This document shows, piece after piece, positions 1 to 64,000 of a stretch of DNA of 64,000 nt. The translations under genes were made by a program, and so were the position numbers. Positions within the stretch are counted from its first letter, which is position 1. The number at the start of each line of letters is the position of its first letter. The notes beneath the pieces were generated by a model. The model saw only the letters and a list, made by a program, of their open reading frames with translations. It made no database searches and had not been told where the DNA came from. Origin of the DNA: an uncultured Bacteroidota bacterium (GTDB taxonomy: Bacteria > Bacteroidota > Bacteroidia > UKL13-3); contig CAIVZR010000034.1 in the NCBI GenBank assembly GCA_903910445.1, positions 1-64,000 on the forward strand, given 5' to 3'.

Positions 1-529
1 ATATTTTCGGCTATAACTCTTATCTGTCTAGAATTTCAAAGAACTTTTATATATTTTTACCGGACACTACTGATTTATTTTATTATTTTAAGATACAAGT
101 TTTATGTCAATAAGAATTCACCATAAATTTCATTATGATTTTTGGATATTCTAACAAGCTTTTATTCAGCATCATAATCAACCTTATGGCCTTAGCATTT
201 TTTCCTTAAAATTCCAGCACTTAACACAAATTAATATGTAGAGTTAATTAATTCTATTCTCGTCTTTAAAATTATTTAGTTCACGTTACTCTTCAAGGAC
301 ATGATGTTTCATATACTTTTAAGTAATTCCTCTTCAAAGTTTTATTTTATTCCAAAAATGAGTATAATAAGAATTGAAATTTATATAATTTTAATTGCAA
401 CTTATTTTGTTAGGCAGAAGTTTAACACTTTTTTTTCCTAAGGTTTTATTCATATGAGGGGCTTAACGCCCCTCCTATGAATACATGCAAATTAGAATAT
501 TATTGATGTTTATCTTGTTATAGTTGCAT
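1..529. other. AT-rich gene-free stretch
   Basis: No open frame with a credible start, ribosome site or recognisable protein was seen on either strand. The stretch is very AT-rich and lies downstream of the minus-strand gene that ends at 530. The only structured element is the inverted repeat at 448-482, listed separately. Confidence 0.6.
448..482. repeat. Imperfect inverted repeat (REP-like hairpin)
   Basis: Two 15-base arms (448-462 and 468-482) are complementary with a single mismatch and enclose a 5-base loop. The inner stem is a GC-rich block (GAGGGGC / GCCCCTC) in very AT-rich DNA. No T-run follows on the minus strand, so it is not a convincing intrinsic terminator for the gene ending at 530. 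A repeated extragenic palindrome is the better reading. Confidence 0.55.
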
Positions 530-1165
530 CTAAAACCCTTTTATATGATAAAGTACCGAAAACTTTATTTGAGTCCCACCGTCATATTGGCTAAACCTTT
601 CTTGCTTTTGCAGATATGTATGAATGTATTTTTGACGCATATAACTGCCTCCAAATCCAAAGCTACTAAGAAGAGTAAAGCGTTTAGAAAAGTTAAAAGA
701 TATTCCATATCCTATAAAGTAACTAAAAACATGCACATGTGCCTTGTCAATTAATATTTGATTATAGTATTGGAGTTCTTTATAACCTGAGATCTGCGAA
801 TAAGATAGATTGCCTTCTATGAAAGGCGCAAACCTTGTATATTCTTTATTAGGGAAATACCTGTGGGTATATCCGAACCCAACTCGTTTAAAAGCATTTT
901 TATCAAGTTTCCAATAGCTAAAGAACCAAGCATAACTAAATCCTAGGGTAAAGTATGGGTTGTAATAATAATTGTAAGTTAGATTTACTTGCGAATATTG
1001 TTTTTTATAATGAACGCCAATGTTTATACCAACATTTCTTACTTGTAGATTTCGTTCGTGTGCGATTCCTAACACTAATCCTTTCTTCTTTTGTGATAAT
1101 AAAATTGATGGAACAAACATTATCAACATAATTGCGAATAAGAAAATGTTCGTGCGTTTGTCCAT
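530..1165 (-). CDS. Outer-membrane-like hypothetical protein, paralog A
   Basis: The 211-residue product starts with an N-terminal hydrophobic signal (residues about 6-24, ending near LLSQ). The rest is rich in aromatic residues in alternating polar/hydrophobic strands, as in small outer-membrane beta-barrels of Bacteroidota. It ends in ...YHIKGF, a barrel-like aromatic C-terminus. It is a diverged paralog of the gene at 1178-1792, sharing GVHYKK.YSQ.NL, RYFPNK...RFA and GYGIS.NF..R.TLLSS. The two genes are 12 bases apart and probably co-transcribed. No named family was recognised. Barrel topology is inferred from composition. Confidence 0.7.
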   Translation of the reverse strand: MDKRTNIFLFAIMLIMFVPSILLSQKKKGLVLGIAHERNLQVRNVGINIGVHYKKQYSQVNLTYNYYYNPYFTLGFSYAWFFSYWKLDKNAFKRVGFGYTHRYFPNKEYTRFAPFIEGNLSYSQISGYKELQYYNQILIDKAHVHVFSYFIGYGISFNFSKRFTLLSSFGFGGSYMRQKYIHTYLQKQERFSQYDGGTQIKFSVLYHIKGF

Positions 1166-1177
1166 CTTGGGTGTGCG

Positions 1178-1792
1178 TTAGAATTTTTTAAAGCAATACA
1201 AAATTGAAAACTTTAGTTGCGAGGCTGTAACATATTCCTTTCTGTGGAGGGTTGTAATATAATTTGGAGTGTAATCATAGAACTGATCTTTACCCCAAAT
1301 CAAATTGCCTCCAAAATCGATACTTGATAAAAGGGTAATACGATGCAGGAAATTCAAACTTATTCCATAACCCGCTGCAATACCTAAGAGTCTTCTTTGA
1401 TATGATTTTGTGATAAAAAATTGCGTGTCCCTTTTCTGAGCTGAATAGTTTGAATACAAAATATCACAATGAAAAAAGCCAGCAAATCGAGAATGTCGTT
1501 TATTAGGGAAGTACCTTTGAGTAAAGCCTAGCCCAGATGACTTAAATGGATTGTGGTCTGCTTCCCAGAAGTCGAACGATGGAGCCGAGAGGCTAACACA
1601 TCTTATTAAATTAATTTGGGAATAGTTTTTTTTATAGTGAACACCAACGTTCAAAGTGAAATCAAATTCATGATCGCCAGCATTAACACTTAATCCAATG
1701 GCTAGCTTTTTGGGAGTTTGCGAAAATAATGAAACATTGAAGAATAATAACTGTGAAAGGAAGATAATTAATATGTAATGGAGTTTCCACAT
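1178..1792 (-). CDS. Outer-membrane-like hypothetical protein, paralog B
   Basis: This is the upstream member of a tandem pair with 530-1165. The ATG at 1792 is preferred because it opens directly on a signal peptide (MWKLHYILIIFLSQ...SLFSQ). A longer reading from 1825 would need a TTG codon and adds a non-signal leader. The mature part contains the same blocks as its neighbour (GVHYKKNYSQINL, GLGFTQRYFPNK, GYGISLNF, QLKFSILY) and ends in aromatic/basic residues. The most likely role is a small outer-membrane barrel of unknown function, arising by local duplication followed by strong divergence. Confidence 0.7.
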   Translation of the reverse strand: MWKLHYILIIFLSQLLFFNVSLFSQTPKKLAIGLSVNAGDHEFDFTLNVGVHYKKNYSQINLIRCVSLSAPSFDFWEADHNPFKSSGLGFTQRYFPNKRHSRFAGFFHCDILYSNYSAQKRDTQFFITKSYQRRLLGIAAGYGISLNFLHRITLLSSIDFGGNLIWGKDQFYDYTPNYITTLHRKEYVTASQLKFSILYCFKKF

Positions 1793-1825
1793 GAAGTCTA
1801 AATATGAGTTTATCAGTTCAAGCAA

Positions 1826-2296
1826 ATAAGCAAGTTATTTCCAGTTTTTAAAATTTATTTTTGGAGTAACTAATTAAAATATATCGGGAGTTAAAAAGTG
1901 CTGAAAGGCGATTGAGGAATGAGTGAAAATCTATCTGCTGCCATATAGTTTGCAAATATTTTTTTGTGAAGTATCAAAAAATACAACTTTACTTAGAGTT
2001 CGGAAAATTCAGTGGCATTGACCACCTATTTTCATTCGTGATTGACCACTAGTAAAAATATTGTTTTACGCCCTGGGATATCTAAAAAGTTCTTTTACGA
2101 ATAATGCTCGAGTAGTAGAAAGAAAAGGATCCTTAGTATTAGTAAGGTAATTTAACTCATTTTATGAATTTGTAATTATTAAAAGAGAAGTTCTCTGTGG
2201 AAGAAGTTAAACTAACCAATATTTTAACCACACCGATATAATTGCAAATAATACTGGTAATTAGTCCCCATTTGTGCAAATTATGTGCAAATTGCT
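1826..2296. other. Intergenic region without genes
   Basis: About 470 bases without a supportable coding frame. It contains the paired ATTGACCAC motifs at 2017-2049 (listed separately). The rest is AT-rich with nothing recognisable. Confidence 0.55.
2017..2049. repeat. Two direct ATTGACCAC copies, possible IS21-type end relic
   Basis: ATTGACCAC occurs at 2017-2025 and again at 2041-2049, a 24-base period. Read on the minus strand this is a repeated GTGGTCAAT. Terminal regions of IS21-family elements commonly carry multiple spaced GTGGTCAAT-type repeats that bind the transposase. No istA/istB coding sequence is present nearby, so at most this is a leftover end. Two short copies could also be chance. 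Confidence 0.35.
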
Positions 2297-2332
2297 AAAA
2301 ACAAAAAAGGTCTCAATTGCCTGAAACCTTTT
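2297..2332 (-). terminator. Intrinsic terminator of the tRNA gene
   Basis: On the minus strand a 10-base stem (AAAAGGTTTC / GAGACCTTTT, one G-U pair) with an 8-base loop is followed by a T-rich tail interrupted by one G. It begins 8 bases past the tRNA CCA end. Position, stem and U-tract fit a Rho-independent terminator. Confidence 0.8.
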
Positions 2333-2339
2333 CTGCTAT

Positions 2340-2416
2340 TGGTGGACCAGCTTGGGATCGAACCAAGGACCCCCTGATTATGAGTCAGATGCTCTAACCG
2401 TCTGAGCTACAAGTCC
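2340..2416 (-). tRNA. tRNA with CAT anticodon (elongator Met or Ile2)
   Basis: The cloverleaf reads clearly on the minus strand. The acceptor is GGACTTG/CTGGTCC (T6-T67 unpaired), the D-arm GCTC/GAGC, the anticodon stem TCTGA/TCAGG with loop CTCATAA, and the T-arm CTTGG-TTCGATC-CCAAG. The 3' end is an encoded A-CCA. The anticodon is CAT. A paired position 1-72 argues against initiator tRNA. Elongator Met and lysidine-modified Ile cannot be told apart by eye. Confidence 0.95.
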
Positions 2417-2486
2417 AATAAAAAGTTTGCAAATGTATTCATTTGAGAGGCTCTAACAAAATTTTTGCCTTAAAAATCATTTCAAA

Positions 2487-2520
2487 TTTTGAAAAAGAGA
2501 AAAATGCTACTTTACCTTTC
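2487..2520 (+). promoter_or_regulatory. Candidate promoter for the ECF sigma gene
   Basis: TTTTG at 2487-2491 and TACCTTTC at 2513-2520 are separated by 21 bases. This matches the Bacteroidota housekeeping pattern TTTG-N17-23-TAnnTTTG except for the last base. It lies 24 bases before the sigma-factor ATG. Confidence 0.5.
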
Positions 2521-2544
2521 CATTTATTGGGTATTAGTTATTGA

Positions 2545-3075
2545 ATGATGCAAGGCATTGATATATACAACTTATTGAAATCGCAACCTGATGCAGGTTT
2601 TAAGAAGCTCTATGCATACGAACGAGAAATAAGCCGATGGCTGAAACAAAATTCGGCAAGCAAGGAGGAGTGTAAGGATGTGATGCATGATTCAATCATG
2701 GCATTCTATCAGTACGTGCAGAAGAAAGATTTCGATGTTAAAATTCAAGCTGTTCAATTATTGTTTGGTATCGCAAAGAATATCTGGTTCAAGGAATTGC
2801 GCCGAAAACGCCAAATTCCTGAGACCGAGCTCACCGATACCTTCATCCAGGATTCCGATTTGGAGGAGATACTTGAACGCGAAGAAAAATTAAAATCGAT
2901 GAAGCAAGCCTTGGATTCGCTGGGTGAACCTTGCAAAGAGCTTTTGTTCCTTTTCTATTTCCGCAAATTGAGTATGGAAGAAATCGCAACCAAACTGGGA
3001 TTTAGAAATGCGCATGTAGCAAAGTCGATGAAGTACCAATGCCTTGATAAAGCCAACAAATTAATTCATCAGTAA
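2545..3075 (+). CDS. ECF-type RNA polymerase sigma factor
   Basis: The 176-residue protein has sigma-70 region 2 features at about residues 15-90 (a run around ECKDVMHDSIMAFYQY and a basic WFKELRRKR patch). Region 4 with a helix-turn-helix lies at about 115-170 (LDSLGEPCKELLFLFYFRKL, then MEEIATKLGF and a basic recognition helix). Length and layout fit Bacteroidota ECF sigma factors. Tandem ATGs at 2545 and 2548 allow either start. Its stop codon is immediately followed by the ATG of the membrane partner at 3076. This is the usual sigma/anti-sigma arrangement and implies translational coupling. The regulon is unknown. Confidence 0.88.
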   Translation: MMQGIDIYNLLKSQPDAGFKKLYAYEREISRWLKQNSASKEECKDVMHDSIMAFYQYVQKKDFDVKIQAVQLLFGIAKNIWFKELRRKRQIPETELTDTFIQDSDLEEILEREEKLKSMKQALDSLGEPCKELLFLFYFRKLSMEEIATKLGFRNAHVAKSMKYQCLDKANKLIHQ

Positions 3076-4569
3076 ATGGAAAATATTAGTCAGATTAAAA
3101 AAATTGAAGCCTTCTTGCAAAACACCATGTCGCAGGAAGAGCTGGCTGCCTTCAAGCAAGAAATGGCTAATGACCCTGGATTAGCAAAAATGGTTGAAGA
3201 GTTTCGGCATACCTTTCAAGCCTTGCAATCACAGTGGTTAAGTAAAAGTGTAACCACCGCTGCGAAGTCAATTCATTTATTGCATGTGTTAAAAGTAGCA
3301 TTGATAAGTGTTGTAGGGGTCGGTGTTTTAGGAATTCTAATATTTAATTATTCAGGAAAAAACCATAAAGTTCCAGATTCTTCTCAATCAAAAAAAGTTA
3401 TCGACTCAACGATTAAGAATGTTCCTGAAATTAAAACTTCCACCGAAACAACTAATAAATGTGATGATTCAATAGTATTGCATCTGAATCAAACAACACA
3501 ATCTGTCGTTCGAGAAAATGTACAAGAAAATTCATTTGAAGTAATTACTGCCGAACAACGCTTTCAGGAATATAAATCGTCACTTGTTCCCGACACACAA
3601 TATTTCACCATTTCAAACCTCAGAGATACCGCATTGAAAGGTAATTCGGGGATTGTATTAGAAATTCCATCCGGCGCATTATGGAGTTATAAAAATCAAA
3701 AACCTCTTGAAAATGGGGTGAATATTAAGCTGGTAGAATACATGGATTATGTCAGTATGTATCGAGCCAATATTAGTACTACAGCAAATAATCATCTTTT
3801 AAATAGTGGTGGATCATGTTTTATCGAAGCGAAAACTGCCAACGATTCAGTTATACTTTGCCCTAACAAACAACTGAAATTATCCTTCCCTTGCGATTCG
3901 ATAAATCCAGCCATGACTACTTTCTACGGTAGTAAAAACGAACAAGGGACAGTAGTTTGGAATATAACTGATAGTTTGGGAGCGGCAGCGAGAGCAAAAA
4001 TATTTTATGTTGTTCACGATAATGCACCAGTTACCTATGATACGCTATACTATGTGAAATCCTTTAAAAATGTTTCACTCACAACTGGTAATGATATCTA
4101 CTCACATTTGTATGAAAACAAGAAAATTGCACAGAGCCAAACCTATTACTCAAATTCAAAGAGTCATAAGAAGTGGGGTGAATATACAGTTAAGCCTGTG
4201 AGAAGATATGGCCCAGTCTCAAAATCGGCCAAACTCATGAATAATATCATCCTATCCAATCGGTTCGGATTTATTAACTGTGATCATTTTCTTAGAGAAA
4301 ATCAGCTCGAACAGGTTACTGTTGTTGGTACAGATACCAAAATGGAATCATATATGTTCTTTAAGAATTCTAAATCATGTATGCCCGCTTACGGAAATGT
4401 GTTTCAAAATATACCACATAATAGTAAGGTATTAATTGTTACCATTATGAGGCGAGATAATAAGCTCTACATGAGTTTTACCAATACACAAACCAGCTCG
4501 GTAATTAATCTAAATGAAGGAGTATTATTGAATGAATCGGAGCTTGAAAAAACAATAAGGCATTTCTAA
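3076..4569 (+). CDS. Membrane anti-sigma-like protein with large extracytoplasmic domain
   Basis: This 497-residue protein starts directly after the sigma gene. Residues 1-65 are helical and charged (QNTMSQEELAAFKQEM), the size of a sigma-binding domain. One membrane segment spans about 70-91. The remaining 400 residues lie outside the membrane if the N-terminus is cytoplasmic. The central part (about 175-305) has blocks like GIVLEIPSGALW, NGVNIKLVEYMDY and LLNSGGSCFIEA, which resemble ZU5-like beta domains of Bacteroidota surface proteins. Function as anti-sigma factor is inferred from gene order and topology. The ligand of the outer domain is unknown. No peptidase motif was seen. Confidence 0.7.
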   Translation: MENISQIKKIEAFLQNTMSQEELAAFKQEMANDPGLAKMVEEFRHTFQALQSQWLSKSVTTAAKSIHLLHVLKVALISVVGVGVLGILIFNYSGKNHKVPDSSQSKKVIDSTIKNVPEIKTSTETTNKCDDSIVLHLNQTTQSVVRENVQENSFEVITAEQRFQEYKSSLVPDTQYFTISNLRDTALKGNSGIVLEIPSGALWSYKNQKPLENGVNIKLVEYMDYVSMYRANISTTANNHLLNSGGSCFIEAKTANDSVILCPNKQLKLSFPCDSINPAMTTFYGSKNEQGTVVWNITDSLGAAARAKIFYVVHDNAPVTYDTLYYVKSFKNVSLTTGNDIYSHLYENKKIAQSQTYYSNSKSHKKWGEYTVKPVRRYGPVSKSAKLMNNIILSNRFGFINCDHFLRENQLEQVTVVGTDTKMESYMFFKNSKSCMPAYGNVFQNIPHNSKVLIVTIMRRDNKLYMSFTNTQTSSVINLNEGVLLNESELEKTIRHF

Positions 4570-4600
4570 AAAATAAGTAATAAATTTTTGAATTCCCTTT

Positions 4601-4608
4601 TATCTTTG
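4601..4608 (+). promoter_or_regulatory. Minus-7 element of hisS (TATCTTTG)
   Basis: TATCTTTG is a perfect TAnnTTTG minus-7 element. Only 6 bases separate it from the hisS ATG at 4615, so the transcript would have almost no leader. It also lies inside the coding frame extended from a TTG at 4588, which excludes that upstream start. Confidence 0.65.
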
Positions 4609-4614
4609 CGCACT

Positions 4615-5988
4615 ATGTCAAAACCCTCTGTCCCTTCCGGCATGCGCGATTTTTCTCCCGAACAAGTCATTCGGAGAAATTATATATTGAATATCATTGA
4701 GGATGTATTTCAAAAATATGGCTTCATGCCTTTGCAAACGCCCAGCATGGAAAATATTGAAACGCTTACTGGTAAATATGGAGATGAAGGGGATCAGCTC
4801 ATTTATAAAGTTCTGAACTCCCGACTGCACGAAGCCAAGGACGATAAGAAAATAGCCATGCGTGCCGATTTCGAGAAAGCCATTCAATCGAATTTCAATA
4901 GCCGCAACCTGGTCGAGAAAGCCATGAGATACGACCTCACCGTGCCTTTCGCACGTTATGTGGTGATGCATCGCAACGATATCACTTTCCCATTCAAGCG
5001 CTACCAAATGCAACCTGTATGGAGAGCCGACCGCCCTCAAAAGGGCCGCTTTCGCGAGTTCTGGCAATGTGATGCCGATGTGGTTGGAAGTGATAGTCTG
5101 CTCAACGAAGTGGATTTGATTTGTATCTATGCAGAAGTATTCGAAAAACTAAAACTCGATATCACCATCAAAATGAATAATCGCAAAATCTTGTATGGAT
5201 TGAGCGAATATATTGGCGAAACAGAGAAACAAATTGAACTCACCGTTGCTATTGATAAGCTCGATAAAATTGGTGTTGATGGGGTGCTGAAAGAGCTGAC
5301 TGAGAAAGGTTTCAATACTACAGCACTCAAGAAAGTAAAACACCTTCTTGAAGATAAAATCACCCTCGAAAACCTCAAGGTGGTTTTGAAAGATTCAGAA
5401 AAAGGACGTCACGGAATTGATGAGATGGAATCGATACTCACCTCATTAAAAATGGTGAAGCCCAATATCAATATTGTGTTTGATGTAACCCTGGCACGTG
5501 GTCTCAACTACTATACTGGCGCCATCTTAGAAGTGGCAGCCAATGAAGTGCAAATTGGAAGCATCGGTGGGGGAGGACGCTACGATGACCTTACCGGCAT
5601 CTTCGGATTGCCAGGTGTATCGGGCGTGGGCGTGAGTTTTGGTTTGGATCGTATCTATGAAGTGATTGAGGAACTAAAACGCTTCCCGCAAACAACCAAC
5701 TATTTCACCGAAGTACTTATCTGTTGTATGGAGGCATCATCGCTCAATTTTGCGATGCAGATGGCATCAAAATTCCGCGATCAAAATATCAAAACAGAAG
5801 TATATCCTACAGCAGCCAAATTGAAAAAGCAATTGGATTATGCCAACGATAAAAAGATTTCCTACGCCATCATCATCGGCGAAGAAGAAATGAAAACACA
5901 GCTCTTCACGCTTAAGAATTTGGTTACCGGTGAACAGTCGAAAGTGAGTGTGGAAGCGGCGATTGAGGGGGTGAAACGTAAGTCGTAA
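4615..5988 (+). CDS. hisS: Histidyl-tRNA synthetase
   Basis: Class II aminoacyl-tRNA synthetase, 457 residues from the ATG at 4615. It charges tRNA-His with histidine in the cytoplasm. Visible features are the N-terminal PSGMRDFSPE block, motif 2 around FKRYQMQPVWRADRPQKGRFREF, the histidine-specific block LARGLNYYTG, and motif 3 around GVSFGLDRI. A C-terminal anticodon-binding domain follows from about residue 360 (VLICCMEASSL...VYPTAAKLKKQLDYA). The start is fixed by the promoter element at 4601-4608, which rules out the in-frame TTG at 4588. Length is within the family norm. Confidence 0.96.
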   Translation: MSKPSVPSGMRDFSPEQVIRRNYILNIIEDVFQKYGFMPLQTPSMENIETLTGKYGDEGDQLIYKVLNSRLHEAKDDKKIAMRADFEKAIQSNFNSRNLVEKAMRYDLTVPFARYVVMHRNDITFPFKRYQMQPVWRADRPQKGRFREFWQCDADVVGSDSLLNEVDLICIYAEVFEKLKLDITIKMNNRKILYGLSEYIGETEKQIELTVAIDKLDKIGVDGVLKELTEKGFNTTALKKVKHLLEDKITLENLKVVLKDSEKGRHGIDEMESILTSLKMVKPNINIVFDVTLARGLNYYTGAILEVAANEVQIGSIGGGGRYDDLTGIFGLPGVSGVGVSFGLDRIYEVIEELKRFPQTTNYFTEVLICCMEASSLNFAMQMASKFRDQNIKTEVYPTAAKLKKQLDYANDKKISYAIIIGEEEMKTQLFTLKNLVTGEQSKVSVEAAIEGVKRKS

Positions 5989-6151
5989 GTCGTAGGATAT
6001 AATACGGGAAGACACACGACGTAAGACGTGAATCAAGGATAAATCATTTTCGGAGTAATTGAACTAATTTATGAGTTGAAAGGTATAAGAACAAGATATA
6101 TGAATCAACGAAAATAATTCAATGAGAATTGAATTAACTACGGAGTAGTTT

Positions 6152-6417
6152 AACAATAATAGCCATAGGTGAAATCTATGGTTAAGTTTTGGAGTGTATT
6201 CACAACCCTTCCGGCAATTAAAGGTTGTGTACTGAATTGATTTTATCCTCCGGAAGGGTTGAACAATTAAAGAGATTTGTCCACCTAAATAATCCTATTT
6301 TAATTCACTAATTCAATTGCTATTGCGTTCATAAAATGTTGAACCCTTCCGCAAGCGGAATGGTTCTTTCTAGGGGGGTATCATTTACCATAGGTTTCAC
6401 CTATGGCTATTATTGTT
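6152..6417. repeat. Long inverted repeat enclosing smaller palindromes
   Basis: The arms 6152-6181 and 6388-6417 are reverse complements over 30 bases with one mismatch. Each arm is itself nearly palindromic around CCATAGGT...ATCTATGG. Inside lie a perfect 12-base inverted pair (6203-6214 and 6250-6261, CAACCCTTCCGG / CCGGAAGGGTTG) and a third hairpin at 6341-6366 using the same CCCTTCCG core. Repetition of the same core in both orientations points to REP-type units rather than a terminator. Confidence 0.7.
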
Positions 6418-6500
6418 CAACAGCTTCGCTGTTGTCAAGTTTGATTAAGTGCATCAAATCCGAAATAAATTATTGTAGATATATTGCTGTTGTATCTTAC

Positions 6501-6535
6501 TAAATACTAAATACTAAATACTAAATACTAAATAC
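6501..6535. repeat. Tandem 7-base repeat, five copies
   Basis: TAAATAC is repeated five times without interruption and is followed by a run of eight C within the next ten bases. The array stops 12 bases before the ilvE stop codon. Such short arrays are prone to slippage and can vary between strains. Confidence 0.85.
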
Positions 6536-6547
6536 CGCCCCCCCCAA

Positions 6548-7627
6548 CTACGCACTCACCCCAATATTCTCATTCACCACTTCTACAATCCAGTCATGGG
6601 TATCAGATGATTTGCCACCTTTGATGGCATCTAATTTATTGTGCAGGAAATTGCTCCATTTGCGCTCGGCAACGGGTGGCAATACAATGTCTTGACCTTT
6701 ATAATTGAAGAGCTCAATATGCACTACACTGGCGGCAGTACCGGTGCAGAAGGCATCTTTCAATTCGCCGTTTTTATAGGCTTCGATAATTTCGTTGATA
6801 TCAACACGTTTTTCCTCAACAGTCGCACCTTCTTCTTTCAATAAGGCGATACATGATTTACGTGTTACTCCATCCAGGATATTTCCATCTAATGCTGGAG
6901 TTAAAATTTTATCACCAATAACAAAAAACACATTGGTGGTTCCTGTTTCTTCTACATACTTGAATTCATGCCCGTCCATCCACATCACTTGATGGTAGCC
7001 TTGTGCATAGGCTTCTTTGGTAGGCAACATACTTGCACCATAATTACCAGCAGCCTTCGCCGATCCTACGCCACCATCAAAGGCACGTACATATTTATCG
7101 GCTACTTTTATCTTCAATGGTTTCGAATAATATGGAGATACCGGTGAGGTGAAAATGATAAACATATACGACTCGGAAACTTTAACGCCAACAGAGTCGT
7201 CGGTTGCAAACATAAACGGACGGATATATAAACTCTTACCTTCACCACTAGGAATCCAATCAATATCCAATTGTATCAATTGCTTTAAGCCTTTCAAAAA
7301 TAAATCTTCTGGAAGGTTGGGCATACACATACGATCGGCAGATAAATTCAGGCGCTTGATATTTTGATCGGGACGGAAAATCAAAGCGGTTCCTTGCTCA
7401 TCTACTTGCGCTTTCATTCCTTCAAAAATGGCTTGTCCATAATGTAAAGCACTATTCGCAGGCGATAACATTAAATCTTCGAAAGGTACAATGCGGGCAT
7501 CATGCCATTGTCCGTTGGAATAGTCTACCACAAACATATGATCCGACTTAATCTTACCAAATGGAAGATCACTGAAGTCAACACTTCCTAAACGGCTGTG
7601 GGTGGTTTTCTGAACTCGTATTTGCAT
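6548..7627 (-). CDS. ilvE: Branched-chain amino acid aminotransferase
   Basis: PLP-dependent fold-type IV aminotransferase, 359 residues, interconverting Val/Leu/Ile with their 2-oxo acids in the cytoplasm. Family marks are LHYGQAIFEGMKA (62-73), the PLP lysine K191 in GGVGSAKAAGNYGAS, the EETGTTNVFFV block, ILDGVTRKS, and the C-terminal CTGTAASVV phosphate-binding loop. Length matches the class II BCAT family. The gene is single, convergent with hisS, and preceded by a clear TACATTTG promoter element at 7657-7650. Confidence 0.95.
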   Translation of the reverse strand: MQIRVQKTTHSRLGSVDFSDLPFGKIKSDHMFVVDYSNGQWHDARIVPFEDLMLSPANSALHYGQAIFEGMKAQVDEQGTALIFRPDQNIKRLNLSADRMCMPNLPEDLFLKGLKQLIQLDIDWIPSGEGKSLYIRPFMFATDDSVGVKVSESYMFIIFTSPVSPYYSKPLKIKVADKYVRAFDGGVGSAKAAGNYGASMLPTKEAYAQGYHQVMWMDGHEFKYVEETGTTNVFFVIGDKILTPALDGNILDGVTRKSCIALLKEEGATVEEKRVDINEIIEAYKNGELKDAFCTGTAASVVHIELFNYKGQDIVLPPVAERKWSNFLHNKLDAIKGGKSSDTHDWIVEVVNENIGVSA

Positions 7628-7649
7628 GTAAGGATATTAATAAAGTTGG

Positions 7650-7657
7650 CAAATGTA
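7650..7657 (-). promoter_or_regulatory. Minus-7 element of ilvE (TACATTTG)
   Basis: Read on the minus strand, TACATTTG matches TAnnTTTG exactly and lies 22 bases before the ilvE ATG. No well-spaced minus-33 TTTG was seen (the nearest is 25 bases away). Confidence 0.5.
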
Positions 7658-7838
7658 ATGTTTATCATTAAAGAACCTTTCCCAAACATAAAATATTTAC
7701 CTAAAGATATAAACGATACCCCTAATAGGTGCTCAAATTCAACAATAGCGATGGTTTCGGCTAAATAATGATATTTATCATGGCATTTTTTTTAAGGTTA
7801 TATAGGTGAAAATCTAATTGCAATTCTATTTCTTTGCT

Positions 7839-7979
7839 GCTATTCTAACTTTCACATACTACTATTTTGGGATGGCTTTTTTATCGGGAGTTGATAAATT
7901 CATGAGTGAGGCGAGAGCCATCACCAACCTCATAGGCAATGGGGTTGCCGCCATGGTCATTGCCAAAAGTGAAAAGTAA
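7839..7979 (+). pseudogene. dctA: Relic of a DctA/GltP-type dicarboxylate symporter C-terminus
   Basis: In the frame ending at the TAA at 7977-7979 the translation includes [18 protein letters not shown] followed by [17 protein letters not shown]. This is the signature end of the DctA/GltP family of sodium or proton-coupled dicarboxylate symporters (typically GVDRFMSEARA.TN..GNGVAT.VVAKW). Upstream in the same frame only about a dozen hydrophobic codons remain before a stop at 7815. The roughly 400 preceding residues of a functional symporter are absent. It is therefore a leftover 3' end, not a gene. Confidence 0.65.
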
Positions 7980-8034
7980 TATGTGCACGATACCGAATGC
8001 TATTTTAAATGAGCAGTTAATTATTAAAGAAAAC

Positions 8035-8042
8035 TACCTTTG
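8035..8042 (+). promoter_or_regulatory. Minus-7 element of pepD (TACCTTTG)
   Basis: TACCTTTG matches the TAnnTTTG consensus and precedes the pepD ATG (8067) by 24 bases. The minus-33 region is weak. Confidence 0.5.
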
Positions 8043-8066
8043 CGCCATTCTTAAAAAAAATCTATT

Positions 8067-9527
8067 ATGAGCCAGGAAATAAGAAACCTCGAACCCAAAA
8101 ACCTTTGGAATAAATTTGCCGATTTGAATGAAGTACCACGCCCATCTAAAAAGGAAGAAAGGGTGATTGAATTCATGAAGAATTTCGGTACCAGCCTCGG
8201 GTTGGAAACTTTTGAAGATGAAGTAAGAAACGTGATCATTCGTAAGCCAGCCACTGCAGGGTTGGAAAATCGCAAGACCATCATCTTGCAATCACATTTA
8301 GATATGGTGCATCAAAAGAATGGGGATACGAATTTTGATTTCGAAACACAAGGCATCGATATGTATGTGGATGCTGGATGGGTAAAGGCTCGTGGCACCA
8401 CGCTAGGTGCTGATAATGGAATAGGAGTCGCCACCATCATGGCGATTCTCGAAAGTAAAGTTATTGAACATCCTGCCATCGAAGCACTTTTTACTATCGA
8501 TGAAGAAACAGGAATGACAGGAGCTTTGGGCTTGAAAGGGGGCATTTTGAATGGAAGAATTCTATTAAATCTAGATACTGAAAACGATGACGAGATTGAT
8601 ATCGGTTGCGCAGGAGGGGTAGATGTTACTGCCATTCGTTCGTACGAAATGGTAAGTGCACCTTCAAATAATATAGGATATACCATCACGGTAAAAGGCT
8701 TGAATGGCGGTCATTCGGGAATGGATATTCACAAGGGTTTGGGTAATGCCAACAAACTGATGAACCGTATTCTTTATCGCGGATTTGAAAAATATGGAGT
8801 GCGTATTGAATCCATTGTTGGAGGTAGTTTACGTAATGCCATCCCTCGCGAAAGTGTGGCTGTCATCGCTGTGAATCCTGCACATCAAGACGATTTTGAA
8901 AATGGAATGGCTACCCTTATCAAGGATATCAAAACCGAATTCAAGACGATGGAGCCTGGATTAACAATTGAAGTCACGACTACTAAAGCACCTATGATGG
9001 TGATGGATACGAAGACCCAAGAGGATATCATCAATGCGCTCTATACAGCACATAACGGCGTATATCGCATGAGTGCCGATATTGCCGACCTCGTTGAAAC
9101 TTCTAATAATGTTGCCAAAGTAAGTATCAAGGATGGCGCAATTTTTATTGCTTGCCTAACACGTTCTTCTGTAGAAACATCTAAATTTGATTTGGCTGAT
9201 GCACTGAAAGCTGCCTTTAGCTTGGCCGATTGTGAGGTTACCTTTTCGGGTTCATATCCTGGATGGACACCCAATATTACATCTCCTATCTTAGATATTT
9301 TAGTTTCCATCTACGAAAAAAAACATGGTGAAAAAGCAAAAGTGGTTGCTTGTCATGCCGGATTGGAATGTGGTATACTAGGCACCAACTACCCTGGAAT
9401 GGACATGATTTCATTTGGTCCAACCATACTAGGAGCGCATTCGCCCGACGAACGTGCGAATATTGCTTCGGTACAAAAGTTTTGGAAATATGTTCTCGAA
9501 ATATTGAAGAGTATTCCTAAACAATAA
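8067..9527 (+). CDS. pepD: Cytosolic aminoacyl-histidine dipeptidase (M20C)
   Basis: Zinc dipeptidase of family M20C, 486 residues, hydrolysing Xaa-His and other dipeptides in the cytoplasm. Metal and catalytic residues are visible: H77 and D79 in QSHLDMVHQ, D116 in GADNGIG, and E146-E147 in IDEETGMTG. D175 lies in LNLDTEND, and the C-terminal histidine in GAHSPDE. The dimerisation/lid domain occupies about 190-390 (GLNGGHSGMDIHKG). There is no signal peptide. It is a single-gene unit with its own promoter. A short AT-rich hairpin (9533-9556) follows the stop codon. Confidence 0.94.
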   Translation: MSQEIRNLEPKNLWNKFADLNEVPRPSKKEERVIEFMKNFGTSLGLETFEDEVRNVIIRKPATAGLENRKTIILQSHLDMVHQKNGDTNFDFETQGIDMYVDAGWVKARGTTLGADNGIGVATIMAILESKVIEHPAIEALFTIDEETGMTGALGLKGGILNGRILLNLDTENDDEIDIGCAGGVDVTAIRSYEMVSAPSNNIGYTITVKGLNGGHSGMDIHKGLGNANKLMNRILYRGFEKYGVRIESIVGGSLRNAIPRESVAVIAVNPAHQDDFENGMATLIKDIKTEFKTMEPGLTIEVTTTKAPMMVMDTKTQEDIINALYTAHNGVYRMSADIADLVETSNNVAKVSIKDGAIFIACLTRSSVETSKFDLADALKAAFSLADCEVTFSGSYPGWTPNITSPILDILVSIYEKKHGEKAKVVACHAGLECGILGTNYPGMDMISFGPTILGAHSPDERANIASVQKFWKYVLEILKSIPKQ

Positions 9528-9532
9528 GCCGG

Positions 9533-9556
9533 AATTCAAAATGGCATTTTTGAATT
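9533..9556 (+). terminator. Weak hairpin after pepD
   Basis: Nine-base perfect arms (AATTCAAAA / TTTTGAATT) with a 6-base loop lie 5 bases after the pepD stop. There is no T-run after the stem and the stem is AT-rich, so it may only mark or stabilise the transcript end. Confidence 0.35.
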
Positions 9557-9688
9557 GATCAATAGGGAACGCTAAAAATGGATTATAAAGATTAAAATAC
9601 AGGAAATTAATTTGCCTTTTGGTGAATTATTTCATTTACACATTCAAAATTATTTTGCGTAATTGCTCACATTAAATCATTTGAAATT

Positions 9689-10648
9689 ATGAGTTTTAAA
9701 ATTTTAGCCAACGATGGTATAGATGCCAATGGCAAAGGAATGCTGGAGAAAGCCGGCTTTATCGTAGACACTACAAAAATCGCTCAAGCAGATTTACTTA
9801 CTGGATTAAAAAATTATGATGTGGTTATTGTACGTAGTGCAAGTAAAATAACCAAAGAAATTATTGAAGCCAATACCCATTTAAAAGTCATCGCTCGTGC
9901 GGGTGTTGGATTGGATAATGTAGATGTGGAAACTGCCAAGCGCAATAGCATCCGTGTTATCAATACACCTGCCGCTTCAAGCATCTCTGTTGCCGAATTG
10001 GTATTCGCTCACCTGTTTGGAATGGTGCGTAACCTTCCCGAAAGCAATCGCCTCATGCCTGCACAAGGGGTGGCGAAATTCAATGATTTAAAAAAGAAAT
10101 TTAGCGAAGGCTTTGAACTTCGCGATAAAACCTTGGGTGTGATAGGCTTTGGACGTATCGGACAAGAAGCCGCGCGCATTGCCATTGGATTGGGAATGAA
10201 TGTGGTGGCCTTCGATCCTTATGTTGAGAAAGCCGAAATCTATTTCTACTTCCATAAAAATATCTCTGACCAGAGAATAAAATTCGAAATTAAAACGGTA
10301 AGCAAGGAAGACGTATTGCGCCAGGCCGATTTTGTTACCATGCATGTTCCAAGTACCGATAAGCCTGCTATTGGCAAAGAGGAACTGGAGCACATGAAAC
10401 AAGGAGCCTATTTAATTAACTGCGCCCGAGGTGGTGTAGTCGACGAAGGGGCCTTGCTTGATGCCTTAAACTCAGGAAAGATTCGCTATGCTGCACTCGA
10501 TGTATTTGAGCAAGAGCCACCAGTGAATGATGCCATCCTGAAACACGATCGCGTGAGTTTGACACCACATATTGGTGCAAGTACCGCCGAAGCGCAAAAT
10601 CGAATCGGTATTGAACTTGCCGAGCGTATCATCGATTTATGTCAGTAA
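9689..10648 (+). CDS. serA: D-3-phosphoglycerate dehydrogenase
   Basis: NAD-dependent 2-hydroxyacid dehydrogenase, 319 residues. It oxidises 3-phosphoglycerate in the first step of serine synthesis. The Rossmann motif GFGRIG is at 153-158. The catalytic set comprises R247 in NCARGGVVDE, the acid in DVFEQEPP (271-278) and H294 in PHIGAS. The C-terminal ACT regulatory domain of long SerA proteins is absent, so feedback control by serine through ACT is not expected. The DUF1015 gene follows after 45 bases. The pairing serA-DUF1015, often with serC upstream, is common in Bacteroidota and Firmicutes. serC is not adjacent here. A related dehydrogenase specificity cannot be excluded. Confidence 0.87.
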   Translation: MSFKILANDGIDANGKGMLEKAGFIVDTTKIAQADLLTGLKNYDVVIVRSASKITKEIIEANTHLKVIARAGVGLDNVDVETAKRNSIRVINTPAASSISVAELVFAHLFGMVRNLPESNRLMPAQGVAKFNDLKKKFSEGFELRDKTLGVIGFGRIGQEAARIAIGLGMNVVAFDPYVEKAEIYFYFHKNISDQRIKFEIKTVSKEDVLRQADFVTMHVPSTDKPAIGKEELEHMKQGAYLINCARGGVVDEGALLDALNSGKIRYAALDVFEQEPPVNDAILKHDRVSLTPHIGASTAEAQNRIGIELAERIIDLCQ

Positions 10649-10693
10649 TCAAATTTAAAAATTTATAATTTCAAAATACAAGCTACGTTACGC

Positions 10694-11917
10694 ATGTTAA
10701 ACATTGCTCCATTCAAAGCCATTCTACCTCGTACCGATATTGTAGAAATTGTATCCAGCGAAAATTTCGATGCGCAAAATAAAATTTTGAGTATGGAGGA
10801 GATGAAACGCAATCCCATGTCGTATCTCCATGTATCGAAGCCTCACTTGAATTTTCCGGAAGAGAAAAAAAATGTAGAGAAACATTATCCAATCGCGCTT
10901 CAAAAACTAGAGCATTTTCTTCACGATGGTATCATGCATAAGGAGGCCCCTCGCATTTATATTTATCGCCAGGTGAAGGATGGAAGAATTTATCAAGGCA
11001 TCATCGCTGGAGTGCATGCAGATGATTATGAAACGGAGCGAATTAAGAAGCATGAACTTACCCGCACCGATAAGGAAGATGAGATGGTGGGACAGATGAG
11101 TATCACAAAAACTATTGGTACCGCGGTTCTGGTTACCTATCATCAAACCGATTTAATAAACCAGCTTACGGAAGCCGAAACCAACGAACGACCTTTGTTT
11201 GATTTTGTACAAAGAGGGGTGCGTCATACCGTTTGGATGGCAAAAAAGGAATCGGAAATTTGTATTGCATTGGCATCCCTCAGCGATGTATATATCGCCG
11301 ATGGCCATCATCGTAGCGCCAGTTTAGTAAGATATGCCAATGCCCAAAAGGCAAGTAATCCAGGTCATACAGGCAAAGAGGCATACAACTTCTTGCAAAC
11401 ATATTTTGTGCCTGCCGAATTATTGTATGTATATGAATACAATCGATTGGTAGAAAATATTAATACCTCTCCATATAAATTATTGAAACATATTTGTGAT
11501 AATTTTGAGATGGAGAAGAAAAAGAAGGAAGCCTACCAGCCTAAAAAGAAACATGTTTTCGGAATGTATTATGTCGATTCATGGTATAAGCTTAAAGCGA
11601 AAAATGAAATAATTCATGATGATGATCCTTTGAAATGTTTGGATGTGCAAATACTTGAGGACTTTTTACTCAAGCCTGTTTTGAATATTACCGATAGCAA
11701 AACCGACGAACGTTTGAGTTTTGTAGATGGTACCAAAGGCTTGGCATTTCTCGAAGATCGCGTGAATAAAAAGAAAGCCGATATTGCTTTTACCTTGTTT
11801 CCTACCGAAGTGGAGCAAGTGATGGCTGTGGCTGATATACATGCTACTATGCCTCCAAAGAGCACCTGGATTGAACCCAAAATGCGCACCGGGTTTATTG
11901 TTCAGGATTTAAGTTGA
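10694..11917 (+). CDS. DUF1015 family protein
   Basis: 407-residue cytoplasmic protein of the DUF1015 family. Family blocks seen are the N-terminal PFKAILP, the NPMSYLHVSKP segment, YIYRQ, the H-rich IADGHHRSASLVRYA motif (about residues 205-220) and the MPPKSTWIEPKMRTGF end. The biochemical activity is unproven. Its recurrent position next to serA/serC suggests a role in serine or phospho-serine metabolism; some relatives have been linked to SerK-like serine kinase chemistry. It follows serA by 45 bases and is probably co-transcribed. Confidence 0.87.
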   Translation: MLNIAPFKAILPRTDIVEIVSSENFDAQNKILSMEEMKRNPMSYLHVSKPHLNFPEEKKNVEKHYPIALQKLEHFLHDGIMHKEAPRIYIYRQVKDGRIYQGIIAGVHADDYETERIKKHELTRTDKEDEMVGQMSITKTIGTAVLVTYHQTDLINQLTEAETNERPLFDFVQRGVRHTVWMAKKESEICIALASLSDVYIADGHHRSASLVRYANAQKASNPGHTGKEAYNFLQTYFVPAELLYVYEYNRLVENINTSPYKLLKHICDNFEMEKKKKEAYQPKKKHVFGMYYVDSWYKLKAKNEIIHDDDPLKCLDVQILEDFLLKPVLNITDSKTDERLSFVDGTKGLAFLEDRVNKKKADIAFTLFPTEVEQVMAVADIHATMPPKSTWIEPKMRTGFIVQDLS

Positions 11918-11952
11918 ATTTAATTTTTGCAAACATATTTATAATTAACCCT

Positions 11953-14307
11953 ATGATGAAAAATAAACTGAGTCTCTTATTACTGCTGCTAGGCCTGGTA
12001 TCAATAAGTACCATTGCCCAAACTGTTGATTTTAACAATTACACACCATTCCAATCGTCGGGTACCTTGCCTGATGAGTTTCGAACAAATTCTTATGCTA
12101 AGTATAAGGAAAAGGAGGCTGTCATTGCGAAGGCGAAGACCAAAATTGAACGCGAGGCCAAGGATCAATATTATCTTGAAAATGCGTTTGCATTGGATAA
12201 TATTTTAAAGGATGGAAAAGTTCTTTTCAATGATACTATCAGTGCTTACCTCACTGCGGTGATGGATAAAATTTTAGAGAATCGCGAAACGAAAAAGAAC
12301 GTAAGAGTTTATTGTATTAAATCGGCGGTAGTGAACGCCTATACTACTGGCGAAGGTTTTGTATTTGTTACTACAGGCCTCTTAGCATGTGTAAGGAATG
12401 AAGCACAGTTGGCTTTTATCTTGAGTCATGAATACATGCATTATGTATATAAGCACAGTATCAAAGGTTATATTGAAACGAAGAAAGTATTGAAAGGCAA
12501 AGGCGAATATCAGAATTTGGATTATGATAAAAAATACTTAGCTCGTAAGGCATTCTCAAGAGAACAGGAATCGGAAGCCGATTTAAAAGGATTTGAATTG
12601 TATGCTAAATCAGATTATAGTTATGAGGATGTAGACTCTTCATTTCAGGTCTTAAAATATAGCTATCTGCCCTTTGGAAGTGTGCCTTTCAAACGCAGTT
12701 TTATTGAATCGAATACATTTAAAACCCCTGACGATTTTTGGTTAACCACCTATGCCGACCTCGATGCCAAAGCTTATGAGGCTGCAGTGAACGGCAAAGT
12801 AGAAGATAAGAGTGATAGCGATGCTGATTCTGATGATAGCAACAGCGAAGATGATGATGAAACAAGCACCCATCCAAGTATCGATAAACGACTAGATGCT
12901 TTACATGAAAGGATGGATGAAGAAACGAAAACAACCAAAAAGCATTTTTTAGTTTCAGAAGACGCATTTTATTTTATTCAAAAAATTTCACGATTCGAAT
13001 TGGTGAGAATGAATTTGCTCACTCAAAATTATGAACGCGCACTTTATAATGCCTATAATTTATTGCAAACAGATCCACAAAGTAAATATTTGAAGAAGTG
13101 TGTTGTAAAAGCATTATATGGCATTTCAATCTATGCCAACTCAGGCAATATGAGTAAAGTTCATGTGAAGCAAAAATTCGCGCAAGGTCCTTGGGAGCAA
13201 GTGCCAGCCTTAGTAAATAAATTGGGTGGCGCAGGAGTAAGTGTTTGGGCAGTTAATTATATCTGGCAAGTGAGAAAGGAATATCCAAATGATAAAGAGC
13301 TTAAAATTATTTGCGATGATGTATTGAAGTCGTTACTTAAAACCTATTCGAAACGTAAAAAAGATTTTGTAACGAGCTATTCCGATACTGCAGGACTCAC
13401 AACACGTAATAAAAAGTTAAAGCCTTATATCCGTTTGGGATTCCTCGACTTAGTAACGAACGATGCCGAATTTAAAACCTATTACGATGGTATCTACAAT
13501 AAAATAATTGAAGCGAAGAAGCAAAAGGAATCGAGTGAAAACGACGAACTGGAAGAGGTTGCGAGTGAAGAAACCAAGAGCACGAAAACAACTAAGAAGA
13601 AAACAAGTACAACTGAAAAAGAAGAAGAGACTGAAGAGGATGAGACGAAGAAAAATAATGCAGCCATAGAAATTCAATGGAATGATAAATTAACGAAAGG
13701 CAATTCAGCGTATATTAAGGATGGCAAATTGGTGATACTTACGCCACACTATTATCAATCGAAAGGTGAAGATGGCAGCCAAACAATATTATACCCCGAA
13801 AGTGAAAAAGGCAATGAAAGGCTAATTGGATTATTGGCAGATGTACTGGATAAGTCGATACCCAATTATGAAATTATTAACAGGCCCACAGCCGAGGAGG
13901 TGCAGCAATTAAACGATATCAGTTTGTTAAACGATTGGGTAGATGAACGATTGGATCATGGTAAATTAAAATTGATTTCGGTCGACTACGAGCGCATTCA
14001 AGCCTATGCAGCGAAGAAGGGATGTGATAACTTGGTTTCACTGAGTGTTTCAAGTGTGGTAGAGAACAAAGATTTAGGTTCAAAGATTTCTGCTGTGATG
14101 TACTCTGTGATGCTATTTCCTTTGGCTCCAATATTTCTTTATAAAGGGTTTAGCCCAGCGCATTATACCAATATTTATGCTGTTACTTTTAACTTTAAAA
14201 AGGACAGATTGGTAGATGCAACTCGTCAATTGTCATCGGTGAGAAGTTCTAACTTCGAATTGAAATCACATTTATATGCTTACTTTTTAAACCTGAAAAA
14301 AATATAA
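11953..14307 (+). CDS. Secreted M48-type zinc metallopeptidase with long C-terminal region
   Basis: The ATG at 11953 opens on a signal peptide (MMKNKLSLLLLLLGLVSIST-IAQ), giving 784 residues. An upstream TTG at 11914 would add a non-signal leader and overlap the DUF1015 stop. The M48 core lies at about 85-215, with zinc ligands H159 and H163 in SHEYMH and the third acidic ligand in EQESEADLKG (204-213). The second half is not part of typical M48 enzymes: an acidic/lysine-rich low-complexity stretch (about 530-570) and an unassigned C-terminal domain. It overlaps the next gene by one base (TAATG). The role is inferred as periplasmic protein quality control or processing. Confidence 0.82.
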   Translation: MMKNKLSLLLLLLGLVSISTIAQTVDFNNYTPFQSSGTLPDEFRTNSYAKYKEKEAVIAKAKTKIEREAKDQYYLENAFALDNILKDGKVLFNDTISAYLTAVMDKILENRETKKNVRVYCIKSAVVNAYTTGEGFVFVTTGLLACVRNEAQLAFILSHEYMHYVYKHSIKGYIETKKVLKGKGEYQNLDYDKKYLARKAFSREQESEADLKGFELYAKSDYSYEDVDSSFQVLKYSYLPFGSVPFKRSFIESNTFKTPDDFWLTTYADLDAKAYEAAVNGKVEDKSDSDADSDDSNSEDDDETSTHPSIDKRLDALHERMDEETKTTKKHFLVSEDAFYFIQKISRFELVRMNLLTQNYERALYNAYNLLQTDPQSKYLKKCVVKALYGISIYANSGNMSKVHVKQKFAQGPWEQVPALVNKLGGAGVSVWAVNYIWQVRKEYPNDKELKIICDDVLKSLLKTYSKRKKDFVTSYSDTAGLTTRNKKLKPYIRLGFLDLVTNDAEFKTYYDGIYNKIIEAKKQKESSENDELEEVASEETKSTKTTKKKTSTTEKEEETEEDETKKNNAAIEIQWNDKLTKGNSAYIKDGKLVILTPHYYQSKGEDGSQTILYPESEKGNERLIGLLADVLDKSIPNYEIINRPTAEEVQQLNDISLLNDWVDERLDHGKLKLISVDYERIQAYAAKKGCDNLVSLSVSSVVENKDLGSKISAVMYSVMLFPLAPIFLYKGFSPAHYTNIYAVTFNFKKDRLVDATRQLSSVRSSNFELKSHLYAYFLNLKKI

Positions 14308-14951
14308 TGAGAAAACTACTTTTTATAACTCTTTTATTATCGAGTTTCTGTATCACAAATTCGCAAGTACCTGGTTATCTCGGAAAGCGTTTATCGGTTT
14401 CTGCTACCGAATTGTTAGGATCGCCTACCTGGGGACAATATTCACCTAGATATGGGCCAGAATCAATAATCAATATTCATCATTTCACACGTATTGCCAG
14501 CGATTATGCTGTTGGCAATAAAACAGTATTGGGCTTGTCATGTTGCTTTGGAAGCATGGGATTCTTTGATTATATAAATGATTATCCTTTGGCTAAATTA
14601 AATGCTACTGCCATTGAAGTTCATACAAAATTATTTTTGGGCGACCATATTGCGCCACTTGGCAAATTTATTAGTCTAGGATTGGCATATCAAAGAATGA
14701 AAGAGACCGATCCTTTGAACTATAGTGTTAATTATGGTTTCAAGGAATATTCTAGCAGCTTCTTCACCTTCCATTTAGGTTTTGGCGCAAATTTTTTCAT
14801 AAACGATTTTCTTTATTTTACGCCAAGTATTGAAACTAATCTTCATTTGAATGGATTGGAGCCAGTAACACTCGATGATTATATTGCCAGCAGATGGCAA
14901 GTTAGTTCGTATGCACTTTTTGGAATTGGGGTAGGGGTATTGGTGTTTTAA
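14307..14951 (+). CDS. Outer-membrane-like protein coupled to the M48 peptidase
   Basis: The 214-residue product has a signal peptide (MRKLLFITLLLSSFCITNSQ) and Gly/aromatic-rich strands (KRLSVSATELLG, GLAYQRMK, FFTFHLGFGANFF) ending in ALFGIGVGVLVF, typical of a small outer-membrane barrel. Its ATG overlaps the stop of the M48 gene (TAATG), so the two are translationally coupled and may act together in the envelope. No specific family was recognised. Confidence 0.75.
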   Translation: MRKLLFITLLLSSFCITNSQVPGYLGKRLSVSATELLGSPTWGQYSPRYGPESIINIHHFTRIASDYAVGNKTVLGLSCCFGSMGFFDYINDYPLAKLNATAIEVHTKLFLGDHIAPLGKFISLGLAYQRMKETDPLNYSVNYGFKEYSSSFFTFHLGFGANFFINDFLYFTPSIETNLHLNGLEPVTLDDYIASRWQVSSYALFGIGVGVLVF

Positions 14952-15095
14952 TTTTTAGGTAGATAAGATTTCAAATATTCAATTTTTTATTTCCACAAAT
15001 TCACATTTAAAAACTTGCATAAAAAAACCTTATTTAAATCCATTCTAAATTATAAAAAATATATTAACAGCTATTTACAGTCTTGCATTTTACCT

Positions 15096-15103
15096 TAATT
15101 TCG
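15096..15103 (+). promoter_or_regulatory. Candidate minus-7 element of the act operon (TAATTTCG)
   Basis: TAATTTCG fits the TAnnTTYG pattern used elsewhere in the window and would leave a leader of about 85 bases before actA. The minus-33 position has no clear TTTG, so the call is tentative. Confidence 0.35.
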
Positions 15104-15196
15104 TCCCCAAAAAAATAGGTTTGTAAGATTTATTTTACAATTCAATAATACATACAAAATCAATCGCTTAGGCGCGTAGAAAGTATCACTCAATAT

Positions 15197-16006
15197 ATGA
15201 ATATTTATAATATTTTAGCCCTTGTTCTTCTGCTGATAATCATTTTCCTGCTTCGCATCAGAGGGCATCTCACCAAAGCAATTAACAGTAAATTTCCAGA
15301 AAACCCCGATCCAGATTGGATTGTTGACACTTTCAGACCGTGGTATTTCCATCTAAACAAAATTATCGGACTCATTACGGTAACGATGATTTCCCTCGTT
15401 TTATTGGGAGGTTATGGATTTTGGTATTCATTCAAAATTGGTAATCAACAAGGTTACCAACCCGATCAACCAATTAAATTCTCGCATCAGTTGCATGCCG
15501 GACAGTACAAAATGGACTGTCGTTATTGCCACAGTGTTGCTGAGAAATCAAAAAACGCAAGTATCCCTTCGCCAGGAACTTGTATGAACTGCCATAAATA
15601 TGTGCAAGCTACTGCCAAATACAATGGTCAGATTTCTCCTGAAATCAAGAAAATTTATACTGCAACCGGTTGGGATCCTGATTCTCAAAAATATCTATAC
15701 CAACCTAAAGATTTGAAATGGGTTCGTATCCATAATCTACCCGATTTGGCTTACTTCAATCACTCTCAACACGTGAAAGTAGGTAAGGTTACTTGCCAAA
15801 CTTGCCACGGTCAAATTCAAACTATGAAAGTGGTTCAACAGTTCTCTACATTACAAATGGGATGGTGTATCGAATGTCACCGTACTACCAACGTAGATGT
15901 AGCTGGAAACAAATATTATGATGAAATTCATAAGCGTTTGAAAGATGGTGAAAAATGGACCGAAGAACAAAACGGAGGTACAGAATGCGGTAAATGTCAT
16001 TATTAA
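15197..16006 (+). CDS. actA: Alternative complex III subunit ActA, pentahaem cytochrome c
   Basis: The 269-residue protein has two N-terminal hydrophobic segments (about 4-20 and 56-78) and five CXXCH haem c sites: CRYCH (108-112), CMNCH (129-133), and downstream CQTCH, CIECH and CGKCH. The pattern and operon position match ActA, the electron-transferring cytochrome of the quinol:acceptor oxidoreductase called alternative complex III. It faces the periplasm. It is the first of six act genes in canonical order ABCDEF. A hairpin lies between it and actB. Family identification is strong; the electron acceptor is not shown by sequence. Confidence 0.93.
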   Translation: MNIYNILALVLLLIIIFLLRIRGHLTKAINSKFPENPDPDWIVDTFRPWYFHLNKIIGLITVTMISLVLLGGYGFWYSFKIGNQQGYQPDQPIKFSHQLHAGQYKMDCRYCHSVAEKSKNASIPSPGTCMNCHKYVQATAKYNGQISPEIKKIYTATGWDPDSQKYLYQPKDLKWVRIHNLPDLAYFNHSQHVKVGKVTCQTCHGQIQTMKVVQQFSTLQMGWCIECHRTTNVDVAGNKYYDEIHKRLKDGEKWTEEQNGGTECGKCHY

Positions 16007-16030
16007 TACCTTAAAGTAAAAAATCACCGG

Positions 16031-16068
16031 TTGAATTTTTGAAAAGATATTAACCTTTCAAAAATCAA
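16031..16068 (+). promoter_or_regulatory. Intercistronic hairpin between actA and actB
   Basis: TTGA(A)TTTTTGAAAAG and CCTTTCAAAAATCAA form a 14-15 base stem with one bulge around an 8-base loop. No T-run follows. It may protect the actA message or tune expression between the cytochrome and the large Fe-S subunit. This role is inferred. Confidence 0.4.
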
Positions 16069-16119
16069 TACGGATAACACTAACAACAGCCCTCAGATCA
16101 CAGCCCACAGACCAATAAC

Positions 16120-19100
16120 ATGAGCAATAATCAATACTGGAAAGGTTTAGAAGAACTAAACAACTCCCCTGAGTTCCTTCAACGTAAAAGCAATGAATTC
16201 ATGGAAGGTATTCCAATGAATGAAGCTTTCAAAGAAGAGACTTACGAGTTATCTTCCACTCGTCGCGATTTCTTGAAATACTTCGGTTTCACCGTTTCTT
16301 CGGCAGCCATCTTGGCAGCTTGTAATAAAGCCCCGATTAGAAATGTTATTCCTTATACATTTAAACCTGCCGATGTAGTTCCGGGAGTTGCCAATTGGTA
16401 CTCTTCTACTTGTAATGCATGTGGCGCAGGTTGTGGTACCATCGTGAAAGTTCGCGAAGGACGCCCAGTAAAAATAGAAGGTAATCCGGATCACAAAATG
16501 AATAACGGTGCTTTATGTGCCGTAGGTCACGCAGAATTATTAAGCCTTTACGATAAAGCACGCTACGAAGGTCCATTGAAAGGAACCGAAAGCATCGCTA
16601 TCGCCGACTTAGATAAGGAAATTATCAAAACCCTTGACGAAGTGAACGCTGCTGGAAACGGCATCGTGATATTATCATCAAGCATCAATAGCCCAAGCAC
16701 TTTAGCATCTATCCGCGAATTTGCTAAGAAATACCCTACTACCAAGCACGTACAATACGAAGAGTTTTCATCCTATGCAATCATTGCTGCCAACGAGAAA
16801 TCATTTGGTAAAGCAGTAATTCCAGGATATCGCTTCGATCGCGCAAAAGTAATTGTAAGCTTCGGTGCCGATTTCTTAGGAACTTGGATTTCACCAGTAC
16901 AATTCACGCATCAATATACTGCGGGTCGTAAAGCAGTAAACGGAATGAGTCGTCATATTCAATTCGAAACCAATTTATCTTTAACTGGTTCGAATGCCGA
17001 CGTTCGTATTCCTATCACACCATCTCAAGAAGGTGTATACTTGTTAAACCTATACAATAAAATTGCTGCTTCAACAGGAGCACCAACCTTAGCTGCTGCA
17101 GCCATCGAAGGTCCAGTGAATATGGTTGAGAATACGGCCAAAGAATTATTAGCCAATAAAGGCAAGTCTTTAGTAGTAAGTGGAAGCAATGATATCGATG
17201 TTCAATTATTGGTAAACGCCATCAACTCCGCTTTAGGAAACGTAGGCAGCACCATCGATTTGAACAACTACTCAAAACAAAAAATGAGTAATGATGCAGA
17301 AATGGAACAATTCGTTTCTGATTTGAATGATGGAAAAATTGGAGCTGTGATTGTTTACGGTGCCAACCCATCATACAACTATTATAACGCAGAGAAATTC
17401 AAAGCTGGATTGAAGAAAGCAAAACTTGCATTATCGCTTGCTACTGCTCACGACGAAACAGCAATGGATTGTGGTTATGTAATGCCTGATCACCATAGCT
17501 TCGAATCATGGAACGACCATGAAGCCATGGCTGGACAATACAGCTTAACCCAACCAACAATACACCCCATCTTCAATACCCGCCAAGCACAAGAGTCGCT
17601 TTTGGTTTGGGCAAGTGTAGCGAAAGATTATTATAGCTTCATCAAAGAAAATTGGGCTACCAATGTGAAGGACCTCAACTTCAACGCCTTGGTAGAAAAA
17701 GGATTCATGGATTCAGCTAGTGCTTCAGTTGTTGAAGATATAAAACCGACTACTAAGGATGCAGTGAAAATTGCAGCGGTTATTTCAGTAGCTCCAGCAG
17801 TGGAAGCTAAAGCTGATTTGAATACGGTGGCTGCCAACCTTGCTAAAGTGGATGCCGATAACAAAGGAAAATTACAAGTTGTATTATATAAGAAGGTAGG
17901 AGTGCGTGAAGGAAGACTGAGCAATAACCCTTGGTTACAAGAATTGCCAGATCCTATCTCTAAAGTTACCTGGGATAATTATGTAGCTTCTTCTATCGTA
18001 TTTGCAAGCAAAAATAACTTGGAAGATGGTAATTTAGTGAGTTTGAAAGCCGGTAATGTAGCTACAGAAATCGCTTTCTTACGTCAGCCAGGACAAGCTA
18101 ATAATACGGTTTCAATCGCTGTAGGATACGGACGCCCTCGTTTCGATAAAGAAGGTGTTGCTGCCGAAGTGGTTGGTAAAAACGTATACGGCATGGTTAC
18201 TTTCGCAAATGGTTCATTCAGCTATACTTCTTACGGAGCCAGCATCGAAAAAGCCAAAGGAAGCTATACCTTAGCTCAAACACAAACACATCATACCTTA
18301 GAAGGTAGAGATCACTACCGTTCTACATCATTAAGTAAATTCACTGCCAATCCTAAAACTTTCCAAAAACAAGTAGAAGTAATTTCACTTTGGGAAGATC
18401 GCGACTACCGCGGACACAAATGGGTAATGGCTGTCGATTTGAATGCATGTACAGGTTGCGGAAGTTGCGTGGTAGCATGTAACAACGAAAACAATGTACC
18501 TGTTGTAGGAAGAGATCAAGTGATGCGTGGACGTGAAATGCATTGGATGCGTATCGACCGTTACTTCACATTCAACGAATTCACTCAGGATGGATCGGCC
18601 GATAGATACCGTGCTGATTTCTACAAAGATTTGAAGGTAGATAGCAATAACGATGGAGACGCCAACGAGAAAATCACTGAAGAAGCATTCGAAAATGTAT
18701 CAGTAGGATTCCAGCCAATGATGTGCCAACATTGTGGTCACGCTCCTTGCGAGTCGGTATGCCCAGTATTAGCAACTACACATAGCGGAGAAGGTTTGAA
18801 TCAAATGACTTATAACCGTTGTATTGGTACTAAATATTGTGCTAATAACTGTCCTTATAAAGTACGTCGTTTCAACTGGTACCGTTTCAACGATAATGAT
18901 AATTTCGATTTCCATTTCAATAACGATTTGGGTAAGATGGTTATCAATCCTGATGTTACCGTTCGTACACGTGGGGTCATGGAAAAATGTTCATTCTGTA
19001 TCCAACGTATCCAGGATGCGAAATTGCTTGCAAAACGCGAAAACCGTGGAATGGCCGATGGAGATGTGAAAACAGCGTGTCAGCAGACATGTCCTTCAGG

Positions 19101-19260
19101 AGCGATTGTATTTGGAGATGTTAACGATGTAAATAGCGACGTTCACAAATTGTTTAACAACGAGCGTTCATATCATGTACTTGAAGATATTGGTGTACAA
19201 CCAAGCGTTAAGTATATGGGAAAAGTACGTAACACGTTCGACGAAAAACAAAATTCATAA
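16120..19260 (+). CDS. actB: Alternative complex III subunit ActB, Fe-S/molybdopterin-like protein
   Basis: The 1046-residue product is a fusion of a molybdopterin oxidoreductase-like domain (about 75-720) and a four-cluster ferredoxin domain (about 770-1030). A twin-arginine motif (SSTRRDFLKYFGF, R48-R49) with a following lipobox (AAC68) indicates Tat export and lipidation. Cluster ligands are visible in ACTGCGSCVVACNN, CQHCGHAPCESVCP, CIGTKYCANNCPY and CSFCIQ...CQQTCPSGAI. In known ACIII structures the molybdopterin domain binds no cofactor and the clusters pass electrons from the quinol site toward haem. It sits between actA and actC. Confidence 0.94.
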   Translation: MSNNQYWKGLEELNNSPEFLQRKSNEFMEGIPMNEAFKEETYELSSTRRDFLKYFGFTVSSAAILAACNKAPIRNVIPYTFKPADVVPGVANWYSSTCNACGAGCGTIVKVREGRPVKIEGNPDHKMNNGALCAVGHAELLSLYDKARYEGPLKGTESIAIADLDKEIIKTLDEVNAAGNGIVILSSSINSPSTLASIREFAKKYPTTKHVQYEEFSSYAIIAANEKSFGKAVIPGYRFDRAKVIVSFGADFLGTWISPVQFTHQYTAGRKAVNGMSRHIQFETNLSLTGSNADVRIPITPSQEGVYLLNLYNKIAASTGAPTLAAAAIEGPVNMVENTAKELLANKGKSLVVSGSNDIDVQLLVNAINSALGNVGSTIDLNNYSKQKMSNDAEMEQFVSDLNDGKIGAVIVYGANPSYNYYNAEKFKAGLKKAKLALSLATAHDETAMDCGYVMPDHHSFESWNDHEAMAGQYSLTQPTIHPIFNTRQAQESLLVWASVAKDYYSFIKENWATNVKDLNFNALVEKGFMDSASASVVEDIKPTTKDAVKIAAVISVAPAVEAKADLNTVAANLAKVDADNKGKLQVVLYKKVGVREGRLSNNPWLQELPDPISKVTWDNYVASSIVFASKNNLEDGNLVSLKAGNVATEIAFLRQPGQANNTVSIAVGYGRPRFDKEGVAAEVVGKNVYGMVTFANGSFSYTSYGASIEKAKGSYTLAQTQTHHTLEGRDHYRSTSLSKFTANPKTFQKQVEVISLWEDRDYRGHKWVMAVDLNACTGCGSCVVACNNENNVPVVGRDQVMRGREMHWMRIDRYFTFNEFTQDGSADRYRADFYKDLKVDSNNDGDANEKITEEAFENVSVGFQPMMCQHCGHAPCESVCPVLATTHSGEGLNQMTYNRCIGTKYCANNCPYKVRRFNWYRFNDNDNFDFHFNNDLGKMVINPDVTVRTRGVMEKCSFCIQRIQDAKLLAKRENRGMADGDVKTACQQTCPSGAIVFGDVNDVNSDVHKLFNNERSYHVLEDIGVQPSVKYMGKVRNTFDEKQNS

Positions 19261-19318
19261 TTAAATCAGTAAAGTATAATTATAATATACCACCAGATTA
19301 AAAGTTTAGCATAAAATC

Positions 19319-20689
19319 ATGTACGAATCACCAATAAGAGAACCACTTGTAACCGGCGGAAAAACGTATCACAATATCACTGATGATATTTGCCGACCAA
19401 TTGAGAACAAACCTAGCACACAATGGCGCGTGGGATTTACCATTTCAGCGATTCTAGCAGCCATTGGCGTTTATAGTATTGCATATACCTCCTTCAAAGG
19501 AATCGGGGTATGGGGTATCAATAAAACAGTTGGATGGGCTTGGGATATTACCAACTTCGTTTGGTGGATCGGTATCGGTCACGCGGGTACTTTGATCTCC
19601 GCGATCTTGTTATTATTTCGTCAGAAATGGCGTACCGGTGTAAACCGTTCAGCAGAAGCGATGACCATCTTCGCGGTAGTCTGTGCAGGTTTATTCCCTA
19701 TCTTCCACATGGGTCGTGTATGGTTGGCATACTTTGTATTGCCATTGCCTAATGCATTCGGTTCATTGTGGGTAAACTTTAACTCACCTTTATTATGGGA
19801 CGTATTTGCGATCTCAACATACTTCTCAGTTTCATTACTGTTCTGGTATATCGGTTTAATTCCGGATATCGCAACAGTGCGCGACCGTGCCACCGGAAAG
19901 GCTCGTAAGGTATATGCCTTCTTAGCAGTGGGATGGAATGGAAGTACTCGCAACTGGGCTCGTTACGAATTGGTATGTTTGATTTTAGCTGGTATTTCAA
20001 CTCCTCTGGTATTATCGGTTCACACCATTGTATCCATGGACTTTGCAACCTCGGTAGTACCGGGATGGCATACAACCATCTTCCCTCCATACTTCGTTGC
20101 TGGTGCCATCTTCTCAGGATTTGGAATGGTGCTTACCTTGTTATTGGTAGCACGTAAGGTAATGAACTACGAAAATTATATCACCATCGGTCATATCGAA
20201 GCAATGTGTAAAGTAATCATGCTTACTGGTTCAATGGTTGGTTTGGCTTATATCACAGAGTTCTTCGTGGCATGGTATTCAGGTGTTCAATACGAACAAT
20301 ACGCATTCCTAAATCGTATGACTGGTCCATACTGGTGGGCATACTGGAGTATGATGACGTGTAACGTAATTGCTCCTCAGGTATTCTGGAACAAATGGGC
20401 ACGTACCACTCCATGGTTCGTATTCTTAATAGCAGCAGTAGTAAACGTAGGGATGTGGTTCGAGCGTTTCGTAATTATCGTAACCTCATTACACCGCGAT
20501 TATTTACCGTCAAGCTGGATCGATTACTCACCTACAATTACTGAAATCGGTATTTACGCAGGAACATTCGGTATCTTCTTTACCTTGTATTTCTTATTCA
20601 GTAAATACTTACCAGTTATTGCAATCAGTGAAGTAAAATCGGTAATGCCAGCTCCCGAAAGACATAATAAAGAAGTAGTAGCACATTAA
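19319..20689 (+). CDS. actC: Alternative complex III subunit ActC, NrfD-like quinol-binding protein
   Basis: The 456-residue integral membrane protein has about ten helices (the first near 38-62) and an NrfD/PsrC-type core, with conserved polar/aromatic motifs such as [32 protein letters not shown] and [13 protein letters not shown]. In ACIII this subunit forms the quinol-oxidising site together with ActB. The sister subunit ActF lies downstream. Gene spacing within the operon is short (58 bases from actB, 40 to actD). Confidence 0.93.
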
Positions 20690-20729
20690 TAGAAACCAAT
20701 CTTAAATAATATAATACACCTCATCACCC

Positions 20730-21272
20730 ATGAGAAAAAATAGAAAGTTTATATACGGAGTGTTTAATCATCCAGATGATATTTTGAATGCAGCATATGC
20801 CGTGCGTTCCACCCGCAATCAAATCTTAGATTGTTTTACACCCTTTGCTGTGCACGGTTTAGATCGCGCCATGAATGTAAAACGTTCACGCCTTGGAATC
20901 GTTGCCTTTTGTATGGGACTTACCGGTTTCTTATTAGCAGTAAGTTTACAATACTATACCAACGTATTCGACTGGCCCATGAATATTGGTGGTAAGCCTG
21001 CGCAATTGGCAGTGCCTACTTTCGTGCCAGTATGTTTTGAGTTAACCGTTTTATGTACCGCTTACGGAATGGGTATCACCTTCTTCCTTCGCGCTCGTAC
21101 CATCTTCGGTGTTCGCGAAACAGTATTGGAAGCCCGTCAGTCAGATGACCATTTCATCATGTGCTTCGATATGGAAAACAAGCACTTGAATATTGATGAA
21201 GTGACCAACTTAATGAAACAAAATGGCGCCTTGGATGTTAAGCAAGTAGAGATGATGGCAGGCGTTAAATAA
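20730..21272 (+). CDS. actD: Alternative complex III subunit ActD (DUF3341)
   Basis: The 180-residue protein matches the DUF3341 family. A soluble N-terminus with YGVFNHPDDILNAAYAVR is followed by two membrane helices (about 55-78 and 98-123) and a short cytoplasmic tail. DUF3341 proteins are the ActD structural subunit of ACIII. It stabilises the complex and carries no redox centre. Position between actC and actE is canonical. Confidence 0.92.
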   Translation: MRKNRKFIYGVFNHPDDILNAAYAVRSTRNQILDCFTPFAVHGLDRAMNVKRSRLGIVAFCMGLTGFLLAVSLQYYTNVFDWPMNIGGKPAQLAVPTFVPVCFELTVLCTAYGMGITFFLRARTIFGVRETVLEARQSDDHFIMCFDMENKHLNIDEVTNLMKQNGALDVKQVEMMAGVK

Positions 21273-21329
21273 GTAATAAAAGAAGCGAGAAAAATTATAG
21301 TAGCACAAACAAATCAGCACCTTCAGAAA

Positions 21330-21968
21330 ATGTATAACAAAATTAAAATAGTTGCAGGAATCATAGCATTAACGGTGATAGCGTCGTGTACTCAATCAGG
21401 AGGAAACTTCGCAGGATATGAGTATGCTCCCGATATGTATTATGCCAAAGGCCCTGAAGCCTACCGCATGCTGGAAAAAGATACTGCCAAGAATTTCATG
21501 CATATGTGGACCCCAGTAGATAATACCATTGCACGTGGTAAATTGGATTACTACTTCCCATACAATAACGATACTACAGGATATCGTATGGCAACCAAAG
21601 AAGTAACTTGCCCCGAAAGTATTCCAAGTACTTTGGAAAATATTCAGGAAGGAAAACGTTTATTCGATATCAACTGTATCGTATGCCACGGCCCGAAAGG
21701 ACAAGGTGATGGTAACATTGTGAAGGATGACAAATTCCCACCTCCACCATCGTATACTTCTGATCAAATCAAGAAATTGGCCGATGGAGCTAAATACTTT
21801 AGTATTACTTATGGTAAAAATAACATGGGTGCTTATGGTCCTAATTTATCACCTGCCGAACGTTGGAAAGTGATACACTATGTTAACTATTTAGCACATG
21901 AAGCAGATAGCAATTCAGTTAAATTAGATTTAAAAGAAGAGGGATACCTCGATTTTTACAAAAAATAA
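21330..21968 (+). CDS. actE: Alternative complex III subunit ActE, monohaem cytochrome c lipoprotein
   Basis: The 212-residue product has a signal with lipobox (ALTVIASC20) and one haem site CIVCH near residue 115, with a downstream Met candidate in KNNMGAYGP. It belongs to the class I cytochrome c type used as ActE, which passes electrons from ActA toward soluble cytochrome or an oxidase. It is anchored by lipid on the periplasmic face of the inner membrane. Confidence 0.92.
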   Translation: MYNKIKIVAGIIALTVIASCTQSGGNFAGYEYAPDMYYAKGPEAYRMLEKDTAKNFMHMWTPVDNTIARGKLDYYFPYNNDTTGYRMATKEVTCPESIPSTLENIQEGKRLFDINCIVCHGPKGQGDGNIVKDDKFPPPPSYTSDQIKKLADGAKYFSITYGKNNMGAYGPNLSPAERWKVIHYVNYLAHEADSNSVKLDLKEEGYLDFYKK

Positions 21969-22033
21969 TCGGGTAAATACTCAATTAAGAATACTATTAC
22001 ACCGAAGTTCAATTTCAAAGAAACACAAGATAC

Positions 22034-23392
22034 ATGGCACACGGAAACCACAATATTGAAATAACGAATCAACAATTTGAGTTCACCTCAAAACAAAAAA
22101 TGTTTAGCTACATTCTCATTGTTTTGGGTATCGTTCTCTTAGCTGTTGGTTACTTAACAGGTAAAAACGAATCAACTGCAACACATGCTACGGCTACCGA
22201 ACATGTGGTAACGGCTGAAGCTGCTGCACCTGAGCATGCCGAAGAACACGGCGACCTTAATACCAAGCGTTTATGGGCAAACCTTTTATTGGGTGCTTAT
22301 TATACCTTCTTATTGGGTTGTGGTGGATTGTTCTTCGTTGCAGTAAAAAATGTAGCAAATGCTGGATGGCATGTAGGCTTCATGCGTATCCCTCAAGCCA
22401 TGTCGGCATACCTTCCATTGGGTGCAATATTCCTAGTTTTGATTGGAGGTGTTTGGGGCGTAGGTATTTCTCATTATTACCATTGGTCGTTGCCAGGTGT
22501 TACCGAAAAAGGCAGCGCCAACTATGATAAAATTCTAGCTGGGAAATCAGCTTTCTTAAATGTATGGTTTTATTGTGGAGCACTACCTGTTTTCTTTGCA
22601 ATATGGTACTATATACAAAATCGTTTAAAAGTATGGAGTAACGCAGAAGATAACGACAATCCAAACTTATCAGCTGGTGGCGATATCACCAATACCAAAT
22701 GGTATGATAAAAGTGTTGCTGCTTCTGCATTCTGGATTTTTTTCTTCGGTTTCACTTTCTCAATCACCGCTTGGTTGGTGATCATGAGTATCGATGCACA
22801 CTGGTTCTCAACCATCTTCTCAATTTATAATTTCGCGGTATTATGGGTAAGCACCTTGGCCTCAATTCATTTACTTTTAATCTACCTTAAAGCACAAGGA
22901 TATTTCAAACATGTAAACGATGAGCACAAACACGATTTGGGTAAATTCATGTTTGCATTTACAATCTTCTGGACTTATATCTGGGTATCACAATATTTAT
23001 TGATCTGGTATGCTAACTTATCAGAAGAGGTGGTATACTACAATGCACGTTGGACTAGCCACTACATGCCTTATTTCATCGCGAATCTATTATTGAATTT
23101 CTTGACTCCATTCTTAATTTTAATGACTCGTAATAACAAGCGTAACCCAAATACGGTGATCATTGCTGGTGCGGCCATTTTAATTGGTAAATGGAACGAT
23201 TTATACTTGATGATTATGCCTGGAGTTACTGGCGATTATGGAAGCATCTTCGGAATGATGGAATTTGGTTCTATCTTCCTGTTCTTCGGTATGTTCCTTT
23301 ACGTATTCTTCAATGCCCTTAGCAAAGAGAAATTAGCTCCTGTAAATCATCCATACATCAAAGAAAGTGTATTGCATGATGTAGGTGTTTAA
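22034..23392 (+). CDS. actF: Alternative complex III subunit ActF, NrfD-like membrane protein
   Basis: The 452-residue polytopic protein has about ten helices and a charged, Ala/His/Glu-rich loop near residues 48-75. It is the second NrfD-like subunit of ACIII, paralogous to ActC. Known structures give it a proton-channel role rather than the main quinol site. It is the last gene of the operon. A clear terminator follows at 23412-23439. The cytochrome aa3 subunit genes that often continue ACIII operons are not present. Confidence 0.92.
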   Translation: MAHGNHNIEITNQQFEFTSKQKMFSYILIVLGIVLLAVGYLTGKNESTATHATATEHVVTAEAAAPEHAEEHGDLNTKRLWANLLLGAYYTFLLGCGGLFFVAVKNVANAGWHVGFMRIPQAMSAYLPLGAIFLVLIGGVWGVGISHYYHWSLPGVTEKGSANYDKILAGKSAFLNVWFYCGALPVFFAIWYYIQNRLKVWSNAEDNDNPNLSAGGDITNTKWYDKSVAASAFWIFFFGFTFSITAWLVIMSIDAHWFSTIFSIYNFAVLWVSTLASIHLLLIYLKAQGYFKHVNDEHKHDLGKFMFAFTIFWTYIWVSQYLLIWYANLSEEVVYYNARWTSHYMPYFIANLLLNFLTPFLILMTRNNKRNPNTVIIAGAAILIGKWNDLYLMIMPGVTGDYGSIFGMMEFGSIFLFFGMFLYVFFNALSKEKLAPVNHPYIKESVLHDVGV

Positions 23393-23411
23393 TACGCTCA
23401 TAAAACTTAAA

Positions 23412-23439
23412 AAGCATCTCATTTGAGGTGCTTTTTTTT
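23412..23439 (+). terminator. Terminator of the act operon
   Basis: The stem AAGCATCTC / GAGGTGCTT (one G-U pair) with loop ATTT is followed by eight T. It starts 20 bases after the actF stop. Confidence 0.9.
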
Positions 23440-23516
23440 GAGATAATATTCGTTTCGTTAGTAACTAAGATATTATACAGATTCCCTAAATTGCCTGCAC
23501 AATTGCTGCTCACAAA

Positions 23517-23906
23517 ATGATTGAACAAACCGACTTAGTTGTTACCGAATGGATTTATATCCCACCAACAAATTTCTCTGAAAATGATGTCATTTCATCG
23601 AAGGTAATGTTCGATGTAATGCCAAAGAGGGCAGCCGATAAAAAGGGTATTGCCTGCCGTTTTAGCTATAAATTTTTAAACGGAAACGATACCATCCTCT
23701 TATATATAGCCGAAGATTCGTATGTAATCGACCTCGAAGACCAGGTGGATGAAGCAGAAATTTTGAAGATGGTTAAAAACACCTACTCGAAATTTAATCA
23801 AACCTTTGATATTCGTAAATTAGATACTGTTCTTAGAAACAAAGCATTGATGCCCCTCAACGAATCGGGTGTTGATTTACACGCCATCTATCACCTTTTG
23901 AATTAA
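23517..23906 (+). CDS. Hypothetical cytoplasmic protein
   Basis: A 129-residue soluble protein without signal peptide or membrane segment. It has alternating strand-like stretches (SKVMFDVMPKR, ACRFSYKFLNG, ILLYIAEDSYVIDLED) and an acidic helical C-terminus. I recognise no family. It stands alone between the act terminator and the MccB-like gene. Coding potential is supported by codon use like its neighbours and a clean ATG. The function is unknown. Confidence 0.65.
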   Translation: MIEQTDLVVTEWIYIPPTNFSENDVISSKVMFDVMPKRAADKKGIACRFSYKFLNGNDTILLYIAEDSYVIDLEDQVDEAEILKMVKNTYSKFNQTFDIRKLDTVLRNKALMPLNESGVDLHAIYHLLN

Positions 23907-24023
23907 GCTCCTCAGCTTATTTATTTGAGATTAATTCAACTTCCCTAACTTGAAATATAGCATTTCATTACAATAAAATTTGCAATGAATTCCTGATTTT
24001 GATTTTCTCCAAAAGCCCCTCTT

Positions 24024-24058
24024 TTTGCACCTTTCCTTTGTTTTCCTTCTTATATTTG
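24024..24058 (+). promoter_or_regulatory. Promoter of the acyl-CoA carboxylase gene
   Basis: TTTG at 24024-24027 and TATATTTG at 24051-24058 are 23 bases apart, within the Bacteroidota sigma range. Only four bases separate the minus-7 box from the ATG at 24063, implying a leaderless or nearly leaderless transcript. Confidence 0.6.
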
Positions 24059-24062
24059 CCAC

Positions 24063-25646
24063 ATGATAAATTTCATCGAAGATCTCAACACGAAGTTAGA
24101 TACCATACACCAAGGTGGTGGCGCAAAGGCTGCTGCCAAACAAAAGGAAAAAGGGAAAATGTTGGCTCGTGAACGTGTAGCCTACCTCCTCGATAAAGAC
24201 AAGCCGAGTATTGAAATAGGTTCCTTCGCTGCGTATGAAATGTATGAGAAAGAAAAAGGTTGCCCTGCGGCCGGTGTTATTGTGAAGATTGGATACGTGA
24301 GTGGCAAACAGTGTATTGTTGTAGCCAACGATGCTACAGTGAAGGCAGGCGCTTGGTTTCCGATGACTTGTAAAAAGAATTTACGCGCTCAAGAGATCTC
24401 TATTGAAAATCGATTACCCATCATTTATTTGGTGGATAGCGCAGGCGTTTACTTGCCTTTGCAAGATGAAATTTTCCCTGATAAAGAACATTTCGGTCGC
24501 ATATTTCGTAATAACGCACAAATGAGTAGCCTCGGCATTTCGCAGATTGCTGCCGTAATGGGTAGCTGTGTTGCAGGTGGAGCTTACCTCCCCATCATGA
24601 GCGATGAAGCCATGATTGTAGACAAAACCGGAAGTATCTTCTTAGCCGGCTCCTACCTCGTAAAAGCTGCGATTGGTGAAGATGTAGATAATGAAACTTT
24701 AGGTGGTGCCACCACACATTGCGAAGTGAGTGGGGTAACCGATTATAAGATGCCCAATGATGCAGCATGCCTCGATCGCATTCGCAGCATCATGGATAAA
24801 ATTGGTGATTATGATAAGGCGGGTTTCAATAGAAGCGAAAGTCATTCGCCAAAATTAAATCCCATCGATTTGTTTGATATTGTTACCTCCGATCGTTCGA
24901 AGCAATATGATACCAAAGAAATTATTCATCGCCTAGTCGACAATAGCGAGTTTGATGAATACAAAGAAGAATATGGAAAAACAATAGTATGTGGCTATGC
25001 ACGTATTGATGGATGGGCAGTAGGAATCGTTGCCAACAATAGAAAAGTAGTGAAGAATGGAAAAGGGGAATTGCAAATTGGAGGCGTCATTTATAATGAT
25101 AGCGCCGACAAAGCAACACGCTTCATCTTAAACTGTAATCAGAAAAAAATTCCTTTGGTTTTCGTGCAAGATGTAACAGGGTTTATGGTTGGAAGTAAAA
25201 GTGAAATGGGAGGTATCATTAAAGATGGTGCTAAGATGGTAAATGCTGTTGGAAATTCTGTAGTACCTAAATTCACTATCATTATTGGTAATTCATATGG
25301 GGCAGGTAATTATGCCATGTGTGGCAAAGCCTACGACCCAAGGCTCATTGTGGCCTGGCCTACTGCACAAATCGCCGTAATGGGTGGTGCTCAAGCCGCG
25401 AAAACATTATTGCAAATTCAATTAGCAAATAAAAAAGATACCACCAAAGAAGAGGAAGATGCGTTGTTGGCCGAGATCAATGCACGTTACCTAAAACAAA
25501 CCACTGCCTACTATGCAGCGGCTCGCTTGTGGGTAGATGAAATTATTAATCCATTGGAAACACGCACCTGGATTAGCATGGGTATTGAAGCAGCCAATCA
25601 TGCGCCGATAACACGTCCGTTTAATGTGGGTGTAATTCAAACCTAA
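24063..25646 (+). CDS. Acyl-CoA carboxylase carboxyltransferase subunit, MccB-like
   Basis: The 527-residue protein has two crotonase-fold carboxyltransferase halves. It transfers CO2 from carboxybiotin to an acyl-CoA. It resembles the 3-methylcrotonyl-CoA carboxylase beta branch: DSAGVYLPLQDEIFPDKEHF, GISQIAAVMGSCVAGGAYLP, LGGATTHCEVSGVTD in the first half, and VTGFMVGSKSEMGGIIKDGA and GNSYGAGNYAMCGKAYDP in the second. The biotin-carrying alpha subunit is not adjacent. Leucine degradation is the likely pathway, but propionyl- or geranyl-CoA specificity cannot be excluded by eye. Confidence 0.87.
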   Translation: MINFIEDLNTKLDTIHQGGGAKAAAKQKEKGKMLARERVAYLLDKDKPSIEIGSFAAYEMYEKEKGCPAAGVIVKIGYVSGKQCIVVANDATVKAGAWFPMTCKKNLRAQEISIENRLPIIYLVDSAGVYLPLQDEIFPDKEHFGRIFRNNAQMSSLGISQIAAVMGSCVAGGAYLPIMSDEAMIVDKTGSIFLAGSYLVKAAIGEDVDNETLGGATTHCEVSGVTDYKMPNDAACLDRIRSIMDKIGDYDKAGFNRSESHSPKLNPIDLFDIVTSDRSKQYDTKEIIHRLVDNSEFDEYKEEYGKTIVCGYARIDGWAVGIVANNRKVVKNGKGELQIGGVIYNDSADKATRFILNCNQKKIPLVFVQDVTGFMVGSKSEMGGIIKDGAKMVNAVGNSVVPKFTIIIGNSYGAGNYAMCGKAYDPRLIVAWPTAQIAVMGGAQAAKTLLQIQLANKKDTTKEEEDALLAEINARYLKQTTAYYAAARLWVDEIINPLETRTWISMGIEAANHAPITRPFNVGVIQT

Positions 25647-25739
25647 GTAATTTCAATTCGTAAGATTTTATTTATTGCATCTTGTTTTTTCCGATTTGTT
25701 CATTTCAAAAACCTAAACTAATATACTTCAATATTCTAC

Positions 25740-26900
25740 ATGCAGCAGCTACACTACCTACAAGCATTTAACTGCCTCATGGAGAAATGTCCCGATACCT
25801 GCTGCTCGCAATGGGGTATTACTGTTACAAATAAAAATAAGGAATACATGCAAGCGCATGCACCCGAATTAATTGATAGCATTGAGCCCTCCGATGATAA
25901 TGAGTTTCAGATGCGGAGGACACATGAAGGCGATTGCATTCATTTATGCGAAGGGCGTTGTAAAGTGCATCAAAAATATGGAGAAGCGATGTTACCCGAT
26001 ATATGTCAATCGTTTCCTAAGAATATCACAGCATACCAAGATGATTTTTTAGTTACTGCGAATTTGGCCTGCCCCGAAAGTTTGCGTCTGGCATTAGAGA
26101 GCACATCCTATACTAATTTTATACAATGGGATAGCATCACCAGGCAACGCACGCCCGAAGTGGTATTTAAGCCACAACTCCCATTCGATGAAATAAAAAT
26201 CAACCCTATCGATTGGTATCATGCAGCCCAGGAATGTATTAATGATGCAGGAACAACGCCCGATGAAATGATATCCATCTTGCTAATGGCATTATACCCA
26301 TTAACTAAGTGGGATGCAGAAAATCATGCATGGCCCGATACCCGCATATTTAAAATTAAATCGGCAGAGAAATTAAGAGCCATGCTCACCAGCGCCACCT
26401 ACCTCAAACAGGAGGAGGAAACCATGAACCTATTACAATTAATTTATGAATTGATTTATGGAAATCGTACGCGCTATTTTTCGATTTTACAAATTGTAGA
26501 TGAAGAGCTGGGAAGCCCTACCGATGAGCCATCTCATGTACATGAAAATTATTTGCGGATAAAAGAATGCTGGGGTCAAAATGAAAAAAGCATGGAGCCA
26601 TTTCTCAAAAATTGGATTCATGCGCGTTTAAGTGTAGTACTTTTTCCACTGGGATTAACGCCTTCCAAGTGGTATCCTGCAATGATTAATATTGCCATAG
26701 AATATTTGGCTGTGAAAACATTTTTATATGCCCGAAACCAACGATTGAATGGTCAATGGACTTTAGATTTATTAGTAGAAACAATACAGCCACTTGCCAA
26801 ACAGTTTCATTTATGCGAACCCATTTCATGCTATGAATTTGGATTGAAACGCGGATGGAATGAGCCATCAAAGATCATTTCATTGGTAATGAATTACTAA
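25740..26900 (+). CDS. FliB-like (lysine N-methylase family) cysteine-rich protein
   Basis: 386 residues with the N-terminal cysteine pattern of the FliB/YkgJ group: C12, C17, C21-C22 followed by SQW, then C66, C70, C74 with H77, C89 and C111 (NLACPE). This set is typical of a metal or Fe-S centre. The family founder methylates lysines of flagellin in Salmonella. This window and phylum give no sign of flagella, so the substrate here is another protein or unknown. The remaining two thirds are helical without a recognised fold. It is a single gene following the MccB-like gene by 93 bases. Confidence 0.75.
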   Translation: MQQLHYLQAFNCLMEKCPDTCCSQWGITVTNKNKEYMQAHAPELIDSIEPSDDNEFQMRRTHEGDCIHLCEGRCKVHQKYGEAMLPDICQSFPKNITAYQDDFLVTANLACPESLRLALESTSYTNFIQWDSITRQRTPEVVFKPQLPFDEIKINPIDWYHAAQECINDAGTTPDEMISILLMALYPLTKWDAENHAWPDTRIFKIKSAEKLRAMLTSATYLKQEEETMNLLQLIYELIYGNRTRYFSILQIVDEELGSPTDEPSHVHENYLRIKECWGQNEKSMEPFLKNWIHARLSVVLFPLGLTPSKWYPAMINIAIEYLAVKTFLYARNQRLNGQWTLDLLVETIQPLAKQFHLCEPISCYEFGLKRGWNEPSKIISLVMNY

Positions 26901-27118
26901 GGGTTTGTTATATAGTACATTTTCGTTTACTGATACTAAATTTTCATTAATCTTCTGAGGATAAATTTATCTAATTATAGGTTTTCAATTGTTGCAGCAT
27001 AAATTGCAGATATTGCAATGCTGAATAATTAGGAAATATTGAGATAATTGGATTGATTCATTGAGTTGGGTCAATATATTATTTACAATCCGAATCCAAT
27101 GATTCATCAATAAGAATA
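26901..27118. other. Short non-coding spacer before the transposase relic
   Basis: AT-rich, with no gene seen. A loose CAGCAT/ATGCTG inverted pair near 26998-27024 is too weak to call. Confidence 0.4.
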
Positions 27119-27690
27119 AAAATAAAAATATATCAAAATAAATATCGCATACCATCTGCGAGGCTTGCCGGATGGGATTATGCCAACAATGCCGACTATT
27201 TCATTACCATTTGCACTAAAAACAGGATTCATTTTTTGGGTGTATCATAAATCATAAAATGGTATTATCCGAAATGGGTAAGACTGCTGAAGCCTATTGG
27301 TATGAAATTCCAAATCAGTTTCCATTTGTGAAATTGGAATCATTTGTAGTTATGCCCAATCATATACATGGAATAATAGTAATAAATAAACCAATTGAAC
27401 GCTGAATACCTGAATTAAAAGATTCGGTTCCGCCTGCCGAAAGTATTTCTATCGGTGGATTTGCCGGAAATAAAAATCCTATGTTAAATGAAAATTTATC
27501 ACGTATTGTCAGATGGTATAAAGGGCGATGCGCCTTCGAAATACACAAATTTCATCAGGAATTTAATTGGCAAACTCGTTTTCATGACCATATTATTAGA
27601 AATGAAACAGAATTCAATCGAATCAGCAATTATATTAAAATGAATCCTAAAAATTGGGGAATTGATAAATTTTCCCAACCTGAAAAATAA
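27119..27690 (+). pseudogene. Broken REP-associated tyrosine transposase (RAYT, IS200-like)
   Basis: Three pieces in two frames together spell a RAYT protein. An N-terminal piece (27143 on: YRIPSARLAGWDYANNADYF then ITICTKNR) ends at a TAA at about 27248. A second piece in another frame (from 27259: MVLSEMGKTAEAYW...VVMPNHIHGII) contains the HUH motif HIH and is cut by a TGA at about 27403. The same frame then continues to 27690 (MLNENLSRIVRWYKGRC...TRFHDHIIRNETEFN...YIKMNPKNW). A frameshift and a nonsense codon make it inactive. There is no clear start codon. Such genes are single-copy relatives that mobilise REP palindromes. Confidence 0.82.
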
Positions 27691-27805
27691 TTTCTACAGA
27701 TCTGAATTAATTAATGGATTGAAACGTTCTGTTGAAATTGAATGGACCGTTGGGATTAAATAGTTCCGACGAAATTGAATCCTTGGTTGGGAAATGATTC
27801 GTCAC

Positions 27806-27851
27806 GTTCGGAATGTAGAGACGCGATTAATCGCGTCTCTACATTCCGAAC
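27806..27851. repeat. 46-bp perfect palindrome (REP-like)
   Basis: Arms 27806-27828 and 27829-27851 are exact reverse complements with no spacer. The core is GTAGAGACGCGATT and its complement. Similar GTAGAGACGCGA-type palindromes are dispersed in many Bacteroidota and cyanobacterial genomes. It lies 115 bases downstream of the RAYT relic, consistent with a REP substrate of that enzyme class. No T-run follows, so it is not read as a terminator. Confidence 0.9.
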
Positions 27852-27948
27852 AACCCGAACCATCATAGATATTCGATATCCCAACAATTTTAAATCCATC
27901 CAATACAAATTATTAAATCCATACCTATTTTTCTGCAAAGTTTTTCAT

Positions 27949-27956
27949 TAAATTCG
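27949..27956 (+). promoter_or_regulatory. Minus-7 element of the vWA-like gene (TAAATTCG)
   Basis: TAAATTCG is the TTCG variant of the minus-7 box and sits seven bases before the ATG at 27964. The same octamer stands before ffh. No good minus-33 element was seen. Confidence 0.45.
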
Positions 27957-27963
27957 CTTCACC

Positions 27964-29298
27964 ATGCGGAAGATATTATTTCTCTTGCTATTCTATGTGA
28001 GTTCCATGCTCCACGCCCAGTTGGTGAGTGTCGATTATTTGATGGGGGAGAAGCAATCTACTGTTGATTTGTATCAGCGTCCTGATAAGTCAATTCCAGC
28101 AATCATTCTTAAAATGAATTTCGCCGACGATTCCATCATGAATCCTCAGGTGGCAAAAGCGCTCAAGGGCAAGGCGGTGTATGAAATTCATCTGGTGTAT
28201 TCTGAGTATCGTCAGGTAACGAATTTCGATCAACCCGAATTGAATCGTACGCGTTTAGAGAATTTAAAAAAGATAGCCCCTCAAGTTTTTAATGCCACGA
28301 ATATCAAATGGAAATTCATTGCCCAAACAGGCTGTCATAACCCTGATGAATGCCAGAAGTTTTTTCATGGATTCGTGATCTTCTTCCAGCAGCCTACCAC
28401 CAAGGAAACAGCCAAGAAGGACGCCGATTTTTTAGACGCCAATTTCAAGCCCGAGCCGGTGGATACTATCGAAGAGGTGAAGAAGAAAAAGGTCATCGTG
28501 GGGCATTACTATGTGCCAAAAGCCAAATGGAAACAACGCAAAGGCATTCAATATGAAAAGGCAGGTATATGGAATCGTAAACGTAAAAATATTTATGATA
28601 CCTTACTAGTGCATACCAAACGCGTGATCTATGATTATCCATTTAAGTACTATATGGCGGATAAGAAATATTTCACCGATAGTACCATCAACAAAATAAT
28701 GCGGCGCAACAACTGGAATAAAATGTTGTTAGTAACCGATGTGACTGGAAGCATGACCCAGTATATTTTGCAATTGCTCGCCTGGACCGCCGTGGATAGT
28801 AATTTGAAACGAGTCAAGACCTTTGTAGTATTTAATGATGGCGATAACAGGCCCGATATTTCCAAACCCATGGGGGCTACTGGCGGCATTTATCCTTTAA
28901 CGCCACAATCGCCCGAGTATGTGTTTAAAGAAATACGTAAGGTGATGGCTAAAGGCAATGGGGGAGGAGACATCCCAGAGAATGATATTGAGGCACTCAT
29001 TAAAGCTTTCGAAACTTGCAAAGATTGTAGTGAAGCGATATTGATTGCGGATAATCTCAGTGATTGTCGCGACTTCCCGCTGCTTTGGAAGATTAAGAAA
29101 CCCATTCATATCATTCTATGTGGCACTGCCGATGGGGTCAATACACAGTATCTTGAAATTGCTCGGCGCACGGGTGGAAGTGTGCATACCATTGAACAAG
29201 ACATCGTCAATCTCTCTAAAATGAATGATGGAGAATCCTTTTATGTGGGCAAGCAAAAGTTCATGTTAAAAGATGAAAAATTTGTACTCACCCGCTAA
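27964..29298 (+). CDS. Secreted protein with von Willebrand A-like domain
   Basis: The 444-residue product has a signal peptide (MRKILFLLLFYVSSMLHAQ). The N-terminal half (20-240) is unassigned and carries a Lys-rich linker. The C-terminal half (about 250-420) has a vWA/Rossmann-like layout. MLLVTDVTGSMTQY supplies a MIDAS-type D-x-T-G-S-M, VKTFVVFNDGD is the next strand, GNGGGDIPENDIEALIKA a Thr/Asp-loop equivalent, and EAILIADNLSDC and PIHIILCG are later strands. It probably binds a divalent cation and a protein partner in the periplasm or outside. No operon partner is evident; the flanking gene at 29307 is convergent. The function is unknown. Confidence 0.75.
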   Translation: MRKILFLLLFYVSSMLHAQLVSVDYLMGEKQSTVDLYQRPDKSIPAIILKMNFADDSIMNPQVAKALKGKAVYEIHLVYSEYRQVTNFDQPELNRTRLENLKKIAPQVFNATNIKWKFIAQTGCHNPDECQKFFHGFVIFFQQPTTKETAKKDADFLDANFKPEPVDTIEEVKKKKVIVGHYYVPKAKWKQRKGIQYEKAGIWNRKRKNIYDTLLVHTKRVIYDYPFKYYMADKKYFTDSTINKIMRRNNWNKMLLVTDVTGSMTQYILQLLAWTAVDSNLKRVKTFVVFNDGDNRPDISKPMGATGGIYPLTPQSPEYVFKEIRKVMAKGNGGGDIPENDIEALIKAFETCKDCSEAILIADNLSDCRDFPLLWKIKKPIHIILCGTADGVNTQYLEIARRTGGSVHTIEQDIVNLSKMNDGESFYVGKQKFMLKDEKFVLTR

Positions 29299-29306
29299 AA
29301 ATTTTA

Positions 29307-29543
29307 TTACTTTTTAGTAGGCTTTTCAGGTGCCAAACTATCATCTACAATTTCATCATCGGGCATGGCATCAATCTTTTTCATTATGGCCTCTTGAGCC
29401 GAATCCATATCATGCTGGGTCTTGATTTCCAAGGAATCCACCTTTTTGTTATCAGATTTTTCTTTGGCTGTTTCTTGGCAGGCACTTACGAGTAATATAA
29501 TAAATAGAAGCGTTGATAGGATTGCGGTGACGTTGCGTTTCAT
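29307..29543 (-). CDS. Small hypothetical lipoprotein
   Basis: The 78-residue product has a signal and lipobox (ILLVSAC22). The mature part is a charged, Asp/Glu/Lys-rich tail of about 56 residues with no hydrophobic core, likely disordered or helical. It converges on the vWA-like gene with only 8 bases between the stops. It is probably exported and lipid-anchored. The function is unknown. Confidence 0.65.
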   Translation of the reverse strand: MKRNVTAILSTLLFIILLVSACQETAKEKSDNKKVDSLEIKTQHDMDSAQEAIMKKIDAMPDDEIVDDSLAPEKPTKK

Positions 29544-29589
29544 GGGTATATAAAAAGTTAATAGGGCTCAAAAGTAGCATAAAATTTAT

Positions 29590-29621
29590 TTTGAAAGAAT
29601 CGCAGATAACAATTACCTTTG
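29590..29621 (+). promoter_or_regulatory. Promoter of the Cys-rich lipoprotein gene
   Basis: TTTG at 29590-29593 and TACCTTTG at 29614-29621 are separated by 20 bases, a full match to the Bacteroidota consensus in sequence and spacing. It leaves a leader of about 35 bases before the ATG at 29659. Confidence 0.7.
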
Positions 29622-29658
29622 CGCCCAAATTAAAATAATAATATAATTCATTTTTATC

Positions 29659-30192
29659 ATGAAATTTAAATTTTTAGCTCTTGCAACTGTTGTTGCTTTA
29701 TTTATCGCTTCTTGCGGAGGCGTTGACAAAGGTTTAGTAGATAATATCACCAAATTTGAAGGTGATTGGACTGCTATGGTTACTCATGTAAATGGTATCT
29801 CTGATACTATGACTGCTACTGCTGACGAAACAATGAAAGCATGTGAAGAAGCTTGCAGCAAAGAATGTACTGATAAGAAGATGACTGCAGCAATGGATTC
29901 AATGAAAGAAGCTTGCAAGATTTCTAAAGAAGGAATGACTTCTACAATTGCTAATATCACTGATTTTAAAGCTAAATTGAAAACATCAACAGATGAGTTC
30001 ACTGCTTGGAAAGAAAAAGTAATGAAAGGCGAAATTAAAGCGGAAGATGCTACCAAAGCATTGGATGAATACAAAGCTAAATTGGCTGAAGCTCAAGATC
30101 AAATTGTTGCATTCCAATCAGCTTTCGATAGCTCTAAGGCAGAATGTACTTCTTCTTGCGATGAAGCTAAAAGCTGCTGCGAGAAGAAATAA
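29659..30192 (+). CDS. Cysteine-rich helical lipoprotein
   Basis: The 177-residue product has a lipobox (FIASC19). The mature chain is almost entirely charged helix, with cysteines at 62, 66, 70, 86 and at 163, 167, 173, 174. The i/i+4 spacing of C62-C66-C70 and C163-C167 places them on one helix face at both ends of the molecule, as in a helical hairpin closed by disulfides or a metal site. Strong promoter and terminator signals flank it, so it is a monocistronic and probably well-expressed gene. No family was recognised. Confidence 0.78.
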   Translation: MKFKFLALATVVALFIASCGGVDKGLVDNITKFEGDWTAMVTHVNGISDTMTATADETMKACEEACSKECTDKKMTAAMDSMKEACKISKEGMTSTIANITDFKAKLKTSTDEFTAWKEKVMKGEIKAEDATKALDEYKAKLAEAQDQIVAFQSAFDSSKAECTSSCDEAKSCCEKK

Positions 30193-30211
30193 TTTTCTTT
30201 AATAATAATTT

Positions 30212-30243
30212 AAAAAGGCTGCCCGAATAAGGCAGCCTTTTTT
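30212..30243 (+). terminator. Terminator of the Cys-rich lipoprotein gene
   Basis: A 12-base perfect stem with the GGCTGCC / GGCAGCC core and a 7-base loop ends in a T-run. The T-run merges with the minus-7 box of the next gene, so terminator and promoter share bases. Confidence 0.92.
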
Positions 30244-30250
30244 ATTTTTG
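30243..30250 (+). promoter_or_regulatory. Minus-7 element of the RidA-family gene (TATTTTTG)
   Basis: TATTTTTG matches TAnnTTTG, and only four bases separate it from the ATG at 30255. The minus-33 region falls inside the preceding terminator stem. Confidence 0.55.
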
Positions 30251-30254
30251 CAGT

Positions 30255-30668
30255 ATGGAAGATAAAATCAATTCGTCGAAGGCTCCCGAACCAGTAGGAT
30301 TATACCCACATGCACGCAAAGTAGGCAACCTACTCTTTTTGTCGGGTGTGGGTCCTCGCGAAAAGGGAAACAAAAACATACCCGGTGTGGAATTGAATGA
30401 AGCGGGAGAAATTGTAAGTTATGATATCGAAACGCAATGCCATAGCGTGTTTCGCAATATCAAATACATCTTAGAAGACGCCGGCAGTAGCTGGGATAAA
30501 ATTGTTGATGTAACCGTTTTTCTTACCAATATGAAAGACGATTTTAAAACCTACAATCGTATTTACGCCGAGTATTTTAAAGATAACTTACCCTGCCGAA
30601 CCACCTGCGAAATTAATTGCCTTCCAACCCCAATAGCGATTGAGTTGAAAGTGATTGCAACAATCTAA
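30255..30668 (+). CDS. RidA/YjgF family enamine deaminase, possibly 2-aminomuconate deaminase-like
   Basis: The 137-residue soluble protein has the RidA fold marks: VGNLLFLSGVGPR, TQCHSVFRNIKYILEDAGSS, KIVDVTVFLTNMKDDF, and CRTTCEINCLPTPIAIELKVIA. The conserved Arg (R594-type position in CRTT) and terminal Glu (E in IELKV) expected for enamine/imine hydrolysis are present. The GVGPR and PTPIAIELK blocks recall the 2-aminomuconate deaminase branch of 3-hydroxyanthranilate degradation. No pathway genes lie nearby to confirm it. General reactive-enamine clearance is the safe call. Confidence 0.85.
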   Translation: MEDKINSSKAPEPVGLYPHARKVGNLLFLSGVGPREKGNKNIPGVELNEAGEIVSYDIETQCHSVFRNIKYILEDAGSSWDKIVDVTVFLTNMKDDFKTYNRIYAEYFKDNLPCRTTCEINCLPTPIAIELKVIATI

Positions 30669-30673
30669 GGAAT

Positions 30674-32398
30674 TTACTCCACTACAATTTTAGAAGTGCT
30701 TTGATATCCATCCTTTGCTACGATGGATAAATAATAGATGCCTGAAGCGCCGAGTATTCCTGGAGCGAGTGTGATGTTTCCGCCCTCGAAATTCCCACTC
30801 AAAATGCATTGATTCAAATTATTAAAAACCTGATAAGTACCTTGAGGATGTGAGCTTAGGAGGATTTCTAAACTTCCTTGCCCTGTTGCAAATTTCATTG
30901 CATTAAGTATAAGTGGCGACGAAGTGAAAATTGGTTTGGACGTATTAACTCCCGTATACCATGGCAGTATATGCGTTTCGGCAAAGGTTCTCCAAATGGT
31001 TTCAGTATGCACCCCACCATACAAAGCTGAGTCGGCACGGATAAACAAATAAGCCGTTTGAGGCATAGTTAAATTATTGGTGAGGTAATAAAAGGTTTGT
31101 AGGGTCAATCGATCGGTGATGGTCTTCCCAAGTTTGAAATAAATTCTGAGCAAGGCACTCGACCATAGCTCACTATTATCATAAATATTTCCAGTAAGTG
31201 CTTGCGGGTAAATTTTAGGGCTCGCCATATTTCTTCCAACCCAGCCTACGCTTGGATTATTACCATCCCAAAACGCAAATTTCTTCCAGCCAAACGAATC
31301 AATGCTAAATTTATAAGTGGTGGCCATATAATCCATCATGCCCTCTTCAATGGCTTGTCGCTCAAGCCCATTGGCCGTATTTGGTGAAGCATATTCACGC
31401 AAGCTATGCGAATACTCATGTACAATTACTTCTGCATCTTCGGCATCGTCGATGCCACCAGTTCCATAAATCAATCCCCAACCTGGTAAGAACATAGAGT
31501 TATCATCTTTCTGCCCGTGCGCATCGTAAGGCGTTGGTAAATAACCAATGGTATCGAAGCCAATGCTGGTAAGGTATTTATGAAAGGTAGTGATATGATA
31601 AAAAACCATCACATCTTCAAACTCATGCTGATGGCGAGTATAATCAAACGAAGTATCCTTGCGATATACTGGGTCGTATGAGGTATTCAAATTGTATTTG
31701 AACGGGACTAAATAACGATTGCGCAACCAAAATGTATCGAGGTTGAAAGTAGCGGTGACCTGCTTCCAGATGCGTTCGGCATTTAGAACAGCGACGTCAC
31801 TATCATTATAATCGATATAAGGCGCTGTATAGGTTTTATGCGCTGTTGTTAGCGGGTCGGTATTAAATACCTTTACCCTTACGGTACTGTCTTTTGGGAA
31901 GGCATACAAAGCGATATCTGTAGCATTGATAAGGTGATGTTGCGTATCAAAAATTTGTTCTTCTACATTTTGTGTTTCCTCATTGTATTTGGTTTGAATG
32001 CTCACCGGTATCCATTCGTTATTAAAATACCAGCTAAAACCTTTGTCTAATAATTGCTCTGGCACATCTTGAAATACATCATAGATAACTAAAAACTGCG
32101 ATGTGTTATGATTGAATATCACATTAGCAAATCCATGATAAACAGGGGCCTGATTTTTTAGTTGGCGAAAATGATATACTGTACTTGCTTCAGTACCTCG
32201 GGTGATATTCGCTTCTAACTCGCAATGCAAGGCCGTTTCCAAAAATTGCCCTACCTTCTTTAAATCTGTTGATTCGCAACTGGTATTGGGGTAATATAAA
32301 AAATGTGCCTCCCGATGGGCATAAAATGCACTATTGTTTTGTGATATTCCCTGCATCGTAATGAAGATGAGGAGTGAAAGAAGGGTTAGCGTTCGCAT
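30674..32398 (-). CDS. Secreted M36/M4-like metallopeptidase with type IX-like sorting tail
   Basis: From the ATG at 32398 (MRTLTLLSLLIFITMQGISQ) the product has 574 residues; a TTG three codons earlier is less likely. It reads as signal peptide, propeptide-like region (about 20-200), and a gluzincin catalytic domain. HEYSHSLREY supplies HExxH, and EEGMMDYMA, about 20 residues on, supplies the third zinc ligand as in thermolysin/fungalysin. The last roughly 75 residues (SSHPQGTYQVFNN...GIYYLSIVAKDGYQSTSKIVV) resemble the T9SS type A C-terminal sorting domain, predicting export across the outer membrane. It converges on ridA. Confidence 0.83.
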   Translation of the reverse strand: MRTLTLLSLLIFITMQGISQNNSAFYAHREAHFLYYPNTSCESTDLKKVGQFLETALHCELEANITRGTEASTVYHFRQLKNQAPVYHGFANVIFNHNTSQFLVIYDVFQDVPEQLLDKGFSWYFNNEWIPVSIQTKYNEETQNVEEQIFDTQHHLINATDIALYAFPKDSTVRVKVFNTDPLTTAHKTYTAPYIDYNDSDVAVLNAERIWKQVTATFNLDTFWLRNRYLVPFKYNLNTSYDPVYRKDTSFDYTRHQHEFEDVMVFYHITTFHKYLTSIGFDTIGYLPTPYDAHGQKDDNSMFLPGWGLIYGTGGIDDAEDAEVIVHEYSHSLREYASPNTANGLERQAIEEGMMDYMATTYKFSIDSFGWKKFAFWDGNNPSVGWVGRNMASPKIYPQALTGNIYDNSELWSSALLRIYFKLGKTITDRLTLQTFYYLTNNLTMPQTAYLFIRADSALYGGVHTETIWRTFAETHILPWYTGVNTSKPIFTSSPLILNAMKFATGQGSLEILLSSHPQGTYQVFNNLNQCILSGNFEGGNITLAPGILGASGIYYLSIVAKDGYQSTSKIVVE

Positions 32399-32458
32399 GA
32401 AATACAAGGTTACTAAATTAGTTCGTTTATTTTGTTAAATGGTTGCATCTGCAAGGGT

Positions 32459-32493
32459 AAAATAAAAAATGCATACCGAAAATTCGATATGCA
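32459..32493 (-). terminator. Terminator of dnaA
   Basis: On the minus strand the arms TGCATATCGAA and TTCGGTATGCA (11 bases, one G-U pair) are followed by a T-rich tail. The structure lies 29 bases past the dnaA stop. Confidence 0.85.
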
Positions 32494-32522
32494 CTCTTTG
32501 TATTATTTGATTTGACTCCGTT

Positions 32523-33971
32523 TTAAACGGTATTGATCTTGATTTTCTTTCCAATCTCCACTACATCATTCTTGAATTGTTTGTCAGTTTCCATCAAATC
32601 GTTTACGGTTTGGCAAGCATGAATAACAGTACTATGGTCGCGGCCTCCAAAGAACATACCAATGGTTTTTAACGACGACTTGGTAAGGTCTTTAGCGAAG
32701 AACATAGAGATTTGACGAGCTTGAACAATTTCGCGTTTACGTGTTTTTGATTTCACTAACTCAACTGAGATTTTATAATAATCACATACCACTTTTTGTA
32801 TGTAGTCGATACTGATTTCACGGCTAGAGTTCTTCACAAAATTCTTAATCATCTGCTTGGCTAGGTCCAGATCAATCTGACGACGATTCAAGGAAGCTTG
32901 AGCTAACAATGAAATCATGGCGCCTTCGAGTTCACGGATATTGGTATTGATATTATGAGCTACAAATTCAACCACTTCTTGCGGCAATTGTACACCCTCT
33001 TGATACATTTTTTGTTTTAATATTTCAATACGTGTTTCGAAATCAGGTGTGGTAAGTTCAGCACTTAATCCCCATTTGAAGCGACTCAACAAACGCTCGT
33101 CCATTCCTTTCAAATCTTTAGGAGCACGGTCGCTGGTTAAAATCAATTGCTTGCCCGATTGATGCAATGCATTGAAAATTTGGAAGAAAATTTCTTGCGT
33201 CTTTTCTCTTCCACTTAAAAACTGCACATCATCTAAAATCAAAACATCGATATACTGATAGAAATTCATGAAGTCATTGAATTTCTCATTTCTCATGCTA
33301 TCAACAAACTGATTGGTGAACTTATCAGAACTTACATATAAAACGATTTTGTTTTTATGTAGCTGTTTGATTTGATTTCCAATAGCGTGTACTAAATGTG
33401 TTTTACCCAAACCTACACCACCAAAAATCATCAATGGGTTAAAGGCAGTACCAGCTGGTTTTGCAGCCACATTAACTCCCGCAGTGCGCGCAAGGCGGTT
33501 ACTTTCTCCTTCGATAAAACTATCGAATACATAGATAGGATTAAGATTGCTTTCGATATTGTATTTCTTAATACCAGGTATTACAAACGGGTTCTTAATT
33601 GTGGTTCCAACATTGAATGGAATATTTACTTCATTATTCTCATGCTTTTGTCCGTGTGCTGTTGGAAGATTGATTGTATATGGTTTTGAGTTGTTATTTT
33701 CAACAATGATACTGTATTCCAGTCTTCCTTCTTTACCAAGTTCCTGCTTGATGGTTTTACGAAGTAATGTAACATAATGTTCTTCCAGCCATTCGTAAAA
33801 AAACTGACTGGGAACTTGAATGGTTAAAACATTACTTTCCAATTTTACAGGTACAATCGGCTCGAACCACGTTTTGAAGCTTTGTGCAGGTAAATTATCT
33901 TGTATCAATTTCAAACAGTTCTGCCATATTGCTGCGTGATTCTTTTCTGTACCTTGTGTGGTCATAGACAT
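32523..33971 (-). CDS. dnaA: Chromosomal replication initiator DnaA
   Basis: 482 residues with all four DnaA domains. Domain I (about 10-85, WQNCLKLIQDNLPAQSFKTWF) is followed by a variable linker. The AAA+ core has Walker A GGVGLGKTH and Walker B VLILDDVQFL, with arginine-finger region DERLLSRFKWGL. The C-terminal DNA-binding domain carries the signature GGRDHSTVIHACQTV. ATP-DnaA binds DnaA boxes at oriC and melts it. No DnaA-box cluster was recognised in the flanking 200 bases. The usual dnaN neighbour is absent. The start is the first ATG of MSMTTQ; M3 is an alternative. Confidence 0.97.
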   Translation of the reverse strand: MSMTTQGTEKNHAAIWQNCLKLIQDNLPAQSFKTWFEPIVPVKLESNVLTIQVPSQFFYEWLEEHYVTLLRKTIKQELGKEGRLEYSIIVENNNSKPYTINLPTAHGQKHENNEVNIPFNVGTTIKNPFVIPGIKKYNIESNLNPIYVFDSFIEGESNRLARTAGVNVAAKPAGTAFNPLMIFGGVGLGKTHLVHAIGNQIKQLHKNKIVLYVSSDKFTNQFVDSMRNEKFNDFMNFYQYIDVLILDDVQFLSGREKTQEIFFQIFNALHQSGKQLILTSDRAPKDLKGMDERLLSRFKWGLSAELTTPDFETRIEILKQKMYQEGVQLPQEVVEFVAHNINTNIRELEGAMISLLAQASLNRRQIDLDLAKQMIKNFVKNSSREISIDYIQKVVCDYYKISVELVKSKTRKREIVQARQISMFFAKDLTKSSLKTIGMFFGGRDHSTVIHACQTVNDLMETDKQFKNDVVEIGKKIKINTV

Positions 33972-34172
33972 TTTCGTAATTAGTAAACTCTTCTTATATA
34001 ATATGTAAAATCTCCCCCCGCCCCTGCAAAATATTAAAGCCTATTTTTCCTTGATGACAAAATTTAAGTGTTCAAAAATTATGTCAGTTATTTTGTTATC
34101 AATAAAATAATGTTGAGATGTAGGTTTTAAATACTGTTGTAAAAATGAAGTAAAAAATATTCATAAAAAAAT
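33972..34172. other. dnaA upstream spacer
   Basis: 200 AT-rich bases upstream of dnaA and downstream of the metallophosphatase gene. A near-consensus ATATTTTG box lies about 55 bases before the dnaA start on the minus strand. No convincing TTATCCACA-type box was found. Confidence 0.4.
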
Positions 34173-35135
34173 TTATTTTGGATTATTTTGATTTGTTTTT
34201 TTAGCAACAACAACAGTATGATGTTTTGACCATTTTCTCTTTGATTTTTTCTCAAGAAAAAAATCAACTCTGCCTAAATTTATCCCTGCCCAACCCACTT
34301 GAAAAATTAAAACTTCATTTCCCGCGCTATTTTTTATACTTGCAGGGGCATCCATAAACGTATGGGTATGTCCTCCAATAATTAAATCGATATCTTTTGT
34401 CTGTGCTGCCAATATTTCATCACTCACAATATTCTCCTTATACTTGTAACCCAAGTGGGATAAGCATATTACGATTTCGCAATGTTCTTCTTCTTTTAGT
34501 ATAGCAACCGTTTTTTTTGCAGTTTCTATTGGGTCGTTGTATTGTGTCTCTCCGTACATTTTGGCAGGTACCAACCCATCGAGCTTTATACCAATTCCAA
34601 ATACCCCAATTCTAACTCCGTCTTTTACAAAAACTTGATAGGGTTTAAATTTATCTTTTAATAAGGTATTACTGAAGTTGTAATTTGCATTTAAAATTGG
34701 GAAATTTGCATGTACTAATTGCTTGTTTAATCCATCCAATCCTGCATCAAAATCATGGTTGCCTAAGGTACCTGCATCGTACCCCATTTTGCTCATCAAA
34801 CGGTACTCCAACTCACCTCCGTAAAAATTAAAATAGGGGGTTCCTTGAAAAACATCTCCGTCATCAAGTAATAATACGTTTTTTTCCTGCTTACGAATTT
34901 CATTGATAATACTCGCCCGATAAACTGCCCCTCCCATACCCGAAAATTTACCTCCATCCTCTGGGAATGGTTCAATTCTACTATGCCAATCGTTGGTATG
35001 TAAAATGGTAATTTTTGTATATGCATCGGTATTGGCCAACAAGCTCGTAGGGAAGCTATAGAAGGCCAGAAAAGCTCCCGCACCCGCAATATCACGAATA
35101 AACTTTCTTCTACTTTTGTAGTTGTACTCTTCCAT
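34173..35135 (-). CDS. Metallophosphatase half of a split 5'-nucleotidase
   Basis: The 320-residue exported protein has a Tat-like N-terminus (KSRRKFIRDIAGAGAFLAF, R9-R10). It carries the calcineurin-like phosphatase core with the metal-binding blocks of UshA-type enzymes: TILHTNDWHSRIEPF, LLDDGDVFQG, LGNHDFDAGLDG, CLSHLGYK and IIGGHTHTF. The C-terminal substrate-binding domain of 5'-nucleotidases is absent here and is encoded by the upstream gene. The ATG at 35135 overlaps that gene by 26 bases, so the two are translationally coupled. The two products likely form one periplasmic nucleotidase. Confidence 0.9.
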   Translation of the reverse strand: MEEYNYKSRRKFIRDIAGAGAFLAFYSFPTSLLANTDAYTKITILHTNDWHSRIEPFPEDGGKFSGMGGAVYRASIINEIRKQEKNVLLLDDGDVFQGTPYFNFYGGELEYRLMSKMGYDAGTLGNHDFDAGLDGLNKQLVHANFPILNANYNFSNTLLKDKFKPYQVFVKDGVRIGVFGIGIKLDGLVPAKMYGETQYNDPIETAKKTVAILKEEEHCEIVICLSHLGYKYKENIVSDEILAAQTKDIDLIIGGHTHTFMDAPASIKNSAGNEVLIFQVGWAGINLGRVDFFLEKKSKRKWSKHHTVVVAKKTNQNNPK

Positions 35136-35844
35136 CAGCAGTATAGTTTAAGGGTTGTGGATGTGATTTGAAATATTCGAAAAGCATATCACGCAGTTTC
35201 ACGCTTTTTAATTCTTTGGGAACATCTTTTAAGAAGTTCATATTATCGCCCCCATTGGCTAAATAGTCGTTGGTAGCATACACATATTGATGAGCGAGCA
35301 CCAAGGCTTCATTATTAACGGTAATATTGATGGGTTTATTATCTTGTATTGTATATCGTACGCCCGATATTGGATCACCTCCTCGCTTGGCACTGTATTC
35401 TAATATTTTGAATAGGGTATTGCCATCAATAGTCATCACCACAATTTCATTGTCAAATGGCATCAACTCATAAATGGTAGTTACTTTGATAGGCCCCGCT
35501 GCAATACCTTGAATTCGAAGTCCGCCACTATTGAAAAAAGACACATCTATTTTTTTGTGATATAATTTCTCGGCCTCTTCTCTGATGGCGTCTGCAAAAA
35601 AATCGCCCAAACTTCCTTCCGGCTTTTTGCTTGAGAGCGTAATGGCATTGGTGCCAATTATCGCATTCATTTGCGAATCGAGTGCGTTCTTGTAAGGTGC
35701 TATGATTCCTATAATTGAAGTATCAGCACTAACGGCCTGTTTCTTCGTCTCAATATGGTATTCATCCCATTGTATCTGTGTGGTATGATAAGTCTTGCAA
35801 GCAGCAAGAAGCATCAAGAGCAGATAAATGGTTTTTTTGTACAT
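35110..35844 (-). CDS. Substrate-binding half of a split 5'-nucleotidase, lipoprotein
   Basis: The 244-residue product has a lipobox (LLMLLAAC16). The mature part is the 5_nucleotid_C domain: LGDFFADAIREEAEKL, DVSFFNSGGLRIQGIAAGPI, TTIYELMPFDNEIVVMTIDG, SGVRYTI and YATNDYLANGGDN. It carries the base-binding aromatic region but no phosphatase metal site. In usual 5'-nucleotidases this domain follows the phosphatase. Here it is encoded first and overlaps the phosphatase gene. Lipidation would anchor the pair to a membrane. Confidence 0.9.
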   Translation of the reverse strand: MYKKTIYLLLMLLAACKTYHTTQIQWDEYHIETKKQAVSADTSIIGIIAPYKNALDSQMNAIIGTNAITLSSKKPEGSLGDFFADAIREEAEKLYHKKIDVSFFNSGGLRIQGIAAGPIKVTTIYELMPFDNEIVVMTIDGNTLFKILEYSAKRGGDPISGVRYTIQDNKPINITVNNEALVLAHQYVYATNDYLANGGDNMNFLKDVPKELKSVKLRDMLFEYFKSHPQPLNYTADGRVQLQK

Positions 35845-35958
35845 GTTTATTTTGTGGGTGCAAATATGTGAAGAAGAGGTTGAATAAAAATATTATTTTT
35901 TATGTTTTTAATCATTACATTGATAGCAAAAAAACTAGAAGAAAATTGGCAATTGACG

Positions 35959-35989
35959 TTGCCTGCAAATGTATTAATCAGTAAATTCG
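35959..35989 (+). promoter_or_regulatory. Promoter of ffh
   Basis: TTG at 35959-35961 and TAAATTCG at 35982-35989 are 20 bases apart. The box lies inside the longest open frame, showing that translation starts downstream at 36016 rather than at 35902. Confidence 0.55.
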
Positions 35990-36015
35990 CACTTCTAAAA
36001 AAAATACTGTGTTTT

Positions 36016-37350
36016 ATGTTCGATAACCTGAGTAGTAAACTTGACAGAGCCTTTAAAGTATTAAAAGGGCAGGGTAGAATTACAGAAATAAATGTAGCCG
36101 AAACGGTTAAGGAAATTCGTCGTGCATTGCTCGATGCCGATGTAAATTATAAAATAGCGAAAGAGTTTACTGATAAGGTTAAACTAGAAGCGCTCGGTCA
36201 AAATGTATTGACCTCTGTATCACCGGGTCAGCTCATGGTGAAAATCATGCAGGATGAACTTACGGAATTAATGGGCGGACAAGCACGCGATATTAATATC
36301 AAAGGCAATCCAACAGTGATTTTGATGAGTGGTTTGCAAGGTAGTGGTAAAACTACTTTCTCAGGTAAGCTGGCCAAGCTCCTCAAAGAAAAACGCGGAA
36401 AGAATCCATTGCTCGTTGCCTGCGATATTTATCGTCCGGCTGCGATTGATCAATTGCAAGTATTGGGCGAACAAATTGGTGTGAAGGTATATGCCGAGCC
36501 CGACAATAAAGATGCAGTAAAAATAGCTACCAATGCACTGAAAGAAGCCAAGCTATTGGGTGTTCACGATGTTGTAATTATTGATACCGCGGGTCGTTTG
36601 GCCATCGATGAGCAAATGATGGATGAGATTGCTCGAATCAAGGCAGCCGTTAATCCTAATGAGATTTTATTTGTAGTCGATTCGATGACGGGTCAGGATG
36701 CCGTGAATACCGCCAAGGCCTTCAACGATCGATTGAATTTTGACGGAGTAATCCTTACAAAACTCGATGGTGATACCCGTGGTGGCGCTGCCCTCTCTAT
36801 TATGAGTGTGGTGCAAAAGCCAATTAAGTTTGTAGGTATGGGCGAGAAACTCGATGCAATCGATGTATTCTATCCCGATCGTATGGCTTCCCGTATTTTG
36901 GGAATGGGTGATATCGTGAGTTTGGTTGAAAAAGCACAAGAGAATTTCAATCAGGAAGAAGCCTCACGACTCGCTAAGAAAATTAGCAAGAACGAATTTA
37001 ACTTTGATGACTTCTTATCACAACTGGCTCAAATCAAGAAAATGGGAAATATCAAAGATCTCATGGGCATGATTCCAGGTGTTGGTAAGGCAATTAAAGA
37101 TATTGATATCGATGAAAATTCTTTCAAAGGGATTGAAGCCATCATCACCAGTATGACCCCAGAAGAACGCCGTAGCCCAGATACATTCACTGGTTCACGC
37201 CGTCAACGGGTGGCCAAAGGAAGCGGTCGCTCAATACAAGAAGTAAACGACCTCATCAAGCAATTTGAAGAAATGCGCAAGATGATGAAAACCATGAACA
37301 AATTCCAAGGCATGGGTCGTAGCTTGAAAAACATGCCGATGTTTAAATAA
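36016..37350 (+). CDS. ffh: Signal recognition particle protein Ffh
   Basis: SRP54 GTPase, 444 residues from the ATG at 36016 (MFDNLSSKLDRAFKVLKG), which matches the standard N-terminus. The frame extends upstream to 35902 but that part is promoter. The N domain (1-90) is followed by the G domain, with G1 GLQGSGKTTF, DIYRPAAIDQL, DTAGRLAID and TKLDGDTRGG. A Met-rich M domain (about 320-444, MTPEERRSPDTFTGSRRQR) binds 4.5S RNA and signal peptides. It targets inner-membrane proteins cotranslationally. Confidence 0.96.
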   Translation: MFDNLSSKLDRAFKVLKGQGRITEINVAETVKEIRRALLDADVNYKIAKEFTDKVKLEALGQNVLTSVSPGQLMVKIMQDELTELMGGQARDINIKGNPTVILMSGLQGSGKTTFSGKLAKLLKEKRGKNPLLVACDIYRPAAIDQLQVLGEQIGVKVYAEPDNKDAVKIATNALKEAKLLGVHDVVIIDTAGRLAIDEQMMDEIARIKAAVNPNEILFVVDSMTGQDAVNTAKAFNDRLNFDGVILTKLDGDTRGGAALSIMSVVQKPIKFVGMGEKLDAIDVFYPDRMASRILGMGDIVSLVEKAQENFNQEEASRLAKKISKNEFNFDDFLSQLAQIKKMGNIKDLMGMIPGVGKAIKDIDIDENSFKGIEAIITSMTPEERRSPDTFTGSRRQRVAKGSGRSIQEVNDLIKQFEEMRKMMKTMNKFQGMGRSLKNMPMFK

Positions 37351-37454
37351 TTTATTGAGATAGAATCTTTAATAAATACACATTTCATTTTACAAATACA
37401 TCCAGGATTGCATCTCGCATCCTTAAAATTATAACCGAATAACGCACCCAACCC

Positions 37455-38528
37455 ATGACTGAAAAAGAGATATTAAAAGCCCTGATGAATGTGGAGGATC
37501 CTGATTTGAAAAAGGATATCGTAACCCTTGGTATGGTTAGAAATTTGGTGATTGAAGGAAAGAAAGTTTCATTCACCATCGTACTCACCACACCAGCCTG
37601 CCCTATGAAGGAAATGATTCAGCGTGCGAGCGAAAATGCGGTGAAACTATTGGTTGATAAAGAAGCGGAAGTCCATATCACGATGAGTAGTGAAGTAACT
37701 ACTTTGCGTGATAAACATACCATCTTACCAGGTGTTAAAAATATTGTTGCCGTGGCTTCAGGTAAAGGTGGTGTTGGTAAATCAACAGTGGCTGTGAACC
37801 TCGCTATTGGCTTGGCTCAACTAGGTGCGAAAGTGGGATTGCTCGATGGTGATATTTATGGCCCCTCGATTCCAGTGATGCTTGGACTGGAAGATGCCAA
37901 ACCATTATTGGAAGATATCGACGGAAGAAACGTGATGGTTCCAATTGAAAAATACGGAATCAAAATATTATCTATTGGATTTTTGGTTGATCGCTTACAA
38001 CCTGTGGTATGGCGCGGCCCCATGGTATCCAATGCCATTCGCCAGTTTGTGAATGATGTGAACTGGGGCGATCTCGATTACCTCGTTATCGATTTGCCTC
38101 CTGGAACAGGCGATGTACATATCACCATTTCACAAGCAGCGCATGTAAGCGGCGTGGTGATGGTTACTACGCCTCAGGAAGTGAGTTTGAGCGATTGCCG
38201 CAAAGCAGTGAATATGTTTGCCATGCAAGGAATAAATATTCCTATTTTAGGTGTGGTAGAAAACATGTCTCACTTCACACCTGCCGAACTTCCACAAAAC
38301 AAATATTATTTATTTGGTAAGGATGGAGGTAAACGTATTGCCGAAGAATTTAATTTGGCCTTCCTTGGTGAAGTTCCAATTTATCAAAGTATACAGGAAG
38401 GAGGTGATACAGGAAACCCTGCGGTACTGGGCACTACACCCGATTCAATAGCATTGCAATCGATTGCACAAAACGTGGCACAGCAAATTGCCATGCTCAA
38501 TGCAACCCCTGCACCAGCGAACGCTTAA
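37455..38528 (+). CDS. mrp: Mrp/ApbC family Fe-S cluster carrier ATPase without CxxC
   Basis: The 357-residue protein has an N-terminal MIP18 (DUF59) domain (about 1-90, conserved C49 in TTPACP) and a deviant Walker A GKGGVGKS at 103-110. It also has DGDIYGPS and DLPPGTGD. Members load and deliver Fe-S clusters in the cytoplasm. In most Mrp proteins a CPxC motif follows the VVENMS block and bridges the cluster. Here that position reads VVENMSHFTPAELPQNKYY, with no cysteine. It follows ffh by 104 bases. Confidence 0.93.
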   Translation: MTEKEILKALMNVEDPDLKKDIVTLGMVRNLVIEGKKVSFTIVLTTPACPMKEMIQRASENAVKLLVDKEAEVHITMSSEVTTLRDKHTILPGVKNIVAVASGKGGVGKSTVAVNLAIGLAQLGAKVGLLDGDIYGPSIPVMLGLEDAKPLLEDIDGRNVMVPIEKYGIKILSIGFLVDRLQPVVWRGPMVSNAIRQFVNDVNWGDLDYLVIDLPPGTGDVHITISQAAHVSGVVMVTTPQEVSLSDCRKAVNMFAMQGINIPILGVVENMSHFTPAELPQNKYYLFGKDGGKRIAEEFNLAFLGEVPIYQSIQEGGDTGNPAVLGTTPDSIALQSIAQNVAQQIAMLNATPAPANA

Positions 38529-38627
38529 GGGGTGCGTGTTATCATCAGCTATTCTTCATAATGTCAAAAGATTTAACGATACTTGTAGTAAAGCATCCTT
38601 GATGCAATTATTGAGTAACCGCAACAA

Positions 38628-39536
38628 ATGCCAATCAATCAACAGGAGATAGAAGCCTACAGTAATCTAGAAATCATTGCAAAGCAAGTGGTGGAAGGAT
38701 TTATTACGGGATTACATAAGAGTCCTTTCCATGGCTTCAGCGTTGAGTTTGCCGAGCATCGTATTTACAATACTGGCGAAAGCACCCGCTATATCGATTG
38801 GAAACTATTTGGACGTACAGATAAACTTTTTGTAAAACGTTTTGAAGAAGAAACAAATCTTCGTTGCCAAATTTTAATTGATAATTCTTCATCGATGTAT
38901 TTCCCCGAAGGGATTCACAATAAGATGAAGTTCTCGGTATATGCCGCCGCTGCTATTGTTCACTTACTCAAAAAACAACGTGATGCCTTTGGGTTATCGC
39001 TCTTTAACGATGAAGTGAATTTTCATGCAGATGCGAAAAGCAGTTTGGTACAACAAAAAATGATCTGGCATAAACTGGAAGAGCTTCTTGCGAAACCTAC
39101 CATCACCAAAACAACCAACGTTGCTGGCGCCTTGCATCAAATTGCCGATAGCATTCACAAACGCAGCATGGTAGTCATCTTCAGCGATATGATGAATAGC
39201 ATGGATGATGAAGAGAATATTTTTAATGCCCTACAACATCTTAAATATAATAAACATGAAGTGATGCTTTTTCATGTGGTAGATAAAAGCAAGGAAATTG
39301 ATTTTGATTTTGAGAGCCGCCCTTATGAGTTCATCGATTTAGAATCGGGGCAACATGTAAAAGTTCATAGCAATGCGGTGAAAGATGCCTATCAAAAGGC
39401 AGTAGGAGCTTATGCTGTTGCTTTGCAAAATAAATGTGCGCAGTATAAAATTGATTTTATTGAGGCGGATATCGCTCGCGGATTTAATCAGGTGCTTACG
39501 CCGTATCTCGTGAAGAGAGAAAAAATGATTAAGTAA
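38628..39536 (+). CDS. DUF58 family vWA-like protein
   Basis: The 302-residue soluble protein has the DUF58 signature FAEHRIYNTGESTRYIDWK followed by LFGRTDKLFVKRFEEE, and a vWA-like segment with LIDNSSSMYF (MIDAS-like) and MVVIFSDMMNS. DUF58 proteins usually pair with MoxR AAA+ ATPases and act as chaperone-like partners for metal or cofactor insertion or for envelope integrity. A MoxR gene lies 1 kb away on the opposite strand, with fmt between, so the pair is split but near. No membrane segment is seen. Confidence 0.88.
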   Translation: MPINQQEIEAYSNLEIIAKQVVEGFITGLHKSPFHGFSVEFAEHRIYNTGESTRYIDWKLFGRTDKLFVKRFEEETNLRCQILIDNSSSMYFPEGIHNKMKFSVYAAAAIVHLLKKQRDAFGLSLFNDEVNFHADAKSSLVQQKMIWHKLEELLAKPTITKTTNVAGALHQIADSIHKRSMVVIFSDMMNSMDDEENIFNALQHLKYNKHEVMLFHVVDKSKEIDFDFESRPYEFIDLESGQHVKVHSNAVKDAYQKAVGAYAVALQNKCAQYKIDFIEADIARGFNQVLTPYLVKREKMIK

Positions 39537-39542
39537 TTACGA

Positions 39543-40466
39543 CTAATAAGTTGCTTCGAATAAAGAAGCTTGTCCATTCAAAAACTCCACAATCCCCATC
39601 TTCTTTTTGCCTTCCAGTTGTACTTCATGCAAATGAATGAAACCGTCGGCCACCGCCACTTTTAGGCTGTTTTTATCCATGATAAATTTACCCGTTTCAA
39701 AATCATGCTTCGCAATTTCGGCACTGGCCTGATATATTTTAAATACTTTATGAGCTATGAATGTATAGGCAGTAGGGTAGGGGCTCAATCCTCTAATTTT
39801 ATTGTGAACGGTTGCTGCGTTTTGTGAAAAATCGAGTACACAGTCGGGTTTGAATAACTTGGGTGCATGTTTCAATTCCTGATACTCGGGTTGTGGCATT
39901 TCGGGATAGCTACCAGTGGCAATGGCATTCACCGTTTCGAGCATGAGCTCAGCACCGGCTTCCATTAATCGATCGTGAAGGCTGCCTGCATTTTCATCAT
40001 CGCCAATTTCCATGCGCTTATTAAAGATGATATTGCCAGTATCAATTTCATGCTTCAAGAAAAAAGTGGTAAGTCCTGTTTCATTTTCACCATTGATGAT
40101 GGCCCAGTTGATGGGCGCTGCACCTCTATATTGTGGGAGCAATGAAGCGTGTAAGTTAACAGTGCCAATAGTCGGCATGGTCCATACGGCTTCAGGTAGC
40201 ATACGAAACGCAATGACCACACCTAAATCGGGTTTCAATGCTTGCAATGCTTCAATAAATCCAGGGGCTTTTAATTTCTCTGGTTGTAAAATATTTAAGC
40301 CATGTTGCACCGCATAATCTTTTACTGGCGATGTCTGTACTTTTAATCCTCTGCCTGCAGGCCTGTCGGGGCCTGTTACCACGCCCACAATATCTGCACC
40401 ACCTTCATGCAACCGCTTCAAAGAAGCTACTGCGAATTCCGGATTTCCCATAAACACAATACGCAT
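39543..40466 (-). CDS. fmt: Methionyl-tRNA formyltransferase
   Basis: 307 residues. It formylates initiator Met-tRNA using 10-formyl-THF. The N-terminal Rossmann-like domain has MRIVFMGNPEFAVASL. The catalytic N-H-D set and substrate loop are in VNLHASLLPQYRGAAPINWA and KHEIDTGNI. The C-terminal tRNA-binding domain starts near residue 205 (VHNKIRGLSPYPTAY). Length is typical. It is convergent with the DUF58 gene (6 bases between stops) and 80 bases downstream of moxR. Confidence 0.96.
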   Translation of the reverse strand: MRIVFMGNPEFAVASLKRLHEGGADIVGVVTGPDRPAGRGLKVQTSPVKDYAVQHGLNILQPEKLKAPGFIEALQALKPDLGVVIAFRMLPEAVWTMPTIGTVNLHASLLPQYRGAAPINWAIINGENETGLTTFFLKHEIDTGNIIFNKRMEIGDDENAGSLHDRLMEAGAELMLETVNAIATGSYPEMPQPEYQELKHAPKLFKPDCVLDFSQNAATVHNKIRGLSPYPTAYTFIAHKVFKIYQASAEIAKHDFETGKFIMDKNSLKVAVADGFIHLHEVQLEGKKKMGIVEFLNGQASLFEATY

Positions 40467-40545
40467 GATTTGGTGTAAGAATTAATTAAGAAAATAAATA
40501 AAATATATATGAAATAGGTTCAAACCTAAAACCTTATTATGTTAA

Positions 40546-41523
40546 TTATAACAAGGCTTTGATGATGGTTTCAACATTCATTCCTTCGGCTTCCGCTTTA
40601 TAATTTTTAATGATACGATGACGCAATACATTATAAGCTACTGCTTGCACATCTTCAATATCGGGCGAATATTTACCACGCAGCAAAGCATGACATTTAG
40701 CACCTAAAATTAAGTACTGGCTTGCTCTTGGGCCAGCTCCATAACTCACATACTTGCGGGAAGTTTCGTTGGCAAATTCACTTACATTACGTGTTTTGTT
40801 TACCACACGCACTGCATATTCAATTACATTATCTGGTACCGAAACGCTACGTACCAAAGCCTGGTAAGCAATAATTTCTTCGGCAGTTAGAATTTTATTT
40901 AAGGTTACCTTACGATCTACGGTAGTGTTTTTTACCACTTGCACCTCCTCTGCAAACGATGGATAATCGAGCACGATATTGAACATGAAACGGTCGAGTT
41001 GCGCTTCGGGTAATGGATACGTGCCTTCTTGTTCGATTGGATTTTGTGTTGCCAGTACAAAGAATGGATTGGGCAATTGATATTGCTTACCACTTATGGT
41101 AATAGTGCGTTCTTGCATGGCCTCAAGCAAGGCTGCTTGTGTTTTTGGAGGTGTACGATTGATCTCATCGGCAAGGACGATATTGGCGAATAAGGCGCCT
41201 TTAATAAACTTGAAATTACGTGTCTCATCCAAAATTTCACTTCCGGTAATATCACCTGGCATTAAATCGGGAGTGAACTGAATACGATTATAATCGAGGT
41301 CGAGTACTTTGGATATTGTTTGTACTAATAACGTTTTCGCCAATCCGGGCACACCCACCAAAAGGCAATGGCCATTACAAAAGATGGCGGTTAATACAGC
41401 TTCAACTACGGCGTTTTGTCCAACAATTACTTTTGCAGTTTCGTCCTGCAACATTTTAAATTTCCGGGCTAGTTCCTGGGCACGTTCTACGTCGTTCATG
41501 GTTATAATATTTTGTTCAGGCAA
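40546..41523 (-). CDS. MoxR-type AAA+ ATPase
   Basis: The 325-residue protein has Walker A GVPGLAKT (about 58-65), Walker B VLADEINRTPPKTQAALLEAM, sensor ATQNPIEQEGTYPLPEAQLDRF, and a C-terminal lid. The MoxR family acts as a cytoplasmic chaperone-like ATPase with vWA partners; the DUF58 gene nearby is the obvious one. Its ATG lies inside the 3' end of the SurA-like gene (22-base overlap). It is therefore the last cistron of the PPIase operon, linking it to envelope stress or folding. Confidence 0.93.
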   Translation of the reverse strand: MPEQNIITMNDVERAQELARKFKMLQDETAKVIVGQNAVVEAVLTAIFCNGHCLLVGVPGLAKTLLVQTISKVLDLDYNRIQFTPDLMPGDITGSEILDETRNFKFIKGALFANIVLADEINRTPPKTQAALLEAMQERTITISGKQYQLPNPFFVLATQNPIEQEGTYPLPEAQLDRFMFNIVLDYPSFAEEVQVVKNTTVDRKVTLNKILTAEEIIAYQALVRSVSVPDNVIEYAVRVVNKTRNVSEFANETSRKYVSYGAGPRASQYLILGAKCHALLRGKYSPDIEDVQAVAYNVLRHRIIKNYKAEAEGMNVETIIKALL

Positions 41524-42842
41524 TCTTTAAAATTATCTTTTACGTTATAATAGCTTCTCTGTTTTTCTTTTGCAAGCCATTTCTTCAATACCTCATACTG
41601 CTTAGCCTCTAATGCTTTCGCTTGAATTTTTTGGTAATCGTCTTTCATGTTCATCACATGTGGTGGCGATTCACTTTTCAAATATAATATACGATACACA
41701 ACCGAACCATCTTCTAAAATTTCTTGCATGGGTGCTGTCATTTCACCTGGTTTCAATTTAGCGATGATTTCATAAGTTTCCTTATCCAGTTCACTTACTG
41801 CTATTTTAGTACCACCAGTATTGGGGTCAAGAAAATATCCTCCATTAAAGCTGGTACGTTCGTCATCACTGAATTTCTTACAAGCATTTTCAAAGCTGAT
41901 ACTGTCAATCATTATTCTAGTACGAATGCTATCTAAAAATACTCGGGCATCTTCATAATCTTGTCCTACCATTACCGCGCGTATTAAAATATGACGCACT
42001 TTCACATGATCGCCTTTACGATAAATGAGTTGCATGATATGATATCCAAATTCGGTTTCTATAATAGGGGAAATGGTATCATTATTAAGTTTGAATGCCA
42101 TGGCCTCAAACTGAGCAACCATCATGCCTCTGCCAAACTCATCCATTTCGCCACCAGCACGGGCACTGGCTTTATCGTCGCTATACAATAAGGCCATGGT
42201 TCTGAAACTTGTTCCATGCATTATTTGATCGCGTATGCTTTTAATTTTCTCATAGGCAACCTGTTTCTCTAAGGAGGTTACTTTGGGCTTACGTATAAAT
42301 TGTGCTACCTCAATCTCTGCATCGAAATTGGGGAGGCTATCTTTTGGGAATTTATTAAAGTATGCCGCCACCTCATTGGGTGATACTTTTAAACTTCCTA
42401 CCAATAATTCTTTTTGTTGTTGTATCAAAAGCTCATCTCTGATTTTCTCGCGGTTTTCACTTTTGAGTTGTGCCACTGTCTTTCCAGTGGCCTCTTCCAT
42501 CTTCTTTTCACTTCCATACATAGAAATGAAATAGCTGATACGTTTGTTTAGTTCTGCATCAATACGATCTTCCTGAACCTCTAAACTGTCGAGGTCGGCA
42601 CGCATGAGCATGAACTTGCGAATAAGCAACTGATTGAAGATATCACAGCGTGTTGCAGGGTCATTGATATTGTTTACCTGTTTCTTTTGTTGCTCCAGCT
42701 CTAAATCAACTTCCGAGTACAATAATGTTTTATTCCCAACTACGGCAATAATTTCATCGGCAATCACTGGTTGCGCGTAAGTTTTTATAATGGATAGAAA
42801 TCCAAAGAGTAACAGTAAGGCTAATTTGCTATTGATTTTCAA
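41502..42842 (-). CDS. SurA-like periplasmic peptidyl-prolyl isomerase
   Basis: The 446-residue product has a signal peptide (KLALLLLFGFLSIIKTYAQ). An N-terminal SurA chaperone domain (ADEIIAVVGNKTLLYSEVDLE) precedes two parvulin domains, one near 180-270 (EVAQFIRKP...GGEMDEFGRGMM) and one near 285-385 (VRHILIRA...GGYFLDPNTGG). It helps outer-membrane protein folding. It is the third cistron of the operon from 45701, 7 bases after the preceding gene and overlapping moxR. Confidence 0.9.
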   Translation of the reverse strand: MKINSKLALLLLFGFLSIIKTYAQPVIADEIIAVVGNKTLLYSEVDLELEQQKKQVNNINDPATRCDIFNQLLIRKFMLMRADLDSLEVQEDRIDAELNKRISYFISMYGSEKKMEEATGKTVAQLKSENREKIRDELLIQQQKELLVGSLKVSPNEVAAYFNKFPKDSLPNFDAEIEVAQFIRKPKVTSLEKQVAYEKIKSIRDQIMHGTSFRTMALLYSDDKASARAGGEMDEFGRGMMVAQFEAMAFKLNNDTISPIIETEFGYHIMQLIYRKGDHVKVRHILIRAVMVGQDYEDARVFLDSIRTRIMIDSISFENACKKFSDDERTSFNGGYFLDPNTGGTKIAVSELDKETYEIIAKLKPGEMTAPMQEILEDGSVVYRILYLKSESPPHVMNMKDDYQKIQAKALEAKQYEVLKKWLAKEKQRSYYNVKDNFKDCLNKIL

Positions 42843-42849
42843 GGTAGAT

Positions 42850-43758
42850 TTAATTAATTTTAATATCGTTGGTATTCAAGGCTTTTTCCATCATCTCCCG
42901 CTCGAGTGCTTCAATCAGTTTTACCTTACGGTTATTGAGTATGGTAGCCTTTATTGTATTGCTTACAAACGGTAATTCGGAGATGCTGTTCTTGATTTTA
43001 AAGTTCAAAATCTTTACAAAGTAAATATAATTATCGTCAAATACTTCGATATATTTATTGTTCTGTATAAACTGCTCCTGGTCATAGGTTTTAATTGGCA
43101 CCTCTTTCAATACATCGTTAAACTCAAGCCAAACGGTGCTCTTAAAAAAGTAATTCGCTGCATTCTTCTGGCAATAATCAATAAACGCATAATTCTGATC
43201 AATATTATTGCCTTGCATCACCGACCTGATTCTGGCAGCATCCGTTTTCTTCTTTTCGTATTTTACGTAATTGAGCTGTATGATGTTACTTTTTTGCTCG
43301 AAATTATATTTATTGGCATCATAAAACTGCTGTATCTCGGCTTCACTTACCACAGTATCGAGCTTTTGACGCACCAGTTCTTTCTCGTATAAGTAGATAA
43401 TCAAACTATTCCGATACTCACTGAGTTGCTGTTCTACATTCTTTTGGTCATCGGTAAGGTTCTCGTTGGCTTTCTTAATTAGAAGCTGTTGTTTCACCCA
43501 GTTATTTACGAATTCCTTCACCAGGGCAGTGCTATCCTCCTTATTCTTGTCTTTGGTATTTAATAAAGCCAAATCACTTTCATAGAGCTCGGCTTCATAC
43601 ACTTTGGCAATGGTTCGTCCTTTATTATCCTGGTGTGCAAACGGATTAAACTTCGCCGCTTGCTTGCACTGCACAAAAAACAAAATTAAAAGCACCCAAC
43701 CCAAGGAGTACCGTATGTGAAATGGTTTCACCGGGGTATCCGTGCTTTTTTGATTCAT
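42850..43758 (-). CDS. Foldase-like lipoprotein, SurA-N type, no clear PPIase core
   Basis: The 302-residue product has an N-terminal hydrophobic segment with a lipobox-like end (LILFFVQC31). After the signal a SurA/PpiC-type N-terminal helical domain is visible (KVYEAELYESDLALL, FVNNWVKQQLLIKKA, EQQLSEYRNSLIIYLYEKEL, VSEAEIQQFYDANKYNFEQ). The middle does not show a clear parvulin motif. It may be a chaperone without isomerase activity. It overlaps the upstream PPIase gene by one base (TAATG) and is followed 7 bases later by the SurA-like gene. Confidence 0.8.
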   Translation of the reverse strand: MNQKSTDTPVKPFHIRYSLGWVLLILFFVQCKQAAKFNPFAHQDNKGRTIAKVYEAELYESDLALLNTKDKNKEDSTALVKEFVNNWVKQQLLIKKANENLTDDQKNVEQQLSEYRNSLIIYLYEKELVRQKLDTVVSEAEIQQFYDANKYNFEQKSNIIQLNYVKYEKKKTDAARIRSVMQGNNIDQNYAFIDYCQKNAANYFFKSTVWLEFNDVLKEVPIKTYDQEQFIQNNKYIEVFDDNYIYFVKILNFKIKNSISELPFVSNTIKATILNNRKVKLIEALEREMMEKALNTNDIKIN

Positions 43759-45701
43759 TAACGAATAATTGATTTTACCACATCCTCATAAACACGAATT
43801 GGATACTTCTCACGAAGTTCTTTGATCCATTGTTTTTCAAGGTCGTTTTGATATTCAGAGGTAAATGTTCCTCTTGCTTCACTCAATAATTTAGGCTGAC
43901 TAGGAATTACATTACGCACGATGGCGAAACGAGTGTCAGAAATTTTTTGTGTTCCTTTAACCCATTTCAATGAATCGATGGTGGTATTTTCACCACGCTC
44001 AAACTTTCCTTTCTTTACACTAACATTTAATGCATTGGTTTTGTTCAATACGCTCAGGATGCTATCCGATTCAATGCCTTTGGCAGCCATCTTTTGAGCC
44101 GCTTTAGCAATTTTCTTATCAGCACAATCATATAAGGTTACATCAATACGGTCTTTCCAGATATGTTCTTGTTTATGTGCTTCGTAAAATTGTTGTAAGC
44201 CAGTGGTATCGCTTACTGCTTTGCTCCATACCTTCTTATCGGTGAGGTCGAACAATAAAATTCCATCACGATATTCTTTGTAAATATTTCTGAAAGCCTC
44301 GTTGGTCTCAGCCAAATTACGTTCAGCATATTCATATACCGAGTTGTTCATGAAATCTTTATACATGCCTGTTACAATGGCTTGGGCATTCGATTTCTTC
44401 TGTGGTGTTTGATAAGCAAGTACATAAGCAGCAAAATCGGCTTGGGTATATTTCTGATTTGCAATAGTGAACAATACCTTGGTTTGCATTTTCACAGCAG
44501 TGGCACTATCAGGTTTCCATGTGCCTGAAACCAAAGTAGAATCAACCGATTTCAAAAAGTCTTGATACATCGCTGCTGTTTCTTTGAAATTATTGGCAGT
44601 TTTGATACTATCAATGATTACGGTACGATTCAAGTCGCTACGTCCGTCACGTTGAATTTTTTGTGCCAGGCCGTCTTTCGATTCTTCGAAGGTGCTTGCA
44701 GCTTTTGCTTCGATACGTTTTACAATATGCCATCCAAATTCTGTCTTCACTGGCTCTGCAAATTCATTATCATTTTTAATGCTGAATGCAGCAGCTTTAA
44801 TTTCGTCGGGGTAACGGCTGGTGCTCGATACCCAGTTCAACATTCCACCAGCAGTATTGGTATAGAAGTCTTCGCTATATTGTTTACAAAGCTCATCCCA
44901 TGAACCACCATTTTTTAATTTATTATAGATGGCATAGATTTTTGATTTTGCTGAAGTTGAATCGTTATCGGCCACAATTTTTTCACGGTTGGGGTCGCTA
45001 ATATTGATCATGATATGCGCAATTTTCACTTCACCACGTGCTTTGCGTTTGTCGGTTACCTTAATCAAGTGATAACCAAACTGAGTTCTTACCGGCATTG
45101 ATACTTCGCCTTGTGGGGTATTAAAGGCACCCGATTCGAAGGAGTAAATCATATTGAATGCAGTGAAATAACCGAGGTTACCCATATTACGAATGGCAGA
45201 TGGATCGTCGCTGAAATTGAAGGCGGCGCTATCAAAGCTCATATTGCCTTTCACAATTTTCTCCCTGATATCCATGGCTTTCTTATAAGCTGCTAAGGTA
45301 TCCTTGGGCATATCATTCAATCCGCAGTTCACCAAAATATGTGATGCTTTTACTTCATATTGTAAACGGTCGTAAGCTTCACGTACCAATAAATCGGTTA
45401 CCTTCTTACTGGTAAGGTAAGGTTGAGCCAGTTGTTTGCGGTACCCTTCGAGTTCCTGACGAAACCCTTCCACAGTATCCATTCCCAATTCTTCGGCAGC
45501 TTTTACTTTTAATTTAAAGTTTTCATATAATTCCAAATATTCACGTACCGATTTCTCGTCGTAAGTAATGGTATGATTGTTCTTTTGATAAACTCTCAAG
45601 AACTCTTCTTTACTTACTGGAGTATTGCCATAGGTAAAAATTGTTTGTGCCTTTGCACTGATGAAATAAATACTAAAAATAAGCAGGATAAGCCTTTTCA
45701 T
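43758..45701 (-). CDS. Periplasmic peptidyl-prolyl isomerase with two parvulin domains
   Basis: The ATG at 45701 (MKRLILLIFSIYFISAKAQ) gives a clean signal peptide and 647 residues. An upstream in-frame codon at 45761 lies before the promoter box and is rejected. Two rotamase domains are seen: VKASHILVNCG...GNLGYFTAFNM (about 115-215) and VKIAHIMIN...AGGMLNWVSS (about 225-330). A long C-terminal region (330-647) repeats helical chaperone features. It is the first cistron of the operon PPIase, foldase lipoprotein, SurA-like, moxR. Substrates are probably outer-membrane or secreted proteins. Confidence 0.88.
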   Translation of the reverse strand: MKRLILLIFSIYFISAKAQTIFTYGNTPVSKEEFLRVYQKNNHTITYDEKSVREYLELYENFKLKVKAAEELGMDTVEGFRQELEGYRKQLAQPYLTSKKVTDLLVREAYDRLQYEVKASHILVNCGLNDMPKDTLAAYKKAMDIREKIVKGNMSFDSAAFNFSDDPSAIRNMGNLGYFTAFNMIYSFESGAFNTPQGEVSMPVRTQFGYHLIKVTDKRKARGEVKIAHIMINISDPNREKIVADNDSTSAKSKIYAIYNKLKNGGSWDELCKQYSEDFYTNTAGGMLNWVSSTSRYPDEIKAAAFSIKNDNEFAEPVKTEFGWHIVKRIEAKAASTFEESKDGLAQKIQRDGRSDLNRTVIIDSIKTANNFKETAAMYQDFLKSVDSTLVSGTWKPDSATAVKMQTKVLFTIANQKYTQADFAAYVLAYQTPQKKSNAQAIVTGMYKDFMNNSVYEYAERNLAETNEAFRNIYKEYRDGILLFDLTDKKVWSKAVSDTTGLQQFYEAHKQEHIWKDRIDVTLYDCADKKIAKAAQKMAAKGIESDSILSVLNKTNALNVSVKKGKFERGENTTIDSLKWVKGTQKISDTRFAIVRNVIPSQPKLLSEARGTFTSEYQNDLEKQWIKELREKYPIRVYEDVVKSIIR

Positions 45702-45731
45702 ATGGTATAATGTAAAATTTTTTAAAACGTG

Positions 45732-45739
45732 CGAAAATA
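45732..45739 (-). promoter_or_regulatory. Minus-7 element of the foldase operon (TATTTTCG)
   Basis: On the minus strand TATTTTCG (TTCG variant) lies 30 bases before the ATG at 45701. It drives the four-gene foldase/moxR operon if used. Confidence 0.45.
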
Positions 45740-45938
45740 GGCTTAAAAAGTCAAATTTCAAGCCCGATTATTGTTCAAAAGCTGTTAAAATTAACCCTCG
45801 AATGGGTACTTTCTAGCATATCAAGGGTTGAAAAACGGCTTCTCGATATTTCTATTGATTCTGAATCCAGAACTAAAACTAGCTTATAACCTCCATTTCT
45901 ACCTTAAATCGAGGGAGGGCATTCATCACAAAAACTAC

Positions 45939-45946
45939 TATGTTTG
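45939..45946 (+). promoter_or_regulatory. Minus-7 element of the M2-type peptidase gene (TATGTTTG)
   Basis: TATGTTTG lies seven bases before the ATG at 45954 and within the frame that extends back to 45828. It therefore decides the start and excludes the upstream ATG. Confidence 0.5.
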
Positions 45947-45953
45947 TAAAAAA

Positions 45954-47780
45954 ATGCCTGCCATGAAATACCTATTACTCACCATCACCATCCTCTTTTC
46001 GCTTTCATGTGGAAATAATAATAATGCCCAAAAAGAAATCCTCGAAAAGCAACAACGGGTGCAGCGTTTTCTTACCGATTATAATAATGAGTTCCAGCGT
46101 CTTTATACCATCAGCAGTGAAACCCAATGGAAGGTAAATACCTATATCAAGGAAGGCGATTCACTCACTGGCAAAGCCAATGACGATGCGGCAAAAGCCA
46201 TGGCCGATTTTACTGGAAGTCAAAAGGTGATTGATAGCGTTCAGTTATTCCTGCAATGGAAAGCCAGCCTAAGTGAGATTCAGGTGAAGCAAATGAATAT
46301 GATTTTATATACTGCTGCCAATAACCCGGAGAGTATGAAAGACATGGTAACCGAAAGAATCAAGGCAGAAACGCAACAAATTAAAAACCTTTTCGGATAT
46401 CATTTTACAATTGACGGGAAGAAGGTAAGCACCAATGATATTGACGATATTTTAAATAACGCTACAAACCTTGCTCAGCGCCAAAAAGCATGGAACGCCA
46501 GTAAGGAAGTAGGAAGTACTTTGAAAGAAGGATTGGTAAACTTACAAATGCTAAGAAACAAAACAGTGCAGCCTTTGGGTTACTCCGATTTCTTCAGTTA
46601 TCAGGTTAGCGATTATGGCATGACCAACGAAGAGATGATGAAGATGAATCAGGAAATGATTCAGGAAGTATGGCCACTCTATCGTGAATTGCATACCTGG
46701 GCACGTTACGAGCTTGCTAAGAAATATGGAGTGAAGGAAGTGCCTGATGAAATTCCGGCACATTGGTTGAGCAACCGCTGGGGACAAGACTGGAGTGCCA
46801 TGGTAGATGTGAAAGGATTGAATTTGGATAGTGCCCTTAAAACCAAGCCTGCAAGCTGGTTTGCCGAGCAAGCCGAACGTTTTTATGTGAGTATCGGATT
46901 CCCTCCATTACCTAAAACATTCTATGAAAAATCGAGTTTGTTTCCATTGCCAAAGGATGCCGATTATAGCAAGAACAATCACGCGAGTGCATGGCATATG
47001 AATTTGAATGATGATGTGCGTTCGCTCATGAGTATTGAACCCAATAGCGAATGGTATGAAACAACACATCATGAATTTGGACATATCTACTATTATTTAA
47101 CTTATTCAAATAAAGATGTTCCATTTGTATTGAGAGGGGGCGCCAACCGCGCGTACCACGAGGCTTTTGGAAGTATGATGGGATTGGCTGCGATGCAAAA
47201 ACCATTTATTTCGGGCATTGGTTTATTGCCAGGAGATGTGGTAACCAACGATACCATGCAACTCTTAAAAGAAGCATTAAACTATATCGTATTTATTCCG
47301 TGGAGTGCTGGGGTGATGACGAATTTCGAACACGATTTGTACACGAATAATTTACCTGCCGATCAATTCAATAAGCACTGGTGGGATTTGGTAAAAACCT
47401 ATCAAGGCATTGTGCCTCCTTCTCCTCGTGATGAGAAATATTGTGATGCCGCAAGCAAAACGCATATCAACGATGATGCTGCACAATACTATGATTATGC
47501 ATTATCGTACCTGCTTTTATTTCAGGTGCATGAGCATATTGCCAAAGATATCTTGCATCAGGATCCGCATGCTACCAACTATTATGGTAACAAGGAAATT
47601 GGTGCTTTCCTGCAAAAGATGATGTACCCGGGAGCCAGTGGCGACTGGAGAAAAATTCTGAAAGACAATACGGGCTCTGACCTCAGCGCGAAGGCCATGG
47701 TTAACTATTTTATGCCGCTGATGGATTATCTGAAGAAGCAAAATACAGGTAGAAAATATACCCTGCCTGAAAAAATTTAA
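45954..47780 (+). CDS. M2-family (ACE-like) zinc peptidyl-dipeptidase, lipoprotein
   Basis: From the ATG at 45954 the 608-residue product begins MPAMKYLLLTITILFSLSC, a lipoprotein signal (45963 is an equally good start). It is homologous to angiotensin-converting enzyme. The HHEFGHIYYYL block gives HExxH, the downstream acid is in RAYHEAFGSMMG, and W/Y-rich substrate blocks such as PAHWLSNRWGQDW are present. It cleaves dipeptides from peptide C-termini outside the cytoplasm. It stands alone and is divergent from the foldase operon. Confidence 0.9.
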   Translation: MPAMKYLLLTITILFSLSCGNNNNAQKEILEKQQRVQRFLTDYNNEFQRLYTISSETQWKVNTYIKEGDSLTGKANDDAAKAMADFTGSQKVIDSVQLFLQWKASLSEIQVKQMNMILYTAANNPESMKDMVTERIKAETQQIKNLFGYHFTIDGKKVSTNDIDDILNNATNLAQRQKAWNASKEVGSTLKEGLVNLQMLRNKTVQPLGYSDFFSYQVSDYGMTNEEMMKMNQEMIQEVWPLYRELHTWARYELAKKYGVKEVPDEIPAHWLSNRWGQDWSAMVDVKGLNLDSALKTKPASWFAEQAERFYVSIGFPPLPKTFYEKSSLFPLPKDADYSKNNHASAWHMNLNDDVRSLMSIEPNSEWYETTHHEFGHIYYYLTYSNKDVPFVLRGGANRAYHEAFGSMMGLAAMQKPFISGIGLLPGDVVTNDTMQLLKEALNYIVFIPWSAGVMTNFEHDLYTNNLPADQFNKHWWDLVKTYQGIVPPSPRDEKYCDAASKTHINDDAAQYYDYALSYLLLFQVHEHIAKDILHQDPHATNYYGNKEIGAFLQKMMYPGASGDWRKILKDNTGSDLSAKAMVNYFMPLMDYLKKQNTGRKYTLPEKI

Positions 47781-47831
47781 GGAAAATATTATTGTTTGTT
47801 TGATGTTCTTTGTCTGAGAAGAATGCTTTTT

Positions 47832-48542
47832 TTATTCTTCATGACAGCAATCCATTTTCTCTTTTTCCTGAGCAGGAGAGACGTAACGGATACCCAAATT
47901 GAGCCCTCTCAAAATGAGCAGCACAGCTACTAACATGATAAAGTAGGGCGTTATCTTATTTAATTTATGACGGAAGTTGAGGGAGATGAATTTTCCAAAT
48001 GCCATAGTTAAGGCCATCACGGGTAGGGTTCCAAGTCCGAATGCCATCATCATCAATCCACTATTCACCACACTGCCAGCGGCCAAGGAGGCTGCAACGG
48101 CAACATACACGAGTCCGCAAGGCAAGAGCCCATTCAATACACCAATCGTGAAAAGGGTAAACAAACTTTTCTCCGATTGCAAGTACTTGCTTAGTTGTGC
48201 TTTAATGCGATGGGTATACCGGGCGAGATAATTTTTATTGGGGTTGCCAAACTGATGAATGAGCAAGATGCTAAGAATTAAAACACCTGCAGTAACACTC
48301 AGCCATTGCTGTACCTTGAAAAATGCAAAAGTTTTCCCAATGAATCCAAAGCAAATTCCCATAATGGCATAGGTAAAAACCCTGCCCAGGTTATACAATA
48401 AAATTGAAAAAATTCTTTGTGTTTTATTTAGATGATTTACTGGAAGTGAAAGCGCCAGGGGGCCACACATGCCCACACAGTGAAAGCTTCCAAGTATTCC
48501 GATGGTGAACCCCGAAATAAGAACAGTGAACAACGGGTTCAT
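47832..48542 (-). CDS. TauE/SafE-like membrane protein of the cbb3 cluster
   Basis: The 236-residue protein has about six membrane helices. GSFHCVGMCGPLAL near residue 19 and NGLLPCGLVYVA near 140 are the conserved Cys/His helices of the DsbD-like/SafE group placed in cbb3 operons. A C-terminal MDCCHEE tail is Cys/His-rich and may bind copper. The likely role is copper or thiol handling for oxidase assembly. It overlaps the ccoH stop by one base and ends the cluster. Confidence 0.85.
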   Translation of the reverse strand: MNPLFTVLISGFTIGILGSFHCVGMCGPLALSLPVNHLNKTQRIFSILLYNLGRVFTYAIMGICFGFIGKTFAFFKVQQWLSVTAGVLILSILLIHQFGNPNKNYLARYTHRIKAQLSKYLQSEKSLFTLFTIGVLNGLLPCGLVYVAVAASLAAGSVVNSGLMMMAFGLGTLPVMALTMAFGKFISLNFRHKLNKITPYFIMLVAVLLILRGLNLGIRYVSPAQEKEKMDCCHEE

Positions 48543-48982
48543 TATTTATTTACAATCAGGGTTTCTTCTCGGTAGTAAGGTTTGCCTTTACTTTCCCATT
48601 GAATACGTGCAATATATTTACCGGAACTAAATTTACTATGATCAATAATAAATATTCCAGCTGCATCGGGAGTAACATTTACAAGCAAATCCTTTTTCTC
48701 ATTATCGTTTCTTAGAAACTCAATTTTGCCATTTGCAAAACCTTCTATTAAGCTTTCTGGAATACGAACTACGATACCTTCAGCCTGCTGTGAAATCAAG
48801 GTTTCGGTAGTTATACTATTCAAATTTTTTGAGGCATCGATATACGATTGATACTTCAATTCTTTGGCGTAATAACCCTCATCCATCATTTCATTGGTTT
48901 GACGAAATGCGATATAAACCATGCCCAGCATGATTATAATAAAGGCTGCAATAACGATGGTTAACTTATGTCCCCAGTTCAT
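48542..48982 (-). CDS. ccoH: CcoH/FixH-like cbb3 assembly protein
   Basis: The 146-residue protein has one N-terminal membrane helix (about 7-27) and a periplasmic beta-rich domain. FixH marks include the N-terminal MNWGHKLTIVIAAFI, the FRQTNEMMDEGYYAKELKYQ block, and a C-terminal GKYIARIQWESKGKPYYREE strand. It aids maturation of the cbb3 oxidase. It lies 5 bases after ccoG and overlaps the next gene by one base. Confidence 0.87.
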   Translation of the reverse strand: MNWGHKLTIVIAAFIIIMLGMVYIAFRQTNEMMDEGYYAKELKYQSYIDASKNLNSITTETLISQQAEGIVVRIPESLIEGFANGKIEFLRNDNEKKDLLVNVTPDAAGIFIIDHSKFSSGKYIARIQWESKGKPYYREETLIVNK

Positions 48983-48987
48983 GATAC

Positions 48988-50391
48988 TTATTTAAATGGT
49001 CCTAAAAACTTTGATTTTACTACTTGTATTTTTTCATCTCCACGGTAAACTCCGATTCTAATATTGGTGTTTCTCTTAGGAATCGAGCTCCTTGGAATTT
49101 TTACAAAGAAAGTTAATTCGTTCACAGTTTCCTTCTTTAATAATATTTTCCCATTTCCTACAACCGTTACTTCTCCAGGATAATCTTCAAGCCTTAATGT
49201 CAATGGGATTTCTTCCCTGGTTTTATTAATGATTTTTGCATCATAAATATTTCCGATGGTATCGGTTCCAATTTCCTGAAACAACTGACCTCTCGCCCTT
49301 GAAATATAGGTATCGACTGTCTTTCGAGTACCAATTAAAATACCCATAAATATCATGAGAATGAATAATAGAATGGAATACGCTTTCATTCTGTTATTGA
49401 AATGAAATTTATTACCAGTAGTGATTTCATTTTCGGATGCAAAACGAATAAGACCTTTTTCCATGTTTAAGGTTTCCATCACATCGTTACACTCATCAAT
49501 ACAGGCAGCACATCCCACACATTCCATTTGCAATCCATTACGGATATCAATGCCGGTAGGGCATACATGAACGCATTTCATGCAATTGATACAATCGCCT
49601 TCGGTACGAACTTCGTTTTTCTTATATTTACCTCTGGGTTCACCACGTTTGTAATCATAAGAAATTTGCATGGTATCCTTATCAAACATCACACCTTGTA
49701 ATCGGCCGTATGGACAAATAGTAGTGCATACGAGTTCTCTTACAAAAGCATAAACGCTATAGAATAAAAGGGTAAATACAATCAAGCCAGTGAGCAATAC
49801 AAGGTGCTCTGAGAGCGGCTCTTTTACAATCTTAATGACTTCATCTACCCCTAAAATATAAGAGAGGAAGGTATGGGCGATTAGAAAGGATAATATTAAA
49901 AATAATAGATGCTTTACAATGAGCTTAAATGTTCGCTCCGCAGTAAAACCTTTTTCTTCGAGCTTACGTTGTTTGATAGGCGAACCTTCAACCAACCATT
50001 CAATGGGGCGGAAAACAAATTCCATGAATACCGTTTGCGGACAAACCCATCCACAGAATAACCGCCCAAAGACAACAGTAAATAGTACCACGAATACAAT
50101 GAAGGTAATCATGGCAATAGCGAAGATGAAAAAATCCTGAGGCCAAAATATTTTGGTGAACAAAATGAATTTGCCCTCAGGAAGATTTATAAGCATGAAT
50201 GGCATTCCGTTTACCTTAATAAACGGAATGATGAAAAATAAAGCGAGATAGGAATAGGCAATATATTTTCTATAATTATACCATTTCCCTGAGGGTTTAA
50301 AAGCGTAAACCCAGTTCCTCTTTCCTGTGTTTGTCACAGTGCTCACACGGTCTCTATACGACTGGGCTTGCAATAAATCCTCTTCTCTCAT
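48988..50391 (-). CDS. ccoG: CcoG/FixG/RdxA iron-sulfur membrane protein
   Basis: The 467-residue protein has about five membrane helices. Cysteine sets are FCGWVCPQTVFMEFVF, TICPYGRLQ, CINCMKCVHVCPTG and CVGCAACIDECNDV, giving two 4Fe-4S clusters. The C-terminal periplasmic IG-like domain starts near 380. CcoG reduces Cu(II) to Cu(I) for CcoN in proteobacteria. It follows ccoP by 4 bases. Confidence 0.93.
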   Translation of the reverse strand: MREEDLLQAQSYRDRVSTVTNTGKRNWVYAFKPSGKWYNYRKYIAYSYLALFFIIPFIKVNGMPFMLINLPEGKFILFTKIFWPQDFFIFAIAMITFIVFVVLFTVVFGRLFCGWVCPQTVFMEFVFRPIEWLVEGSPIKQRKLEEKGFTAERTFKLIVKHLLFLILSFLIAHTFLSYILGVDEVIKIVKEPLSEHLVLLTGLIVFTLLFYSVYAFVRELVCTTICPYGRLQGVMFDKDTMQISYDYKRGEPRGKYKKNEVRTEGDCINCMKCVHVCPTGIDIRNGLQMECVGCAACIDECNDVMETLNMEKGLIRFASENEITTGNKFHFNNRMKAYSILLFILMIFMGILIGTRKTVDTYISRARGQLFQEIGTDTIGNIYDAKIINKTREEIPLTLRLEDYPGEVTVVGNGKILLKKETVNELTFFVKIPRSSIPKRNTNIRIGVYRGDEKIQVVKSKFLGPFK

Positions 50392-50395
50392 TACC

Positions 50396-51565
50396 TTATT
50401 TTTTTGTCTTAGTAGTATCAGTTACATTCGTATCGGTAGGGGCAATAGCTACTTCTTTATAGATATCTCCTTGCGGCTCTTTCGCATTTGGTGGGTTACT
50501 GCCATTGATCGATTTTACATAGCTAGCCAATTGGGCAATTTGTTTTGCCGAAAATTGGTCTTTCCAAGCAATCATCGCAGTTCCCGACCATCCATATTTA
50601 ATCGATTTGAAGATGTCTTTTAAACTTCCACTATGAATCCAATATTCATCAGTAAGGTTTGGTCCAACACCTCCTTTCATACTGCCTCCATTAGTGCCAT
50701 GGCATGATGCACAAGTTCCTACGAAAATTTTCTTCCCAGCTTCGATATCAGCTCCTTCCAACATTACCACACTGTTTTCGTCAAGACTACTGGTTTGTTT
50801 TGCAGCAAAGGCTGCTTTCTCTTCCGCAGCTTGAGTCATCTCTATAGCAAACTCTTCAGCTTGTAAAGGAGCCGATTTGCTTATATGATAACGGTACATA
50901 TAAATGATACCAAAGATAATGGTGAATACAAACGCTGTAATAAACCAAGGTGGTGTAACATTGTTCAATTCACGAATTCCATCATAGTGGTGACCCGTAT
51001 CGATATCGCCTTCTTCTTCAATAGGTTTAAAGCTATTGATTTTATCCCAGAAACGACCTAACCATGAACTAGTTTCTACTGGAGCTTGTCCAGGAACTTC
51101 TTCAGTAGCGGTAGCATGCTTAATTAATACCATGGTTAACCACGATAAAAATACAATAAGTAAGGCTTCGAAAACAATTACGCTGGTTAAAATCCAAGGC
51201 GACCATCCAAAGAAGGTGGTTGCCGCTGGAGCAGCAGCAGTAGTTGCATCAGTAGTTGCATCAGCACCTTGTGCTTGTGCCGCACTCGCTAAGAAAAAGA
51301 AGAATACAAATCCAACAATCTTGGTTGTATTATTTCCGGTTTTCTTAGTAAACTCTTTCAATGAAAGCAAGAACGCATTACCAGTTATGAAAATTGGTAA
51401 TAAAAGGAATACTGCTACAATCAGCAATACAACATTAATATCGATACCTCCGCTAGGAGCGGCAGCAGCAGCGACTTCTGTACTGGCTTGCTGGCCAAAG
51501 AAAAACAATGGAGCAGCAAGGGCTATACAACTTAAAGCAAATTTTTTGATGTTATTTTGTGTCAT
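50396..51565 (-). CDS. ccoP: cbb3 oxidase cytochrome c subunit CcoP, single-haem, extended N-terminus
   Basis: The 389-residue protein contains the CcoP signature GHHYDGIRELNNVTPPWF (191-208), a membrane helix, and one haem c domain with CASCH (285-289) and Met-containing downstream segment. Proteobacterial CcoP has two CXXCH sites; only one is present here. The N-terminus adds a signal-like segment and two or three further hydrophobic helices (about 44-62, 83-97, 123-147). This extension precedes the usual CcoP part. Electron entry to the oxidase is its role. Confidence 0.9.
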   Translation of the reverse strand: MTQNNIKKFALSCIALAAPLFFFGQQASTEVAAAAAPSGGIDINVVLLIVAVFLLLPIFITGNAFLLSLKEFTKKTGNNTTKIVGFVFFFFLASAAQAQGADATTDATTAAAPAATTFFGWSPWILTSVIVFEALLIVFLSWLTMVLIKHATATEEVPGQAPVETSSWLGRFWDKINSFKPIEEEGDIDTGHHYDGIRELNNVTPPWFITAFVFTIIFGIIYMYRYHISKSAPLQAEEFAIEMTQAAEEKAAFAAKQTSSLDENSVVMLEGADIEAGKKIFVGTCASCHGTNGGSMKGGVGPNLTDEYWIHSGSLKDIFKSIKYGWSGTAMIAWKDQFSAKQIAQLASYVKSINGSNPPNAKEPQGDIYKEVAIAPTDTNVTDTTKTKK

Positions 51566-51577
51566 ATCATGTAAAGT

Positions 51578-51742
51578 TTATTTGTCATCTAATGGCAATT
51601 TTTCAATTCGTTCAATTTCTTTACCGTCAATACTGTACATCCAGTAAGTAACGATTACAAAGAATACAACAAACATGAGAAGCGATATTATCGGGTAGAT
51701 ACTTACGCCTGTTATTTGTTCTAGATAAGTTGAGAATTTCAT
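51578..51742 (-). CDS. ccoQ: CcoQ-like small subunit of cbb3 oxidase
   Basis: 54 residues (MKFSTYLEQITGVSIYPIIS...): one membrane helix at about 16-36 followed by a short charged tail (IDGKEIERIEKLPLDDK). Its position between ccoNO and ccoP, size and topology match CcoQ. It is too short to identify by sequence alone. It ends 12 bases before ccoP, and its ATG is 9 bases after the ccoNO stop. Confidence 0.82.
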   Translation of the reverse strand: MKFSTYLEQITGVSIYPIISLLMFVVFFVIVTYWMYSIDGKEIERIEKLPLDDK

Positions 51743-51751
51743 ATAGATGGA

Positions 51752-53884
51752 TTAATTTTTAGTGTTAAGTTTAATATCAGTACCCAAGCGTTTCAAGTAT
51801 CCAATCAAAGCAATAATTTCCTTATCACTAGAGATGGTGATTGTTTTATCATTGGCTTGAATTTCCGCTAAAATTTTATTGGCTTGTGCATCTAAATCAT
51901 CGTTAGCAATGGCTTCGTAATTTTCAGGATAGGGAACTCCCATATTACGCATCGCATGAATCTTCGACATGGTACTTGCTTTATCAATAGTATTATCATA
52001 CAACGATGGATATGGAGGCATAATTGAGCCATTGATCATCGCTCCAGGATTATACATATGATTGAAATGCCATGTAGCACTTGGTTGATTCACACCTTCT
52101 CTTGCCAAATCTGGTCCTGTACGTTTACTACCCCATTGGAATGGATGGTCGTAAACAAATTCTCCTGCTTTTGAGTATTCGCCGAAACGGGTTACTTCAT
52201 AGCGGAACGGACGAATCATTTGTGAGTGACAGTTATAACATCCTTCACGGATATAGATATCACGTCCTTGCAATTCAAGTGGTGTATATGGTTTTACTGA
52301 AGCGATGGTAGGAATATTTTCTTTTACCAAGAAGGTAGGAATCAATTCTACCAATCCACCAATTGCTACTACTACCAAACTCAATACCAATAATAAAATT
52401 GGTTTTCTTTCAATAACGCTATGCCAGATTGAGTTGGCTGGTGCATGATATTCTCTTGCCAATGCTGGTGCTTCGGCTTCTTCATTTGCAACAAATGCTC
52501 CTGATTTTGCAGTTTTCACCAAATTGTAAATCATTAAAATAACTCCTGACAAATAAATCAAACCACCCAAACCACGCATGATATAAAATGGAATTACGGT
52601 TTGAACGATATCAATAAATTGATATTGTAATTGTCCTTCAGGAGTGAAGGCCTTCATCATGAAATACGCACGGAATGAACTCCAATACATTGGAATAGCA
52701 TACAATAAAATTCCTAAAGTGCCAATCCAGAAATGGGTTGAAGCCATCTTCTTAGAGAATAGGGTAGTATTAAATAATTTTGGTATCAACCAATACATCA
52801 TACCAAAAGTTAAGAATCCATTCCATCCTAAAGCGCCAATATGCACGTGAGCTACAGTCCAGTCGCTATAGTGAGAGATGGCATTTACATTTTTCAATGC
52901 CAGCATCGGTCCTTCGAAAGTACTCATACCATAACATGTTACCGCCACTACAAAGAATTTCAAAACAGGCTCTTCACGTACTTTATCCCATGCTCCGCGT
53001 AATGTGAACAATCCATTCAACATACCTCCCCAACTTGGTAAAATCAACATAATGGAGAATACAGTTCCTAATGATTGTGCCCAGTCAGGCAATGCAGTGT
53101 ATAATAAATGGTGAGGTCCAGCCCAGATATATAAGAAGATTAAACTCCAAAAGTGAACAATACTCAAACGGTAAGAATATACCGGACGATCGGCCGCTTT
53201 TGGCAAGAAGTAATACATAATTCCTAAATAAGGAGTGGTAAGGAAGAACGCTACCGCATTATGACCATACCACCATTGTACCAAGGCATCTTGAACACCT
53301 GCGTACCATGAATAGCTTTTCATAAATGAAACAGGATATTCAATAGAGTTAACAATATGCAACATGGCAACAGTTACCCATGATGCAATAAAGAACCAGA
53401 TAGCTACATATAAATGGCGCTCGCGACGGGTAAGAATGGTAGCGAACATATTGAAACCAAATACCACCCAGATTAATGTAATCGCGATGTCAATTGGCCA
53501 TTCTAATTCGGCATACTCTTTACCGGTTGTGAATCCAAGTAGTAAGGTCACCGCGGCACTTACAATGATTAATTGCCATCCCCAAAAATGGATATTACCT
53601 AATGTTTTGCTCCACATTGGAGTTTTCAAAAGGCGTGGCAATGAATAGTAAACACCGGTGAAAATACCGTTACCTACGAATGCGAAAATTACCGCATTGG
53701 TATGAACGGGGCGAAGACGACCAAATGCAAAATTTGGAAGGTATTCGCTGAAATTAAGAACTGGGAATGCCAATTGGAAGGCGATTACTACGCCTAAGAG
53801 CATTCCTACCGTGCCCCAAAAAATACATGCAATCGCAAAGTTTTTTGGCAGCTTGTTGTCGTAGTGGAATTTTTCTAAACTCAT
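51752..53884 (-). CDS. ccoN: cbb3 oxidase fused CcoN-CcoO
   Basis: 710 residues from the ATG at 53884 (MSLEKFHYDNKLPKNF); earlier codons overlap ccoS and are rejected. Residues about 1-480 are CcoN with 12 helices. Haem and copper histidines are in RPVHTNAV, WWYGHNAVAFF, GPHHLLY and HVHIGALGW. A membrane helix near 510-530 then leads into CcoO, with haem c site CYNCHSQMIRPFRYE and the CcoO tail (DKEIIALIGYLKRLG). In most proteobacteria ccoN and ccoO are separate genes; in Bacteroidota the fusion is usual. It is the catalytic subunit reducing O2 and pumping protons at low oxygen. Confidence 0.95.
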   Translation of the reverse strand: MSLEKFHYDNKLPKNFAIACIFWGTVGMLLGVVIAFQLAFPVLNFSEYLPNFAFGRLRPVHTNAVIFAFVGNGIFTGVYYSLPRLLKTPMWSKTLGNIHFWGWQLIIVSAAVTLLLGFTTGKEYAELEWPIDIAITLIWVVFGFNMFATILTRRERHLYVAIWFFIASWVTVAMLHIVNSIEYPVSFMKSYSWYAGVQDALVQWWYGHNAVAFFLTTPYLGIMYYFLPKAADRPVYSYRLSIVHFWSLIFLYIWAGPHHLLYTALPDWAQSLGTVFSIMLILPSWGGMLNGLFTLRGAWDKVREEPVLKFFVVAVTCYGMSTFEGPMLALKNVNAISHYSDWTVAHVHIGALGWNGFLTFGMMYWLIPKLFNTTLFSKKMASTHFWIGTLGILLYAIPMYWSSFRAYFMMKAFTPEGQLQYQFIDIVQTVIPFYIMRGLGGLIYLSGVILMIYNLVKTAKSGAFVANEEAEAPALAREYHAPANSIWHSVIERKPILLLVLSLVVVAIGGLVELIPTFLVKENIPTIASVKPYTPLELQGRDIYIREGCYNCHSQMIRPFRYEVTRFGEYSKAGEFVYDHPFQWGSKRTGPDLAREGVNQPSATWHFNHMYNPGAMINGSIMPPYPSLYDNTIDKASTMSKIHAMRNMGVPYPENYEAIANDDLDAQANKILAEIQANDKTITISSDKEIIALIGYLKRLGTDIKLNTKN

Positions 53885-53891
53885 GTGATAA

Positions 53892-54047
53892 TTACTTATT
53901 GTTAATTTTATTGTTGTTGAAAAGGATTCTTTCTGCAGGACTTTTAACATCGTCGAACTGACCGTCTTTAACGCTCCAGAAAAAGGCAAGTAAGAAAGCT
54001 CCCGCAATACAGATACTTACCAGGATTAAAATAATGATTACACTCAT
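53892..54047 (-). CDS. ccoS: CcoS cbb3 maturation protein
   Basis: 51 residues. One helix at about 3-24 (MSVIIILILVSICIAGAFLL) is followed by AFFWSVKDGQFDDVKSPAERILF, the diagnostic CcoS block (FxWxVxxGQFDDxxxPAxRIL). It is needed for cofactor insertion into CcoN. It sits 7 bases before the ccoNO ATG and 70 bases after ccoI. Confidence 0.93.
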   Translation of the reverse strand: MSVIIILILVSICIAGAFLLAFFWSVKDGQFDDVKSPAERILFNNNKINNK

Positions 54048-54117
54048 ACTTGAAATTTAATTAGATACTTAAAGAACTTGATCATAATGGTGGGTTTAAG
54101 GTTGTTGATGAATAAAT

Positions 54118-56547
54118 TTATTGGGTTATATTTTCTTTTAAATGATATTTACGTGCGGCCAATTCGGTGAGCCCATACGTTAATGAAATAATAGTAATAG
54201 AGCTACTCGGCATCAGTATCGCAGCAATTACAGGCGACAATACACCTTGCACTGCGAAATACAATCCGATTACATTATAGATAGCCGATACGGTAAAACT
54301 GAATAGGATAATCTTACGACCTTCCTTCGCGAATTTTAAGAAGGTATCGAGCATCGTTAATCGAGAGGCATCGATAATACAATCGGATGATGGTGTGAAG
54401 TTATTGGTGGAATCGGCAACAGCTACCCCAATAGCACTCTGCTTCAAGGCACCTGCATCGTTCAATCCATCACCTACCATCATCACTTCCAACTCATTGT
54501 TCGATTGTAACTTCCTAATATAATTAAGTTTTTCTTGTGGGCTTTGATTGAACAATACTTCACTGTCCTTACCCAACAATTCTTCTATATTATTTAACTC
54601 GGTATCGTTATCTCCAGAGATTAATGATAAGGAGTATTTCTGTTTCAACGATTCAATTAATCGGGTCACACCAAAGCGGTATTTGTTGTTGATGGTGAAC
54701 TCTCCCTGCACTGCTCCATCGATGGCAAAAATTACTTTGCTGCCTTTGCGTTCTTTGAAATACTCACCTCCAACAAATGCTGCTGAGCCTACCTTGATAT
54801 GATGTTCATTAATCCATCCTTCAATGCCTTGTCCTTCGGTTTCTTTAAAATCGGTTACGGTGATTAATTCGTTCAGATTCAAGAAATCGCTTACCAGTTT
54901 GCTTGCTGGATGCGACGAATGATGTGTAAGCGACGCAACCCATGTTTTAATTTCGGGTGTCAATACCTTTCCACTATATCGAACATTGCTTCCATCATTT
55001 TGTGTGAGGGTGCCCGTTTTATCAAGTACAATATGATTGATACGAGAGAGCTTTTCAATAATATCGGGTGAGCGCAAATAGAATTTATTCAATCCGAAAA
55101 TTCGCAATAAATTTCCATTGGTATAATTTTGAGATAGAAGCAAAGCACAAGGGCAAGCAACAATAAGTACCGTGGTGATTGCGTTCCACATCAAACGAGT
55201 TTCTCCTTGCACATACCAAAACATGCCTGCTCCAAATCCTATGGCCAATACAGCATAGGTAAAATATTTTCCTATGGTATCGTAATTGCTTTTACGTACT
55301 ACTTCTTTTTTATTGAATATGGGGTTGTTCCAAAGGTTGGTTAAATAACTTTGTGATACTTCTTTCACCACCACCAATTCAAGTAATCCATCCAGTTGCT
55401 TACCACCTGCATAAATCATCTCTCCAATCTGAATTTTCACTGGTAAGCTTTCACCACTTACAAAGCTATAATCAATCTCTGCATTTCCTTTCGAAAGGAT
55501 GGCGTCAACAGGGATAATTTCATTGGCGTGAATTTGAATCACGTCGTTAATCTTTACATTCGAAATCTCAGTTGGCTTAATCACCCCATCTTTCACCACA
55601 TTGAGAGCAATAGGGAAGAACGATTTATAATCGCGATCGAAAGAGATGGTTTGATAAGTGCGCGATTGTAACCAGCGACCAACCAGCATGAAAAACACAA
55701 TACCACTTAAACTATCCAGGTAACCATTGCCACTACCTGCGGTGATCTCATAAACACTTCTGGTGAATGTGATAACTAATGCTAAGGCTACTGGCAAATC
55801 GATATTGAGGTATTTATTTTTTAATCCAGCCCATGCAGAAACAAAAAACTCTGATGCCGAATAAAACAAAACCGGCAGAGAAAGCAAGATGCTTAATACC
55901 TTGAAGAACAGACTGATTTGCGATTCAATAGCGTAGGAGCTTGATAGATAATCGGCAAAGCTCATCATCATGATATTGCCAAAGCAAAATCCTGCCAATC
56001 CAATTTTATACCAGCGGGTACGGTCGATACGATGTGCATGACCTGATGAAATTTCATTTAAGCTCAGATGAGGCTCATATCCAATGCGAGTAAGTGTTTC
56101 AACAACGCCTCTGAGGGTGGTTTTTCCCTCATCGAAAACGATGAATACTTCCTTTTTAGGGAAATTAACGGTTGCACTTGTCACGCCTTCATTCAATGTA
56201 TGCAGATTCTCGAGCAGCCATAAGCAACTACTGCAGTGAATTTGAGGAAGGTATAATGTTATCTGTGTTTGTTTACCATTGGTAAACTGTATGAGTTTTT
56301 TACGGATATCAGGATTGTCAAGAAACTGGAATTTATCTTTTCTAATTTCTATTTTCTGAGCCAACCCGGGTCGGTCGTTCAAGTTATAATAAGTGCAAAG
56401 GTCGTTCTCATTGAGAATTTCGTAAACCGATTTACAACCATTGCAGCAAAAGTCTTTTTCCGCAAAATTTACCCGACCATTGACGCATTCGTCGCCACAG
56501 TGGTAACATACGGTTTTGTTATCGAGGTTAATTTTTGTGGTACTCAT
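54118..56547 (-). CDS. ccoI: CcoI/FixI copper-transporting P1B-type ATPase
   Basis: The 809-residue protein has an N-terminal Cys-rich zinc-ribbon-like part (C14, C17, C21, CCNGC 34-38) and an HMA-like domain with CSSC (105-108). Eight membrane helices include the CPC motif in VACPCALLLS. The P-type core has DKTGTLT, HHSSHPASK, SGDND and MVGDGLNDAGAL. It exports Cu(I) to supply CcoN. The ATG is 3 bases after the uspA stop, showing tight coupling. Confidence 0.94.
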   Translation of the reverse strand: MSTTKINLDNKTVCYHCGDECVNGRVNFAEKDFCCNGCKSVYEILNENDLCTYYNLNDRPGLAQKIEIRKDKFQFLDNPDIRKKLIQFTNGKQTQITLYLPQIHCSSCLWLLENLHTLNEGVTSATVNFPKKEVFIVFDEGKTTLRGVVETLTRIGYEPHLSLNEISSGHAHRIDRTRWYKIGLAGFCFGNIMMMSFADYLSSSYAIESQISLFFKVLSILLSLPVLFYSASEFFVSAWAGLKNKYLNIDLPVALALVITFTRSVYEITAGSGNGYLDSLSGIVFFMLVGRWLQSRTYQTISFDRDYKSFFPIALNVVKDGVIKPTEISNVKINDVIQIHANEIIPVDAILSKGNAEIDYSFVSGESLPVKIQIGEMIYAGGKQLDGLLELVVVKEVSQSYLTNLWNNPIFNKKEVVRKSNYDTIGKYFTYAVLAIGFGAGMFWYVQGETRLMWNAITTVLIVACPCALLLSQNYTNGNLLRIFGLNKFYLRSPDIIEKLSRINHIVLDKTGTLTQNDGSNVRYSGKVLTPEIKTWVASLTHHSSHPASKLVSDFLNLNELITVTDFKETEGQGIEGWINEHHIKVGSAAFVGGEYFKERKGSKVIFAIDGAVQGEFTINNKYRFGVTRLIESLKQKYSLSLISGDNDTELNNIEELLGKDSEVLFNQSPQEKLNYIRKLQSNNELEVMMVGDGLNDAGALKQSAIGVAVADSTNNFTPSSDCIIDASRLTMLDTFLKFAKEGRKIILFSFTVSAIYNVIGLYFAVQGVLSPVIAAILMPSSSITIISLTYGLTELAARKYHLKENITQ

Positions 56548-56550
56548 CGA

Positions 56551-56994
56551 TTAGTTTTTTTTAATAATCATTACCGGACAAGTTGCTTCTCTTAATACAG
56601 ATTCAGAAACACTACCCATTAACAATCTACCCAACCCTTTTCTTCCATGCGATCCAATAACCATCAAATCATAAACTCCTGCGTGTTGCGCTTTTAATAT
56701 CGCATCGGCAGGGTCATCATCCACTTCTACAGCGAATGTAATCTTTAATTCAGGATACTTTTTCCCCAAATCACTCACACGGGTAATTAAGGCGTCTTCG
56801 GCAACTTGAGTTACCACTTCCAAATCAACATTAGAATAGGTAAATCCACTTGGATCAACGATATATGGGAGTTGTATGACGTTTAATAAAACAATCTGCG
56901 TCTCAGAATCAGCAAGTCTCAGCGCATAATTCAAGGCTTCGTCAGCATATTCTGAGAAGTCGTACGGGCATAAAATTCTTTTAATCTGTATCAT
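56551..56994 (-). CDS. Universal stress protein (UspA family)
   Basis: The 147-residue cytoplasmic protein has the Usp fold: IKRILCPYDFSEYADEAL at the N-terminus and the ATP-binding G-2x-G-9x-G-S motif in IGSHGRKGLGRLLMGSVSESVLR. It is located between rrf2 and ccoI in the oxidase cluster, suggesting a role in microaerobic or energy stress. It lies 41 bases after the rrf2 stop. Confidence 0.92.
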   Translation of the reverse strand: MIQIKRILCPYDFSEYADEALNYALRLADSETQIVLLNVIQLPYIVDPSGFTYSNVDLEVVTQVAEDALITRVSDLGKKYPELKITFAVEVDDDPADAILKAQHAGVYDLMVIGSHGRKGLGRLLMGSVSESVLREATCPVMIIKKN

Positions 56995-57035
56995 GATGAT
57001 CTTGTTAGCGTGTTCTTGTTGTTTAGGTGGCTATC

Positions 57036-57470
57036 TTATTTGTTCTTTAAAAAGTATTTTCCTGAATCGAGTTTCTCATTAAAATCGGCAATGGTATTGT
57101 TTTCAATCATTTTAATGAGGTTCTTTTTTATTTCCTTGTATTCAAAATGAACAGGGCAAGGGTTCTTCTCCGAACAGGCTTTTAAACCCAAGGCACAATC
57201 TGTATAAATCTTCTCTCCATCAATGGCTTTAACAATATCAGAAATAGAACTTTTCAGATCCTCCTTATCCATGTAAAACCCACCGTGAGGACCCTTTACT
57301 GAATGAACCAACTTTCGTCGACTCAAATCCTGCATAATTTTAGCAATGAAATGCTCCGGGGAATCAATTCCCTTGGCTATTTCCTTGACGCCCACTCGGG
57401 CCTCATCCTTTGATTTCTGTGCAACAAAAATCATGGCTTTGATTGCGTATTCACACGATTTTGAAAACAT
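57036..57470 (-). CDS. Rrf2-family transcriptional regulator
   Basis: 144 residues with a winged helix-turn-helix (MFSKSCEYAIKAMIFVAQ, GVKEIAKGIDSPEHFIAKIM). Three cysteines C92, C99 and C105 (spacing 6 and 5) lie in the sensor loop, as in Fe-S-binding Rrf2 proteins such as IscR, NsrR and RsrR. It heads the cbb3 cluster and probably senses oxygen, NO or iron status. The exact cluster type cannot be told. The ATG is 20 bases after a TATTTTTG minus-7 box. Confidence 0.9.
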   Translation of the reverse strand: MFSKSCEYAIKAMIFVAQKSKDEARVGVKEIAKGIDSPEHFIAKIMQDLSRRKLVHSVKGPHGGFYMDKEDLKSSISDIVKAIDGEKIYTDCALGLKACSEKNPCPVHFEYKEIKKNLIKMIENNTIADFNEKLDSGKYFLKNK

Positions 57471-57489
57471 ATGTAGTTAATTATGGAAG

Positions 57490-57497
57490 CAAAAATA
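57490..57497 (-). promoter_or_regulatory. Minus-7 element of the rrf2-cbb3 cluster (TATTTTTG)
   Basis: On the minus strand TATTTTTG fits TAnnTTTG and stands 19 bases before the rrf2 ATG. It is the only strong promoter box found ahead of the ten-gene cluster. Confidence 0.5.
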
Positions 57498-57629
57498 ATA
57501 GAATAATTGAAAATTAAAAGAGTTTATTATCTTTTATTATTTAGTGTGTATAATTATCTTCAAAATTCGATAAAAATGGGTTCAAAAAACACCCTTGAGG
57601 TTCTTTAATTACAGGGCTTTAGCTCAAAT

Positions 57630-57647
57630 AACTGATCTTCGTCAGTT
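57630..57647. promoter_or_regulatory. Palindromic operator candidate AACTGA-N6-TCAGTT
   Basis: AACTGATCTTCGTCAGTT has perfect 6-base arms with a 6-base centre. The size and half-site style fit a Crp/Fnr-family dimer site. It stands 160 bases upstream of rrf2 and 375 upstream of clpC. Binding protein and target gene are inferred. Confidence 0.4.
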
Positions 57648-58021
57648 TTTGATTTTCTCGAAAAATTGTGACTAATATTTACGGTTAATATTGTCTTAAT
57701 ATGGGATTTCTTGAGTGCGTATTTCAATTCGATAATTCGACTCATTATTATCAGTTTAATCGGGAAAAGATAAACGAAAAATTGATTTTAGATCCTTCAA
57801 TTGGAATTGTTTCAAAAGGTTCGTTTCTGTCAATTCGTGTTGAAAAGGGTTAGAATGTCATTCTCGAAATCCTTAATTTTTAAATGGATAAGCCATTATG
57901 TCCAATATTTAACTTTTCCACGATATTTGTGTATTTAAGTTAACCTAAAACTTAAACCATTATCATACATTTGAAAACTTACGAAACACGAATTATCAAA
58001 TAATCAATTAATCGTATAAAT

Positions 58022-60565
58022 ATGGATGCAAAATTTTCTCCTCGGGTTCGCGAGGTTATGAGTCTGGCTAAAGAAGAAGCCGTGCGAATGGGCAACAGCC
58101 AGATTGGCCCTGAGCATTTTGTGATGGGGTTACTTCGTGAAGGTCAGGGATCTGCGATACGAACACTAAGAGCTTTAGATGTGAATCTGGCGCAATTGAA
58201 GCGTATCATCGAAGATACTGCTCGCAACTATGCAGGCAACGGTATTTCTAATGTAAATAATATTCCACTTAATAAAGCCGCGGAGAAAGCATTGAAGGTT
58301 ACTTACCTCGAAGCGCGTTCTTATGCTGCCGATGTTATTGGAACCGACCATTTAATGTTGGCCATTCTGCGTGATGAATTCAATACCGCTTCACAAATTC
58401 TTTCTCAATTCAATATCGATTATAACAAATTCAAAGATGAATTAGAGAACCCCAATACAGGAGAAATTCGTGATGAATTGCCTCCCATGGGTGGTGATGA
58501 TGATGATATGCCTCCTCCACGTGAAGAACGTCGCCCCAATGACCCAGGTAAAACAGCAGGTACCAAATCGAAGACACCGGTGCTCGATAATTTTGGTCGC
58601 GACTTAACCAAACTTGCCGAAGATGGTAAGCTCGATCCTATTGTTGGCCGTGAAAAAGAAATTGAACGGGTATCACAAATTCTCTCCCGTAGAAAGAAAA
58701 ATAATCCGGTACTCATTGGTGAGCCAGGTGTTGGTAAAACTGCCATTGCCGAAGGCTTAGCACTTCGTATCATTCAAAAGAAAGTATCACGTACTTTATT
58801 TAATAAACGCATCGTAATGCTCGACTTAGCCTCTTTGGTTGCGGGCACAAAATACCGTGGTCAGTTTGAAGAGCGTATGAAAGCAGTAATGCAAGAGTTA
58901 GAAAAAAGTCCTGACGTGATTGTGTTCATCGACGAAATCCATACCCTCGTAGGTGCCGGTGGTGCCAGTGGTTCGCTCGATGCATCCAATATGTTCAAGC
59001 CTGCTTTAGCTCGTGGAGAAATCCAATGTATTGGTGCTACAACTTTAAACGAATACCGTCAGTATATTGAAAAAGATGGTGCCTTGGAACGTCGCTTCCA
59101 GCAAGTTATTATCAATGCTGCTTCGCCTGCCGAAAGTATTGAGATACTTCATAATATTAAAGATAAATACGAAGAGCATCACAATGTAACCTATACCGAT
59201 GCTGCCATTGAAGCTTGTGTAAACCTGAGTGTGCGTTATCTCACCGACCGTCATCTGCCCGATAAAGCAATTGATGTATTAGATGAAGTAGGAGCAAGGG
59301 TGCATATCAGCAATATTCATGTACCTCAAAATATCATGGACTTGGAAAAGCAAGTGGAAGATATTAAGGTAGAGAAAAATAAAGTGGTGAAAAGCCAGCG
59401 CTACGAAGAGGCAGCGCAATTGCGCGATCGTGAGAAAAACATGATTGAACAATTGGAAAATGCAAAACGCGATTGGGAAGAAGAAACGAAAGCCAACCGT
59501 TATAAAGTTACCGAAGATGAGGTGGCCGATGTAATGGCAATGATGACCGGTATCCCCGTGAAACGTATTTCACAAGGAGAAGGTACCAAGCTATTGAGCA
59601 TGGCCGATGATATGAAGTTGAAAGTGATTGGTCAGGAAGATGCCGTGAAGAAATTGGCCAAAGCCATTCAACGTAATCGCGCCGGATTGAAAGATCCGAA
59701 TAAACCGATTGGATCCTTCATTTTCTTAGGGCCAACAGGTGTTGGTAAAACTGAAATGAGCAAGGTACTCAGCGAGTATCTCTTCGATAGCAAGGATTCC
59801 TTGATTCGTATTGATATGAGTGAGTACATGGAGAAATTCGCTGTAAGCCGTTTAGTAGGAGCGCCTCCTGGATATATAGGATATGAAGAAGGCGGACAAC
59901 TCACCGAAAAGGTACGTCGTAAACCCTATTCCGTAATTCTATTGGATGAGATTGAAAAAGCTCATCCAGAAGTATTTAATATTTTATTGCAAGTGCTTGA
60001 TGAAGGATTCCTTACCGATAGCATGGGTCGTAAGATCGATTTTCGAAATACCATCATCATCATGACCAGTAATATTGGATCCCGTCAGATTAAAGATTTC
60101 GGTCAAGGTGTGGGATTTAGTACCCAAACCCGTCAGGAAAATCAGGATAGAGATACCAAGACCATTATTGAAAGTGCATTGAAGAAATTCTTCAGTCCAG
60201 AGTTTTTGAATCGTGTGGATGATGTGATTGTGTTTAAATCGCTCGATAAAGAAAGCATCGTCAAAATTTTGGATTTATCGATTGATAAAATGCTAAGCCG
60301 TATTGACAAGATGGGTATCAAAATTAAATTGAGCGATACCGCAAAAGATTTCCTAGCAACAAAAGGATTCGATCCTGAATTTGGAGCTCGCCCCTTGGGA
60401 CGTGCCATTCAAAAATACTTGGAAGATCCTATTGCAGAAGAAATTTTGAAAGCTGGAATCAACGAAGGCGATATGGTAGATGTAGATTTAGAAGAAGGCG
60501 CCGAAGAGTTGAAAATCAAACTTAAAAAAGCCCGCAAGAAAAAAGAAGATGTGGGAGAAGCATAA
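58022..60565 (+). CDS. clpC: ClpC-type AAA+ protease chaperone
   Basis: 847 residues. The Clp_N repeats (1-145) are followed by AAA+ module 1 with Walker A GEPGVGKT and a UvrB/C-like middle segment ([20 protein letters not shown]). AAA+ module 2 has Walker [13 protein letters not shown], then a C-terminal ClpB-D2-small domain. The UvrB-type middle region separates ClpC from ClpB and ClpA. It unfolds proteins for ClpP. It is a single gene with a terminator 21 bases after the stop. Confidence 0.96.
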
Positions 60566-60586
60566 AAAGTAATCAGCCTAAATATA

Positions 60587-60617
60587 AACGCCAGCCTCTT
60601 GTGTTGGCGTTTTTTTT
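60587..60617 (+). terminator. Terminator of clpC
   Basis: The arms AACGCCAGC / GTTGGCGTT (one G-U pair) with a 7-base loop are followed by a run of T. Confidence 0.9.
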
Positions 60618-60742
60618 GAACCTTATCTAAAATGGTGGCTTTATGATTCTCACAACCATCATTCATTTTCATTTATTACGAGAACAAAATCACACTATTA
60701 AAATATCCATCAAATCATTAAAAGTTAAATTATATATATATC

Positions 60743-61009
60743 ATGAACAGAGTTGAAGCCATCCTTACTATTGACACCGACAACCTGCCGGCAAATTTTG
60801 AAGAGATCATTAAACATGAGCAAGAAGTGGTTGCCCAATGGAAGGCAGAAGGAATTTTAGAGCATTTATTTTTACGACAAGGCAGAAACGGCGCGGTGCT
60901 TGTGTTTAAGGGGTTGGATGAAGCGAAGGTGAAAGAATTAATGGAAACACTTCCATTATACCAATTAAAAAAGAATGTTGAATACCTAAATTTAATCAAG
61001 CAGTTTTAA
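60743..61009 (+). CDS. Small muconolactone isomerase-like dimeric barrel protein
   Basis: The 88-residue soluble protein resembles the muconolactone delta-isomerase/YciI alpha-beta barrel group (EAILTIDTDNLPANFEEII, HEQEVVAQWKAEGILEHLFL, LMETLPLYQ). No beta-ketoadipate pathway genes are adjacent, so a catabolic role is not supported. It is monocistronic, with a terminator starting 21 bases after the stop. Confidence 0.75.
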   Translation: MNRVEAILTIDTDNLPANFEEIIKHEQEVVAQWKAEGILEHLFLRQGRNGAVLVFKGLDEAKVKELMETLPLYQLKKNVEYLNLIKQF

Positions 61010-61029
61010 ATAACTTGTAAGTATTATAA

Positions 61030-61061
61030 AACGTCAGCCTATTGGTTGGCGTTTTTTTTTT
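61030..61061 (+). terminator. Terminator of the muconolactone isomerase-like gene
   Basis: The stem AACGTCAGCC / GGTTGGCGTT with loop TATT is followed by about nine T. The stem core is nearly the same as in the clpC terminator 440 bases upstream. Confidence 0.9.
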
Positions 61062-61406
61062 AATAAAAGAAGCCATCGGAACTATCATCTCTTAATTCTA
61101 TCCCCAAAAACAAAAATAAATTCACGACGAACCCAAAAAAACATTCAAGATGTATTGTAAGCCCTCGATGCTATGGAACAATAAACAGCGTGTGCTGCTG
61201 GGCGTTCATGCTTCATCTAAATGAGCTAGTGGTATTTTATTTTTCGTTTCACTGTTATAACTGATTAATGTATTCGAAGCTATCGTTTTCAAAAGAATAC
61301 AGAACTTAAGTTCACTTTTTCTTGAATGGGGCGCTATTTCAGGAAAAAAAAACTATGAAGATGTAATGTATTTTTATATACATTCGCCACTCGTCAATTT
61401 AAACTT
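61062..61406. other. Intergenic region without genes
   Basis: About 345 bases, AT-rich with a short GC-richer patch near 61180-61215. No coding frame or structured element was recognised apart from the promoter box at 61379-61386. Confidence 0.5.
61379..61386 (+). promoter_or_regulatory. Minus-7 element of the epimerase-like gene (TACATTCG)
   Basis: TACATTCG fits the TTCG variant and lies 20 bases before the ATG at 61407. Confidence 0.4.
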
Positions 61407-62396
61407 ATGATAAAGATATTCGTTTCAGGTCCTGATGGACTGTTGGGCAGCAATGTCGTTAGAGAATTGTTGCATCGTGGTTATTCTGTGGTAGCCATGG
61501 TATTGAAAGGCCGACGTCCGGTAACGCTCGAAGGATTGGCCTTGGAGGTGGTGTATGGCGACATCACTGAGCTAAATGATGTGGTTACATTATCTGCAGG
61601 TTGTGATTGTTTTATTCATATAGCTGCCATAACCGATATGTGGCCCACTTTGGGAAATCACTATTTTAAAGTGAATCTAGAAGGAACAAAGAATGCTATC
61701 GAAGCTTCATTGAGAAACAATATTAAGCGTTTCATCCATGTTGGAAGTGCCAGTTCTTTTGGATATGGAACAATTGAAAATCCTGGTGACGAAACATCAC
61801 CATATAAATTAGCACCGTATAAATTAGATTATTTGGAGAGCAAAAAGGCAGGACAAGAGGCCGTACTAGAGGCAGTAAGAACTCGAAACTTACCTGCAAT
61901 AATAGTTTGCCCCACATTTATGATTGGGCCATTCGACACCAAACCAAGTTCGGGCGCGATGGTGATTGCAATAGCAAAAAATAAATTACCAGCAAACACC
62001 AACGGGGGTAAAAATTGGGTACCTGCGAAGGATGTGGCTTTTGCTATTTGCAATGCTATAGACCGGGGAAGAATTGGTGAAAGTTATATTTTGGGAGGTG
62101 AAAATCTGCCTTTCAAAGAGGCTGTGGGGCGCATTGCAATCGCACTTGGGCAAGAAAAATATCCAAAAATTATAATGCCCGATATGTTAATTAAAGCATT
62201 GGGTTGGATAAATGAAAAAGTGTCGCAGATTAACGGCAACCCCCCAAAACTATCCTATCCTTTGGCGATCATCGCTTGTGAGGGGCATTACTTTAATCCA
62301 GCCAAAGCCATCCTTGAATTAGGTCTACCTCAAACTCCAATTGAAGAGGCTGTTTTGGAACTAAAACAATGGTTTGAAGAAAATGGTTACTTGTAG
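61407..62396 (+). CDS. NAD(P)-dependent epimerase/dihydroflavonol reductase-like protein
   Basis: 329-residue extended SDR protein. The Rossmann motif GPDGLLGSNV lies near residues 8-17 and the NAD-ribose region at GDITELND. The active-site Ser and YxxxK are in VGSASSFGYG and DYLESKKAGQ. A C-terminal substrate domain follows (NLPFKEAVGRI). The substrate is unknown. The last 10 bases overlap the convergent SDR gene. Confidence 0.85.
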   Translation: MIKIFVSGPDGLLGSNVVRELLHRGYSVVAMVLKGRRPVTLEGLALEVVYGDITELNDVVTLSAGCDCFIHIAAITDMWPTLGNHYFKVNLEGTKNAIEASLRNNIKRFIHVGSASSFGYGTIENPGDETSPYKLAPYKLDYLESKKAGQEAVLEAVRTRNLPAIIVCPTFMIGPFDTKPSSGAMVIAIAKNKLPANTNGGKNWVPAKDVAFAICNAIDRGRIGESYILGGENLPFKEAVGRIAIALGQEKYPKIIMPDMLIKALGWINEKVSQINGNPPKLSYPLAIIACEGHYFNPAKAILELGLPQTPIEEAVLELKQWFEENGYL

Positions 62397-63205
62397 AGTT
62401 TGTTGATTCTCTTTTGGCTTCGCAACAACAAAAATTCGAACAAACCAGGGGTATATCGGATGAGAAAATAGAATGCCTTTCCGGCTAGCCCAATAATGGT
62501 TTGTTTTTTCTTTGAAGAAATATTGGACGCGATTTTTACAGCCACCTGATCGATTGTTTCAGTGAGTATTCCTTCCTTTCTATGTGCTAGTAGCACTGGT
62601 TTTCCATCTGATCCAATTGCGGTTTTGCCTTCATTAATTTGTGTGATTCCAACATACACCAAACCAATATGAATCTTATCATGATGATGCTCCGCCCTTA
62701 AAGCTTGGGCAAATGCGGTTAGCGACATTTTCGCTGCACTATAAATAGATAAAAAAGGCAATCCACGTAAACCCGCCAAACTGGAAATGAAAATAATACT
62801 ACCTTTGGATTCCTTGATATGTGGCAATGCCACTTGGGTAAGCAAAATAGGAGCAATGGCATTCACATTAAAAATACTTGAAATTACACCAGGAGTTATT
62901 GTGGCAATAGCACCGCGCATACCAACCCCGGCATTATTTACAAGGATGTCTATTTTCCCAAAATGTCGAATCGCAGCGTCGATGAGTTTGGTGCAATCAG
63001 CTGCTAAGGTAACATCACCTTCACAAGCAATTACATTGTAGCCAAGAGCTTGCAATTCCAAACAGGAATCTGCAAGCTTTTCAGCATTTCGCGCATTCAT
63101 TACGATTTTCGCTTTCTGGCTGCCTAAAAGCTGTGCAAGCGATTTCCCAATGCCCATGGAAGATCCAGTGATCACAACAACTTTTTCGTTAAAGAAGTTC
63201 TTCAT
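62387..63205 (-). CDS. Classical short-chain dehydrogenase/reductase
   Basis: 272 residues. The NAD(P) motif TGSSMGIG (about 14-21), NNAG (NAGVGMRGA), Ser in IIFISSLAGL and YSAAK (catalytic Tyr/Lys) are all present, so it should be active. The C-terminal hydrophobic stretch (IGLAGKAFYFLIRY...) may attach to membranes. The substrate is unknown. Its ATG overlaps the upstream CPBP frame by 4 bases, suggesting one transcript. Confidence 0.9.
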   Translation of the reverse strand: MKNFFNEKVVVITGSSMGIGKSLAQLLGSQKAKIVMNARNAEKLADSCLELQALGYNVIACEGDVTLAADCTKLIDAAIRHFGKIDILVNNAGVGMRGAIATITPGVISSIFNVNAIAPILLTQVALPHIKESKGSIIFISSLAGLRGLPFLSIYSAAKMSLTAFAQALRAEHHHDKIHIGLVYVGITQINEGKTAIGSDGKPVLLAHRKEGILTETIDQVAVKIASNISSKKKQTIIGLAGKAFYFLIRYTPGLFEFLLLRSQKRINKLYK

Positions 63206-63929
63206 AAATATTTCATTTTAGAATTATGATGCACCGAAAAGTAGTCGTTAGTCAGTGCCAAAATTAAATGCGTAATAAAAGCTACAGCAATACTACCAGT
63301 TGAGATGGTTACAAAGCAAAGTAGCAATCCATAGGGAAAGGTGCCAATAGTTTCAGACAGTCCTTTTGCAATATGTGTTGCTGAATAAAAGGAAAGATTA
63401 ATGGCTACTGCTGGCCAGAATCCGAACGAATAGTTACAAACCACAAGAAGTAAGCCTCTATACATTAGTTCGTAGGAAAATAAGTAAGTAGCCCATGCCA
63501 AAGAATAATGGAAATATTTCGTTTAGACCATTCCATTAGCCGCATCTGTGGGTACATATTTAAGTTGAATGGATTTTTAGAAACGAAATAAACGAAATAA
63601 TTAATCACAAAAATCAAGGTGCCTATAATTCCGATATAAATCAACGATTCCTGCACGTTTCCAAGTTTTAGTCCCAATCGTCCAAGCGTATAGTCAGAGA
63701 TACTTAACAATATTATTCCAGGAATGAAACCCATAAACACTGCATCGGTAAGCTTTTGGAAAACAACATATCGAACCCAAGCTTTTTCTTCTGTGAATTT
63801 GGCAAAGAAAAGGGCTTTTATTTTTTCACTCATTGCCAAAAACCAATAGGTAGTGAAGCCAATCGATACATCGATTATTGTTACAACGGCATTCGTATAT
63901 TCCGGTTTCCAATCATAAAATTTATTCAT
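63202..63929 (-). pseudogene. CPBP-type intramembrane protease split by a frameshift
   Basis: Two overlapping frames make one protein. The 5' part (63929-63465) gives membrane segments up to NISIILW and then runs into a stop after HGLLTYFPTN. The 3' part (from about 63501) continues with AWATYLFSYELMYRGLLL, the CPBP/Abi motif 1 (ExxxR), and SFYSATHIAKG, motif 2 His. The C-terminal helix is THLILALTND. Addition of one base near 63498-63503 joins both parts into a continuous family member of about 240 residues. It is a recent frameshift, sequencing error or phase variant. Confidence 0.75.
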
Positions 63930-64000
63930 ATATAAAGAAGAGGGCGATTTAATATAAATCGCGTAAAGATATACTTTTCAAGCAAATCGAATTTGCCCCT

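What the first reader, a model, noticed from the sequence alone, without database searches (positions are those of the whole stretch)
29659..30192. Cys-rich helical lipoprotein with strong expression signals
Eight cysteines beyond the lipid Cys are placed at i/i+4 positions at both ends of a charged helical chain (C62-C66-C70-C86 and C163-C167-C173-C174). It has the best promoter match in the window and a perfect 12-base terminator stem. A metal-binding or thiol-buffer role in the envelope is possible, and the protein appears uncharacterised.
Basis: partly seen in the sequence, partly recalled or inferred. Interest (0 to 1): 0.5.

Follow-up and report, generated by a model that had tools for sequence, protein, structure and literature searches.

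The report
Helical lipoprotein with cysteine-rich tip
This is a real, unnamed lipoprotein of Bacteroidia, predicted to be a three-helix rod whose free end carries a cluster of cysteines that comes and goes between relatives, so the cysteines probably clamp that tip or hold a metal there, which experiments would have to decide.

Summary
It has the highest Cys density of 264 ORFs sampled from its genome. All 5 genomes of the genus carry it, each with eight extra Cys; no Pfam or NCBIfam model fits above its cut-off. AlphaFold2 gives a confident three-helix bundle. The two Cys clusters are not at two ends: by the helix topology they meet at one end, away from the lipid. In 39 homologs, 141 of 144 extra Cys lie in those two tip segments. 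Positions 86/163, 79/170 and 82/167 share one coiled-coil register. 22 of the 39 have three or fewer. I favour a cross-helix disulfide clamp; a soft-metal site is a close rival, since Met and His are also enriched there, Cys counts are often odd and VKOR is missing. A Lys-rich C-terminus at the same tip hints at contact with peptidoglycan. The promoter is a perfect Bacteroidota type but not unique in the window; expression was not tested. An undescribed envelope protein family, ordinary in kind, with one unusual feature.

The parts
29590..29621 (+). promoter-like site TTTG (29590-29593), spacer 20, TACCTTTG (29614-29621)
   Evidence: perfect match to TTTG-N17-23-TAnnTTTG; a perfect -7 box is present in all 5 genus members, the -33 TTTG in 4 of 5; a perfect TAnnTTTG lies within 150 nt upstream in 26 of 39 homologs; TAnnTTTG as the sigma-A -7 box of Flavobacterium: passages of PMC9723704
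29659..30192 (+). coding sequence, 177-aa lipoprotein precursor
   Evidence: homologs in 5 of 5 genus members and beyond
29659..29712 (+). signal peptide, residues 1-18
   Evidence: sequence: K2, hydrophobic stretch, lipobox IASC; Cys in the lipid column in 39 of 39 homologs
29713..29715 (+). codon of lipid-bearing Cys19, followed by GGVDKG without an acidic pair at +2..+6
29728..29856 (+). helix 1, residues 24-66 (Cys62, Cys66 at its far end)
   Evidence: AlphaFold2 models, mean pLDDT 83
29875..30024 (+). helix 2, residues 73-122 (Cys86; Cys70 in the loop before it)
30040..30183 (+). helix 3, residues 128-175 (Cys163, 167, 173, 174 at its far end)
   Evidence: mean pLDDT falls to 67 and 61 in the last block, residues 171-177
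29821..29934 (+). tip segment A, residues 55-92: 74 of the 144 extra Cys of 39 homologs
30124..30189 (+). tip segment B, residues 156-177: 67 of the 144 extra Cys of 39 homologs; ends in Lys-Lys
30212..30242 (+). intrinsic terminator, perfect 12-bp stem, loop 7, T-tail

Best explanation
A lipoprotein, most likely on the periplasmic face of the outer membrane, that stands off the membrane as a three-helix rod of roughly 60 A (43 residues of helix 1 at 1.5 A each). Shown here by computation: a lipobox Cys in all homologs compared, three long helices in the models, a conserved heptad core, and extra Cys almost confined to the segments that meet at the end of the bundle away from the lipid. Inferred: in the periplasm the Cys pair across the helices at matching coiled-coil layers (86 with 163; 82 or 70 with 167; 62 and 66 with 173 and 174) and clamp the free tip, while the Lys-rich C-terminus at the same tip touches peptidoglycan or another envelope partner. 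The clamp is an optional reinforcement that lineages gain and lose; the rod itself is what the family keeps.
For: Three-helix models with the window protein first and with a 60%-identical homolog first (both from the same five sequences). Of 144 extra Cys in 39 homologs, 141 are in tip segments A and B and 3 in the middle segments, which hold 3852 of 6634 residues. Tip A and tip B Cys counts rise and fall together (Spearman 0.84; 16/1/3/19 at two or more Cys). Cys columns 86 and 79, 163 and 170 lie on the hydrophobic heptad stripes of helices 2 and 3 and satisfy 86+163 = 79+170 = 82+167 = 249, the register set by the turn at G124-E125, G124 being invariant and E125 nearly so in 17 members. In genus member G004 Cys70 is absent and Cys82 present, opposite Cys167, giving C82-X3-C86 facing C163-X3-C167 with the total still eight. 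Disulfides between periplasmic proteins of another member of the phylum, Flavobacterium johnsoniae, are shown in PMC12635249 (passages). No C-X-K-(D/E)2 surface signal: 38 of 39 homologs, the target included, lack an acidic pair at +2..+6 (the signal from passages of PMC5080379). C-terminal residue Lys in 25 of 30 complete core homologs, against 12 of 48 window ORFs.
Against: Odd Cys numbers in 8 of the 17 homologs with four or more extra Cys, 7 of 16 without the one cut at a contig end. VKOR is absent from 33 of 34 genomes that carry the family, the window's own included, while the same search finds it in 3 of 14 control genomes; DsbB and DsbA were not searched. Predicted exported proteins of this genome show little preference for even Cys numbers (23 even, 17 odd among those with two or more). 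The co-variation of the two tips is not significant once relatedness is allowed for: 3 independent pairs on supported branches, same way in 1.7, opposite 0.0, no difference 1.2, median p 0.5. Coordinates of the models were not available, so no S-S distance was measured. Peptidoglycan contact is inferred from the Lys tail alone.
Confidence: 0.4

Rival explanations
1. The tip is a soft-metal site: Cys thiolates with Met and His hold Cu(I) or Zn(II) at the end of the bundle, as storage, buffering or delivery near the outer membrane.
For: Besides Cys (138 of 2260 tip residues against 3 of 3068 middle residues in 31 core homologs), Met (173 against 139) and His (24 against 10) are enriched at the tip. 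Homolog G816, cut at a contig end, has 8 Cys and 14 Met in 58 tip residues. Column 167 is Cys in 11 and Met in 11 of 31 core homologs, column 79 Cys in 9 and Met in 10. Odd Cys counts and missing VKOR fit thiols that are not all paired.
Against: Met is also common in the middle core columns (98 of 713 residues, against 47 of 221 non-Cys residues at the Cys columns), so part of the Met is plain helix packing. No conserved neighbour suggests metal handling; within the family f1 the one recurring neighbour is ridA. Some homologs have no extra Cys and only 2 or 3 tip Met. The residues were counted in related sequences, so the Fisher p-values are too small.
Confidence: 0.3
2. The protein is a Braun-lipoprotein-like spacer or tether whose C-terminal Lys is joined to, or binds, peptidoglycan; the Cys clamp or oligomerise the tip.
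For: 25 of 30 complete core homologs end in Lys and 19 in Lys-Lys although the tails vary in length and sequence; window ORFs 12 of 48 and 3 of 48. One of 17 members matches NCBIfam's major outer membrane lipoprotein model at E 1.9e-5, its cut-off not shown. A comparable abundant lipoprotein found in the peptidoglycan fraction is described in Methylacidiphilum (abstract and passages of PMC10260701).
Against: Five of 30 complete core homologs and six of the eight distant ones do not end in Lys. The predicted chain is a three-helix bundle, not a short single helix. No transpeptidase search was made. Lys-rich ends can merely bind acidic polymers.
Confidence: 0.15
3. The Cys are of little functional weight: a drift-tolerant tip that accumulates Cys because buried small thiols pack well there.
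For: 22 of 39 homologs have three or fewer extra Cys, among them a clade of four paralogs without any.
Against: Predicted exported proteins of this genome are poorer in Cys (0.74% in lipoproteins, 0.88% in other signal-peptide proteins) than predicted cytosolic ones (1.18%); all five genus members hold eight, down to 60% identity; the other layers of the core are almost free of Cys (3 in 3852 middle residues).
Confidence: 0.12

Closest known systems
Copper storage proteins Csp1/NGO1701 (DUF326)
   Same: exported all-helical bundles with many Cys and some Met and His ligands (passages of PMC12510493); CXXXC spacing is recalled
   Different: four helices with Cys lining the tube and putative TAT signals; here three predicted helices, Cys at one end, a lipoprotein signal, and no such family in the Pfam listings
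Small Tim proteins (twin CX3C)
   Same: Cys of two facing helices in one register; homolog G004 shows C82-X3-C86 facing C163-X3-C167
   Different: [quoted passage not shown] the window protein lacks Cys82; no homology claimed
Braun's lipoprotein (Lpp)
   Same: helical lipoprotein with C-terminal Lys
   Different: Lpp is a short single helix that trimerises (recalled); this one has a 159-residue mature chain predicted as three helices
Elongated three-helix surface proteins (trypanosome HpHbR 4e40, Borrelia BBH37 8s2f)
   Same: long helical bundle on a lipid-anchored surface protein (anchoring recalled); VIA Z 11.5 over 163 residues, rmsd 2.8, and Z 11.9 over 154, rmsd 3.2
   Different: Z is below the level of about 13 that the tool names for common helical arrangements; 7% identity; no sign of surface export here

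Membership tests
Bacterial lipoproteins (signal peptidase II) | N-terminal signal peptide with lipobox Cys | tested here: met
   IASC19; Cys in that column in 39 of 39 homologs; the set was picked partly by a lipobox pattern
Bacteroidota surface-exposed lipoproteins | C-X-K-(D/E)2 or similar acidic export signal after the lipid Cys | tested here: not met
   CGGVDKGL in the window protein; 38 of 39 homologs lack an acidic pair at +2..+6 (one search read the wrong Cys in two rows). The signal was defined in other families of the phylum
Copper storage proteins (Csp, DUF326) | match to the family's profile | tested here: inconclusive
   no such family in the Pfam listing for the protein at E 1 or for 17 members at E 0.01; filters drop weak matches
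Copper storage proteins (Csp, DUF326) | four-helix bundle lined with Cys along its length | tested here: not met
   three helices in two predicted models; 141 of 144 extra Cys in the tip segments
Copper storage proteins (Csp, DUF326) | binds many Cu(I) | not testable with these tools
   needs purified protein
Small Tim / twin CX3C | two CX3C motifs on facing helices of one hairpin | tested here: not met
   window protein has C163-X3-C167 on helix 3 but no C82 to face it on helix 2; met in spacing by homolog G004
Braun's lipoprotein (Lpp) | C-terminal Lys | tested here: met
   ends in KK; 25 of 30 complete core homologs end in Lys
Braun's lipoprotein (Lpp) | covalent link to peptidoglycan | not testable with these tools
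   needs sacculus preparation
Any family of Pfam-A or NCBIfam | score above the curated cut-off | tested here: not met
   for the window protein every listed match is below its cut-off. For 17 members the cut-offs are shown for the first alone; Pfam matches reach at most 2 members each, NCBIfam's SMC model 12, best E 3.3e-5

The most novel reading that the evidence does not exclude
A Bacteroidota counterpart of Braun's lipoprotein: a lipid-anchored three-helix rod whose Lys-Lys end is joined to peptidoglycan, with an evolutionarily switchable Cys/Met tip that senses envelope redox state or copper and locks or releases the tether.
Probability: 0.08. Interest if true: 0.7.

Novelty: new member of a known kind. 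Interest (0 to 1): 0.35.

Why it matters
Small helical lipoproteins of the Bacteroidota envelope are often unnamed (my general knowledge), and this family occurs in several families of Bacteroidia without a Pfam or NCBIfam model that fits. Its Cys come and go at one defined place of a shared scaffold, so related proteins with 0 to 11 extra Cys form a natural series for testing how disulfides or soft-metal sites arise at the end of a helical bundle, and whether bacteria without VKOR form such bonds in the periplasm.

Tried and rejected
Rejected: (a) that the Cys clusters sit at two ends of a chain: the predicted helices bring them to one end. (b) Coiled-coil matches to SMC, MukB, DotZ, HBL, tape measure proteins and others: below the cut-offs wherever these are shown, and the usual chance matches of long helices; PHROGs and the PDB listing show no cut-offs. 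(c) Foldseek in the PDB: no match at E <= 0.001; VIA-align best Z 12.6, spread over unrelated long bundles, so no fold relative is claimed. (d) Plasmid records: three weak matches, none over 80% of the protein. (e) VKOR as the partner of the Cys-rich form: present in 1 of 34 genomes, and that one (G239) carries a homolog without extra Cys. (f) Functional linkage to ridA: the adjacency holds in the genus (downstream, same strand) and in G007, G008, G020 (upstream, divergent) but not in G016 nor in the stretches from outside the family f1; I read it as shared ancestry of the locus. (g) Codon usage as a proxy of expression: a motif scan of the sampled stretches found one ATP synthase subunit and no ribosomal protein or elongation factor, so not done. 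(h) Rfam: no match at gathering scores in 26800-31000. (i) Papers: the listings showed nothing on this family by title or start of abstract.

Dropped rows. L011 (G078, a short N-terminal match in another protein). L037-L042 and nine of the ten rows without a locus (the tenth, the second match of G289, came back as L065); most are partial or lie in longer proteins. G359 (L033) was left out because my first script misplaced it, its flank being short at a contig end, and I did not put it back. Both matches of G391 were left out because the one fetched (L029) has no ATG in reach; the partial match in G040; the five weak partial matches other than G000. The 39 distinct sequences are what remains; one of them, G816, has no stop codon before its contig ends, so its C-terminus is unknown and its Cys count a lower bound. 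Searches ended in script errors. One search had a bug that repeated sequences and is replaced. One search took a signal-peptide Cys for the lipid Cys in two rows (G223, G239); one search repeats it correctly with the same result.

Full report
What is there. The window is part of contig C34 of a 3.43-Mb, 107-contig assembly. Its nearest records in the named collection are metagenome bins titled 'Bacteroidetes bacterium'; that they are freshwater bins is my reading of the isolate names. The ORF 29659-30192 (+) encodes 177 aa with lipobox Cys19 and Cys 62, 66, 70, 86, 163, 167, 173, 174. Upstream stands TTTG-N20-TACCTTTG (29590-29621), downstream a perfect 12-bp terminator (30212-30242). By these signs the gene is its own transcription unit (inference). 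A perfect TAnnTTTG lies within 150 nt upstream in 26 of 39 homologs, a one-mismatch box in 11, none in 2; from the density of such boxes in the window (74 on both strands) about 8% would be expected by chance (my arithmetic).

How unusual. Among 264 ORFs of 100 aa or more from the window and twenty further stretches of the same genome (353 kb) it has the highest Cys density, and the highest of 65 predicted exported proteins; the sorting was by my own simple rule.

Family. Within the genus 5 of 5 genomes have it (the other four at 99, 76, 68 and 60% identity). In the order, for which the search returned the same 64 genomes as for the family f1, 10 of 64 genomes match at E <= 1e-6. In Bacteroidia 37 of 396 genomes match the first profile at E <= 0.001, some of these by partial matches that I dropped, and 22 of 395 the better profile at E <= 1e-6. 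In an even draw over the phylum 6 of 395 match at E <= 1e-5, at full length only the window's own. So the family is patchy. For the window protein Pfam and NCBIfam give no match above a cut-off; PHROGs lists weak matches, best E 2.9e-5 to a family of unknown function over 88 residues, without cut-offs.

Fold. AlphaFold2 with the five genus sequences gives mean pLDDT 83, pTM 0.71, helices 24-66, 73-122, 128-175; with the 60%-identical homolog first, pTM 0.73 and the same helices. Both models rest on the same five sequences. The antiparallel up-down-up course is my inference from the short turns (67-72 and 123-127); I did not see coordinates. Long helical bundles are common and the structural matches are not specific.

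Where the Cys are. In 39 distinct homologs the extra Cys count 74 in residues 55-92, 67 in 156-end, 2 in 20-54 and 1 in 93-155. The first two segments are the end of helix 1 with the start of helix 2, and the end of helix 3. I drew the segment borders after seeing the Cys of the window protein and its near relatives, so the far homologs are the independent part of this test. Helix 2 positions 79, 86, 93, 100, 107, 114, 121 and helix 3 positions 135, 142, 149, 156, 163, 170 form hydrophobic stripes (my reading of the profile); paired across the turn they sum to 249, and so do the Cys positions 86/163, 79/170 and 82/167. Cys is at column 86 in 22, 163 in 19, 174 in 15, 170 in 13, 62 in 12, 167 in 11 and 79 in 9 of 39; 86 and 163 are both Cys in 16.

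Gain and loss. 17 of 39 homologs have four or more extra Cys; the other 22 have three or fewer, often none. On a tree built without the tip columns, the state 'two or more Cys' changes at least 4 times for tip A and 6 times for tip B; independent pairs on supported branches are 3, with tip B going the same way in 1.7 of them on average and the opposite way in 0.0, which cannot reach significance. The strong raw correlation (Spearman 0.84) must be read with that in mind. In the genus the total stays at eight although G004 has Cys82 in place of Cys70.

Disulfide or metal. For disulfides: the matching layers, the 70-to-82 switch, the likely oxidising periplasm of a bacterium whose window seems to carry cytochrome oxidase genes (my reading of ORFs near 48-57 kb, not tested by a family search), and the proof of periplasmic disulfides in F. 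johnsoniae (passages of PMC12635249). Against: odd counts in 8 of 17, or 7 of 16 complete ones (one search counts 6 of 17 odd because it includes Cys inside two signal peptides), no VKOR in 33 of 34 genomes, and no clear even preference in exported proteins. For metal: tip enrichment of Met (173 of 2260 against 139 of 3068) and His (24 against 10) in 31 core homologs, and Cys/Met exchange at columns 79 and 167. Small Tim proteins show that a twin-CX3C arrangement can hold zinc when reduced and disulfides when oxidised (passages of PMC3759932), so the two readings may even be two states of one tip. I put 0.4 on the clamp and 0.3 on metal.

Where it sits. No acidic surface-export signal follows the lipid Cys (38 of 39), so the protein most likely stays on the periplasmic face of the outer membrane (inference; inner-membrane retention was not tested). 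Its C-terminus, at the Cys tip, is Lys in 25 of 30 complete core homologs and Lys-Lys in 19 of 30, against 12 and 3 of 48 window ORFs, the target itself being one of the 48. That would suit contact with peptidoglycan, as for Lpp, but is only suggestive.

Verdict. A real, conserved, undescribed lipoprotein family; the Cys-rich tip is a lineage-specific elaboration at one end of a rod. No paper on this family appeared in the search listings named in Tried and rejected.

Noticed in passing
window 29307-29543 (-): Divergent ORF for a 78-aa small lipoprotein (MKRNVTAI...), with a like ORF at the same place in the 4 other genus members; no family above cut-off.
   Followed up: partly
window about 27174-27690 (+), palindrome 27806-27851: Probable remnant of a REP-associated tyrosine transposase (weak NCBIfam match, E 0.0033, 20 residues around MPNHIHG, far below cut-off; none in Pfam; interrupted by a stop) near a 20-bp perfect palindrome with core GTAGAGACGCGATTAATCGCGTCTCTAC; no exact copy in 121 fetched loci.
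   Followed up: partly
window 30243-30257: A TAnnTTTG box (TATTTTTG, 30243-30250) lies right behind the terminator stem and 4 bases before the ridA start codon, in all 5 genus members by sequence: ridA may be nearly leaderless, with its promoter box in the terminator's T-tail.
   Followed up: no
window 30255-30668; L082, L083, L084: ridA (75-90% identical to the window's) adjoins the lipoprotein gene in the 4 genus stretches compared (downstream, same strand) and in G007, G008, G020 (upstream, divergent), but not in G016.
   Followed up: yes
L089, L090, L091, L092: In four genomes of family f61, whose homologs have no more than one extra Cys, the gene has a different shared upstream neighbourhood of four genes.
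   Followed up: no
L057/L065, L059/L064, L060/L066, L061/L063: Four family f71 genomes carry two paralogs each, one with 2 to 5 extra Cys and many tip Met, one with no extra Cys.
   Followed up: no
window 27964-29298 (+): Upstream gene, predicted exported, with a weak von Willebrand A match (E 0.00065, below cut-off), at the same place in the 4 genus stretches compared.
   Followed up: no
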